From the NCBI RefSeq assembly GCF_025698545.1, contig NC_068571.1, positions 42,193,733 through 42,257,732 on the forward strand: a stretch of DNA of 64,000 nucleotides. Direction: 5' to 3'. Shown piece by piece: positions 1 to 64,000 of this stretch (the first letter of the stretch is position 1; each line of letters opens with the position of its first letter). The DNA comes from Gossypium raimondii (Eukaryota > Streptophyta > Magnoliopsida > Malvales > Malvaceae). The notes beneath the pieces were generated by a model that was given only the letters and a program-made list of their open reading frames with translations, was not told the origin of the DNA and made no database searches. A program made the position numbers and the translations under genes.

Positions 1-33
1 CGAGTGTTTGCTTCATACTGACCAACTTCATCA
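1..33 (-). repeat. Start of the 3' LTR of the left Copia element (truncated by window)
   Basis: Thirty-three bases identical to the outer end of the 5' LTR at 7727-7759, next to a purine-rich tract (on the minus strand) at 34-45 that fits a polypurine tract. The rest of the LTR lies outside the window. Confidence 0.8.
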
Positions 34-122
34 CTCCTCCTTGGTTAGTATGGTGCAAACACCTAATTTTCCTCTCAAATGCTCGAACCTTATGACATTA
101 AGACCTTTAGTTAGAATGTCAG

Positions 123-3100
123 TGTAACAGCCCAATTTTCAGTAGTGTCAGAACAATGATTTGAGATCACTAAATTCGATGAAAAAGTTAGAAATATTTT
201 TGAATCAGTGAATTTTGTGATTTAAAAGAAATTATTAGGTAAATTGGGTCAAAAACGAGGTATCGAGACCTCGATATCATAAACTGAGCCGTAAATATTT
301 TTATAAATATTTACAGAGTGTCAATAGGATAATATTAAAGTTTCGTTAAGAAATTTTAACGTTTCGATAGTTAATTATGAAAAAGGATTAAATTGCAATA
401 GGGATAAAAGTTTAATTATAGATTAAAGAAAAGTTAAAAGGACCAAATAGGCAATTATGCCTTTTTCCAAAGTTGAGGCGGCATAAGTATAAAAATCTGA
501 GATTTTTATGTGTTAAAAAATATTATTATATTATAGTAATGATTATGTTTTTATATTATATTATATTATATATATACATAAAACAAAAGAAAGAATAGAA
601 AAAGAAAGAAAAGAAACAGAATAGAAAAGACGAAACAGAGAAAGAAACAGAGAGCAAAACGGGCAGAGAAGGAAGGAAAGAAAGAAAGAAAGAAAGAAAA
701 AGAAAAAGGGAAATTTAAGGTTTTAAGGTTCCAAGCTCAATTGGTAAGTCAAATTAAGTCTTTTTCTTATAATTTTTGAGTTTTTGGAATCCTAGAGATA
801 AATACTACTTGATTTATGTTGATATTTTGAAAGTTAGTAGATTGTTAGACATGAGTTATGTTGAATTAATTGATGAACTAGAGGTTAAAATGATTGAATT
901 TTAAGTTAGAAGTTAGTAAAAGATTGATTTGTAAAATAAAATATAAGTTTTGAACTGATAGGGATTAAATTGAAAGATCCCGAAATTAGGGATTTATGGG
1001 GAAATTGAAGAATTAAACTGAGTTTATAGTAAGAATTAAGAGAGAATATAGAGTTAGAATGGAAAAATAAAATTAGTATTGATAAGGGATTAAATTAGAA
1101 TTTGGGTAAAGTTTAGGTATACGGGAAATGTTTTAATGAAATTGTGTATTAATGATTTTTAATTGTTTAATTACGTAGCTAATGTCGTGCACGAGTCATT
1201 GTCCGAGAAAGGAAAGGGGAAAGTGGACAAGAAGTGACTCGAGAGAAATTCCGGTTAGTATTACCATAATTCGAATTTAATTATTAATCGTTAAAATTTA
1301 AATTAATATACATGATAAGAAAATTGAGGTGAGTATCATGATTGAATCGAATGAAATATATATATATATATATATATATACGTATTGATATTGAATTTAT
1401 TGATAGTAATTGTTGAATTTTGAATAATATGTTTAGTAAATAAAAATAAGGAGAATATCGATATTTAATTGAATGAATTAAAAATATGAATTGAATAAAA
1501 GTGAATTAAATTATGAATAAGTGTGAATACGTGAATTGAGTATTGACTGAAAAGTGGTTTGATTCGAATCGAAGTATGATTTGTGAAATATGTATTGGTA
1601 CTGAACTGTACATTGATTTGAAAGTGGGAAGTGAATTTGAAATAGAAAAATGTATTGAATCAAATGGTGATTAAATTGGAATGATTTGAATTGAAAGTAT
1701 GAGAAAGTGATTGAATTGAAATGTGATTCGAAACCCTATTAACTAGTCGAAATTTGAGTCGGATATAGTTGGCATGCCATAGGATTGGAAGTGTTCAGGG
1801 ATACTTCGACCTTGAGTCGATGAGACACTGGGTGTCATACTGTTACTTCGGATAGATTCGATGAGGTACTGGGTACCAACTTACTTCGGCTTTGCCGATG
1901 AGACACTGGGTGTCAACTATTGCTTCGAACTATCCGATGAGGCACTGGGTGCCATTCTGGTGTGTTTGGTTGGATCCGTGTATCCGCCAAGGTCCGAGTC
2001 TTGTTAATAGGGGTAAATAATTGAAATGAGAAAATTTGAATAAGTGTGACTGATTGGGATATGGAAAGAAATGAGAAAGTGAAATTGTGAATTGATATGT
2101 GAATTGGAAATCGAGATATGAGATTTAAATATATGAACCCAAAGTTCATAATATGATAAAGAGTAAATTTTGTTATATGATATTAGTGAGTAAAAATTGC
2201 AATAAAATTGATATTGAATATAAATTAAATGAAATGAATTGTATATGAATTGAAATGAACTATAAGAAAAATCCACGGAATTGAGATAGTGAAATAAGGT
2301 ATGAATACAATTAAATATAAGATTTGAATTATTGCTTATTGTTATTAATTATCAAGTTGATTTAATGTATGAGATAATTAATGAATAATTGTAGACATAA
2401 ATAAAATATTTATAATTTATCGATTAATGTTATTAATTTGAATTATGGTAATACCACTGAGTATACACATACTCATGACGGTTGTTTCCGTATGCAGTTA
2501 GTAAAAAACTAGTGTTCGATCCAAGATCCAAAGTAATCCCGACCTCAGAGACATTTTAGTGATGTACCTTTCTGTTGATAATGTGGCATGTACCTAGGTA
2601 ATGTATAAACCTAAGTGATGTATAGGGATTAGTCATTTTGAATGTTGTATCTATGAGATTGCTAAAGAAAGATGTGTGATTATGTGATAATGTTTGGCTT
2701 TTAAAATGGTTAAGTATGAAAATCAAGAAAGGGTAAACTTTGCAAAGAAACAGAATTCAGGCAGCAACAGTGGCGTAACTTTGAAAAATCACCTAGGATA
2801 GTATAAAATGAATTAGAGGGTGAATGATATATTAAATTAAATCTTGTTAAGTCTATTTTCATATAAAAATAACGGTTTAGCAAAAAGAATTTTATATTTT
2901 AAGATATGTGAATTTTAGTGAGACAGGGTCAGAACTGTTTTTGGAGTCCCCTGTTCTAAGTTTAGAAAATCACTAAAAATGGTACAAAAATAATTATGAG
3001 TTGTAGTTTATATGTATAGAATCCTTATTGAGTATATTTTCTGTAGAAATAAGTAATAACTTCATATGACAATCCTACAATGAGAAATTTTATTTTTAGT

Positions 3101-3382
3101 GACAAGAGGTCAGGGCAGTCAATTGGTGAAACAGGGCTTACTTTAACTAATAAACTGTACTAATTGGCTGGACCAAAAATTATGAAATTTTTATGGTAGG
3201 AAGATATACGAGTCTAGTTTCAAGGAAAATTTATGGAATTAAATTTTGAGTTCCGTAGCTAAAATTATAAGTAATTTAGTAACTGCTGCGCGATTGGGCA
3301 GATTTGTTGTAAACTGTTTGATACTTTCGGTAATGCCTCGTAACCCTATTCCGATGACGGTTCGGGGTTAAGGGGTGTTACA
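123..3382. mobile_element. Solo LTR, Ty3/gypsy type, inserted in the Copia element
   Basis: The segment starts TGTAACAGCC and ends GGGTGTTACA and is flanked by the 5 bp duplication GTCAG (118-122 and 3383-3387), as expected for an LTR-type insertion. It has no coding potential; the interior shows features usual in long gypsy LTRs, such as a run of near-repeats around 1800-1960 (tgagacactgggtgtca and variants) and a TACCACTGAGTA-like stretch near 2448. At 3260 bp it is long for a solo LTR. A non-autonomous LTR element without genes is the alternative. It also holds GAAA-rich (590-710) and TA (1357-1380) microsatellites. Confidence 0.8.
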
Positions 3383-6300
3383 GTCAGTAAGTTGATCCTC
3401 TAAATTACAATGAATTAGCTTCATCTCTTGTGCTTGCTCCATTTCTCGAACAACATGCAATTTAATGCTGAAATGCTTTGTTCTTCCATGGAACACTAGA
3501 TTTTTAGCAATTGCAACAGTAGATTGGTTGTCACAAAAGATCTCTGTTGCTTCTCTTTGATGTACATTCAAATCGGCCAAGATTTTCCTTAGCCAAATGG
3601 CTTGGTTGACAGCACTTGCTGCTGCCACATACTCTGCTTCAGCAGTAGATTGAGCCACCAGGCTTTGCTTCTTCGAGCTCCAGCAGAACATGGCTGAACC
3701 AAGGTTAAAAGTATACCCTGAGGTGCTTTTCATATCATCTATCGAGCCAGCCTAGTCACTATCAGTATAGCCAACCAGCTTCAGATTTTCTTCCTTGCTA
3801 TACTTCAAACCATAGCTTAAAGTGCCTTTGATATATCTGAGCACTCTTTTTGCAGCCTGAAAATGCTTCTCATTGCAGCAATGCAAGAATCTTGAGAGCA
3901 ATCCTACAACATACATTATGTCTGGCCTAGTGGCAGTTAAGTATAGCAAACAACCAACTAGACTTCTGTAGGTAGTTTCACAAACTCTCTCAAATTCACC
4001 TTGGCTCGATAGTTTCTCTCTAACAGCAATAGGAGTTTTAGTTGCCTTGCTGTTCTGCATGGAGAACTTGGTCAGAATCTTTGTGGCAAAGCTTTTCTGA
4101 CTTAGGAATATCCCATTTTGTGTTTGTGACACCTCCATTCCAAGAAAATAGGACATCTCCCCTAGATCAGACATTTCAAACACCTCCTGCATCTTGGTCT
4201 TGAAATTGACCAGCATTGTTTGATCTCCTCCTGTCACCAGCAGGTCATCAACATATAGGGACACAATGAGCTGTGTTTGTGCCCCTTCCTTCTTGACATA
4301 CAGTGTTGGTTCACTCTTGCTTCGAAAAATCCCAAATTAGTCAAGTAGCCATCGATTCTGGAATACCAGGCCCTTGGAGCCTGTTTTAAGCCATATAGGG
4401 CCTTCTTCAGTTTATAGACCATGTGCTCTTTGCCAACTATCTCAAACCCTTGTGGTTGATCAACATAAATGTCTTCATCTAAGAAGCCATTCAGAAAAGC
4501 TAACTTCACATCTAGTTGATGGATCTTCCATTCGAGCTGTGCTGCTAAGGTAATCAGCAGTCTGATGGTGTCAAGCCTGGCCACTGGTGCAAAGGTCTCC
4601 AGATAGTCCAGGCCATATTTTTGACTGAACCCCTTGACAACTAGCCTTGCTTTTAGTTTGTTCAAGGTTCCATCAGCATTTTGCTTGGCTTTGTACACCC
4701 ATTTCACCCCAATTACCTTCTTTTTGACTGGCCTTTCAACCAATTTCTAGGTCTGGTTCTTCTCAATCATGCTGATCTCCTCAGCCATTACCTGCTTCCA
4801 CCCTTGCTGAGCTTCAGCCTCTTCAAAGTTGCTTGGTTCAGCTATGGCTACATGAGCCCTTTCATAAATCTCAGTCAATGGTCTTGTTCCCCTGACTGTT
4901 TTATCATCAATGTCCATTTCAGGACCATTTTGGTCTGGCTCAGCTTGATCTGCTGCAAGTTCTTCTGAAACTTCCTCAGGTTCATGTCTTTCCCAGTTCC
5001 AACATGACCTTTCATCAAATACCACATCCCTGCTGACTGACAATTTGTTTGTTGAAGGATCCAAGATCCTAAAACCCTTCTTGACAGTGCTGTAGCCCAT
5101 CAGAATACCAGGTCGAGCCCTTTCAGACAATTTGTCCCTTTTAACAGCAGGTACATGTGCATAACAGATGCATCCAAAGACCTTCAAATGAGCCAGTGAT
5201 GGTTTGAATCCAAACCAGGCCTCGAATGGAGTCTTCTGGTCCAAAGCCTTGGTTGGAAGCCTGTTTTGAATGTATGTTGTAGTGTTAACTGCTTCTGCCC
5301 ATAGAGCTTTAGGCAGATTCTTCTGAATCACCAGGCACCTAGCCATATCCATCAAACTCCTATTCTTCCTTTCACTCACACCATTTGACTGAGGTGTATA
5401 AGTGTTGGTAAGTTGATGTTTGATGCCTGCCTTATCATAAAAGGCTTGGAACTGAGCTGAGGTATACTCAGTCCCATTATCAGACCTTATGGTCTTTAGC
5501 TTGCAACCTGTTTCAGTTTCAGCAGCAGTTTTGAACTTCCAAAACACAGAGGCCACCTCTGATTTCTGTTTCAAGAAGTAAAGCCAACAATATCTCGAGA
5601 AATCATCAATGAACAATATGAAATACCTGTTTCCACTTAATGAATCAGTCTTCATGGGGCCATACACATCAGTGTGCACCAATTGCAATCTTTCAGAGGC
5701 TCTCCAGGCTTGATTTGAGGGAAATGGAAGTTTAGCCTGCTTGCCTAGCTGACATACTTCACACACATCATCATGCTTCACTATGTTGGTGAAGTTTTCA
5801 GCTAATCCTTCTCTGACCATTTGAGCCATTGATCTGAAATTGGCATGTCCAAGCCTTTAATGCCAAAGCTTGGATTCAACTGTTGTAGCTGCGTAGGCAG
5901 TGTCTGACTCTATTGTCCAGTCAACTACAAAGCTCTTATCAGTCATAGGGACTGCCATCAGCTTGGATCCACTTGGATCACTGATTTGGCATTGGTTATC
6001 TTTGAACATCACAGAATAACCTCTCTCTCCAGCAGTTGAGCTATACTGAGCAGGTTTCTGTCAATTTCAGGCACCAGGAGCACATTTGAAATCACTTTGG
6101 CACCTGTGAGAGTGCATATCAGCACATCACCCTTGCCTTCAGCTTGAATAAAGTGGCCATTACCTATTTTGATTTTGGTTCTGCAGCTTCTGTCTAAAGA
6201 TTTGAAGATTGCAGCATCAGGTGTCATGTGATTGGTGCATCCACTGTCTAGAAGCCAACCAGATGAGAGCCTCTCCTGTACAGCTGAGCATGACACAATA
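3383..6300 (-). pseudogene. pol region of the left Copia element
   Basis: In Copia order on the minus strand: protease part 6009-6296, pre-integrase and integrase 4747-5829 and toward 6000, reverse transcriptase 3752-4743, and RNase H 3383-3750. The RNase H end continues at 34-117, beyond the inserted LTR. Recognised by typical Copia integrase and reverse-transcriptase signatures. Broken fossil. Confidence 0.88.
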
Positions 6301-6352
6301 AAAACTTACTCCTCTTGGTCACTGTCCTCCTTAGCTACTCGAGCCTCAGCTT

Positions 6353-7230
6353 TCATCTGTTGAAACTGATTCTGCCTTGATTTGGCCTTGCTTTTGCAGA
6401 CTCTTTCAGCATGACCCTTCTTTTTGCAATGCTGGCATACAGCATCTGGATTGAACCAACATTTTTCTTCTGGATGACTAGGCCTCTTGCAATGCCTGCA
6501 AGGTTGGTCATTGCCCCTTGCAGCATCAGGCTTAGGCCTATTTTTCCAGGTCTTCTTGCCTTTATAGGCAGTATTGGTTTTTGCCTAAAAGGCACCTTCC
6601 TGGTGCTCCTCCAGTCTGCTAGCTCTTCTCTGCTCTTGTGCATAAAAAGCATTGATAAGCTCTGTCAAGGGAATGCTGGTCAAGTCCCTTAAGTCTTCGA
6701 GAGATGAGATTTTTACCTCATACCTCTCTGGTAATGTTGAAATCACCTTCTCCACTATCCCAGCTTCACTGAACTGCTCACCAAGGAGCCTTATGCTGTT
6801 TACCATAGCCATAATCCTGTCAGAATATTGCTTGACACTTTCTTCTTCCTTCATCTTCAAGTTCTCGAATTCTCTCATTAAATTTAACAACTGTTGCTGC
6901 CTTGTCCTCTCTGTCCCTTGAAACTCCTCTTTCAACTTATCCCAGGCCTGCTTTGGTGTTTCACAGGCCATAATCCTTGTGAAAATCACATCTGACACTG
7001 AGTTCTGTATGCAGGACATAGCCTTGTGCCTCTTGGTCCTCTCATCAGCATGCTGCCTTATCTGAGCCACTGTTGGATTGGCTCTAAGTGGCTCTGGTTC
7101 AACATCAAAGTTGACCACCTCCCACAGATCGAAAGCCTGCAGGTAGGTCTTCATTTTGACCACCCATATGTGATAGCCTTCCCCATTGAAAACTTATGGT
7201 GTAGCTGGTGAAAAGTTTGATGAAGCCATT
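6353..7230 (-). pseudogene. gag region of the left Copia element
   Basis: Gag-like fossil. The main stretch (6585-7163) resembles the UBN2-type gag polyprotein of plant Copia elements, followed by a zinc-knuckle part near 6353-6584. It lies directly inside the primer-binding site and matches the gag of the element at 31863-36800. Not intact. Confidence 0.85.
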
Positions 7231-7274
7231 CATTGAATACCAGGTCCCTTAAGAAATAGGCTCTAGATACCAAT

Positions 7275-7759
7275 TGTTGGTGCACTAACAGAAATAATAG
7301 ACTCGGCAAGTGTCTTGTGCAACAAGCCTCGATGCTTGCTGAGCAAACAAATAAATTCGAGCAAAAGAAAAAAAAGAAAAAGCTAGAAAAATGGAGAGTA
7401 TTTGATGAACAAAACTTGATTCATTCATAGAATTAACAGTGGCAAAATGCCAATACATAAATCAAGCTCTAAGCTTGTCAAAAACAGTAAACATTCACCT
7501 AATGGTTACCTAACACCACTAAACATTGAAACTTGAAGTAATTAACTTGTGCATACAAGCAAAGTTGAATTAACAGCTCATATGATAGAAAATTACATCA
7601 ATCATCTACCTAACATAGTTCTAAATGAACTAAATTACATTTCATTGACTAGAAATTACAAAATGAGCAAAATAAGCTTGCATCAGCAGCTCCTACATAG
7701 CTTGGTCTTCATGGCCTGCCTGCTGTCGAGTGTTTGCTTCATACTGACCAACTTCATCA
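7275..7759 (-). repeat. 5' LTR of the left Copia element
   Basis: On the minus strand the repeat starts TGATGAAGTTGG and ends CACCAACA, immediately followed by the primer-binding site. Its first 33 bases recur at 1-33, the start of the 3' LTR. It abuts unrelated AT-rich sequence at 7760. Confidence 0.85.
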
Positions 7760-7977
7760 TATATAATGAGGTTTGAAATTCTGACTACAGCTACAGCGAC
7801 ATTAAATCATTAGTATTTCAAATGATAATTTATTGGGAATAATAGCAAGCTCAATGGATTTGATAGAGCAGGGTCCATCAGTGAGTTTGAGGAGCAATAA
7901 ATTTTTTCAAATGATGTACCTTCATCCCTCATAAATGTAAAAACTTGGCAACAAATGTTTTGTGGGTTTTTATTACA

Positions 7978-8162
7978 GGTTTTTTACTGGAATGACAGTT
8001 GGATTTCTTGTTGGATTTTGGGGTGTTTTCGGTTCGTTAATTATTAGCAGGTCTTGGAGACATAAATACTTTCGGCTAGTGAATAAACTAGAAGATTGGA
8101 TCAGATTGACAATGGCATTGGAGACAGTCAAATTGCAGCAAAGACTTCGACTGAAAGACTAA
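7978..8162 (+). pseudogene. RLP remnant A: transmembrane and cytoplasmic tail only
   Basis: The last roughly 60 codons of a receptor-like protein: a single transmembrane helix (GFLVGFWGVFGSLIISRSW) and a short basic tail ending in LRLKD then TAA at 8160-8162. The same tail occurs at 11990-12164 and, diverged, at 39876-40015. The ectodomain is absent: 7760-7977 is AT-rich sequence without LRR similarity and the Copia element ends at 7759. RLPs of the EIX/Cf type are plasma-membrane immune receptors without a kinase domain. As it stands, this is a non-functional 3' stub. Confidence 0.85.
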
Positions 8163-8427
8163 GGTATAAAATGCTCTCCATTTTCTCTCCCTACACGTTG
8201 GGGTCTGCTTCCTAGTCATATGCTAGTTTTAATATATTGTGTGCTTTATCATAGTTGTGTAATCTTGAATATATATTTAATTTCCCGTGAATATATATAC
8301 GGACTACTTTTTTTGTGTGTGTTATTATTTTGGTATATCAAAACATTTGTAAAATAAGGTTTAATTTCAAGTGATACTCACTGTTGCTGTATCGATATAT
8401 AATATCTAAAGTCCACAAAAAAATCTA
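8163..8427 (+). other. 3' flank of RLP remnant A
   Basis: No gene. The segment matches the 3' flank of remnant B2 (12165-12403): both begin aaggtataaaatgctctcca and keep shared blocks such as catagttgtgtaat. This fits old 3' UTR sequence of a duplicated RLP family. Confidence 0.6.
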
Positions 8428-8737
8428 GCCATCAGCCTGCCAGAAAGAATACAGGATGAGATAAGTAGCTTAGAGACATCAATGAATCAAAAAGTGAATT
8501 CAAGGAAACAAAATTCCCAAATGAACCAACAAAGTTCATTCTCTATCATAGCGAAACGAAGTAAATTAAGAAACAGATGTTTCTTAATGAAACAAGCAAT
8601 AAATGAAGGTGTATTAGAGTGTATAAATACACTCTTACTGAAACTTTCCCACATAGACAGATCAAATTCCATTTCCTTGCAACGTTTTCAGGTCAAAATT
8701 GTTCACAGTTTTTCATGAGCTACATGTAGATTCTTTC
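8428..8737 (+). repeat. Duplicated flank segment, left copy
   Basis: Closely matches 43730-44060: both carry the block agcttagagacatcaatgaa followed by long shared stretches. Resumes after the solo LTR at 9194, and a second partial tandem copy lies at 9295-9425. Because an RLP tail precedes it here and RLP remnant D precedes the other copy, a block comprising RLP tail plus 3' flank appears to have been duplicated. Confidence 0.8.
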
Positions 8738-9193
8738 TGTTGAAAAATGGCCAACCATGCTGCTGTTATGTTTTTGTTAAAGTACATAATACTATGATGA
8801 TTTTGTTGAGTGCATGCAGCTTGTATGCATGCTGCAGCAATTGTGCACGTTATAGCAACAATATCTGTTTTAGTTGCAATGTAATTTAGTTTGGTTGAAA
8901 ATGAACTTTGATGTTGATGTTTTGATGGGATGATTGAGCTGATAAATCTGCTTATCCATGTGTACAAGCAATGTTTTAATAGTCCTAATGCTGATTAGTG
9001 GGGTTAGTTGAATATTTGGTGATGTATTTTGACTATAAATGTATTGTTTTCATATTGAATGAGCAAGCATATCAGTTGTGTAAAGCAGATTGCTTCCTTG
9101 CTGCACGTTTGTGAGTACGTAAATTGTTCTTTGTTTCTTCCTCCTTTGTTCTCTGTATTGTTCTCTTATTTTGCTGCTATAAAAAACCCAACA
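8738..9193 (+). mobile_element. Copia-type solo LTR
   Basis: Starts TGTTGAAAAATGG, ends AACCCAACA, and is flanked by the 5 bp duplication CTTTC (8733-8737 and 9194-9198). The uninterrupted target gattctttcccagaatatga is present at about 9391, confirming the insertion. No internal region is present, so the element was reduced by LTR-LTR recombination. Confidence 0.9.
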
Positions 9194-9429
9194 CTTTCCC
9201 AGAATATGACCATTTCCTGCAACTCTAACTATTAAAAGCCATTCTCGGCCAAAAATTAGTTTCGAACATGCTATTTTCTGACACTCTTTAGTATAAGTAC
9301 ACTCGTCCCACATAAACAGATCGAATTCCATTTCCTGGCAACGTTTTCAGGTCAAAGTTGCTCCCAATTTTTCATGGTTTACATATAGATTCTTTCCCAG
9401 AATATGACTACTGGCTGCAACTTCTTACT

Positions 9430-10165
9430 GAAAGAGTTTCTTCCATCTATAAATCTCCAATTCCAACATTTCAGACGTCATCCCCGATTGGTTTTGGAAT
9501 TTGCCTTCAAGACTCCTGTTTTTAAACCTATCCTTCAACCAAATCAGTGAGAGAGTTCCAAATCTGCGCTAAAATTTGGTACTTACCCTTCAACGGATTT
9601 GAGTTCGAATCTTTTTTATGGCCCCATACCTCAATTCTTGTCTAAATCGACAGTGTTGGATCTGTCCAACAACATGTTCAATAGATCGTTGTCTTTCTTA
9701 TGCACAGAGAAGAATAGTTATGTCTTATCTTGATCTCTCTAACAATTTGTTATCGGGACAGATTCCAGATTGTTGGACTACATACCAGCAATTATCTACT
9801 ATCAATTTAGAGAACAATAATTTGTTAGGGGCAGTCCCCAATTCTCTGAGAACAATTGAGCAGTTGGGATCATTGCGTTTAAGGAACACTAGTTTGTATG
9901 GTGAAATACCTGAATCCTTAAAAAATTGTTCCAGATTGAAACTCTTGGATTTGGGGGAGAACAAAATAATTGGAATCATTCCACCGTGGATAGGGGCGAG
10001 ACTAGAGAGTCTGATTGTTCTTTGTTTGCGATCAAATAAGTTTCATGGTGACATACTTTCAACTTTACGTCATCTACAATTTCTTCAAGTATTGGATCTT
10101 TCTCTCAACAATATATCAGGAAGCATTCCATCATGCCTCAACAATTTTACCACAATGGCTAACCA
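9430..10165 (+). pseudogene. RLP remnant B1: LRR ectodomain piece
   Basis: Encodes extracellular LRRs homologous to 38549-39290 of remnant D, for example YLDLSNNLLSGQIPDCW and LLDLGENKIIGIIPPWIG. The plant LRR consensus LxxLxLxxNxLxGxIP is visible in repeated 24-residue units from 9720 to 10160; the first part (9430-9720) lies in shifted frames. It has neither N-terminal signal peptide nor transmembrane segment. It ends where a truncated Copia LTR begins. Non-functional. Confidence 0.85.
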
Positions 10166-10169
10166 TGGG

Positions 10170-10497
10170 AGCTCTAGATACCAATTGTTAGTGGTTTTGT
10201 GAAAGAAGAATAGAGAACAAAGAAACACAAACGTGCAGCATAGAAAGTATGAAACTATCAGCTTATCAATTCAACAAGAAAACAATCCACTTAAGTGATA
10301 AAAATCTACCAAATACACAACTACTCCCACTAATAACTTGGAAACTAGTAAAACTTAACTTGTACTCAAACTGATTATGTCAATCAGCACCTATCATTTT
10401 CAACCAAACGACATAACAAAAGAACTAAATTCGAGCAAATTTTGCATGCCCCAAGGGGCAAGGTTGTAACAGTTGCATGGTTGGTCAAATTGTAACA
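10170..10497 (-). mobile_element. Truncated Copia LTR with primer-binding site
   Basis: On the minus strand an LTR runs from about 10497 to 10186, ending in CACTAACA, followed by a primer-binding site (10170-10185) that reads TTGGTATCTAGAG. The internal region is missing and the junction at 10169 runs straight into RLP sequence. Parts resemble the solo LTR at 8738-9193, so it is a related family. Fossil. Confidence 0.7.
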
Positions 10498-10850
10498 GTT
10501 CTGGATTCTTAAATTCCAATAACCTCAAATATATATTAAACTATGGTGACAACATATGAAGTACTGAACTAATTATTTCGGAATCAAATATCTTAATGAT
10601 TGGCTCAAGTTATTTTTGAACTTAATCAATTTTTCAAATTTAAAAAATAGTATCACAAATAATTTTAATTTCGAACTCGAAGAATGTAGGAGTTAAACTT
10701 ATTTTTTATTTGATAAACCAGTTTAATTGAATGAGAGCATGTAACTTAATTCTCTCATTTATTAGTTTTCCACAACCCACGCACAATAATCAAATCAAAG
10801 AAAAGAACAAGACAATGACATATTATTGTTGCAACAGACAAAAGGATAAC
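10498..10850. other. AT-rich spacer without recognisable content
   Basis: About 350 bp between the truncated LTR and the next LRR piece. I see no coding similarity or repeat ends here. Confidence 0.5.
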
Positions 10851-12164
10851 AATTTTAGTCGAATCATTCCACCATGGATAGGAGAAAGACTGGAGAATTT
10901 GATTTTTCTTTGTCTATGATCGAAGGAGTTTAATGGAGACATACATTCAACTTTATGTTGCCAACAGTTTCTTCAAGTATTGGATCTTTCTCTCAACAAT
11001 ATCTCAGGAACCATTCCTTCATGCCTCTGCAATTTGACTGCTATGGCTCCCCTTGGAAGTTCGGAAGTAACAATCCAGTTGACGTATTATTATGTTGACA
11101 TCGATGACACGGGGGACAATAATTCCAAAATTTGAGTATATGGTGGCACTGTTGAAGTTGGCTTCCATGCAGAACAAGGAGTAGCACAAGGAGCAGACCA
11201 TGCAGCCCGAGCCATGCATGTTGCAGCTAGAGCCTATGCTGCTGATTTTGTTACTTCAAGGAAATATTTTGTTACTTATTTAGATTTGAACTAAGTTGAT
11301 AAAATATTTGATGTAATTAGGTGCTGATGGATTGATAAATCAGCTTCACTATGTGTGCAAGTTATGTTTATCAATTTACTAGGTTACTTAGTGGTGTTAG
11401 GTAAATGTTTAGATGACATTTGCTTATTTTGACCAGCTTATTGACTGGTATATGTAATGGCTTTATGCCTTAATTCATTTTGTAATGAAACTTTCAAAAA
11501 TTCTTCTTCATTCTCTGGTTTTTACTCAAGTTCTTAAGCTGATTTTGAATGTTTTCCTCAGCAAGACATCGAGCCTTCTAGCTCAAGTTTCTGTCAAATT
11601 TTTCATTCTGTTTTCTTAGTCCCAACAAGCACCTTCGATGATCATCTATTAGTTATATGAAAAGCTGTGGAACAAGAATATGTGAAAACCCCTGGACTAT
11701 TGAAGATCATTGACTTGGCGTGCAACAAAAAGTGGGGGAATCCCTCAATAAATAGCAAGTTTGAAAGGGTTGATTGCACTGAATATATCAAGAAACATGA
11801 GGAAAGCATAACCAGGGAGATTGGCCAAATGAAGGTGTTGGAATCACTCAATTTGTCCACAAACAACCTTGCTAGTGAAATCCCGAAGAGCATATCTAGT
11901 TTTATCTTTTCTCAGTGTTTTGGACTTATCAAACAACAACTTATCTGGAAAAATGATGAATTCTTTGAACCTTTATGCTTTTTTACTAGGATGGCCGTTG
12001 GGTTCCTTGTTGGATTTTTGGATAGTTTTTGGTTCCTTATTAATTTGTATGTCTTGGAGACATAAATACTTTCAGTTGGTGAACAAGTTAGAAGATTGGA
12101 CCAAATTGACAATAGCATTAAAGATGGCAAAGCTTCAATGCAGATTTCAATTGAAAGACTAAGG
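10851..12164 (+). pseudogene. RLP remnant B2, split by a solo LTR
   Basis: Second LRR piece. Its first part (10851-11149) again encodes the IIPPWIGERLENLIFL repeat already present in B1, so it comes from another gene copy, not from the continuation of B1. After the solo LTR (11150-11627) the reading resumes with the last LRRs (ESLNLSTNNLASEIPKS), the transmembrane helix and the cytoplasmic tail ending FQLKD, stop at 12162-12164. Frames shift around 11740 and 11900. The region corresponding to the juxtamembrane segment of remnant D is deleted. Non-functional. Confidence 0.85.
11150..11627 (+). mobile_element. Copia-type solo LTR inside RLP remnant B2
   Basis: Starts TGTTGAAGTTGGCTTCCATG and ends TTAGTCCCAACA. 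Flanks GGCAC and AGCAC are a 4 of 5 match target duplication. It shares blocks (tgatgtaattaggtg, gatggattgataaatcagc-like) with the LTRs of the element at 31863-36800, so it is a diverged member of that lineage. Confidence 0.85.
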
Positions 12165-12403
12165 TATAAAATGCTCTCCATTTTTCCCACCCTACTTGCA
12201 CGGGTCTGCCTTCTAGTCCTACTCTGTTATAAATATATGGTATTTCTACTTATAAAATTTACCATAGTTGTGTAATTCTGAATATATATTTAATTCCTAG
12301 GAATAAGTCTATATATTGATTCCCTTTCAAATTTTTTGTGTGTTACTCTGTTGATATATCAAAAAAAAATTATAAAAAAGGTTTGATTTTAAGTTATATT
12401 CAC
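12165..12403 (+). other. 3' flank of RLP remnant B2
   Basis: Matches 8163-8400 downstream of remnant A. The similarity stops close to 12403, where the long-inverted-repeat element begins. Confidence 0.6.
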
Positions 12404-12734
12404 AGTCGTTTTAAATTATAAAACGGAGTCGACTTGGCTTTTGAAAAATGAAAATAAAAATGGGAGTCGCCACTAATCTTTTTTGATGAGGTGTGATCGG
12501 GTCACCTCGAAAAATAGTTGTTTTAATAAACAATTTGGTTCCATCAAAACAACTATTTTGGTCCACGAAAATTAAAAAACGGGTTCGGGAGTCGGTTACG
12601 TACAAGGAAGGATTAGCACCCTCGCAACGCCCCAAATTGGTACCTAGTTAATTAATTAGTGCCTTAGTGTCGAAGATTGAAAATTTGAAAAAGATTCAAA
12701 ACATGATCCTTTGTTGCACTACACCAAAACAGGC

Positions 12735-13330
12735 TTTTAGCGGCGCTTTTTAGCGCCGCAGATACTTTTAGCGACGCTTTGAAAAGCGTCGCAACAGATG
12801 CCGCTAAAGAATGCGCCGCTAACTTTAGCGGTGTTTTTAGAAATAAACGCCGCTAAAGGTGTTGGTCTATAGCGGCGCTACTAGCACAAACGCCGCTGAA
12901 GAGTAAGACCTTTAGCGGCGCTTTAGTGGAAGCGCCGCTAAAGACCCTGATCTTTAGCGGCGTTTTTGGGAGAAGCGTCGCTAAAGATCAGGGTCTTTAG
13001 CAGCGTTTTTATCTAAAAGGCCGCAATAGACCCTGATCTATAGCGGCGTTTATACCACAAACGCCACTAAAGAACCTATTCTTTAGCGGCGCTTTGACCA
13101 CAAACGCCACTAAAGACCTATTCTTTAGCGGCGTTTTCCCCTAAAACACCGCAATAGACTCTGATCTGTAGCGGCGCTTTCTCACAAACGCCGCTAAAGA
13201 CCATGATCTTTAGTGGTGCTTTTTCCACAAACGCTGCTAAAGACCTTTATCTTTAGCGACGCTTTAACCAAAAACGCCACTAAAAAGGCCACCAAATTTA
13301 GTGGCATTTTTTTAAAAAAAACGCCACTAA
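12735..13330. repeat. Left CACTA subterminal hairpin repeats
   Basis: About ten units of 50-70 bp, each a small inverted repeat of the form tttAGCGGCG...CGCCGCTaaa, for example at 12911-12941. Such subterminal repeats bind the TNPA-type transposase in the En/Spm system. Several units have decayed (AGTGGCA, AGCAGCG variants), mostly CpG to TpG/CpA changes. Confidence 0.9.
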
Positions 13331-13556
13331 ATTTGGCAGATTTGTAAAATAAAATTTTTTATATTTTTGCAGCCCTCCTGTAAAAACAAATCAGAAGAAA
13401 TCATATCTAAACCAGCCAAAAGTAATAAATCTATGTATTAAAGAAATAATATAATAAATATCAATAAATAAAATAAAATTCGTATTATTCTTACAAAAAT
13501 GTTAAAAGTTAAAATGATAATTAAAAGTCAAAATCAAAGTATATTTACACGATAGT

Positions 13557-15410
13557 CTAAGACGGCGGCTGTTGCAACTGCTGAAACATCTTCATCATAC
13601 TCTGAAGCTGCTGCTAGAGTTCATCAAACTTTTGACGCTGCTCTGCTTCCCTCGCTTTAGCCTCTGCTTCCCTCGTTTTAGCCTCTGCTTCCCTCGCTGC
13701 AGCCTGTACTTCTCTCGCTGCTGCCTCTGCTTCTCTTGCTGTCGCATCTGCTTTAAGCTGCTGCTGGAGTTCTTCATACTTTTGTTGAACCTCAGCTTCT
13801 CTCGCTACTGCATCTGCTTTCAGTTGTAGCTGGAGTTCTTCATATCTTTTTTGAACCTCAGCTTCTCTCGATGTTGCCTCCGCTTTAAGTTGTGTAATTT
13901 GCTCAGTTGTTGTCGCTTGCATCTGAGCCATCTAGTCTCTTAACCTCTGAACTTCAGCTTCGGCTCGACTCTCCGAATGCATATATTACTGCGAGCTAGA
14001 TCCAAAATATTGGGATGGGTTAACAAAAGATCCTTGAAATCGAACCCGACCATACCTTTCAGGACCCAAAACTTCAGTGATAATCCGGTTATCAATGTCG
14101 TCAATATGAACAGAACTATCTTTGGAAGTAATCGCCTTCACTCGCCTTTTTATCCTTCAATTTTTCCTAAAAATAAATCAAATAGTTAGGAGCATAATAT
14201 ATATTAAAAACCCAATGCAACATAACTTAACAATATTTGCATTACAATAAATGAAATAAATCATTAGAAAATAAACACTATAAATAATTAAAACAAGTGA
14301 AATTGTATTAATTAAGCAAACGTACCATAATTTACTGACTTTGAGTCATAAGGTTTCCATCTTTCTTCCTATGTGTAATGTCAAAAGTTGAAGGCGTCCA
14401 ACTTTTTGACCGGACGACAGTTCCTACAATACAATAGTAAAAATATTATTGTAAGTAAGTAATAAATATCTGCCAATATTAAAAAATTGAAAATACCTCT
14501 GCATGAGCTACACACGCAAAACTTTTCGACCCAGCTATGTGAGTGAATTTTTGTTGCTGCCTACTTTTTTTTCCAACTTCTTCACGATCCTACATTATGA
14601 AATTATTAGTACGTTAATTAGGAAATACTATACGCCAAAATAATTACAAAATTTTATAAGTTACACATACCTCTCCTTTCTTCGAAGTCCAAAATCTAAC
14701 GACCTCTTCCCACTGGTACCTCAGTATTCCCGGCGGGACATTTTGTAATCTCTCGTCGAGTGTTGTTTTTATCTTAAAATAGTTTTTCTTTAAAGTGCTC
14801 TTATGGTCTCTCCATCTTTTTCCCAATGCCTTCTTTACATAAGCATCGGAGACCTCTAGAGCAAATCTCGCCTACAAAAAACACAACTTAAGAAAGTAAA
14901 TGTAAACTAATCTTAAACCCAAGTATTATAAATGACATACACGTTTTTTTACCTTAATGTTATCGAGAGCTTGGTTCTTGTTACTTTCGGGCACTTTATG
15001 CCATGACTCGAAGTTAATTGGCAACATATTTGCATTCCCTGCTAGAATGCCCATGTATCCTGCTAAAAGGCGAGCTTCTGATCCAATAGGCTGACCTCTG
15101 GATACTTGGACACGCTCGACTGGATCTAGGTCGTATAAATCGCTCGAGATCTGCACGTCCGCGACCTCTCGCGCCCCCACAGTTTCATCTGAAAAATAAA
15201 AGTATTGTAATATACGAAATTTAAAAATAAACAAACAAGAAGTCAACACACATGTAAATTAAATGTTAAATTACTTTGAACTTCTATAGGTTCCTCAGGT
15301 GTAACCGGAACATTCAAGATCCAATAGTCATCATTGTTCGGTCTTTGTTTGTTTCACGAGTTTGGAGTACCTTGAACAATGCGGTGCGATTGCACTTTTC
15401 TTCTAGGCAT
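13557..15410 (-). pseudogene. CACTA TNPA-like / Transposase_24 (Ptta/En/Spm) gene
   Basis: Minus-strand gene starting MPRRKVQSHRIVQGTPNS at 15410. Exon-like blocks follow: a region with DYWILNVPVTPEEP near 15300, the block at 14960-15190 containing YMGILAGNANMLPINFESWH, the block at 14644-14870 with ALGKRWRDHKSTLKKNYF and WEEVVRFW, and a C-terminal coiled coil (13614-13931) built from repeated AREAEAKxREAE and KRYEELQLQLKA units. These are typical of plant Ptta/En/Spm transposase proteins, which bind the subterminal repeats. A stop follows TPNS in the first block and another stop lies near 13614 before the terminal QQLQQPPS. Frame changes between blocks may partly be introns. Damaged. Confidence 0.8.
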
Positions 15411-15536
15411 TTTATCTGCAATACAAATAAATTAGTTGAAAACTTAGTATACAATTACAACAATAATTTCACATATAAAATAGTTGAAATATCATCATTC
15501 GTAGATGTAATTAGATAATCGTAAAAAGTTAATACA

Positions 15537-18500
15537 TTATAATTCGTAAATCTCTTCATCCGTATCCTGGCGGACCCATTGAAATTGTGTACTAGTACTA
15601 GGGATGTTTTCGTTTAAGTTCTGTTCTGGAAATGGCAAAGTTTCTGTTCTGTCGTCAATGTCATGTCTACTTCCACTGCCCATGTCAAACAAGTCTCTAG
15701 GGATGTTACGGAGTACAACGTACCAGCCCTCATCAGTTGGGTCTTTTGAGTAAAAAACTTGTTTGACTTGAGAAGAAAATACATACGGCTCATCAATCAA
15801 TTGTTGTCCTATGTGAATCAATCGAGCGAAGTTTACCATTGTGAAACCAAATTGATCATGCTTGATTCCACGTGCAGTATTAACATCGGCCCAATCACCT
15901 CAAAATAAGACAACTTTCCATTTGCCGTAGTAATTCAACTCAATTATGTCAGTAAGAAGTCCAAAATATTCCACATTTCCCTCCACAGGATTATTGTCCC
16001 TAGCACTAGCATAACTTGTAATTGAGGAATTAACCACTATTCCACAATTTTGCGTTCTCCTCAATCTCTCGCGATATTTTGTATGAAATCTGAATCCATT
16101 TATGAGGAACGCACTATATCTTTTAACCACCCGATTTGGACCTTGAGAAAGCCATTTAACTTCGTCGATGACGTTCTTCCCACTCCAAACCTATTGAATG
16201 GAAAGTAAACATTTGTATTTAAAAATGTTTTGAGTAAATATTATTATTTGTCGGTGAAAGCTCCAATTACATACCGTTTGGCTTAACCATTCATGAAAAG
16301 ATTCTGTAAACAACTTATTGATATCTCGATGTTGTGTTCTTCGGGAGAGCGAACGAGATCTCAATATTTGTTTGTACTCACTATGTTAAAAATATGTTCA
16401 GTTTGTTAGATTATAAACAATTTTTAAATAATGAATATCCAACAAATTTGTAGAACTTACTTGCATAAAGGTTCCACTGATTCGTGGTGAAACAGAACAT
16501 ATCGATGTGCTTGAACCCACGATAAATCATATAATTCTGCAATTTCAACTTTACCGATTGGTTCTCCAAAACTTTGGAACAAATAATTATCGGCCAAGTT
16601 ATGATCCGTGAGTCCAGCATTTCTATTTGTTCTGTTCAACCTTGTTTCAACATCTTCCAAATATCTTGAACAGAAGGTCATACATTCCTCTGCCAAGTAG
16701 CCTTCAGCAATCGATCCTTCTGGATAACGCTTGTTGCAGCAATAAGACTTTAATTTGGATAGGAACCTAAACACAGTATACAACATTATCAAAAGTTGTA
16801 ACTAAAGGCATATAGGTGAATGAAGGAAAATTTTAAAAATTTCGATTAACACCTTTCTATGGGATACATCCATCGATAGAAAACGGGTCCGCCAAGAATT
16901 GCTTCATGCGGGAGATGGATTATCAAGTGAACCATAATAGTGAAGAAGGAAGGTGGGAAGATTTTCTCCATGTTGCATAAAGTTAAAGCGGCTCGATCCT
17001 GTACCTTCTGAAGTTCTTGAACATCCAAAACTTTGCCACAAATGGCTTTCATTATATTGGATAGTTCAATTATACAAGACGCGTCACCTTCTTGAAATAC
17101 AACATCGTAGAAACAACTGGCGATAAATCTTGCATCAAGATGTGATAGTCATGTGATTTTAGCAAATATAGTCTTCGATCTTTAACACTAACACATCGAG
17201 ATATATTAGATGCATACGCATCAGAACCTTTATATCCTTCAACACCATGCGAACACTTCTTTCTCTGTCTTCGACATTGAGAAAATAGAAAGCGACAACC
17301 GATATTTACCATTCGAAGTGGATTCGGATGAAGATCGGTCAATTCCCATCGAACTAAATCAAGTCGACTCGAAGATTGTCTTTTGATTTTCCGTCTACAT
17401 TCAAAATTGTACAGACAATGTTCTCGCAGACATTTTTCTCAATATGCATAACATCAAGATTGTGTCGTAAAAGGTGGTACTCCCAATAAGGCAACTCAAA
17501 AAAAATACTTCTTTTTTTCCACAAGTCTGCCTCATTAGGATCATCCTCTTCATCGGAGTTATCATCAGCTTCATCATTTGATCTTCTATGTCTTTGCGTG
17601 TTTGGCGGTTGATTCATCTTCCCATAACTAAAATTCATATCTTCCAACATTAACAAGATTTCAGATCCACTTGTCTGCGAAGGAGCTTCTCTGAACTCTT
17701 CAGTACTGTCAAATACCGAACTCTAAGATCTAAATCTATGATTTTCCGGTAACCACCGGTGATACCCCATGTAAGAGAAATTTTTCCCATTGTATAACCA
17801 TTGCGAACATGTTTGTGCAGCACAACAAGGGCACGCATAACGACCCTTGGTACTCCAACCGGATAAATTGGCATAAGCGGGGAAGTCATTAATGGTCCAC
17901 ATCAAAGCGCACGTAAATTAAAGTTCTCCTTTCTCAAGACATCGTATGTCTCGACACCACCCATAATTGTTTTAACTCTTCAATAAGTGGCTGTAAATAA
18001 ATGTCGATATCATTCCGGGCCCTTTCTCTCGTGGATAATCATAGATAAGATAAGGGAAGATTGCTTCATGCAAATCCACGAGGCGATTGTAAGGAACAAG
18101 CACCATCGGCCAAAATCTTGTATGCGATTACTCATGATCTTGTAAGGATTAAATCCATCGATGCTAGGCCAAGCCTCACACTCCTGGGATCGCTTGCAAA
18201 GCTTGGAAATTTATTGTCAAATGATTTCCAAGCTAAAGAATCTGCCGGATGCCTTAATAATCCATCATCGGTTCGTCCTTCATGGTGCCACGTCATTGAC
18301 TCCGCTGTCTTTGAGGACATGAAAAGCCTTTGAAGCCTTGGTATCAGCGAAAAATGCCGTAAAATCTTGACCGGCTTCTTTCTTGGCTGTGCATCATTTT
18401 CATCGTCGTTCCCATCTTCTATGTTTCTATTTATCCAACGGGATTCGCCGCATACATGACAGTACTGTTGGTTTCTCCGATCGCCCCAATACAACATGCA

Positions 18501-19197
18501 ATCATTCGGGCAACTATGGATTTTGTTGTACCCAAGACCTAATTCTTTTATCATTTTCTTCATATCTTTGCATGACTGAGGGATCTTTGCAAACGGAAAC
18601 ATTTCTCTCAAAAACTCTAACAGCATTGTCAATGAGTTCCCGGTCCACCCTCCCAAACATTTTAACTGGAAAAGACGAATGCATAAAGACATTTTTGAAA
18701 ATTTCGATCCCTCATATAGTTCTTCATTCATCTCATTAAGTAGCGCGTAGAACTTTGCCGCTTCTCCATTCGGCTCTTCATGATGTACACATCTTCCGGG
18801 TTCGGCAATCATCAGATGGCACAAAGTCGGGTGGGAACGATTGTAAACCATGACTGTGAATATTAAATGCTTCCCGCAACATCCCTTCCATATCATCCCC
18901 TCTAACAGACTGATGGTAAGCAGTACTATCATAAGATACATCCATCCTTGAAGAGGAAGTACTAGGCGGGCATTCTCCATGAAAAAACCATTGTTTATAA
19001 CCACGAACAAACCCATCAACAATTAGATGCTCGTATACAACTTCACGATAATGTCAGTTTATGTTGACACACTTCTTACACGGGCAAAGAATCATGTTCT
19101 CTTGGCTTGCATATTGAAATGCAAAATCTAGAAAAGTTTGTACTCCATTTCGATAATCGTCGCTTACCCTTGACAAATTCATCCAAGACCGGTCCAT
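15537..19197 (-). pseudogene. CACTA TNP2-like transposase (Transposase_21, DUF4218, DUF4216)
   Basis: On the minus strand, from 19197: an N-terminal transposase-associated domain (MDRSWMNLSR, then CPCKKCVN), Transposase_21 (18132-18750, with CxxC in YCHVCGESRW and the LRHFSLIPRLQRLF block; continuing 17354-17905 with LDVMHIEKNVCENI), DUF4218 (16457-17052, with PPSFFTIMVHLIIHLPHE and EGSIAEGYLAEECMTFCSRY) and DUF4216 (15537-16130, with INGFRFHTKYRERLRRTQN and VKQVFYSKDP). This is the normal order in plant CACTA transposases, which cut and paste the element. Damage: a TGA replaces the tryptophan codon after CVNIN (near 19040), the frame is lost at 18140, and further shifts lie near 17700, 17350 and 16800. 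Some breaks may be introns. Confidence 0.88.
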
Positions 19198-19261
19198 TTC
19201 TTATTTCTTGAAGCCTAATCTTGACAATAATGTGCACATGTTTAGGATTTAGGAATAAGTA

Positions 19262-20215
19262 TAATTAAGCTACGTAAGTTATGTTTATGTAAGTTATTTA
19301 TTATGAAAATTATGTAAGTTATGTAATTTACGAATAATTAAAAATATGTAAGTTATGTAAGTTGTAAGTTATGTATAATATTAAATAACTAAGTTATGTA
19401 ATTTATGTATAATATTAATGTAAGTTATGTATAATATTAAATAACTAAGTTATGTAATTTATGTATAATATTAATGTAAGTTATGTATAATATATTAAAT
19501 AACTAAGTTATGTAATTTCGTATAATATTAATGTATGTTATGTAATTTATGTATAATATTAATGTAAGTTATGTATAATATTAATTAACTAAGTTATGTA
19601 ATTTATGTATAATATTAATGTAAGTTATGTATAATATTAAATAACTAAGTTATGTATAATATTAAATAACTAAGTTATGTAATTTCATATAATATTAATG
19701 TATGTTATGTAATTTATGTATAATTAACTAATTAAGTTATGTAATTTATGTATAATAACTAATTAAGTTATGTAATTTATGTATATTAACTAATTAAGTT
19801 ATGTAATTTATGTATATTAACTAATTATGTTATGTAATTTATGTATATTAACTAATTATGTTATGTAATTTATGTATATTAACTAATTAAGTTATGTAAT
19901 TTATGTATAATATTAATGTAAGTTATGTATAATATTAAATAACTAAGTTATGTAATTTATGTATAATATTAATGTATGTTATGTAATTTATGTATATTAA
20001 CTAATTAAGTTATGTAATTTATGTATAATATTAATGTAAGTTATGTATAATATTAATTAACTAAGTTATGTAATTTATGTATAATATTAATGTAAGTTAT
20101 GTATAATATTAAATAACTAAGTTATGTAATTATGTATAATATTAATGTAAGTTATGTATAATATTAATTAACTAAGTTATGTAATTTATGTATATTAACT
20201 AATGTAAGTTATGTA
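19262..20215. repeat. AT-rich minisatellite upstream of the CACTA transposase
   Basis: Nearly 1 kb of irregular tandem units built from taagttatgtaatttatgta and taatattaatgtaagttatg alternations, with unit lengths of roughly 35-45 bp. It starts about 65 bp upstream of the TNP2-like start, where the promoter would be. Confidence 0.9.
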
Positions 20216-22529
20216 ATATCTTATATTTATATTTATATTTATATTTTAATTTTTACTATTCGTAAATTTGAGATTTTATATTTATATTTTAATTTTTACA
20301 TAATTTGGTATCTCAATGTTTATAACGCTATTAGTTAAATGAAATATCTTATTTTAAGTAAAATGCTTATGAGAATTTTACAATTTTATTAATTTCATTA
20401 AAATTCTTAGCGAAGAAAGAAATTAATTATGAATTCTGTAATGCGAGACTTGAATGCACTAGGAATGTGATGAACTGAGGTCTATTATTCAAAAATTATA
20501 GGAAAAACAGGAGCAGATGTTGAATTATATTCATGGCTGCTAAGAACTCATTGTATGAGTATTTGGTGTTCAAATTAATTATGATTATTTACCTATTTGC
20601 AGCTGGCTTTGTTATGAAATTAATTTGCATAAAATAAAGCCTTATTCAAATCTTGATCGATGCTTATTTCATTTGCCTTTGACCTCTAATCTTTCATTCA
20701 ATTCTGTGGTAATCATGCTTATTTCATTTACCTTTAAAACTTGTTCTTTGCAGTACATGAATGATAATCTTGCTATCCAAGAAAATGAATGTTTTGAAAC
20801 ACAAAAATAGACAAATTCTTCAAATTCATAGAAGCGTAGGCCACACTTCATAGAAGAAATTACAAAATCTCAGGTTCATGATTTTGTCCTGCATAACCAT
20901 CTGGAAATATCCAAAATTCCACATGTTTGATGCTTCCTTTTATACAACTAAATATAGTGACATGATTCAGAGGCCACAACTGCCTATGTCCAAACTCGTG
21001 AAGTGCACATTTCACTGTCTCAAGACACATGTTATATGCAGTTAAATTTTTTAATGAATCATTATTACAATCTAGCATCATACATGGATATAAGCATTCA
21101 GGGCAATCATATAAGAAACTAAGAATGTATGATGAGGAAAATAGATCTCTACAATGTAGACATTTGCTTTCAAATGGAAACGTAAGTCAAGAAACTTACA
21201 GCAAATCTCAAAAGAAGACAAGATTTTCCAACACCAGAATCTCCAATAAACAGAAGCTTGAACTGGTAGTCACTGCAAAAGATTGCAACCAGATAATATC
21301 AGTATCTGTTCCAATGATGCATAAAAATAACATCTACAACTGTAACATAAAATTTTATTTTCACCAAAAGAGGCCTAATCCCCAAACCCAGTCTCTCATA
21401 AAACAAATGAAGTTTAACTTGTCAGCGTTAAAATGCCAATTAACCAAATTAAGTGCCCAAAGATTAACCTTAGAATGCCAAGCAATTATCGGTTGACTCC
21501 TAATTTTACTGGTGCATCAAGAAAGCGCAATACAAAATGAATTTCGATTTCAAACAAATTACAGCAAGTCACCATCATTCACTCATATATACATACATAA
21601 TGAGCACATTTTTTAAGACAGATTTGCTTCTTCAATACACATAATCGATTTAGCAACATGTTAACAAAATATAACAAATTATTTGCAAAAGAATAATATA
21701 CCACAATTTATTATGGCATCTTACAAAATTAGAAGCCTATGTCCCTCCTGAATCCATTAATTGACCACATAACACATTAACAATAAAAAAGACCTAAAAG
21801 CTCGCGCTTTTAAAAAAATATATTTTCAATTCCACAAAGAAATCCAAGTAACAAATAAGATAATAATAACAGAAAAAACAGAAGGGAACATCTGAATTTC
21901 ATCAACAGATCTGAAATCAGAAGGAATTAAAGTAAGGACATTTTGATTAACTAATTAAGTTCAGGAAACTTACCTAAATACGAGCTGATCAATAAGGCAG
22001 TAACAAATCGTTAACAAACAATTTTGAGTTCTCCTTTCTTTAACAGTTGGGCAAATGCAGTGTGAGTACCTTAAACAAAAGTTGAACATAAGAACAACTG
22101 TTAATGTTAACTCTTCAACCATGAGAAGAACAAACTAGAAAGCAAACCCAGGATCGGCACTTCTTCCTAAACCCTAGACACGCAAAAATTCCCAAATTCC
22201 CCGAATTCCCAAACAAACAGGCCAAAGCTTGGTGATTGAATTTATTATTTAAACCCCAATTTCCCAAATTACACTTAACCCAAACCCTAAATCAAGATAC
22301 ATCATTTTAAAAGAAAAAAAGCTTACCTTTTAACCACAAATTCCGCAACTTTGATACTATCCTGTCAAGATTGGCTCAACTGTTGCTTCGTTTCACCTGA
22401 TTTGTGAGTTCCCCTCTCCCTTTTTTCCTTTGTATTTTCTCTTTCGTTTCAATCGCTTTCGTTTTGTCCTCTGATTCTGTTTCTATTTATTGTGTTCTGC
22501 CTATAGAGAAAATGGCAAAGTTAAAACAC
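20216..22529. other. CACTA filler, partly captured host sequence
   Basis: No intact gene. It contains the Rab exon at 21200-21272. On the minus strand there are further splice-like sites, for example TTTAG|GTAAGT near 21970 and AAAAG|GTAAGC near 22327, and leader-like sequence with gtctagggtttagg near 22180, suggesting that about 1.2 kb of a host gene 5' end (about 21200-22400) was captured. An open stretch at 20860-21081 has no family I recognise. Confidence 0.5.
21200..21272 (-). pseudogene. Captured exon of a Rab GTPase (Rab1/RABD-like)
   Basis: On the minus strand, TTTTGCAG is followed by 73 bases encoding [20 protein letters not shown] and then LRFA, followed by GTAAGTTT. The P-loop GDSGVGKS (GxxxxGKS) is intact. 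The exon limits (starting TGACTAC, ending at RFA) correspond to exon 2 of plant RABD genes, as I recall them. The other Rab motifs (switch regions, NKxD, C-terminal cysteines) are not present nearby, so this is a gene fragment carried by the transposon. Confidence 0.85.
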
Positions 22530-22680
22530 GATGAACAGAAACGGCGTCGTTTTGCCAAAATTTTAAGACACCATTCCGGCGTTTGTTAGGAAAACGCCAC
22601 TATTTCTTGTATATTTGCGGCGTTTCCAAAAAACGCCACTAAAAACTTAAGTTATAGTCTGAAACGGCGCCATTTAATAA
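22530..22680. repeat. Internal cluster of CACTA hairpin repeats (1)
   Basis: Two or three units of the subterminal type (gcggcgtttccaaaaaacgcc near 22616) lie 3 kb inside the right end. They also carry the AACGGCGTCGTTTT/AAACGGCGCCATTT motif seen at 23470 and 23552. Confidence 0.8.
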
Positions 22681-22844
22681 AGCTTTAATGCATATTTCAA
22701 ACTATTTTTTAACTTATTAAACTTAATTCTATTTAAAATAATATTTAAATGACAAAAACATTATACCAATTGATATCAATTGGTACTTTAAATTGATTTT
22801 TTAAAACATTATTTAAAGAAATTAATCTAAACTAACCTAATACC

Positions 22845-22965
22845 CTTATCCGACCCCTGAAACCCTAAACCCTAAATTCTAAACCACTAACCCTTAGCCC
22901 GTAACTCTTAACCCCTAAACCCCTAACCCTTATATCCCAAACCTTAAATCCATATATACCCCCTA
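22845..22965. repeat. Degenerate telomere-like CCCTAAA stretch (1)
   Basis: Reads as variants of the plant telomere unit, for example aaaccctaaaccctaaattc and aacccctaaacccctaaccc. Similar stretches lie at 23250-23355 and 24660-24770. They are inside the CACTA element, so they are not a chromosome end. Confidence 0.7.
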
Positions 22966-23249
22966 ATCCTTAAAATAGCACGGCCATCCAAAATAATCCC
23001 TAAATCTTTAATGATCATAAAATAGTTATAATTGATTAAACAATAATTAATAGTAGACAACTTTTATTTTTTTGTATAAAGTTTGAAATTTATAATATTT
23101 AATTTTATTGATAAATAAATAAATTTAAACTATATACTCATAATTTCAATATATTAAATTTATTATTATATATTTTAGAAATATATAAGAACATATTTGA
23201 TATAAAAATTAATAAAACTAATTAATCTAATAACTTAAACTCTAACATA

Positions 23250-23355
23250 ACCGTTGAAACCTTAAACCCCAAATCCATAACCCCCTAACCCATTACCCTT
23301 AAATCCCCTAACCCCTAAAGCATAACCCTTAAACCCTAAATCCCCCCAACCCCTA
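23250..23355. repeat. Degenerate telomere-like CCCTAAA stretch (2)
   Basis: Variants of aaaccccaaatccataaccc and cttaaaccctaaatcc, like those at 22845-22965. Surrounding sequence at both sites is also alike (ataaccgttgaaacc versus catgaccgttcaaa), so the filler is itself internally duplicated. Confidence 0.65.
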
Positions 23356-23394
23356 AAATCAAATTTTCAATTACACAAACAAACGGTGACATTT

Positions 23395-23655
23395 TCACAA
23401 AATTGTACACATATTTGCGGCGTTTTCCCGAAAAACGCCAGTAATAGAGTACATCATTCAACTGAAACGACGCCGTTCTGATAGAGTATCAAGAATATTA
23501 GCGGCGCTTACCTATAAAACGCCACAATAGAAACTGATTCCCTAACACGTAACGACGTCGTATATTGCAATATTTGTGGCGTTTTTGACTAAAACGCCGG
23601 TAAAGGCTACCTTTTGCGGCGTTTTTCTATAGAAACGCCGCTAAATTTCTCTTTT
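23395..23655. repeat. Internal cluster of CACTA hairpin repeats (2)
   Basis: Four or five units with GCGGCGTTTT...AAACGCC arms, 2.2 kb inside the right terminus, followed by 1.5 kb of very AT-rich filler (23660-25200) that contains TA microsatellites at 23949-23980 and 24228-24250. Confidence 0.8.
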
Positions 23656-23944
23656 TTTTGTGATCTTACATTTAAATAATTAATTACCTAACAAATACAT
23701 AATTACCTACTTATTTATTTGTTTATTTATTTATACCAAGATTATTTTGGTCCTATATATACAAATTAAATAATTAATAACTATATATATATATCCATAT
23801 ATATCAAAAATTTCAAATGGCCGTTAAATATTTGGGTTAAATGTTTTAAATATACAACTATTATTAGTTAATTGTATCATTTAACAATCTTCAAATTATA
23901 AATTAACATGCATCCATAAAATGATCATCTAACTACCACGCACC

Positions 23945-23982
<38 letters not shown>

Positions 23983-25204
23983 ATTAATTAATAATTATAA
24001 TATAAACTATACTAAACTTCGTTAATATATATTAATTAAATTAATCGATCATCCGGATTTATTTTACAAATATATATTTACCGTAAAAATTAATCAATCT
24101 AATATTAACCTCTTAAGAAACCCTATCATGACCGTCTAAACCCCGACCAAACCCAAAAATTCCTAAATTAATACTCTTTAATAATCACAAAATATAGTGA
24201 AAATCTATTAAACATGCAAGTTAATTAATTATATATATATATATATATATTATATATAGTAGTTAAAAATGTTGTACAAATTAGTTGAAATATATGCTAG
24301 CAATATCTTTATGACAAAAATTTTGTATATATGGATCTAAATATAAGTTTTTATCATTTTGAACTTAAGTATCGATATTTTTGCATCGGTATATTGCTAC
24401 TAATTAACCATATATATATAGCCATATATATATATCAAAAAATCAATTAATGGTTATTAGGGCGGTTAAATGTTTTTAAATATACAAGATAATTATACAA
24501 GTCTCAAATTATAAATTATCAATCGACATGCATAAAGTGATCATGATCTACCTATTATAATATTCAATATATATATATTAAATTTATTCTGGAATATCTA
24601 TTTTACAAATATATAAGAACGTATATATTCACCATAAAAAATAATCAAAAACAAATCTAATTAATTAAACCCTGTACATGACCGTTCAAATTAACCCTAA
24701 ATCTCAAACCCCTAAACCTCTAACCCCTAAATTAACCTTAAATCCCAATTACCTTAAATCTATACCCCGTACTCATTAAAATACCGTCCATAAAAAAAAT
24801 TCCCTAAATGTTTAATATATATAATTAATCATAAAATATAGTCAATAATTAATGGTTAAAATATATATATTTAATTTGTATAAATTAGTCGAACAATATA
24901 TACTACCAAAATTTATTACTCTTGTAAAAAGTTAATTCTATTTTTAATTTATTCTTTACATTAATACAACAATTTAAGTTTTATTATATTTTATTTTATT
25001 CATAATTTAATATATTTTCTCTCGTAAAGTAGTTTAAATAATCAATGTTATAAATAGTTAGTTATTATATATATACGACTTCTCTTTAATAAAAACTTTT
25101 TATATTAATCAATATTATTTGTTAATTATAATTTAAATGTAAATTGTCCCACTATATAATAAATAGAACAAAATATTAATTATTTCAACTTATAAGATTT
25201 TTGT

Positions 25205-25792
25205 TACTATTAGCGGCGCTTCGGCAAAAACGCCGCTAAAGGTAAATACTTTAGCGGCGCTTAAATACAAATGCCGCTGAAGACAAGCGAATTAGTGGCG
25301 CTCAGTTAGAAATGCCGCTAAAGATCCGAGAATTAGCAGCGCTTGTATAAAAACGCCGCTAAAGACCCGAGCATTAGCGGCGCATAGACAAAAACGTCGC
25401 TAAAGACCCGAGCATTAGCGGCGCATAGACAAAAACGCTGCTAAAGATCTGAGAATTAGCAACGCATAGACAAAAACACAGCTAAAGATCCGAGCATTAG
25501 CGGCGCTTTCACAAAAACGCCGCGAAAGATCGGAGCATTAGCGACGCTTACACAAAAACGCCGCTAAAGGTTTAAAAAATCGCAAAAACGACGCCATTGG
25601 TCTTAGGTTTTTTGTGGCGCTTTATATAAAACGCCGCTAATTCCTATTTTTAGCGGCGCTTCCGGATAATCGCCGCTAATGCTCTACCTTTAGCAGCGCT
25701 TTGGCTAAATCACCGCTAATGCTCGATTTTTTGTGGCGCATTTGTTCCAAACGCCGCAAAAAGTGCCGCTAAAAGCCTATTCTGGTGTAGTG
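25205..25792. repeat. Right CACTA subterminal hairpin repeats and TIR
   Basis: About ten 50-60 bp units, e.g. agcggcgcatagacaaaaacg repeated at 25376 and 25418, ending in the terminal inverted repeat. Two neighbouring units (around 25370-25460) are almost identical, pointing to a recent local duplication. Confidence 0.9.
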
Positions 25793-26609
25793 TTGAAATG
25801 CTAAAAATTTCGAGAAAATGGGCATATTTTACGTTAATCGAGAAAGAAAATTATATTCCGTAAGTTAGGATACAATGTCTTCAATTCTCGATACGTGAAT
25901 AAATGCCTCAAAAAAATAAATTATTTATTTTGAAAGATATTTGGTTATCTCGGGTTTAGAAAAGAAATCATGTCCCATAAGTTAGAACATAATTTTTTAA
26001 TAATTTCCGAGATTGTTTAAAAAACTTAAGTTTGAAAGGATTCGTATGTTTGAATTTGTCGAGAAAGTCGAAACTCCGTAAGTTAAGGCACGATCTTTTC
26101 GAATCTCAGAATACGAAATTTTACTTATTTTAAAGCCATGATTTACATTAAATAAAATTAATTTAACATAAAATGGTATGAATAAACACAATATTAATAT
26201 GTGTAACAAAAATGATAATGAACGTGATAATACATGCCTAACTAATATGAGCAACAATTAAAAAATAAAATACATAAAAAAACAAATCAAGTATTTATGA
26301 AATAACAAGTAAATAAAAAGGAACTAAAGCATTTCCTAAAAATAATGACGAACACATAAATAAATGAATAAAGAAATATCCAATAGAACGACAATAACAA
26401 TACGAATAATAAAAGATAAAATATTTATGTATGTATATACATTATAAAATATAAACGTATATATGTATGTAAATATTAAATATGTATGTATGTGTGTATA
26501 TATATAGAAGCAATTATGTAATAATAATAATAATATAACAAGATACATATATTTAAAATTTACATAGTAAGTATAAACATAACTATGATGATAATAACAA
26601 TAATATTAA

Positions 26610-26610
<1 letters not shown>

Positions 26611-26662
<52 letters not shown>
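26611..26662. repeat. (ACT)n microsatellite
   Basis: Seventeen ACT units, followed by TAA units to about 26677. It lies in the left arm of the palindromic element, mirrored by the (ATT)n tract of the right arm. Confidence 0.95.
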
Positions 26663-26929
26663 ATAATAATAATAATTTATTAGTTTTAATGATAAAATAA
26701 TCAAAATAACAAAAAAAGGCTAAATTGGATTTTAAAACAAAATTCGGGGCCAAATCTATAAATAAATAAAAGAAGAGGACTATTATGAACGCGCGAATAA
26801 CATAGAGGGACTGAAAGGGTAATTTTCCCTTTCCCTCCAAAATGGCATCGTTCAAATGAGGACCAAACCGAAATCACAAGAAAAATAACGAGGTAAACTT
26901 GGTGCTAAATGCCCCTGACTGAAACGGTG

Positions 26930-28690
26930 TCGTTTTATATCTCTATTTAAGCAAATTTTTTTCTCAAAATTCATTTCTGATGCCCTTCACCAAAAAAAAT
27001 TAAAATCCCTCTCTTTCAACAGCCCCACATCTGGCCATGGAACTCCCTCAACCTCTGACACGCCACCGCCGTGGCTGGCGACGACGCTAAAGAATGGGCT
27101 TTTCAGCCCTTGTCGCATGGTGTCCTTGAGGGCCACGCTCTCTCAACCAGTGAAGACCGAAAATGGAGATTCTCAACCCCTTTGGGCTTGATTCCAGTGA
27201 CGGGGAAAAACCTTCCTACAGTGTGGTCACGGCGTCCAGTGAGCCTCCATTTTCCCTCTTTATTTTATTATGCTCTGTAAAATATAAAAAGAAATAATAA
27301 TAAAAAAGCAAAAAAGTAAAAAAAATCACCTTCTCAAACTTGTTTTTGTTTTTTTCTTTATTAATGTTCATAAAAGAAGAAGAAGTTCTTCTTTACAGCC
27401 TATTCAGCTTTAACCGAAAGAAAAGAAGAAAAATAAAAGAGAAAAAAAACCCTATTTCCTTTACAATATTCGGCTTTATAGCTGAAAGCAAAGAAAAAGA
27501 AAAAATCCCATCTTTGCTACTGTTGCTGTTGTCTTTCTTTATTGTTTGCAGGTGATTGACGCGGCAAGTGGGCATGGCGGTGGCTCGTGGCTGCTGGTGA
27601 TGCGACAGACGTGCGACGGCCAGGAGCTAGGGTTTCAGCTTTTCTGAAACCCTAATTTGACTTTAGTTTCTGGGTTTGGGTCTTGTTGGGCCAAGTGGGT
27701 TATTGGGCTGAGGTTTGGGTCATGGGTGTTGGGTTAGTGTTTAGGTGGGTTGGCTCTGCTGGGCTAAGTTTGTAATTGGGCTGAGGTTTGGGTGTATTGT
27801 GTACAAGCCCAATTTTAACCCTTCCCAAACCCATTACAAAACAACCCAAACAATACACCCCAAAACCCAATACACCCAATTAGCCTCTAACCCATCAAAG
27901 CCCAATTTTACCCAAAGCCCAAACCCGAGGCCCAATACCCTAGCCATTTTTCCCAAAAATCTGCCTAGGGTTTCAGTTCTGAAACCCTAGCACCGCAGCC
28001 TTCTGCCCCTAGCCCTAGCGCCGCACATGCTGACTCTTGGCCTTCTGCCACCGCCGCCAACGTCACGCCGTCACTGCCAACATCACGTCGGCCTCCCCCC
28101 ACTTGCGGCGTCACCTGCAAAAGAAACAAAACGGAGAAAATAAGGCAATAGAAACAGTGGCATTCGGCTATAAAAGCCAAGAAAAATGTATTTTGAAGCT
28201 CTTGGCTTCCTTTTTTGTAATCAAAGAAACATATTAGCAAACAAAAAAGAAATAAAAATTAGAATCTTAAGAGGTGATTTTCTTTCATTCTCTGTTCAAA
28301 TCTTTTTAACTCTATTTTTGGTTTGTTTTTTTTCTTTACGCATATTTTTACATAAAAAAAATAAAAGAATAAGGAAAGGAAGTACCTTCCTTCCAACGTC
28401 GCGCCGGAGGAGGGGAGGCCGAACGGTTTTGCTTCCGGTTTTTGCGCTTTTCGTTCGTCTTTCGCAAGATTCGGCCTTAGATACATGGCCTAGAAGCTAC
28501 CGGCTTTGAAAAGGAGCCGAAAAGGCCCTATTTTGCGCCTATGACCACCGCCCACGAAGGCGCTACATTGGTGACGCGCCGGAGCTTTTGGCCGGAATCC
28601 ATGGTCGGATGTAGAAAGGGAGGGAGGGAAAAGGAGAGTTTTTGTTTTTTTTTTTTATTTCATTTTGACAGAAATGAAGGTTTTTTGTGA
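26930..28690. other. GC-richer palindromic centre of the long-TIR element
   Basis: Two mirrored halves: tgcaggtgattgacgcggca at 27549 against the inverse tgcggcgtcacctgca at 28105, and a self-complementary agggtttcagttctgaaaccct at 27968 with a related copy at 27631. It contains many gggtttgggt-type direct repeats. Short open frames exist on both strands but lack any recognised domain, so I do not call a gene. Confidence 0.55.
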
Positions 28691-29087
28691 AAAAAATTTG
28701 ATTTTATAATATAATGCAACGGCGCCGTTTAAGCCATCTTCAACCCGCGCGGTGACCCGACCCGGGGAGGATCCGCGTGTTCTCTTTAAAGGGTATAATT
28801 GCGCATATGGTCCCTCGACCCTGCAACGTGCCTCAATTCGGACCCTTTTCACCAATTTCATTTTTTTAAAAATTTAGCCCCGTAGTTTTATTTCTGTTTC
28901 ATTTTAGTCCCCTGAAACGCCGCGTTTTCAGATTTTGGTTTATTCACTATTTTGGTCCTCCTCTTTTTGCGGGTGTCGCAATTTAATCCTTTTTTGTTTT
29001 TTTTATTTTGAATTGGCCCTGTGTCTTTATTTTATTGCGATTCAGTCCATTTTTAGTTTCCTTTATTATTTAGCTAATTATTTTTAA

Positions 29088-29088
<1 letters not shown>

Positions 29089-29162
<74 letters not shown>
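29089..29162. repeat. (ATT)n microsatellite
   Basis: About 24 ATT units in the right arm. A TA tract follows at 29417-29445. Confidence 0.95.
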
Positions 29163-29420
29163 CTTCACTATTGTTTGGTATATTTATTAATATTATTGTT
29201 ATTATTGTTATGTTTTTATTTATATTTACTTATGAAAATTTTAGATATACGTGTTTTATTATATTATAATTATTATATTTGTTTATATATACGTATATAT
29301 ATATGTTTTAATTTATTTAATACAAATACTTTTTTTGTTTTTTATATGTATATCTATATTTCATAATCTATGTATATATACATACGTATATTTTATATTT
29401 TATAACTCTAACATATATGC

Positions 29421-29452
<32 letters not shown>

Positions 29453-30048
29453 TTTATTCATTACTATTGTTTCATTTGGTGTTAATTTATTTATTTATTT
29501 ACATGCTCATTATTATTGTTTGTTTAAGTGCTTTAATTTTTATTTATTTATTTACTTTTATTTGTTGATTTCTTTTTATCATATATTTGCTATCTTATTT
29601 ATTTATCTTTTCTTATTTTGCTTGTATTACTTTGTTTACATTGCATCATTATTGTTATTTTATACCTACTTCTACTTGAATTTGTCAAAAACGAAAAATT
29701 TCAAAATAAAAGTAACAATCGGTATTTGAGATCCTCGAAAGAATCGAGCCCTAACGTATTGGGTTTCGATTTCCTTCGTTGAATCTAGATAATCGAGGTT
29801 ATTCTTTTTTTATAAAAATGACATAAATAAAACTCGTTATCGAGAATTCAATACATTGTGTCCTAATGCATTGAATATGATACGTTGATTCCTCAAGGCG
29901 AGAATTTTTCAAAATAAATTCAATATTCAATGTTTAACCCTATAAAAATTGTACCCTAACGTATTGGGCCACAATTTTTTAACAATCAAACACTCTTTTA
30001 AACTTTTTTACGCGAGTTTAGACTTGCTCATTTCTGAAGAGGTAAGAT

Positions 30049-31289
30049 TAGGGGTGAGCAAAACTCGATTCGATTCAAAAAAATCGAAAAAAAAATTCGA
30101 ATTTCGAGTTAAACGAAGCGAGTTATTCGAGTTAATCGAGTTATTCGAATCAACTCGAATTTTTTTTTCGAATTTCGAGTTCGAATCGAGTTGAGTTTTC
30201 GAATTCGAATAACTCGAATAATTCGAATATCAAACTATAATATTTTACAATTTTACCCTAAACTCCCAAACTTTTTTACTTTTCCCTCAAAACTTTTACT
30301 CCTTCCCACTTCCCCCCAAAACTTTTCCTCCCCTCCCCTCCCAACCCCCCAATCTACCCAAAATACATTTCCCACCAAAATTTTACTCTCCCATTTATTT
30401 TTTCTCAAAATTTTACTCCCCAAAACCCTCAAAACCTTTTATTTTCCCCCAAAATTTTTACTCCCTCCCACTTTTCCCCTAAAACTTTTATTCCCTTCCC
30501 ATCTCACCTCCCATCTATCCCAAACCCTCCCCCCTCCAATTTTTTTTTAAATATTTTTCCTCCAAAATTTTACTCCCCCCTATTTACTTTCCCTCAAACT
30601 TTTATTCCCCAAAACTTTTTATTTTTCCCGTAAACTTTTACGTCTCACCCTTTACTCTAAAATAAAAAATCAAAATTATCCAAAAAAAATCACTAAACAT
30701 AAATAGTAATAATTTTATTTATATCTACTATTTATATTATTAAATTAATTTTCACATTTTATATTATTTATATTATTGAATTATTTAGTCATATTGAATA
30801 TTTATATTAAAATTGAATTATTAATTATGCCATAAAATATTCATGTTAAAATTTTATATTGGTATCAATTTCACATTTTATTTTTAAAATAACTTTTATT
30901 AAAAAATCATATTTTTACATTTAATATATTTTTAATTCTAAAATACATAGTGACAAGAATCAAGATAACTGAAACAACTAAGCAAGCAAAGAAGCTAACC
31001 AATATATAAAAATTAATAAATAAATTATGAAGTGATGAAAGTTAATAAAAAATTTGATTAAGGTGGACAAGTTTTATTACGATGGGTGATAATGGTTACA
31101 AGGACCCAAAATTATTTTTTAAAATTTAACTCGAACAAATATATTCGATTCGATTCGATTCGAATTCCATCTCACTCGACTCGATTCGAGAAAACTTCAA
31201 ATAAAGTTAGGATGATAAAATGAGATTCGAAAACTCGATTAACTCGAAAATTTTTTATTCGATTCGATTCGATCGAATGCTCACCTCTA
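30049..31289. mobile_element. hAT-type non-autonomous element
   Basis: Ends TAGGGGTGAGCA and TGCTCACCTCTA are inverted repeats and the element is flanked by a perfect 8 bp duplication GGTAAGAT (30041-30048 and 31290-31297), typical of hAT transposons. The subterminal parts are runs of attcgattcgattcg and cgagttattcgagtt, which can pair across the element. A pyrimidine-rich stretch (30240-30660) and an AT-rich stretch fill the middle. No transposase. Confidence 0.92.
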
Positions 31290-31704
31290 GGTAAGATATC
31301 GCACCCTAACGTATTGAGCGTGATATTTTCTCTTTATGAAATAAAAGGTCTAAACGAGCAGCTCGATTTTTATAAATTTTCTTTCAAAATAAGGATCGTT
31401 TTTTAAAAAATTCTCCAAAGTTCTCAATTTTCGACATTAAGACAGTAAGTAATCAACTAGGTACCAATTTTGGGCGTATCGAGTGTGCTAATCCTTCCTC
31501 GTGCGTAACTGACTCCCGAACCCGCTTTTTCTGAATTTCGTGGACCAAACTTGTTGTTTTAATAAAATCAAACCGTTTATTAAAAACAACCACTTTTCGA
31601 GGTGATCCAATCACACCTCATAAAAAAGGATTGGTGGCGACTCCCGTTCCATTTTTCAAAACCCAAGTTGACCCGTTTTCAATCAAAAAATGGTGTCAAC
31701 ATAT

Positions 31705-31862
31705 TGGGTTGGTAATTTTTGTTTGGTTTTTGTTTGCCTGGGCCCGGGCGAAATTGGGCTTGTACAATATCTATTATGGCAATACGATTAATTTTTTAAG
31801 GTACCTTTATAGGTAAATAAACATAGCAGTAAGTGTTTGGTGGATGTTTATTACTTAGTCGT
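31705..31862. other. Short spacer between two elements
   Basis: Unassigned 158 bp between the long-TIR element and the right Copia element; it includes the GTCGT target duplication at 31858-31862. Confidence 0.5.
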
Positions 31863-32337
31863 TGTTGAAATCAGCCTCCATGCAGCAGCCAAGGTGGCCA
31901 TGCAGGGAACGTGCAGCAAGCAGCAAGCTGGAACTGTTCTTGTTTCATTTGGTTACTCCAACGAACTTTTTGTATTTTAATTGGTTTTAAACTTAGTTGG
32001 TAGCTGCATTTTGATGTAATTAGGTGTTGATTGACTGATAAATCAGTAAAGCAACACATACAAGCTAGCTTATCAAGTTACTAGGCAAATTAGTGGTGTT
32101 AGGTATGTTATTAGGTGAAAACTTGTTTATTTTGTAAAATTTATTTCATATATGTAATGGCATTATGCCTCATCAATTAATTAATGAAAAATTCAGCTTG
32201 AATCTCATTCAATCTCTCTCTTTCTTTTCTATTTTTCCATTTTGCAAAGCATTTTCTGTTTTTGTTTCTTCCCCAAGCCATGAGGCTTGCTGCACAAGCA
32301 AGGCCAAACCAGCTTGCTACTGCCTTTAACACCAACA
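31863..32337 (+). repeat. 5' LTR of the right Copia element
   Basis: Begins TGTTGAAATCAGCC and ends TTAACACCAACA; near-identical to 36326-36800. Confidence 0.95.
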
Positions 32338-32399
32338 ATTGGTATCAGAGCCTTTGTCTTAGAGGACCTGTTGTAGCAAAATCCTAGCTCGAATAGCTT

Positions 32400-33328
32400 C
32401 TTCAAGATTTTCACCAGCAGCCCCACTAGTCTTCAATGGAGAAGGTTTCAACATATGGCTGGTCAAGATGAAGACTTACCTGCAGGCCTTTAATCTGTGG
32501 GAAGTTGTTAACACAGATACTGAGCCAGCACCACTGAGGGCCAATCCCACAGTAGCTCAAATCAGACAACATGCTGATGAGAGGACCAAGAGGCACAAAG
32601 CCATGTCCTGCATTCAGAATTGTGTGTCAGATGTCATCTTCACCAAAATTATGGCCTGTAAAACTCTAAAACAGGCTTGGGACAAGCTCAAGGAGGAGTT
32701 TCAAGGCACAGAGAGGACAAAGAAACAGCAGCTGTTGAATTTAAGAAGATATTTCGAGAATTTAAAGATGAGGAAAGAAGAAACTGTGAAGCAGTATGCG
32801 GATAGAATCATGGCAGTGGTCAACAGTATAAGGCTCCTTGGTGAGCACTTTGATGAGGCAAGAATAGTGGAGAAAGTTCTCTCTACTTTGCCTGAGAGAT
32901 ATGAAGCAAAGATATCCTCCTCAGAAGGCTCAAGAGATCTAGCTAGTATCTCTTTGACTGAGCTGATTAACACATTCTATGCTCAGGAACAAAGAAGAGC
33001 TAGCAGGGCTGAAGACCATCAGGAAAGTGCTTTTCAAGTTAAAGCAAAAGAAGCCTCGAGCACCAATGCTCATAAAGGTAAAAAGTTCTGGAAAAATAGG
33101 CCTAAGCCTGATGCTGCAAGAAGCAGTGAACTCTGCAGACATTGCAACAGGCTTGGTCATCCAGAAGAAAGATGCTGGTTCAGACCAGATGCAATATGCC
33201 AACACTGCAAGAAGAAAGGCCATGTTGAAAGGGTTTGCAAAAATAAAAGTAGGCCTAAGCAGGTTCATTCTCAGCAGAAAAATGAAGTGGTTCGAGTGGC
33301 TGAAGACAACAGTGACCATGAAAAATAG
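32400..33328 (+). pseudogene. gag region of the right Copia element
   Basis: UBN2-type Copia gag with a CxxC zinc-knuckle part near its end (33130-33240). Highly similar to the gag of the left element (6585-7163). Part of a broken element. Confidence 0.88.
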
Positions 33329-33337
33329 GTCTTTGTT

Positions 33338-36310
33338 GTGTCCTGCTTAGCTGCTGAGAAGAAGTGTTCAAAAGGTTGGTTATTAAACAGTGGCTATACT
33401 AACCACATGTCATCAGATGCATCCTTGTTCAAAACCTTGGATAGAAGCTACAAAACTAAAGTTAAGGTTGGAAACGGTCAATTCATAAAGGCTGAAGGAA
33501 AGGGGGATGTGCTAATATGCACTCCTACAGGTGACAAAGTTATCTTGAATGTGCTGTTGGTGCCTGAGATTGACAGAAACCTTCTCAGCATAGCTCAACT
33601 GCTCGAGAAAGGCTATTCAGTTATGTTTAAGGGCAATGAGTGCTAGATTACTAATCCAAGTAGATCAAGTCTCATGACAGTCACCATGACTGACAAATGC
33701 TTTGAGGTTCACGGGCCAAGTGACTCAAAGTCAGCTTGCACAGCCTCTACTGATGACTCCAAGCTTTGGCATCAAAGGCTTGGACATGCCAACTTCAGAT
33801 CAATAGCTCAAATGTTCAGTGAAGGTTTGGCTGAAAACTTCACCAACTCAGTGGAGAATGATGAAGTTTGTGAAGTATGCCAGCTAAGAAAATAAGTAAG
33901 ATTGCCATTTCCTACAAACACAGCATGGAGAGCCACAGAAAAGTTACAGCTGGTGCACACTGATGTGTGTGGTCCGATGAGGACTGAATCACTCAACAAA
34001 AATAGGTACTTCATCCTTTTCATTGATGATTATACTAGATATTACTGGATTTACTTCATGAAACACAAGTCTGAGGTAGCTCAAGTGTTTATAAAGTTTA
34101 AAGCTGCAATTGAAACAGAGACAGAATGCAAATTAAAGTCTGTTAGATCAGACAATGGAACTGAGTACACCTCAGCTTAGTTTCATGCCATTTGCAATGA
34201 TGCTGGCATCAAACACCAGCTAACAAATGTGTACACACCTCAGCAGAATGGGGTCAGTGAAAGGAAAAACAAAAGCCTGGTGAACATAGGTGTCTGTTGT
34301 TTGAGAAGAAACTGCTCAAAACCATGTGGGCTGAGGCAGTAAATACTGTTGTTTACCTTCAAAAAAAACTTCCAACCAAGGCACTTGCTCACACGACACC
34401 TTTTGAAGCTTGGTTTGGATTCAAGCCATCATTGGCTCATCTGAAAGTCTTTGGTTGCTTGTGCGATACACAAATACCAGCAGTAAAAAGAGATAAGTTG
34501 TCAAAGAGGGCTCAACCAGGTATCCTAGTAAGCTATAGTTCAGTCAAGAAAGGTTATAAGATCCTAGATCCTTTAACAAACAAGATTCAAGTGAGCAGAG
34601 ATATGATCTTTGATGAAAATGCATGCTGAAATTGGGAGAAAAATGAACCAGAAGCTATTACAGAAGAATTGGTGTCTGATCAGACTGAACCCGAGCAATT
34701 TGGTCCTCAAATAGACATTGATGATGTGTCTATCAAGGGCACAAGGCTCTTAGATGAAATTTATGAGAGGGCACAAGTTGCCACTGTTGAACCTACCAGT
34801 TTTGAAGAAGCTGAAGTAGATGAAGGATGGAAGCAAGCTATGGTTGATGAGATCAACATGATTCAAAAGAACCAGACATGGGAGTTGGTTGAAAAGCTTG
34901 TAAACAGGAAGACCATTGGTGTAAAATGGGTCTATCGAGTCAAGCACAATACAGATGGGAGTTTAAACAAGCTGAAATCCAGGCTAGTTGTGAAGGGCTT
35001 TAGTCAAAGATATGGTTTGGACTACATGGAAACATTTGCTCCAGTAGCCAAACTTGATACAATCAGATTGTTGGTTGCTTTAACTACTCAAAACCAGTGG
35101 ACAATTTACCAGATGGATGTGAAGTCTGCATTTCTCAATGGCTTTCTGGAAGAGGAGATATACATTGAACAGCCTCAAGGTTTTATAATGTCTGGTAGAG
35201 AACACATGGTGTACAGGCTTAAAAAGGCCTTGTATGGCCTGAAGTAAGCTCCTAGAGCCTGGTATGCTTAAATTGACTCCTACTTGCTCAGTCTGGGATT
35301 CGAGAGAAGTGCTAGTGAACCAACACTTTATATTAAGAAAAATTGTGCTAAAACACAACTTATTGTCTCTTTATGTCGATGATCTCCTGGTGACAGGAGG
35401 AGATAAGATCAGATTAGCTGACATCAAAACAAAAATGAAGAAGATGTTCGAGATGTCTGACCTGGGTCTGATGACATATTTTCTAGGAATAGAGGTGTGC
35501 CAAGTAGAAGGAGGAATCTTTTTGGGACAAAAAAACATTTGCTTTGAAGGTTCTATCCAAGTTTTCAATGCAGAACTGTAAGCTAACAAGCACACCTATG
35601 GCTGTTGGTATGAAGCTGTCGAGCCAAGAAGATCATGAGCCTATCTGTGAATCTATTTATAGGAGCCTTGTTGGTTGTTTGTTGTATTTAACAGCAACAA
35701 GACATGATATTTTGTTTGCTGTAAGCATACTATCAAGGTTTATGCATTGTTGTAACAAGCAGCATTACCAAGCAGGGAAGAAAGTGCTCAAGTACATCAA
35801 AGGTACCTTGATGGAATACATTTCAGCAGAGCTGAAGATTTGAAGCTGATAGGTTATACTGACAGTGACTGGGCTGGTTCAAAGGATGATATGAAAAGCA
35901 CTTCTGGTTATGCTTTTACTCTTGGTTCAACTATGTTTTGTTGAAGTTCAAGAAAGCAATCAATGGTGGCTTAATCAACAGCAGAAGCAGAGTATGTTGC
36001 AGCTGCTAATGCAGTTAATCAAGCTATTTAACTGAGAAAAATTCTCACTGATTTGAATCTACAACAAAATGGAGCAACTGAGATTTATTGTGACAACAAG
36101 TCAGCTGTTGCTATTGCTAAAAATCCTGTCTTCCAGGGTAGAACAAAACACTTCAATATTAAGCTGCATGTGATAAGAGAAATGGAATAAGCTCGAGAGA
36201 TTGAGTTGGTTCACTGCAATTCTGAAGAACAGATTGCTGATATCTTCACAAAAGCTCTTGAAGTATCGAGATTCATGAGCTTAAAAAAGCAATTGGGAGT
36301 CAGCAGCATG
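33338..36310 (+). pseudogene. pol region of the right Copia element
   Basis: Protease part 33338-33646, pre-integrase and integrase about 33674-34630, reverse transcriptase about 34669-35845, RNase H about 35850-36310. All are recognisable by Copia signatures and by match to the left element. Broken fossil. Confidence 0.88.
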
Positions 36311-36325
36311 GAAGCTGAGGAGGAG

Positions 36326-36800
36326 TGTTGAAGTCAGCCTCCATGCAGCAGCCAAGGTGGTCATGCAGGGAACGTGCAGCAAGCAGCAAGCTGAAACTAT
36401 TCTTGTTTCATTTGGTTACTCCAATGAACTTTTTGTATTTTAGTTGGTTTTAAACTTAGTTGGTAGCTGCATTTTGATGTAATTAGGTGTTGATTGACTG
36501 ATAATTCAGCAAAGCAACACATACAAGCTAGCTTATTAAGTTACTAGGCAAATTAGTGGTGTTAGGTATGTTATTAGGTGAAAACTTGTTTATTTTGTAA
36601 AAGTTATTTCATATATGTAATGGCATTATGCCTCATCAATTAATGAATAAAAAATTTAGCTTGAATCTCATTCAATCTCTCTCTTTCTTTTCTGTTTTTC
36701 CATTTTGCAAAGCATTTTCTGCTTTTGTTTCTTCCCCAAGCCACGAGGCTTGCTGCACAAGCAAGGCCAAACCAGCTTGCTACTGCCTTTAACACCAATA
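36326..36800 (+). repeat. 3' LTR of the right Copia element
   Basis: Begins TGTTGAAGTCAGCC directly after the polypurine tract and is followed by the target duplication GTCGT. Confidence 0.95.
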
Positions 36801-36997
36801 GTCGTTTCCAGGAAACAACAAGGAAAGCAGTACAGTGAGTGAAGTAGCCAATTTTCCACTGCAAAATAATATAAGTAAATAAAGGTTGATGGGTGTTTAC
36901 CGGTGGTCAAAGTGGAAATGATATGGACATTTCCCATTTCTAAAATGTAGACACTAAGGCAAATTACTGGAGGTGACTTTTCCTCTGTTGTTGAATA

Positions 36998-37262
36998 TAA
37001 GTCAGAAACTTTGTTGAACTCGAACTCCCTTATAATCAATCACCGAGGCCATCTCTTGAACGCATTAATTTAAATGGAAATAATTTCAAAGGTGGAATAC
37101 CAAAGTCCTTGGGTCTTAAAATTTTTAATACATCCTTGCCTAGTTTGGTACCATTTCAAAGCTCAGTGTTTTGTATTTGGATGAAAATCAAATCACTGGG
37201 CCATTACTTTATCTTTCAAGATTATCATCTTTGAGAGAATTATGTCTTCGAGGAAGCATCAG
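36998..37262 (+). pseudogene. RLP remnant C: short LRR piece
   Basis: Resembles 37795-38290 of remnant D with an internal deletion: aatataagtcagaaactttg and the sequence for PSLERINLNGNNFKGGIPKSLG (shown here only as similarity to PSLERISFEGINLEGGIPK) are followed directly by parts corresponding to LPSFVPF and ENRFTGPL. No continuous reading frame. A small non-functional fragment upstream of D in the same orientation. Confidence 0.75.
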
Positions 37263-37639
37263 CCAAAAGGGCTAGCAATTCGAATCAACAAAGTTAGAAG
37301 AAAATAAACAATAACTAATGTTAGCAGTGCATGGTAATCAATAGAGGATAGACAGATGTCGGCATGTGGTTAACTAATTTGTCTCCATATCATTTTCCTA
37401 GCAATAGTGACAATCACATAAGATGAACAAAAATCTCCGGACACTAAACTACAAACAGTATTGGACAATATGGTCAAAGGATTACTTATTAGTTACACGC
37501 TCTCTTTGGAACTACCGTTTCAGAGTGCATTGTTGCCATTAATTTTGTGTCTTCGTTGAAGGAAGACGAGCTCATTTCCATTTTCACCTATGCCTTGCAC
37601 TGCTGTTTGCACTATTTGCAAAAGCTACAAACTGGCTCT
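37263..37639. other. Spacer upstream of RLP remnant D
   Basis: No gene or repeat end recognised. The last part (37500-37640) may derive from the RLP N-terminal half but I cannot align it. Confidence 0.4.
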
Positions 37640-40015
37640 AAGTTATTCAATCTCATCCTTCCCTCTTAGTTTTACACTTTGAAAAATGTGACTTTGCGGA
37701 GGTTGATCCATCATCTCTTGTCCATTTTAATTCCTCAAACTCTTTATCTGTTCTTCACCTGATTCGGCTTTCTACTTTTCATCCTTCGGCTTTTCCTCTG
37801 TTACTGAATATAAGTCAAAACTTGGTTGAACTCGATCTTTCTTATAGTTATTTTCCAAGTTTGATCCCAGATACTTTTGACAACATGCCATCTCTTGAAC
37901 GCATTAGTTTCGAGGGAATTAATCTCGAAGGTGGAATACCAAAAACCTTGGGCAATCTCTGCACTTTAAAAGAATTAAACTTACAGGAAAACAGTCTCAG
38001 TGGACCTCTCACCTTTGTTGTGAAGAACTTGAGTGGATGTGCCAAGGATTCTCTGGAGGTTTTGAAGTTGGATTTTAACCATTTCAATGGATCCTTGCCC
38101 AGCTTCGTACCATTTTCATCTTTGAGAGAATTAGATGTTGGATATAACCAATTGAGCGGCCATTTCGAAGACAACTTTGGAGAATTTTCAAAGCTCAATG
38201 TTTTGAATTTAGATGAAAATCGATTCACTGGGCCATTGTCTGATCTTTCAAGATTGTCATCTTTGAGAGAATTATCTCTTAGAGGGAACCGATTCGAAGG
38301 GCCTCTTCTGTTGAGCATCGGGAAAATGTCTAAACTTGAGCTTTTGGATGTCTCCAACAACTCTTTGCATGGTGTCATTTCTGAAGCTCATCTTTCAAAT
38401 CTTACCAAATTGCAATTTCTGTCCATATCTTTTAGTGCTTTGTCATTCCATCCCAGCTCTGATTGGATCCCTACGTTTCAACTTTATTTTATTGGATTGA
38501 GTCCTGCGAGCTTAGCCCCCAATTTCCCAGTTGCTTAAGAAGCAAGTTAATTTCTTGCATCTAGATATCTCCAACTCCAACATTTCAGATGTCATCCCCG
38601 ATTCGTTCTGGAATTTGCCTTCAAAACTCTTGTTTTTGAACCTTTCCTTCAACCAAATTAGTGGGAGAGTTCCAAATCTGCCACTAAAATTTGATACGTT
38701 CCCTTTAATGGATTTGAGTTCTAATCTTTTTTGTGGTCACATGCCTCAATTTTTGTCTAATTTATCGATGTTGGATCTATCCAACAATATGTTCAATGGA
38801 TCATTGTCTTTCTTATGCATAGAGAAGGATAGTTATTTGTCTTATCTTGATCTCTCTAACAATTTGTTATCGGGTCAGATTCCAGATTGTTGGACTACAT
38901 ACCAGCAATTATCTATTATCAATTTAGAGAACAGTAATTTGTCAGGGGTAATCCCTAATTCATTGGGATCAATTAACTAGTTGGGATCATTGCATCTAAG
39001 GAACACTAGTTTATATGGTGAAATACCTCAATCCCTAGAATATTGTACCCACTTAAAACTCTTGGATTTGGGGGAAAACAGATTAACTGGAACCATTCCA
39101 TCGTGGATAGGGGAGAGACTAGAGAGTCTGATTGTTCTTCGTCTACGATCAAATAAGTTTCATGGTGGCATACCTTCAACTTTATGTCATCTACAATTTC
39201 TTCAAGTATTGGATCTTTCTCTCAACAACATATCACGAAGCATTCCATCATGCCTCAACAATTTGACCACAATGGCTAACCTTGAGAGCTCGATAGCAAC
39301 CATCATGTTGGGGTATGTCTATCCTGATATTTATGGTATTAATTCCAATATTGTGAAATATGGTGGCTTTTTCGATGATCATCTGTTAGTTATATGAAAA
39401 GGTGTGGAACAAGAATATCAGAGAACTCTTGGATTACTTAAGAGCATTGACTTGTCATCCAACATATTCAGTGGGGAAATCCCTCAAGAAATAGCAAGTC
39501 TGCAAGGATTGATTTCTCTGAATCTATCAAGAAACACGTTGAGTGGATGCATAATTAGGGAGATTGGCCAATTGAAGGCAATGGAATCACTCGATTTGTC
39601 AACAAACAACTTGTCTGGCGAAATCTCGAAGAGCATGTTCGATTTATACTTTCTCTGTGTTTTGGACTTGTCAAACAACAATTTGTTCAGAAGAATTCCC
39701 TTAAGCACTCAACTGCAGAGTTTCGATGCTACTTCATATTCAGGAAATCCAAGACTGTGCAGAACCCCGTTGAAGAAATGTCCTGGAAATGAGCTACCAA
39801 AGTCGCCTAAAAATAGCAATATTGAAAATAGGAGTGAAAGTGACAAAGGATTGTTTGAGCCTGTGGTTTTTACTGGGATGGCCACTGGATTCTTTGTTGG
39901 ATTTTGGGGAGCTTTTGTTTCGTTACTGATTAACAAGTCTTTGAGACATGGATATTTTCAATTGGTGAAGAAGTTAGGAGATTGGATCAGATTGAGTTTG
40001 CAACGCAGAGTTTGA
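37640..40015 (+). pseudogene. RLP remnant D: LRR receptor-like protein, EIX/Cf type
   Basis: The largest RLP copy. Reading frames run from about 37640 (LLVLHFEKCDFAEVDPSSL) through some 20 extracellular LRRs with the consensus LxxLxLxxNxLxGxIP, a juxtamembrane acidic stretch, one transmembrane helix (GFFVGFWGAFVSLLI, about 39885-39930) and a short basic tail ending LSLQRRV, stop 40013-40015. Family members are plasma-membrane receptors that signal through SOBIR1-type kinases. The N-terminal signal peptide and first LRRs are not found. One frameshift lies near 38525, and two in-frame stops near 38979 (TAG for an expected Gln codon before LGSLHL) and 39395 (TGA for the expected Trp before KGVEQEY). 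Probably a pseudogene; a truncated secreted product is possible but unlikely. Confidence 0.88.
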
Positions 40016-40252
40016 TTTTGAAAGACAAAAGTGCACAATGCTTTCCATTTGATTTCGAAAGACAGAAGTACACAATGCTTTCCATTTTTCTCAACATGCT
40101 TGTTGGGGTTTGCCTTCTAATATGAATATATTGTGTTTCTACTTACAATTTTACCCTAGATGTGTAGCCTTGAGAATATATTTATTATCCAGACTCTTTT
40201 TTAGCTTTTTTTGTTATTCTATTGAAATACAAGTCTCAAACATAGAACGAAC
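40016..40252 (+). other. 3' flank of RLP remnant D with a 38 bp tandem duplication
   Basis: gattttgaaagacaaaagtg and gatttcgaaagacagaagta (40014 and 40051) begin two adjacent copies that each continue to cacaatgctttccattt. The rest resembles the 3' flanks of remnants A and B2 (agtgttgtagccttgag-like versus agttgtgtaatcttgaa). Confidence 0.6.
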
Positions 40253-40255
40253 TTA

Positions 40256-43200
40256 GGCTGTGTTTGATAGGGGGAAAACCAATTCCGGAATTGGTTTTAC
40301 ACGTTTTCCAGTGTTTGATAGCAGGAAAATATTTTCCTTTTGTAAAACCAGTTCCGCAACACGGGAAAACCTATTACAAATTGGGGGAAAATGTCTTACG
40401 CTTTTGAACTCGGTAAGACATTTTCCGGAATGATGCCTTCTTCTCCCCTTTCCCCTTTCCCTTCCCCTCCCATTTTCCCTTCCCCTTGGGCTGCAAATCA
40501 GTTTGGTCAAGGACCTCTTCCGGTTCCTCCTTAATCCAGGTAAGGCTCCTTCTTCTTCTTCCGTTCTTCATTCCTTTTTCTCCTTCTATTCTTCATCTTC
40601 TCTTCTCAGCATATTCTGTTTTGTTTCCCCTCTTCCTCTCTCGTTCTTTGATTTCTAACATTTTTATTTTAATGAATTATGCTGATTGTCATCAAATTGA
40701 GAGAAAGTATAGTAGCCGGTGAAGATTACAGATTATCTATTGGGCTATTCACCTCCTATTTGGGCGACTTTTCTTCTTTGGATGATATTTTGGTTATATT
40801 TTGGTTATATCTGAGATGGTTGATTATGTCATTTAAGCATATATTCTTCATAAATCTCCCCTTGAAAAAAAAAAGAAAAAAGAACTTTCTTCAGTTCAAT
40901 GGTGTTATTCAATGACTACCTTTTTTACTATGCAGGGTGTTGTATACGCCATAGATATGATTATGGAGCCATCATCCTACTAGGTAATCATTTTGGATTT
41001 GGTTTTAGCTATTACACAAGCTTCTGAATATAAAATGCTAACATAACACAACTTACTATCAAATGAATATACAAGGGAACATCTTTGTGGCCAATGTCTA
41101 ATCCCTTGCTCAAATTACCAGTGATGCCATGGACTTGTGATAGTTCACTATTTGTCTGCTAGGTGAGCAGATATGGAAGAGAGCAAAGCTCTTCCCCAAA
41201 ACGTAGATGGATAGGATAAGAAGTGGACTAGGGTAATCTTTTATATGAAACAGAGTATTCATTGATGGTTTATTGCATTGCCTCTAGTGAGATTCATAGG
41301 CATCTTCACTAAATGTATATCATATGATAACCAGTTGGGTTTGGGTTAAGTCTAAAACTGTTTTCTACTTTTTCTTTGTGCATTTTTTGGCTAGGATGAG
41401 TTGTACAGGGCAAGTAAAACAAATCCTTAGCTTCTGAGAATTTCCTATTTCTTTTTCTGAAGAATTTAGTCAGCTCTACTTGATTGTATCAAAGCATCAA
41501 ACTTGTATAAATATGTGAAGCAATGCCCCTAGAAATGTGCAGATGTTACTATTAGCTAGTAGCTGCACTTCCTTAGAGTCTTCTATTAGATGTTTTCGTA
41601 CCAAAGTTCAGCAGTATAATAGTCTGACGCCATATATTTATTTAACTAAAATATGGCTTGTGATATTTTGCTGCATTTGAGGTAATGTTCTTAATAACAT
41701 TAAGAAAATGATAGTAATTATCCCCTTTCGTTTTAATGCATATTTAAATGGAAATGGTTTTTTGTGATCAAGATGAAAAGAATAGAGCACATATTTCAAA
41801 GTGGCTAAGGTTATCCATTAGAATGTATGGAAGTTTTGAGAAGTCATTGGACGAGCTGAGATCTTTTTTCAGAGAAGTCAAGGTCCGTTTTGAGTTCCTT
41901 TATTAATATTTCCTTTCTTTTTAGACTGTTTGGTTTTCTTGTGCATGGACTATGGTCTAATGGTGTTACATAAGGTCTTTTCTCTGGCTTCACTTGTTTG
42001 CAGGACTTGGTTTTCAAGAACAAGGTTTGTAATATGAACCTCATATTCTTTTAGGGAAATATAGTCATTTTTCTCATGTTGTACTAACTGAATCTGTATT
42101 GTTCTTTTATATATGTCTTTGCTATAGTTTCTAGGGTTGTTAGACATTATCTTAACTCACACGACTTGTACGATGCAAATGTCTATATATACATGACAAA
42201 CACATTCTAAACATGAAAATATGAGTTGCATTTACTAATATCTCTTCTTGTTGGTGCACGATGTGATGTCCATATATCCAAACATGAAAATGTTGGTTCC
42301 AATTTACATATCATGAAGATGGTAGTTATATAATTTTACATTCATGTGTTTTGGTGTGATTGCAGATCAAAGATGGTTTTGCTGAGGGGAAAGACCTTGT
42401 TGTATCTGTTATGTCTGCAATGGGGGAAGAGCAGATCTGTGCTCTCAAAGACATTGGTCCTAAGTAGTTTCAAATTCATTTATTGCAAATCTTAGATGGA
42501 ACCATAAAAGACTTTGGCAGTACTAAATGCGATTTTGATGTTTTGTTTTGAGTTTGGATAGAAAAAAGAGAACAACAATATAACTAGTTTCTTATTGTGC
42601 TATGGATTCTTGTTTTGCTTTTCTTTTCAATAATTTTATTATCTCGTCTTTATTTTTGTGTTGGTAACATTTAAATTCTAGCTTTTAATTGCATATTACA
42701 CTTGCATTAGTTACCCAACATATATTAATGTAGCAATTTAAGTTTGACATATCATTTAGTACGAGTTAATACAATATACTAGTTTTTAAAAAATAAAATT
42801 TTCTAATAATTACAGTATTTTTATTTTAATTTAAATCCCATGTTAAATATATGTATCACAAGAATCGATTGGATAAAAGTAGAATCAAATTAATATAAAA
42901 TTTAAATACAAATAAATGTTTTAATAATGAAGAAGTAAAATCAAATCGATATAATCTACAAATAGATGAACATTTCAATTTAATTAGATAAAACTTTTAT
43001 TAATAAAAATTTATTTATAAATAAATCATTGCAATATGTGAAAAATAATTTAAAATATAAAATTTATTAATATGTATATAAATTTATTAATATATGTAAA
43101 ACAACTTTTCCGAAAAATATTTTCAGAAATCATCAAACAATGAGAAAATATTTTACAGATTCAATCAAACACCAGAAAATATTTTCCAGTAAATCATTTT

Positions 43201-43302
43201 ACAGAAAAGTAAAACATTTTCCAGAAATCATTTTACAGAAAAGTAAAACATTTTCCAGAAATCATTTTACGGAAAACATTTCACTGCCAATCAAACAGAC
43301 CC
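40256..43302. mobile_element. PIF/Harbinger-like non-autonomous element carrying host exons
   Basis: Ends GGCTGTGTTTGATAGG and the inverse CCAATCAAACAGACCC, flanked by TTA on both sides (40253-40255 and 43303-43305), as for PIF/Harbinger elements. Subterminal repeats of tttccagaaatcattttaca occur three times near the right end, and their inverse occurs at the left (ggttttacacgttttccag). No transposase is seen. The middle has gene-like structure: a GT donor after ccttaatccag near 40540, several AG/GT-bounded blocks, and a final exon from eIF5A. TIR and TTA alone would also fit a large MITE-like relative. Confidence 0.8.
42366..42467 (+). pseudogene. Captured last exon of eIF5A
   Basis: After the acceptor TGTGATTGCAG, 102 bases encode IKDGFAEGKDLVVSVMSAMG followed by EEQICALKDIGPK and TAG. 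This is the C-terminal end of plant translation factor eIF5A, and the intron position before IKDGF is where I expect it in plant eIF5A genes. The hypusine-site exon and the rest of the protein are absent from the window. It lies inside the PIF/Harbinger-like element and keeps its frame, stop and splice acceptor, so capture appears recent or the sequence is selected in a chimeric transcript. Confidence 0.9.
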
Positions 43303-43305
43303 TTA

Positions 43306-43729
43306 ATCAAATATATTTTTACTCTGTACACAAGCATAATCGAACATGATCAAGAAATTAGACTGTTAATCCGGATAAAACTCAAGCTTTAAAAATGAAA
43401 AACCAAAAATGATTAATACCCTGAAAATAACAGGAAGTTGTATGCTATTAAGAAATTTTGATGGTTTGGAGATACTACATCACATTAGTCCAAAAAGGCA
43501 ACGATCATTCTACAACAACATTCTTCAAAATGTCATAATAAAAGTAACTTAAATCATCTTTTTTCCTTTTTGTTTCGAAATCAAATACATTCGCCAACAA
43601 CCGGGTGATCCGGTCTGTTGATAGAGTTTTGAACTCTTAGTTCAAAAAACCTCAAATATATAATAAAAAGGAAACAAAAAATTCAAATATATTCAAAGCA
43701 CAAAAGTTATGTGAACCCCAAATAAACAT
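43306..43729. other. Spacer after the PIF-like element
   Basis: AT-rich, no gene seen. It is probably the continuation of the old RLP 3' flank. Confidence 0.4.
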
Positions 43730-44060
43730 CTAGCCATCAACCTGCCAGAAAGAAGAATGCAGGATGAGATTAAGTAGCTTAGAGACATCAATGAATCAAA
43801 AAGTGAATTCAAGGGAAAAAAATACCCAAATGAACCAAGAAAGCTCAATCTCTATCATGCCGAACTAGTGAAATGATGTAAATTAAATTGAGAAACAGGT
43901 AGTTTCTTATTGAAAGAAGCAATGTATGAAGGTGTATCGGAGTGTACTCATCCCACATAGCCAACTCAAATTCCATTTCCTTGCAGTTGTTTGCAACTTT
44001 ATATGGCTTAGATATAAATTCTTTACCGGTTCATAAAGAAAAAGTTCTTTCCCAGAATAT
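43730..44060 (+). repeat. Duplicated flank segment, right copy
   Basis: Matches 8428-8737 plus 9194-9240: shared blocks include gcttagagacatcaatgaat, aaattccatttccttgca and cttcccagaatatg. The solo LTR present in the left copy is absent here. Confidence 0.8.
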
Positions 44061-44418
44061 GCCTATTGGCTGCAGGCAACCCTAATTTCTAAAAGCCTTT
44101 CATGGCTAAAAACTTGTTTCGTGCCAGCCAGAAGACCAGAAATAAAAGAAGAACAAAAGAGACCAGAGAAAAGAAAAAAGGTAGAGTGAGCATGCATCTC
44201 AAATCTAAACACAGATGAGACTCTCAAGCCTTCAAATTCCCATCTTAGAGCAAAATGCAAGATAAATCACACTTGCCATGTCAGTGACGCTAAATCATGA
44301 AAAATTTCAACTAAATGAGTAGATACAGCAGAAATACTACTGCTACCAATTCAGAAAATCCATGAAAGCCTTTTCGTTTTTTAGTATATAAGGAAGCTCA
44401 TTGAATTTTAAGCTACTC

Positions 44419-44778
44419 CGGTGTTGTCAAGGTGCACGCCTGCACCTTAGTGTTATAAAACAAAAATGCCTCAAACCCTTTCAAATGAGGCATTTTTGAG
44501 CATTCAACAACCAACATCGACTATAAGGAAATTATGCATATTGACCAATAAAAAAAATGCATGTTTTGTAGATAAACTGGACCGTACTTTAGAATTTATT
44601 ATATATCTTACGCTTTATATGTATAGATATGTAGATATACACACATACAAACAGCCTTACAAATACTCACACATAAATATATTGCGCCTTACCTCACTCA
44701 GGCTAGCACTTTTTTTGTGCCTGGGGCATTATAAGGGTTCTAGTACCTAGAGTGCCCCTTGTACCCTTAACAACACTG
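44419..44778. mobile_element. hAT-type MITE, 360 bp
   Basis: Ends CGGTGTTGTCAAGG and the inverse CCTTAACAACACTG; flanking 8 bp AGCTACTC and AGCTACAC agree at 7 of 8. CAGTGTTGTCAA-type ends are common in plant hAT MITEs. No coding sequence. Confidence 0.82.
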
Positions 44779-45243
44779 AGCTACACACGGAAGTATATTA
44801 TTTATATAATTGCCATATACCATAAAAATTTTGAAATGATAGAGTTCAATACAACATGAGGAAGTAAATTAAGCATATAATCACCATATATCATAAAAAA
44901 TTTGAAGTATCAACACGATGATACTTCAAAGACCAAAGAAATGGAAGTACATTATGTATATAATACCCAAAGACCAAAAAAAAGTATTAACACTGTTAGT
45001 TATGCAAGTCATTAGTATTTCAAATCCAAATAAATAAATAAATAAAAGATGAAATTCTACAGCAATTATGCCAAATTTTCTCTTGTTTATATTTCAAATT
45101 CATTCCACAGAAATGTAACATTTAAAAACTTATTTTTGCAAATAAACCTGAGCTGGATTGTTAAGCTGAACATCGAATTTAACTAGTTAACCAATTATAA
45201 AACAGAATTAAAAGTTCTTAATTAAAAAGAAAAATATAAGTAC

Positions 45244-45545
45244 CTGAGCTGGATTTGGATTCTCCGTAGGGAGGGTTTCCAGATTCGAAACCCTAGCTTC
45301 TAAAGCATCGAATTTCTCCTTCATCTGCAAAAATATTCAAAGAAACAAATAAATTATAATCAAATTGTACTAATAAAATTACCAAAAACCTCTCCAAATT
45401 CCAGAAACCAAAAAACAACAGATGTTAGTACATCAGATTTAAGGGCGTAACGATCAGTCCAAAGGTCTCTATATATGAATTGAGAGATTGAAGCCGCTGT
45501 CACCGAAAACCCTAAGGTGAACCATAGCAACCGACTTCGCATCAT
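45244..45545 (-). CDS. Small membrane-anchored protein of unknown function, two 5' exons
   Basis: Exon 1 is 45432-45545 (38 codons, [20 protein letters not shown] then [18 protein letters not shown]), with donor GTACTAA. Exon 2 is 45244-45324 (27 codons, starting [20 protein letters not shown]) after the acceptor TTTGCAG and ending CAG|GTACTT. The join is in phase 0. The N-terminus has a hydrophobic segment after a basic MMRSR, then an amphipathic helix that could form a short coiled coil. I do not recognise a named family, though the start resembles short conserved plant proteins annotated only as transmembrane or unknown. The last exon or exons are not found. AATCCAGCTCAGGT recurs in the following intron near 45150 and could be a second donor. 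Confidence 0.65.
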
Positions 45546-46694
45546 TTTTCCTTCTCTTTTTTTTTTCCTTTACCCAAAACAAAAAGACTGAATCGTGAAA
45601 TCGAGACGAAGAAGATGAAGGTTTTGTTTTCTGAAACTATTTTTAGGCTCGATTTTAGCCCAAAATCCTTCTGTAATTTGGGCCTAAATTCCCATTTACC
45701 CAAAAAAACAACCCTCATTATGTGGGCTCTTTTATTACAATGTTGTATTTTTCTTATTTCTCCGTATTTTTTGGATTTTTCAAAATATATGTCTTTAATT
45801 TAGATTTCGAGACTCGTAGCCGTACGTGTTAAGGTTACCGTAAAATTTTTGGACTTGGTGTAAAGATTTAAATACGATAATTCTCAATGGATGAGCGCGG
45901 AGGTTTTAGGACTCCTTTATCATTATTTTTTAGAAATGTTTTTAAAAAGTGTGCTGGAAAAATAATATTGAGAATTAATTTTAAAAATTTAGTTTAAGAT
46001 TTAAGTGTTTAATGTTGTTGTCAAAAAGTACTTTTGAGAAATAAAATGTCTATTTTAGATATGGCATTACAAAGTAATAAATATATATATTTAAATAATG
46101 TTCAAATTAGTTAACATTATGATATATTAGTAAGAATATAAAATAATTTATTATAATTTATTGTTAATATTTTAATATATAAAATATAAATTTTAAATAT
46201 TTTTTTAAAATTAATATTAATTATTCATATAATTTAATTGAATATATAAACTATATTTTAAATAATAAAATATAATCGATAAAAATTTAAAAATATTATA
46301 TTATATATAAAATAAATTTTAATAGGAAAATAATTACATACAAGATATAAATATTATATAAAATATATTATAAGGGTTAAAACTGTCATTTGGTCCAAAA
46401 GCATTTTTGTCAATAGCAAAAGCTAAAACAAATTACTTTTGCTTTTAGGTTCAAAAGCACTTCCGACTCCACAAGTTGTTTGTTTAGCATCGCTTCTTGT
46501 TTGAAAAGCACTTTTGACCCGAAAAATATTTTTGAAAAGCAATGCTAAAAAAGCCTAAATACGATTCGACACCAACGTGATTCATTTTTATGAGTAGGAT
46601 ACAACTTTCAATTATAACTTTTGACTATAAACTCTATCATGATGTTTCTTTAATGAAAGAAATTCTTAAGAACTTAAAGAAAATTGGTGAGAAC
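45546..46694. other. AT-rich intergenic region
   Basis: The promoter side of the small gene lies at 45546-45700. From 45930 to 46570 there is AT-rich sequence with inverted similarity between its ends (aaaaagtacttttgagaaa near 46025 versus agcacttttgacccg near 46507), perhaps a decayed MITE. No gene. Confidence 0.4.
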
Positions 46695-47138
46695 TAGAGG
46701 TGCTCATGGGCCGGGCGGCCCGGCCCGGTCCGACGGCCCGAAATATGGGCTTGGGCAAAAAAATGAGGCCCAATTTAAAAATGGGCCGGGCCTCAGGCAC
46801 TACTTTTTTGACCCGGGCCTGGCCCGGCCCGGCCCGAATATAATAAATATTTTATTTTTTATTTTTTTAATTTTAAAATAATTTTTCAAAATTTTTTTAA
46901 TTTTAAAATACTTTTTCAAAATTTTTTTAATTTTAAAATATTTTTAAAATACTTTTTTTAAATTTTTTTAAATTTTTAAAATAATTTTTTTGTATTTATT
47001 TAGAAAACGGGCTGGGCCCGGGCTTATGAATTTTTATCGGGCCGGGCTTGGGCAAAAATTTAGGCCCATATTTCGGGCCTAGGACCCGGACCGAAATTTT
47101 TTATGGGCCCAGCCCGGCCCGGCCCATGAGCACCTCTA
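46695..47138. mobile_element. hAT-type MITE with GC-rich ends, 444 bp
   Basis: Starts TAGAGGTGCTCATGGGCCGG and ends with the exact inverse CCGGCCCATGAGCACCTCTA-like sequence. Flanks GTGAGAAC (46687-46694) and GTGAGAAT (47139-47146) agree at 7 of 8. The subterminal parts are strings of GGCCCGG, while the middle is almost pure A/T. It has the same TAGRGGTG terminal motif as the element at 30049-31289. Confidence 0.9.
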
Positions 47139-48061
47139 GTGAGAATTTACCACTATTTATAGTAAAAGAAAAAGTTATGAGCCTAAAATATTATATAGGA
47201 TTGTTAAAAAATTCCAATTTTTCATCAATCTAAAATACGATAAGTACAAATGTGTTCAAAATTTGATAAACGTGTTTTAAGTATGTTCCATGTCATATTT
47301 AAGTTGGCCTTTAATTCTCAAATTAACGTTAGATGATGAAATGACCTATTGAATATGATACTAGAGGTATTAACACACCTTGTACTTGCTCAGTCTAAAA
47401 TACGGATATAAAATTTTTGTTCAAACCCGCCTATATGCTAAAATGGGCTTATTTCTTTTTACTCAAGCTCATTCTTCGAGCTTAATATTTTTATTTAAAC
47501 CCTTCAAATTTCTAGTTGACCTTTGAGTTTTGGGCGAGTAGCCCAACCCTTGAACATATCTATATAATACTAATAATCGAAGACTCGATCAGAATATTTT
47601 AAAGTTTGAGGACTAATTTATAATCAAAACCATAATTTAAGATGTCTAATAAAATTAACCCTTGTTATTTTAACATAAACAACGTATTCTTTCTCAAAAA
47701 GAAAAAGAAAAGGAAAAGGAAAATGAAATAGACCCGTATGTTGACCTGATGGTCAGGGTATTCATTGTCCTAGATGTGGCTTAGGTTCGAGTTGTGCTAG
47801 TAACATTATGGTTAGGGCTTTACCCTTCTTGTAATTAATCAAAAAGAAAATTGAAATGAAAAAAAAATAAAAGCATAACGAGGAGTGATATATAAATATA
47901 ACAGTTTAAGAAACATCAATTAAACACATTATATTTTTCCTAACAAATTTTGAACCCCCAACAAAAAAAAGCTCGAAAATATATTTTTCCCTTACAGATT
48001 ACATTACCGAAAGGGATTACACACAGAAATGGAACTCTGAATCTGATATGAAATTTAAATA
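47139..48061. other. Intergenic region
   Basis: No gene. 47260-47640 resembles parts of 55370-55740 and 56130-56300 (blocks such as ttccatgtcatatttaagtt and aaagtttgaggactaattta), so it is an unclassified dispersed repeat. Confidence 0.4.
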
Positions 48062-48295
48062 TCAACACTTGGAGGAACCATGGTGAGTGTGACCAGAACC
48101 AAATTCAATCTTGCAAGAGAAACACCAAAGTTTGCCTTTCCTTGCGAAATAATAAACCACTAGCAGCACCAAAATAGCTATTAATACTCCGGCTGCAATC
48201 CAAACAGCGGTCGTGGAAGAGCTGCCGCCACCATAGTCGCTGTTATGAGTGGACCACCCGTTCGGGTAGCCGTTGTCGGGATATTGACTCGACAT
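48062..48295 (-). CDS. 77-residue single-span membrane protein, unknown function
   Basis: Uninterrupted minus-strand gene. The N-terminal 28 residues are polar and rich in Ser, Gly, Tyr and Asn (MSSQYPDNGYPNGWSTHNSD). One hydrophobic helix follows at about residues 30-49 (VWIAAGVLIAILVLLVVYYF), then a basic RKGK stop-transfer and a short tail with Cys and His (WCFSCKIEFG, HTHHGSSKC) that could bind a metal or be acylated. No signal peptide; type III topology is likely. The start is supported by a TATA box 76 bp upstream and a purine-rich leader. I recognise no named family. Confidence 0.75.
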   Translation of the reverse strand: MSSQYPDNGYPNGWSTHNSDYGGGSSSTTAVWIAAGVLIAILVLLVVYYFARKGKLWCFSCKIEFGSGHTHHGSSKC

Positions 48296-49340
48296 AAGTA
48301 ATTCAGAGAGAAGGAGGAGGAAAAAGAAGAGTGTATTTCATAGCAGATTAAGGCAGTCAATGGTTTTTGTTTTTATAAAGGGACTCAACCCGCCAGCCAC
48401 GAACATGTTAGTTGGATTATTCCAGCAAAAGAATCTTCTAAATATATATTTTTTATAATAAGTGTTTGTATTAAAAGGACTAATTCAGATTTGTTTATAA
48501 TTTCGGTGGTTGAGAGACGTATTAATATTGGCCTGTTTTCCACATTTTGAGATTTCAAAAATAATTAAACTACCCAATCTTCTTAAATTAATCCTTAAAT
48601 GTTCAAATAATCTAATCATTCATCGCAGTATGTATAGCTTAGACCTAATGTGTAATAAAATAGGTATAATTTAACTTTTAACCCATCGACTTTTAAATTT
48701 TAGTGAAATTGTTCTTTTAATAGGAAAACTAATTGAGCTGTTGAAATTTTAATAACATTAATACAATAGGTTATTTCTTAAATTTTTATAAAGTATCGTG
48801 AATTGCTACATAAGTTATCATGCAAAATTTTAATAGTTTAATTAATTTTTTCATCCAAAGAACAGTAATTTAACTAAGCTTTGAAGGTTCAAAGTTAAAG
48901 TAATTCAAAAAATACCGATAAAAGTAAATATTAAAATTTCATCATATTAATATTATTAAATTTTTATGAGATTTTTTATTTCTTTTACATTCAAATTATT
49001 CATGCAATAAATATATTAAAATTTTAATAATTATAATATTAATATTTTAATATTTCAATACCAATGTTTTAAAAGTTTGAGGCAAAATTTAAAAACAGGG
49101 GAGTGAAGCCATAAAAATAATAAATTGATTAATGAATTTGGAAGGAAGAAAGAATCTTTTGGAGTTGAAGGAAAGGGTGCTAATTGCTTACATCATAGTG
49201 AAAATGATATTAGAATATTAAGTATTTTTAAATTAATTTAATTTCAGTTTCCGATAAAGTGTTTGATTAATAGTCACGTAAATGAAACCCCTTTTTTTCC
49301 CCTTTGATCTACCAGGTTATTTGATAGTTGATTATTAAAA
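48296..49340. other. Intergenic region
   Basis: Leader and promoter of the small gene up to about 48430; beyond it only AT-rich sequence with no gene recognised. Confidence 0.4.
48371..48377 (-). promoter_or_regulatory. TATA box of the 77-residue protein gene
   Basis: TATAAAA on the minus strand, 76 bp upstream of the start codon at 48295, a usual distance for a short plant leader. Confidence 0.5.
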
Positions 49341-49895
49341 GGGTAAACTACACCATTAGTCATTAAATTATAAGTAATTTTCGTATTGATCACTTAATTT
49401 TAAAAAGTTATAATTTGGTCACTAAATTATTTGAAAGTTTGCATTTAAGTCACTGAACTGTTCAAAAGTTTTATTTAAGTCACTAAGCTATTAGTTTTCT
49501 TTTTAAGTTCCGTCAGTGAGCTCCAAGTAACAATTCAACAATCGGTACAGTAGATCTATATCCATCGATGAGTAGAAAAACATACCTAAATCCAAGTCGA
49601 TCTGACAGTTAATATCGGAGATTAGAGAAAAAGGTTATTTGAATTTTGGTTCGTAGATTCGTATTGTCAAAAGTTGTTTCATAAAAAAAACTAAACTACA
49701 GAAAAGAAAGGGAAAGAGATCATTTGATTGGTGCAGACAGTGCGAACAGAGAGCCATATAGAGTCAATTTTAATTGTCCAATGACTTAAATGAAAACTTT
49801 TGAATAGTTCAATGACTAAATTGTAATTTGTTTTAGTTAAGTGACCATAATGAAAATTTACCCATAATTTAGTAACTAAATGGTGTAGTTTACCC
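49341..49895. mobile_element. Mutator-like MITE with long TIRs, 555 bp
   Basis: Starts GGGTAAACTACACCATTAGT, ends with the inverse (taaatggtgtagtttaccc), and is flanked by a perfect 9 bp duplication TTATTAAAA (49332-49340 and 49896-49904). The TIRs extend over about 150 bp with repeated ttaagtcactgaact-like units. A 9 bp duplication points to Mutator-type mobilisation. Confidence 0.9.
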
Positions 49896-49904
49896 TTATT
49901 AAAA

Positions 49905-51922
49905 ACTAGGGACGCAAATATCAAATTTCAACATGTGAAGGATTAAAAAAATATATATATTTTATGATGGCTCAGATTTGTAGATGGATTTCGTAGGAAT
50001 ATGAAAAGAGAGAGTTTGAATGATTTTAGGTAAATTGCAAGATAAAGGTGAGACATGAAGGGTATCAGAATTTATAGTTCTATAAAAATTTTGTAACTGA
50101 GAAAAGCAAGAAAAATGAGATTGCATGAAATGAAAAAGAGATACCAAGACAAGGACGAATCCAAAAATTTTTTAAAGATAGGGATTGAATAATAAATTTT
50201 TGATCTCTCAAAATATAATTTTATAATGTATTAATTTATGATTTCATCATATTTAAAGGGATTAAATATATTTTCTTCATTTTGAGGATCAAGATGCAAT
50301 TTTACCATAAATTAAATTGTAATCTAATCATTTAATAGAGACTTATATGGAAATTTTTTCATTTGATGGGGGCTAAGTCCGTTATCTACCCCTCAAATTC
50401 GGAACGAGGTTTCCTGCAACCAGGGGCAAGAGGGAGTAATCAGTGACTTTGACCTCCCCTTACGTAAGTGGTATAATATTAACTTTTATCCCTTTCAATT
50501 ATAAAATATTCAATTTAAACATTTTAAAATAAATATTTACCTTTGATCCCAATTTTTTAAAATTGTAGTTTGATCCTCAACATTGAACTCCTGGCTTCGC
50601 CTCTCCCTCCTCCATTGTTGGTTTGTAAAGTGAATTAACATCTTATTGAGTCAAACTATTAAAAGCTATTTTAATGCTTAATAACTGACTTGTTGATTGA
50701 GTCTTAATTAGATTAACATGAATACTCTTATCAATGTAAGAAGACGTAGGTTCGAGTGTATTGAAACACATTATTCTCTTACTTATAGGTTTGGGAAGGG
50801 TTATGCCTAGTTTTAAACATTTTTGCTTTAAAAAAAACAGATATAATCAAATTATAACGAGACTATTTAAAAAAATTAATTAATTATTTTTTATAAAAAA
50901 TGTATTTATATTTATTTAATTTAAAACCGGTCCTAACAAAAACATCTATAACTAATGTATTAATTCTTAATATTAAGGTTGGAAATTTGGTAAAATAAAG
51001 ACAAACAAAAAAATAGGGTTGGTAGTAGTCGTAAAAATTTGAAAACACCGCACCAAGAGAGAGACAAAGTGTAGAAGGTAGGAGAAAAAGACTCTTTGGT
51101 CTTGGTTTTCGTATTAAACAATTGCCCATTGATGATTAAACAACTGTGAACTAATTTTGATTTTTCTTTTGCTAGTTATGTTCTAATATTTTATTTTTAC
51201 ATAAATTAATAAATTTGTACTTTTATTGAAATTTGAATAGTTATATTTTTATATTGTATTTATATTATTTTTTAGGTAAGCTCAATGAGCATTTTCTTTA
51301 AGCTATTTTACAGGGTTGAAGTCGAAATTTTATCTTGAAGGGGTCAGATATAAATTATAAATGTTTGGTGGATTAATTTATATATTTACAATTTTTAAAG
51401 GGACTTTAAAACAATTCTACCGGCCACTACCAAGTTCAACCTCCTCCGGCTTCGTCACTGCTCTCTTGCCTTCTCTTTCTGTGAAAAGAGGAACCTATTA
51501 TGAGCTTTCCTTCCTCTTGACTTTTGTTTCACTTTTTAATGTTTTGCTTTTTATCTCAATATGGTCTTTCCTCTAAAGCTTTTATCTTTCTATTTTTTAA
51601 TCTTTGCAGATTCGCTAGCATTTGAAGACTAAAATGATAAATATATAATACGTGGTAAAGAAGGTATAAATGATAAAACGTGAACACTCCGTCATGAAAA
51701 AAATCTCAAGACTTCCAAAACTTCAATGATTGATTAGTTATGCATCTCAATAACTTATCATACCATATTAATTTCTCATATAATTATATTTATTTATTGT
51801 AGCACTAAAATTCCAGCTCCATACTGAATGGTTGTTCAAAAGTAAGAATCAAAACCCTAAATCAGTATATAGTCCCCTACCTTGTTCGTGTTTTCATGAC
51901 ATTTATAAATCCATGCGATATA
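49905..51922. other. Intergenic region downstream of GLYR1
   Basis: About 2 kb of AT-rich sequence. Short open frames at 49962-50147 and 51361-51576 have no recognisable domain and no splice context. No TIR pair identified. Confidence 0.4.
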
Positions 51923-54538
51923 TTAAGATGAATGTTTAAGAACCTTCAAGGTCTCAAACACTGCTGAAAAATCCATGTCTCCCAATCCCATGCTTCTAGC
52001 CTTCTTAAAAGCCTGCAAACCCAAAAAATAAAAAAAGTAATAACAAATCAAGTTTTTTATTTCTGATACTCGTGTTTGAGGCGGTAAAAGTACTGTAAAG
52101 GCCCCTATAAGAGAAGTTGAATTGCATTTTGTCTCCTATACTCACAAAATGGGCAAATTGGTCCATATACGTTAGAACAAAAAGGAAACTGATACTTGTA
52201 TTAAAAAATTCATCAATTTTTACTATTAAAAACTGGTCGTTGTATTCATAATGAGATACATGTGGCATGTCATATGTCATTATTTGATTATTCCGTCAGT
52301 CTCATCAGCTTTTATCAGTACAAAGGGATGAAAATTTTAAAATAAATGATCAATTTACTCTTTGGTCTAACATCCAAGAATTAATTTGCCCATTTTTTGA
52401 GTAGAGGGGCCAAAATGCAATGTGACTTCTAATATAGGGGCTTCCATAATACTTTTACCTAGTTGAGGCATATTTCAAGTATGGGGTATAGAGATATGAT
52501 TCTTCAAGACCCTTCAAAGAAACAAAATTAAACATTCCAGTTGTGGACAGGTATCCTTATCCAATAGAGGTCGAGTAAAAACAGCAAGCAAAGATTGAAA
52601 GAACAGAAAAACCTCATTGGAAGCAGCAGCTACTGGCATCGGTACTGAATTTTCATCCCCCAGGGCAAGAGCCAACCTCATGTCTTTCTGTTGATGTTTT
52701 AAAGGAAATGCAGGGGAATAGTTGTTTTGGAGCATCGCTGGTCCTTTCCCTTTGAACATCGGATTAGCAATGGCACCCAAGTCCTGTAACAAAGTAGGCC
52801 GTCATACCGATTTGCCACAACTTGACAGAATATTCGATCAGTTGTGATCTTACCAGCACATCAAGAAGGTCATGTGGGTTCAGTCCACTTCGATCAGCTA
52901 GTGTGAGTCCCTCTGAAAATGCATTCATCATACTGCAAAGGGAAAATGAACTATGATCCTTGATTTCGAGTTCATGTAGTTCTTAATTCGTAGTAAGAGA
53001 ATTGAAAACTGATTATTCCAACTTATTCATTGAACCGAAACTATGTTACTTGATTCAGGTGTAAGTTTTTTCATGCATTTAGAGTCTTTGAAAGGTCATA
53101 TCCTCATACTCGTGTTCCGAAAAGTAAAAAGGAAATGAAAAAGCGAAATGAGCCACCATTACCTGCCCATAATCATGTTGACAACAAGTTTCATTTTAGC
53201 TCCATTTCCGACTTGTCCCAAGAAGAAAGACTTCTTCCCCAAGATATCGAAAGCCGGAATTGCTGCTTCATACAATGCCTACATTTACAAACAGTTAATA
53301 ACTCAAACATTTAAGCTTAGAATGTGATTTGATAGAAGCTCCAGTACGATATCTTACGGAAAAGGATGAGTTTCATCACACTATGAATATAAACTTATAA
53401 CATATCAAACACGAGTATTTCAAAGAAAATGATCAAACCATACTATGATCTTTTGGTTATCCTAAAAAAACCCAGAAATCTGCGTAGTTCACATAAGCTT
53501 TTGATAAAATGGCACATTTAGTTTGTTCTAATTGGCCTTAACATATAATTCTTCTATCTAGAAATACATGACTAACAAAATAGAGCAAGTTTTCCGAGTC
53601 ATATCTCGATACTCATGTCCAAACACGTGTCAATCACGAACTTACCTTGTCTCCAGCAGCAAGAATCACCAGTTGACCGGTTTCTGCAGGCTGTTTACTA
53701 CCGGAAACAGGGGCCTCAAGGAATCGTCCACCTTTCGATGTAATCGCCTACATGAGTAGATTCATTCATTCAACCCACTCTTTTTTAAGTATAAACACAA
53801 TATGTATGCTCAATCGTGCAACAATATGCATCAAATAGGAGTGTTAAACACGAAAAAAAAATGATCCAACCAACATGCCATTATTTACTTTGAAACATTA
53901 AAGAAACACCATCAAACAAGTATCTAATAACCTCATTGATCTTGCAAGAAGTTTCGGGATCGACGGTCGACATGTCGATGTAACCTTTACCGCCGCAAAT
54001 TTGTTCAAGAACACCGTCTTTGTCGAGAACAACCTAAGCAATCATCAAAACACAAATTTTCCTTGTTATGACAGTTCATTGAGATTCAATTTGTATGCAC
54101 ATACACAAAAAAGAATCAGTGTTTACCGAAAGAGCAGCAGCAGGATCAGATAGCATAGCAATGGTGATCGTACACTTGTTAATCACTTCAGCTGGGGTTT
54201 TTCCAATTGATGCACCATGAGCCACTAATTCATTACACTGCAAATTTACACAATAAAACACAATCAAAGTTTTGATTTTTTTTTAAACCCAATACATAAA
54301 ACTAAAAACAAAAGCAAACCCATCAATCAGATCTCAAAATGGGAACAGTTTGCAACAGATTGACGATAATAATCCAAAGAAAAAGTAAGAAAAAAAAATC
54401 ACTTTTTTTTAGGTTGAGAGTCATGGAAACTACCTTAGAAAGGGTTCTATTCCAAACAGTGACTTTAAATCCATTCTTCAGCAAATTCATTGACATGGCT
54501 TTGCCCATTATTCCCAATCCTAAAAACCCAACCTCCAT
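51923..54538 (-). CDS. GLYR1: Glyoxylate/succinic semialdehyde reductase 1 (8 exons)
   Basis: NADPH-dependent reduction of glyoxylate to glycolate and of succinic semialdehyde to gamma-hydroxybutyrate; the Arabidopsis enzyme is cytosolic and linked to photorespiration and GABA metabolism. Exons: 54434-54538, 54127-54237, 53932-54033, 53646-53747, 53163-53278, 52854-52932, 52613-52783, 51923-52012; all introns are GT-AG and phases agree, giving 291 residues. The Rossmann motif GFLGLGIMG is at residues 4-12, the substrate-binding VSGS in exon 4, the catalytic Lys at position 170 (in GNGAKMKL), and Phe231 and Asp239 match residues reported as essential in Arabidopsis GLYR1. The C-terminus is KVLKHSS, not the SRE of Arabidopsis GLYR1. 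The 5' leader carries CT and TTC repeats. A MITE sits in the last intron. Confidence 0.96.
52083..52459. mobile_element. Mutator-like MITE in the last intron of GLYR1
   Basis: Starts GGTAAAAGTACTGTAAAGGC and ends with an inverse (gcttccataatacttttacc); about 90 bp TIRs can pair. Flanks tgtttgaggc and tagttgaggc agree at 8 of 10. It does not touch the exon limits at 52012 and 52613. Confidence 0.85.
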
Positions 54539-54540
54539 TA

Positions 54541-54571
54541 TCTTCTTCTTCTTCTTCTCCTTCTTCGTTTG

Positions 54572-54600
<29 letters not shown>
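54541..54600 (+). repeat. TTC and CT microsatellites in the GLYR1 leader
   Basis: TTC repeats (54541-54567) next to a (CT)14 tract (54572-54599), that is GAA/GA-rich on the coding strand directly upstream of the GLYR1 start codon. GA-rich leaders are frequent in plant promoters. Confidence 0.85.
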
Positions 54601-54602
<2 letters not shown>

Positions 54603-54962
54603 CTTCTTTATAAGTTCATCTACCAAAAAGGGAAAAATGTGTATATAAAAAATCACTTTTCCATAGTAATTTAATAGCTTACTGAAATCTGGTACTCCAT
54701 TACTAAGGTGTTATAATGTTTTTAGAAGTAAACTAATCATGTAAATTTGTGATTATCTTGATTGTGGGTTAATGGATGGATGGATGGATGAGTTCCACGT
54801 AAGCATCTGAAAGCTAGGGTGATCGTGCTCCACTATTCTCGGAATCCTCAGAGGATATGTTAGTCTGTGGTATATGATGGAGATAAACTGGAGTCTCGAA
54901 CCAATCAGTATTTGCCACGTAGTTTGTTGAGTCTTCAGTGTCATACAAAGACAGTCAAAATG

Positions 54963-55321
54963 GGTAAATGCACCATAGTGGCCACTATACTTAGAGGCAT
55001 ATTACATTTTACTCTCTCTACTTAAAAAATAAGTAAATTAGTCTCTATACATTAGATCAAAGAGCAAACTTTTTCCTATGTTAAAAATTTCATCCATTTC
55101 TACCATTAAAAATTATTTTTTGTACGTCAATATGAAGTACACATGATATATGACATGTCATTGTCCACACTAGTTTTTAATAGTACAAATAGATAAATTT
55201 TTTAATAAAATAACCAATTTACCTTTTGATCTAACGCACAAAGACTAATTTGCTCATTTTTTTAGTAGAGGGGCAAAATGCAATTGGCTCCTAATATAAG
55301 GGCCTCCATGATACTTTTAAC
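54963..55321. mobile_element. Mutator-like MITE between GLYR1 and the MutY gene
   Basis: Same family as 52083-52459: starts GGTAAATGCACCATAGTGGC and ends ggcctccatgatacttttaac. Flanks gtcaaaatg and gtcaaaata give an 8 of 9 target duplication. Confidence 0.85.
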
Positions 55322-56385
55322 GTCAAAATAAAATCTTGTTACTATAAGGTTAGTTTCATCATATGTCCTCAAACTATCATTCAATTTTCAAATTGGTCTT
55401 AAAGTTTAAAATGTTGTAATTGAGTTTTTGAAGTTTTAAATTGTATCGATTAAATCTTTTTATCAATCTAATAATTGGTTTAAATGTTTAACTTACTCAT
55501 TGGATTTGATGCAAAGCGTATTTAAAGCACGTGAATCAAATTGACATGTCATATTCAATATATTAATGCGATATGTACATATTTGTTTACAAATTGATAT
55601 ACAATTTTAAATAAGTCTAATGTCATATATGAGTTGACATTTAACACTAACACTAATGAATATGCTTAATGAAATGATAATGATGCTTTGAGGACTCAAT
55701 GAAAACATTTTAGAATTTGGGACTAATTTAGAATTTGAATCGTAGTTAGAAGAGGTTGGGCAATTAGCCTCATATTACATTTATAACTTGAGTGTAATTA
55801 TATTGATGTATTAGTAAACTAACCTCTATATTATACCCAAATTGTCAAATTGGTCCTCAAGAGTTCCTAAACTATTAATTTCATCCCTATTTACCTATTA
55901 ATCAATGAGAATGTGGCACATGGCACATTCTTATTGAATGTGGTACACATTTTGGTAAAATAAGATAAAATTAATAGTTTAGGACAACTTTTAACATGAA
56001 AAAAAAACCCATTTAAAAAAAAATCAGCGTCAAACGCCCAAATTAAATTTAGGAACACAATTTAAAAAAATCAAATTAAACCCACGTTGTTCACAAGGTG
56101 AGTCCATATAATAAGTATACATATATTTATAATTTAATTTACTTGTTTTAAATATATTCTATGTCATATTTAAGTTAATATTTATTATCTACGTTAATGG
56201 CTAGACTGAAAAATTTATAATAATGATATTTTGATATCTCGATTAAAATGTTTTTAAAGTTTAGGATTAATTTAAAATCTAAGTTATAATTTAAGGACGT
56301 ATAATGCAATATAACTTTCGTTTCGTTGAGTTCGTTGAGTTGGAGCGGTGAGTCGGGTTTGGTTCGGTTCGGTTTGGGATTTGGT
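55322..56385. other. Intergenic region upstream of the MutY gene
   Basis: Dispersed AT-rich repeat sequence (55370-55760 and 56120-56300 resemble each other and 47260-47640). The MutY promoter must lie here; I see no clear TATA box. 56315-56385 is likely 5' leader. Confidence 0.4.
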
Positions 56386-58921
56386 ATGGTTGCCTTTCCC
56401 TTTTACTTGCCCTTCCCCACGCGCGGGATCGAATTTCAAACGGCACTCATCAACAGCAGCTGGTCTTACTTCAAAAAAATCAACCCCAATTTGCTATCTC
56501 ATCTATCAATGGCGAAGACCAACAAAACGAAGAGACCACAGTTGATCAAGCAAGAAGAACAGATAGGTGACATAGAAGATTTGTTTAGCGAAGAAGATAC
56601 CCACAAAATAAGGGCATCGTTGTTAGAATGGTACGACAAGAACCAAAGAGACCTCCCATGGAGAACATCAACAAAAAAATCAGAAAATGGCGAAAATGTT
56701 CAAGAAGAAGAAGAAGAAGAAAAGAGAGCATATGGAGTATGGGTTTCGGAAGTGATGCTGCAACAAACAAGGGTTCAAACTGTAATTGATTATTATAATC
56801 GTTGGATGTTAAAATGGCCTACTCTTCAACACCTTTCCCAAGCTTCTCTTGAGGTCTCTATAATGCTTTTGATCTGATTTGATTTTATCTTTGTTCTATT
56901 TGTTTGTTTACGGTGGTTGGGGGTTTAAATTGAAGTTTAATTCTTTTGTTTTTTATGGTATTTTTTTGCAGGAAGTGAATGAGATGTGGGCTGGGTTAGG
57001 GTATTACAGAAGAGCTCGTTTTCTTCTAGAGGTAAGCTCTAGTTTTCCTTTTTGGCCATTGATGTTAGCTGCTATGTTACTCGAATTCTAAAAGTATGAT
57101 GGAGGTCCGGTATTCATATTGTATTTTGCTCATTTATTCAAAAAGTAAGTAAATTGGTCTCTATGCATTAAAGAGCAACATATCATCATCTGGTTATTCT
57201 GTCAGTCAAGTCCTTTTTTAATTACAAATGGATGAAACTTTCAAGAGAAATGGCTAATATGCTCTTTGAACTAATATAGAGATTAATTCGTCTATTTATT
57301 GAGTAAAAGGAACAAAATACAATCTGACTTGTAATACAGTAGCCTTCATGGTACTTTTACCTTTCCCAGTTTGGTACTTTCATGTATGGCTATGTCCATG
57401 ATGATTGTATTGCATTTGATTACAATTTGTGGATAAAAACTGGCCAAAATGTTTATTGATGCATAAATATTCATGTTAGGGAGCCAAGATGATTGTTGCT
57501 GAGGGAAGTGAGTTCCCGAATACTGTTTTTGCCTTGAGGAAGGTTCCCGGAATAGGAGATTATACGGCCGGAGCAATCGCTTCAATAGCATTCAAACAGG
57601 TAGTGCCTGTTGTTGATGGAAATGTAGTTAGGGTGCTTGCAAGACTAAAGGCAATTTCCGCTAATCCAAAAGACAAAACTACTGTCAAGAACTTCTGGTG
57701 AGCTTTATTAGTGTCTGCAACACCTCTGGTTTCAATTCTTTTACAATTATTCTCTGTCCGGGATTAGGAATTGTGAAATGATTCTGTCTTCATACAGGAA
57801 GCTAGCAGCTCAACTCGTCGATCCTTCACGACCTGGGGATTTTAACCAGTCACTAATGGAACTTGGTGCAACTTTATGCACCCCATTGAACCCAAACTGC
57901 ACTTCGTGTCCTGTTTCGAGCCAATGTCGTGCGTTACATAATTCCAGAAATGATGAGTCAGTTATGGTGATGGATTATCCTATGAAAGTGGTAAAAACCA
58001 AACAAAGAAATGATTTTTCCACCGTCAGTGTTGTGGAGATATCCAGAAGCCAAGATAGATTGCAACAAACCAAATCCAACAGCAGAGTCCTTCTCGTCAA
58101 ACGGCCGGACGAAGGTTTACTTGCCGGTCTTTGGGAGTTCCCGTGTGTTACATTGGATGAAGAAGCTGACTTATCCATGAGGAGAAAACTAATTGATCAA
58201 CTATTGAAGAAATCATTTAAACTTAACCCTCCAAAGAACTGTAACGTAATTTCTAGGGAACTTGTCGGGGAATTTGTCCATGTTTTCAGTCACATTCGCC
58301 GTAAGATCTATGTCGAGTTGTTGGTGTTACATCTTAAAGGTTCTGAGCTTTCTCTCGAACATGTATATATTCGTACATATTGCTCCTCATTAAGTATCCT
58401 TTGTTTTCACTCTGTTGGTATGTAGGTGGAAAGCATGTCTTGTTCGAAGAGGATGACATAAACGCCACGGATTGGAAGCTTTTGGACTGCGAAGCCGTTT
58501 CGAGGATGGGATTGACATCGTCTGTAAGGAAGGTATTTCATGATTGATATTCCAAGTAGCTTCTAGATTTCAACATCTTTATAAGCTCCGGTTAGAATGA
58601 TATAACAGAAGAAAGTTCGAAAAAGCTTTAGAATCTTTAATCCAACATTGATACGTACAGGTTTTTATAGTTTTCTATGTATTTAGAGAGTCCTTCAATC
58701 TATTTTGAATATACGTGGAACACGGGATCCGAATAGAGTTATGTCAAGAAAAATGAAGAACCAGAGCAACACAGCTTAAAAACTTTCCGCTTATTGCTAT
58801 CAATCCTACTTCAATCTTTATCGTTTCCTCAATGCAGGTATACTCCATGGTTCAAAAATTCAAACAAGACGGAACATCCAACAATTCCGTCCCATTGAGG
58901 AAAAGGCCAAAGTGTTCATGA
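56386..58921 (+). CDS. MYH: Adenine DNA glycosylase, MutY/MUTYH type (6 exons)
   Basis: Removes adenine mispaired with 8-oxoguanine (base excision repair; nucleus and possibly organelles). Exons: 56386 (or 56509)-56853, 56972-57031, 57480-57697, 57798-58339, 58426-58532, 58838-58921, all GT-AG and in phase. From the ATG at 56509 the protein has 451 residues; the ATG at 56386 would add 41 residues rich in hydrophobic and hydroxyl residues, perhaps for organelle import. Numbered from 56509: catalytic Glu81 in [11 protein letters not shown], helix-hairpin-helix [11 protein letters not shown] at 157-167, catalytic Asp181 in VVDGNV, iron-sulfur cysteines 235, 242, 245 and 251 (C-x6-C-x2-C-x5-C), and a C-terminal NUDIX-like 8-oxoG-reading domain from about 280 to 430 (VLLVKRP, GLWEFP). 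The lysine-rich end RKRPKCS may be a nuclear signal. Looks intact. Confidence 0.95.
57088..57361. mobile_element. Shortened Mutator-like MITE in intron 2 of the MutY gene
   Basis: Third member of the 52083/54963 family (aaaagtatgatggaggtcc at the left, gccttcatggtacttttacc at the right), with about 100 bp less inside. No convincing target duplication remains. Confidence 0.75.
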
Positions 58922-59253
58922 ACCAAGTCGAACACGTTAGGTGGCAAAACAAGTGGGAAATATATGACATATTTAATCTTTAACGATTGAGGGATCATTT
59001 TGTACGTTAGTACAGTTTTGTAAGATTTGAAAGTTGAATGACCAAAATGTAATTTTAAACAAAATTTAGATACCATTGATGTAATTTACCCTAACAATTT
59101 TGAATTATGCTAATAATATCACGCATAAACTGGATCCAAACCCGACAATAAGCATCTAACCGGAACAGACATCTCTGTCACTGTGACTCTAGCTCAAATT
59201 TCCATTTCTTTTTATTCGGTTTGTTCATATATGTTCTTACATTCCTCACCTAC
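58922..59253. other. Intergenic region between MutY and TMN genes
   Basis: MutY 3' flank. 58975-59095 (aatgaccaaaatgtaattt, gatgtaatttaccctaac) resembles one TIR of the 49341-49895 MITE, so a half element is likely. Confidence 0.45.
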
Positions 59254-59268
59254 ATTATATATATATAA
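59254..59268 (+). promoter_or_regulatory. Likely TATA region of the TMN gene
   Basis: attatatatatataacc lies about 110 bp before the proposed 5' UTR donor and is followed by a CT-rich initiator-like stretch. Confidence 0.45.
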
Positions 59269-59378
59269 CCCCAATCTCTCTGTTCAATGATCTTCAGATT
59301 ATTTGCAAAATTCCTAATAGCTTAAACTATTAAGAAGCAAAAAGGCAAGGAGACTCTGATCTGCTAGATCTTTCTCAG

Positions 59379-59661
59379 GTTCTTCCTCCAATCTTCTTTT
59401 TTTATTGTTTTTTCAGCATTTTACTAATATGGGTTTTTGTTTTTAGATCTTATTCTTCCAATTCTCAATCTATTGTTATGAATTTGGATCTAATATGCAA
59501 ATTCTCAATCTGGGTTTTCTTCGTTTTGGATTTTTTTTTAGTTTAATCAATGTTTGAAACTAAATGTTGAAAAACCTGTTGTTTGTGAATTGTGTAGATT
59601 CCATTTTCATATTGAATGCTTCAATTTAGGGTATAGCTCTGTAATTTTTCAAGATCTGCAG
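59379..59661 (+). other. Probable 5' UTR intron of the TMN gene
   Basis: Donor TTTCTCAG|GTTCTT and acceptor GATCTGCAG, seven bases before the start codon at 59668. Inferred: it removes an upstream open stretch that has no ATG. Confidence 0.55.
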
Positions 59662-59667
59662 CTATCA

Positions 59668-61635
59668 ATGGGAAACATGCCTGGAATCTGTTGGGGTTTT
59701 CAATTATTGATTCTATTTGTTCATCATTGTTATGGATTTTACTTGCCTGGGAGTTACATGCATACGTATTCGACTAAAGATGCTATATATGCTAAAATTA
59801 ATTCCTTGACTTCAATCGAAACCGAGCTTCCGTTTAGTTATTACAGTCTTCCTTACTGTAAACCGATGGGTGGGATTAAGAAAAGTGCCGAGAATCTCGG
59901 TGAGCTTCTAATGGGAGATCAGATCGATAACTCACCTTATCGGTTTCGAATGAATGTGAATGAGTCTCTTTACCTATGCACTACCAGTCCTTTGAACGAG
60001 CGCGAGGTTAAGCTTTTGAAACAAAGGACTCGAGATTTGTATCAAGTGAATATGATTCTCGATAATTTGCCTGTTATGAGGATTACGAAACAAAATGGGG
60101 TTAACATTCAATGGACGGGATTCCCGATTGGGTATACTCCGCCAAATAGTAATGATGATTACATTATCAATCACCTTAAGTTTAAAGTTTTGGTTCATGA
60201 GTATGAAGGGAGTGGTGTGCAGATAATCGGGACCGGGGAAGAAGGGATGGGTGTGATTTCCGAAGCTGATAAGACGAAAGCTTCGGGTTTTGAGATTGTT
60301 GGTTTCGAGGTTATTCCGTGTAGTGTTAAATATGATCCAGAAGTCATGACTAAACTTCACATGTATGACAATATCTCCTCTGTGAACTGCCCATTGGAGC
60401 TAGACAAATCGCAGATAATACGGGAACAAGAGAGGATCTCTTTTACTTATGAGGTTGAATTCGTGAAAAGTGATATCAGATGGCCGTCTCGTTGGGATGC
60501 TTATTTGAAGATGGAAGGTTCACGCGTCCACTGGTTCTCGATTCTAAATTCTCTAATGGTGATCACTTTCTTAGCCGGTATTGTGTTTGTTATTTTATTG
60601 AGAACCGTAAGGAGGGATTTGACAAGGTACGAGGAACTTGACAAAGAAGCTCAAGCACAAATGAATGAGGAGCTTTCCGGATGGAAGCTTGTCGTGGGTG
60701 ATGTTTTCAGAGAACCTAATCACTCGAAGCTTCTCTGCGTGATGATTGGTGATGGAGTTCAGATTATGGGAATGGCTTTAGTCACTATAGTTTTTGCAGC
60801 TTTGGGTTTCATGTCACCGGCTTCACGAGGAATGCTACTCACCGGGATGATCATTCTCTATCTTTTCTTAGGTATAGCTGCCGGATATGTCGCTGTTTGT
60901 CTTTGGAGAACTCTCAAAGGAACTGCAGAAGGATGGAGGTCTCTTTCCTGGTCAGTTGCATGCTTCTTCCCAGGAATCGTCTTTGTTATCCTTACAGCAT
61001 TGAATTTCATTCTATGGGGCAGCAAAAGTACCGGTGCAATCCCGATTTCTCTCTACTTCATACTCTTATCTCTCTGGTTCTGCATTTCGGTTCCGCTCAC
61101 TCTCTTAGGAGGATACTTCGGTACCCGAGCTGAACCTATCCAATACCCTGTACGAACCAACCAAATCCCACGAGAAATCCCTGCACGCAAATATCCATCA
61201 TGGCTACTTGTTCTCGGTGCTGGTACCCTTCCATTTGGAACCCTCTTCATCGAACTCTTCTTCATCCTTTCAAGCATTTGGCTCGGCAGGTTTTACTATG
61301 TCTTCGGTTTCTTGCTTATCGTCCTTCTACTCCTCATCATCGTTTGTGCTGAAGTATCTGTTGTCCTCACTTACATGCATCTTTGTGTCGAGGATTGGCG
61401 ATGGTGGTGGAACGCATTCTTCGCATCCGGTTCCGTCTCGCTCTATGTCTTCCTCTACTCCATCAACTACCTTGTCTTCGACTTACAGAGCTTGAGTGGC
61501 CCGGTTTCAGCTGTTCTTTACCTCGGTTACTCAATGATCATGGCGGTTGCGATCATGTTGGCTACTGGTACCATTGGTTTCATCACATCATTCTATTTTG
61601 TTCATTATCTTTTCTCGTCCGTTAAGATTGATTAA
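59668..61635 (+). CDS. Transmembrane nine (TMN/TM9SF) protein, TMN11/12-like
   Basis: Single-exon coding sequence of 655 residues. A signal peptide (GFQLLILFVHHCYG) is followed by FYLPGSY, the usual mature start of the family; a lumenal domain to about residue 286 with NSPYRFRM and MILDNLPV motifs; then nine hydrophobic segments from about 290 to 650, beginning HWFSILNSLMVITFLAG. The cytosolic loop after the first helix has RRDLTRYEELDKEAQAQMNE. The C-terminal tail ends SSVKID, the KXD/E Golgi-retention and COPI signal of plant TMNs. Family role: multispanning endomembrane (Golgi/endosome) proteins involved in sorting of membrane proteins. The ATG at 59668 is chosen because the open frame upstream has no ATG and this start gives a normal signal peptide. 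Intact. Confidence 0.95.
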   Translation: MGNMPGICWGFQLLILFVHHCYGFYLPGSYMHTYSTKDAIYAKINSLTSIETELPFSYYSLPYCKPMGGIKKSAENLGELLMGDQIDNSPYRFRMNVNESLYLCTTSPLNEREVKLLKQRTRDLYQVNMILDNLPVMRITKQNGVNIQWTGFPIGYTPPNSNDDYIINHLKFKVLVHEYEGSGVQIIGTGEEGMGVISEADKTKASGFEIVGFEVIPCSVKYDPEVMTKLHMYDNISSVNCPLELDKSQIIREQERISFTYEVEFVKSDIRWPSRWDAYLKMEGSRVHWFSILNSLMVITFLAGIVFVILLRTVRRDLTRYEELDKEAQAQMNEELSGWKLVVGDVFREPNHSKLLCVMIGDGVQIMGMALVTIVFAALGFMSPASRGMLLTGMIILYLFLGIAAGYVAVCLWRTLKGTAEGWRSLSWSVACFFPGIVFVILTALNFILWGSKSTGAIPISLYFILLSLWFCISVPLTLLGGYFGTRAEPIQYPVRTNQIPREIPARKYPSWLLVLGAGTLPFGTLFIELFFILSSIWLGRFYYVFGFLLIVLLLLIIVCAEVSVVLTYMHLCVEDWRWWWNAFFASGSVSLYVFLYSINYLVFDLQSLSGPVSAVLYLGYSMIMAVAIMLATGTIGFITSFYFVHYLFSSVKID

Positions 61636-62341
61636 TTGATTTAAAAAATTTCCCTTTGTTTGATCTTTTTCAAAGACTTTTGGCAATGTATGGGAGGATG
61701 ATACATTGATTCATTGTTTTGATTTTTTGTTGAAGTTTTAACTTCGTTATTTTTCTCTCTTTTTCTTATATCAGATAGACAAGGTTATTTTCTTTAATAA
61801 CCCTTTGATATTTTTATTTTTCTCAATTCACTACTCTTTAATTATGGTTCAAATTTTAAATTTGTCTCTAAATAATTGAATCCTTAATGTTGAGTATATT
61901 TAAAACACATTAATCCTTTTATAAACAGGTGTACCTATGGGCATTTTAGATCTTGCATGTAAAAAGATTGAAAATTTGTCAAGTTCCACAATTAGTGTGG
62001 ACCAGAAAAAGCATGGATTAAGTTGAAAAAATTTGCCAAGTTCAGGGACTAAATGACTAAATATTAAGTTATTGGCCCGAATGAATGTGGCTACTACCGG
62101 CTAGGCTTGGTTAAAGCCGAATCCACCAAATCCCAATGCCCGATTTACCCGTAGGCCTACACAGGCTTTCATCTTCCTCCTCAAAACACGAACCACCGTG
62201 AGGATTGCAAATCAATAGCCAAGCCCCGTTACCAAAATGCTTCCTACAGCAGCGATTCCTCCGATAACGACTTAAAACATCGGGAGAAAAGAAAATTACC
62301 AAATAAAATTCGAAGGAAAATCTCAAAAAAATCTCTAAGAA
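61636..62341. other. Intergenic region after the TMN gene
   Basis: TMN 3' UTR to about 61830, then AT-rich sequence. A 71-codon open stretch on the minus strand (62111-62326) has no recognisable similarity. Confidence 0.45.
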
Positions 62342-62440
62342 ATGAAAATGGGAAGAAAAGTTGGAGTTGTTAAGTCTGGAGTTAGAAATTCAATACCCTC
62401 TTCAAACCCCTCGACTGTCTCCCTTCCTCTCCGTTGTCAG
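62342..62440 (+). other. Possible short coding exon
   Basis: ATG then 33 codons (MKMGRKVGVVKSGVRNSIPS ...) ending TGTCAG|GTACC, a good donor. Could be a first exon of an unknown gene or a leader exon of the next gene. I cannot link it to a downstream exon. 62441-62804 is AT-rich with a CT-rich end. Confidence 0.25.
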
Positions 62441-62804
62441 GTACCTTTCTCTTTTCCCCCTTTTTTTTTTCTTGCTCTCTGTTTGTTTCTCGGGAAATCA
62501 TTCTTTTTTATTTCTTCTACATTTTGTTCTTTCTCGAGAACCCGCAACTTAAAGGTGAAATCATTCGTAGACTTAATAATATAAAACTTTTTTTTATTTT
62601 TTATTTCAAAATAAAAATATAAAATAATAAGTTAATGTAACAAAAAATATACCAATACCAAATTTTATATAAAATCATAAAAAAAAAGTACTTTTAAAAT
62701 TTGCTTTTACAAAAGAAAAAAAAACCCAGTACCCACTCTCGTCTCTCTTCTCAAACACGCCTCGTCTTTCTCTGCTTTGTATTCGATCCCTCTATCTTCT
62801 TCCA

Positions 62805-64000
62805 ATGCGTGATACAAGTGCTCTCTTGCCTTCGAGTTCCCGACATACCATGAAATCAAATAAGGTAAAATTTTGAAACCCTAAAAATTAACTTGGATGC
62901 TTTCTATTTGAGTCGAGATTTTTTTTGTTAACACACTTACACTGCTCTTTGTGGCATTGATGTGAAATTTGTTAACATTTGCTATTGAGGTCTTTAGTTG
63001 TGGCGGATGGTGCTGTCACTGCTATTTCAAACCGTCAAATAATCATAAAATAGTGGAATAGAACTTTCGGTTGTTTATAGAGAAAGTTGAAAATTTATGG
63101 AAATTGCTTTGAGACTTTCTTAAGAGATTGAAGCCTTTTATATGTTTTGTCATACTGTAAGAAGTGAAACTAATGTTTTAGTCAAGCTAATATGACTTGT
63201 TTTTGATGATTCGTTATAATAAACTTTTGGCATAGCATGAAGGTGATGAGGATCGCCATGTAGATGGTAAGAATCATGGAGCATATGAGGATACTGGTTC
63301 TGGTCAAGATAAGGATAATAATAGCAGTGGTGATGCTAATGCTGATGCTGATGGAATGGGTAATTGCAATGTAAATGGTGATGCCCTTGTTAATGTTGAT
63401 GACAAGGTGAATGATCGTGATGAAGAGAAGGGGGATGATGATGTAGCTAGATGTGTTAGAGGAAAGCATGCAGACTGCATTGTTGTTGATTGGTTAAATG
63501 GAGAGTATTGTTTTGAATGCAACAGCGGAAGCGGCCAGGTTTTGGTCTGCAGTGAAAATGGTTGCCCAGTTGCTTTACACGAGGCATGCATGACTTGGAG
63601 ACCCATATTTGATGATATGGGTAAATTCTATTGCCCTTATTGTTTGTACAAGAAAGAAGTGGCCAGGTTCAAAGACTTGACGACAGAAGCTATGTTGGCA
63701 AGGAAGGAATTGTCCAACTTTATATGTTTGAGAAGGGATAGTAGGAACAAAGAGCGGGAAGGGGAAACAGTAAGCATGAAGGGAGCAAGTGTTTCAACAA
63801 TGGCAAGGGAAGTGGGTTGTGGTGATTGTAGAAATGGGCTGAATGATGATGGTAAAGAGACTAGACATCGTAGTCAGGATGAAACACGGGGTGTTGATGT
63901 CATAAGGAAAGAACAATCCAATGAGCAAAACATCTCTAGAGCTCATGGGTTTGAAAATGTTGGGAACGGAGAAATGATGGAGGAAGTTGAAGAAGATTCT
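62805..64000 (+). CDS. PHD-finger protein, N-terminal part (runs off the window)
   Basis: Exon 1 62805-62864 (MRDTSALLPSSSRHTMKSNK) ends AAG|GTAAAA; exon 2 starts at 63236 after TGGCATAG and stays open to the edge. The join is in phase 0. Exon 2 begins with a strongly acidic Asp/Asn/Gly-rich stretch (63240-63440), then a PHD-type zinc finger at about 63505-63645: CFEC, CSENGC, HEAC and CPYC supply the C4HC3 pattern of eight ligands. A charged region follows (EEVEED at the end). PHD fingers read histone tails, so a nuclear chromatin role is likely but inferred. The last codons seen are still coding; the C-terminal part is outside the window. Exon 1 is less certain than exon 2. Confidence 0.8.

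Follow-up and report, generated by a model that had tools for sequence, protein, structure and literature searches.

The interval 40256-43302 of the window, by which is meant the whole 64-kb stretch of DNA that was analysed, is probably a non-autonomous Pack-PIF-type transposon (the probability is put at roughly 0.78) that holds parts of two or more host genes and is inserted at TTA. Host gene pieces between the ends of an element, without a transposase, characterize Pack-TYPE elements, and the pieces found here are eIF5A and FANCJ-like exons, with no transposase family in the 10 segments scanned. The earlier note had described a PIF/Harbinger-like element with an eIF5A terminal exon. This is still the best reading, but the cargo was understated, as FANCJ-like helicase exons upstream of the eIF5A exon also lie inside the element, and the argument from novelty is weaker than was proposed. 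The parts of the putative element are as follows.

40253..40255, no strand: left target-site duplication TTA, from the sequence and the pair scan.
40256..43302, plus strand: whole putative non-autonomous PIF/Harbinger-like element, 3,047 bp, from its ends and TTA, with no transposase family in 10 frame segments.
40256..40271, plus strand: left terminal inverted repeat GGCTGTGTTTGATAGG, 13/16 identical to the right end and the only GG-starting pair among 475.
40434..40539, plus strand: E1, candidate leader-like exon, pyrimidine-rich, donor CAG/GTAAGG ranking within the top 0.03% among GT sites of the window; its start is placed where the open frame begins.
40936..40983, plus strand: E2, putative FANCJ-like helicase exon, (G)CCIRHRYDYGAIILL; E 5.9e-5 by tblastn of a 56-residue FANCJ query, Helicase_C_2 with joined E2-E4 E 5.1e-4, below the curated cut-off.
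41773..41882, plus strand: E3, putative FANCJ-like helicase exon, (D)EKNRAHISKWLRLSIRMYGSFEKSLDELRSFFREVK, weak acceptor; tblastn with 56 FANCJ residues E 5.5e-4, joined E2-E4 against 9ej9_A E 7.1e-6.
42004..42024, plus strand: E4, candidate 21-base exon DLVFKNK; both of its splice sites rank high in the window (acceptor top 0.12%, donor top 1.2%), with phase 0 at either end.
42366..42467, plus strand: E5, eIF5A terminal exon with stop; Pfam eIF-5a E 1.1e-8, 3hks_A E 6.7e-10.
43287..43302, minus strand: right terminal inverted repeat, GGGTCTGTTTGATTGG on the minus strand, from the sequence, the end comparison and the pair scan.
43303..43305, no strand: right target-site duplication TTA, from the sequence and the pair scan.

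The firmest part of the cargo is the eIF5A exon. On the plus strand 42366-42467 translates to IKDGFAEGKDLVVSVMSAMGEEQICALKDIGPK followed by a stop, a peptide of 33 residues that matches positions 42-69 of the 69 positions of the Pfam eIF-5a profile and the structure chain 3hks_A, an eIF5A-2 protein that we take to be from Arabidopsis; by tblastn the exon is 72% identical to this protein over 32 residues. It also agrees at every residue with a plant eIF5A sequence, but one that was set down after the exon had been viewed, and this agreement is not independent evidence. By an approximate weight matrix the acceptor, TTGCAG/ATC, ranks within the best 0.9% of AG sites on the plus strand of the window. 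Because of the Pfam and 3hks_A matches and this good acceptor, the exon is real and its coordinates are correct, and the proposal of an eIF5A terminal exon, in frame and with acceptor and stop, is borne out. When two plant eIF5A proteins were compared with the 64 kb by tblastn, 42366-42467 was the only strong match (E 1.9e-17 and 3.2e-11), and the search revealed no further eIF5A exon. Nor did it show any upstream exons of eIF5A immediately beyond the element, which would have told against capture. The next-best matches (E 0.033 and 0.24) fall at a single place near 17.4 kb, beside a CACTA-like Transposase_21 reading frame. An eIF5A retrocopy is rejected, given the intron-type acceptor before the exon and there being no other eIF5A exon joined to it. 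An exact degenerate eIF5A pattern was absent from collections of viral contigs and genome contigs, where plant DNA is not expected.

A second host gene, a FANCJ/BRIP1-like helicase, appears to be represented upstream. When 56 FANCJ residues were compared with the whole window by tblastn, the best two matches were E2 and E3, the third reaching only E 0.46. Both lie within the one element, on the same strand and in FANCJ order, and it is on this agreement that we conclude from the sequence that a second gene is represented upstream of the eIF5A exon and on its strand. The joined E2+E3+E4 peptide matches residues 832-887 of the FANCJ chain 9ej9_A, with E4 outside the match, and FANCJ is the only helicase among the three PDB sequences matched at E up to 10. 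The similar stretch spans about 50 residues, which is short, and the profile matches are weak: 20.6 bits against Helicase_C_2, below the cut-off of 25.3, and E 0.004 with 15.8 bits against NCBIfam rad3, far below the cut-off of 247. A single frame segment beginning CCIRHRYDYGAIILL has a weak Helicase_C_2 Pfam match of E 0.011, hardly better than the E 0.015 and 0.03 that unrelated families reach in neighbouring segments. This segment and the first FANCJ tblastn match extend past the exon (the latter to 41021), and the sequence from the donor at 40984 is taken as intron. E2 presumably represents the helicase motif VI region, and where it has CCIRHR the relatives of FANCJ are assumed to have RCIRHR; with the first C read as R, the Helicase_C_2 match rises to 26.8 bits (E 6.2e-6). 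A FANCJ/BRIP1-like fragment would be expected to show the end of the helicase C-terminal domain and then an SKW stretch, and to be nearest to FANCJ within the Rad3/XPD helicases. The naming of FANCJ rather than another Rad3/XPD helicase would hold for the PDB sequences, with which the comparison was made.

What marks the limits of the element? The terminal inverted repeats GGCTGTGTTTGATAGG and GGGTCTGTTTGATTGG agree at 13 of 16 bases, and TTA stands at 40253-40255 and at 43303-43305, in keeping with the 3-bp TTA/TAA target duplication of PIF/Harbinger elements. The ends as they were proposed before are retained in respect of the two TTAs and the inverted repeats, but the right end is GGGTCTGTTTG and not an exact GGCTGTGTTTG. 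PIF-type terminal inverted repeats start with GG and carry TGTTTG inside; both ends here start with GG and hold TGTTTGAT. PIF/Harbinger is the best reading of the superfamily, an assignment drawn from the ends and TTA only. A hAT element was considered and rejected, as the flanking 8-mers, CGAACTTA and TTAATCAA, differ and there is no 8-bp target duplication. No transposase family was matched in the 10 stop-free frame segments scanned, which are part of the segments of the element. In its 3' part the element is very rich in A and T, with 14-17% G+C at 42750-43199. Inside the left end are a perfect 24-base palindrome at 40275-40298 and a 14-base perfect inverted repeat at 40386-40426, and the right end has weaker inverted repeats only.

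Might the two ends instead be separate PIF-type MITEs, or chance inverted sequences, that flank local gene debris whose pieces came there through other duplication events without ever having moved as a unit? In a window as AT-rich as this one, ends that agree at 13/16 and have TTA beside them are not uncommon on their own. The scan covered 696,945 equal TTA/TAA pairs lying 300-6000 bp apart, with 16 terminal bases compared in inverted orientation; 475 of them score at least 12 of 16 and at least 40 score at least 13, those listed being mostly AT-rich, and the count alone is no proof of an element. The palindromes of the left end resemble a small solo element, and no second copy of the element was seen within the 64-kb window, as would also suit such an origin. 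Against it, no pair among the 475 other than 40256/43302 has GG at both ends (a feature examined after the ends were known). In addition, when the subterminal stretches of 190 and 210 bp are aligned in inverted orientation the local score is 31, whereas 1000 shuffles in two-base blocks gave a mean of 12.3 and no score above 21. A paralogous locus, 7971-8690, is without the whole interval, which also argues against separate arrivals, and this explanation is held to be improbable. A search of the window with the left-end pattern alone (up to three mismatches) gave three matches where 1.47 were expected, which is within chance.

The flanks are consistent with an insertion. On its left the element adjoins the 3' end of a receptor-like LRR gene, to which tails at 7981 and 11980 are related. 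The stretch 39867-40190 matches 7981-8285 at 68%, and on the other side 43718-43985 matches 8413-8681 at 78%; the spacing between the flanks is 127 bp at the paralogous tail vs. 3,527 bp at the element locus. The tail at 7971-8690, which has both flanks and no insert, fits an insertion, though the exact limits are not proven by it: once the element and a single TTA are taken out, 477 bp of flank faces the 127 bp of the paralogue, and about 350 bp is unexplained. The second paralogous tail (11980-12292) showed no match to the right flank. Copies of receptor-like LRR genes, some of which look cut, are clustered at 37154-40015 and 7981-12292 and are useful internal paralogues for the recognition of insertions.

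The following history can be proposed for the Pack-PIF-type element. It would have taken copies of FANCJ/BRIP1-like helicase exons together with their introns, and also the eIF5A terminal exon, probably with the eIF5A 3' untranslated region. As introns and splice sites were kept, genomic DNA and not RNA is the likely source. Capture may have come about by mobilization of neighbouring insertions or by copying of genomic DNA during repair, and a PIF transposase made elsewhere would have moved the element, which then would have inserted at TTA downstream of the receptor-like LRR gene. If it were transcribed from the leader-like exon, splicing could give a FANCJ-eIF5A chimeric RNA.

How well do the pieces splice? 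Sites were scored with an approximate plant weight matrix, against plus-strand sites of the window. The candidate exons E1-E5 are bounded by GT-AG wherever a site is needed, and six of the eight splice sites fall within the best 2% in the window; the E2 donor ranks at 3.5%, whereas the acceptor of E3, at 15%, is weak. E1 has no protein family match. E2 and E3 join in phase, and E1-E5 joined give one frame that is open to the eIF5A stop. Random AG..GT chains of like lengths were open into the eIF5A exon in 132 of 20,000 cases for four exons and in 799 of 20,000 for the last three, a control that is only suggestive because the frame was considered when the splice sites were picked, which overstates the surprise.

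The single orientation of the pieces and their one open frame, found in so few of the four-exon chains, lend something to a variant that does not exclude the Pack-PIF reading, whereby a FANCJ-eIF5A chimera pre-existed elsewhere as a rearranged gene or pseudogene and was captured in one event. This is lessened by the frame having guided the choice of splice sites, by the more frequent open chains for the last three exons and by the agreement in phase between E3 and E5, which has about a 1 in 3 chance of occurring at random; prior fusion is thus a possible but doubtful refinement.

An expressed chimeric gene within the element, giving a new small protein that would end in the eIF5A C-terminal segment, is very unlikely. 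The intact eIF5A exon, the E1-E5 open frame and the mostly strong splice sites are in its favour, but the first in-frame ATG lies in E3, with none before it and 60 residues from there to the stop, and an earlier out-of-frame ATG (MMPSSPL...) is present at the E1 start. The E3 acceptor, which 15% of window AG sites equal in score, and CCIRHR in place of the presumed RCIRHR, a change that costs the helicase match the bits given above, also count against it. A long fusion protein is unlikely because of the positions of the two ATGs. The cargo of the Pack-PIF-type element is most likely debris that is not translated, or that yields no more than a 60-residue product starting at the E3 ATG, and it is probably not a working gene. 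The fullest version of the gene hypothesis, in which a PIF-type element assembled a complete, transcribed and spliced chimeric gene from leader, helicase and eIF5A exons, whose product could interfere with eIF5A, is most improbable. Were it true, the product would bear the C-terminal segment of eIF5A and nothing else of that protein.

As a phenomenon, gene capture by PIF elements is already described, and the element here adds one more example. Pack-MULEs and gene-carrying Helitrons differ from PIF elements in their ends, target duplications and transposition machinery. They are similar to the present element in that host gene fragments are found within a single element, and a review reports chimeric RNA for some Pack-MULEs (PMC13317346). 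The earlier note had held that capture is much less often described for PIF/Harbinger elements. This is partly right, but such cases were already in print, as the accessible parts of two papers indicate, from grapevine in 2008 (PMC2528002) and from maize in 2022 (PMC8903248).

The maize Pack-PIFs, found with packFinder, are presented in the available text as non-autonomous PIF elements with coding pieces, most of them with TTA or TAA duplications, and their capture is modelled as a fusion of neighbouring insertions (PMC8903248). The element here is likewise a non-autonomous PIF element with a TTA duplication and coding pieces held between its ends. It differs in scale from the Pack-PIF family described in that text, where Pack members average 535 bp with captured segments of 163 and 58 bp, whereas here there are 3,047 bp, several spliceable exons and two genes. 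The maize study, according to the same portion, removed singletons, and the present element is a singleton as far as can be seen in the 64-kb window. In the literature searched, PMC8903248 was the sole match to the term Pack-PIF. Grapevine Pifvine-3 has, in the part of the report available, long 5' regions of up to 3.5 kb, mostly of high identity to grapevine genome sequences that include exons and introns (PMC2528002), and is like the present element a PIF element that holds host exons and introns. The Pifvine families are described there through transposase and ORF1, whereas no transposase is found here in the 10 segments scanned. A literature search for capture of FANCJ or eIF5A by a plant transposable element showed none described among the matches listed, judged by titles and the starts of abstracts, and among the papers listed for eIF5A gene structure none dealt with eIF5A. 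In the present example, a PIF-type element brings together exons from two unrelated host genes and retains introns and splice sites, such that a chimeric RNA is possible. It bears on the question of whether DNA transposons besides Pack-MULEs, CACTA elements and Helitrons create new genes through exon shuffling.

By its content, which includes Copia and CACTA-like elements, receptor-like LRR genes, an EMP70 gene and a presumed MutY-like gene matching HhH-GPD and NUDIX_4, the window is presumably plant nuclear DNA. A further terminal-inverted-repeat element is present at 49335-49901, with TTA followed by AAAGGGTAAACTACAC / TAAGGGTAAACTACAC (15/16), and inside it is an additional inverted pair at 49446-49819 (14/16). 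GGGTAAACTACACCA ends are common in Malvaceae genomes. The Copia element at 31863-36625, with gag at 32363-33328, has two 300-base end stretches that are 97% identical (10 mismatches), and this identity suggests that it was inserted fairly recently. Tandem arrays are found at 19320-20233, where 31- and 56-base units are interleaved next to a CACTA-like transposase frame, and at 25210-25569, with 41-base units.
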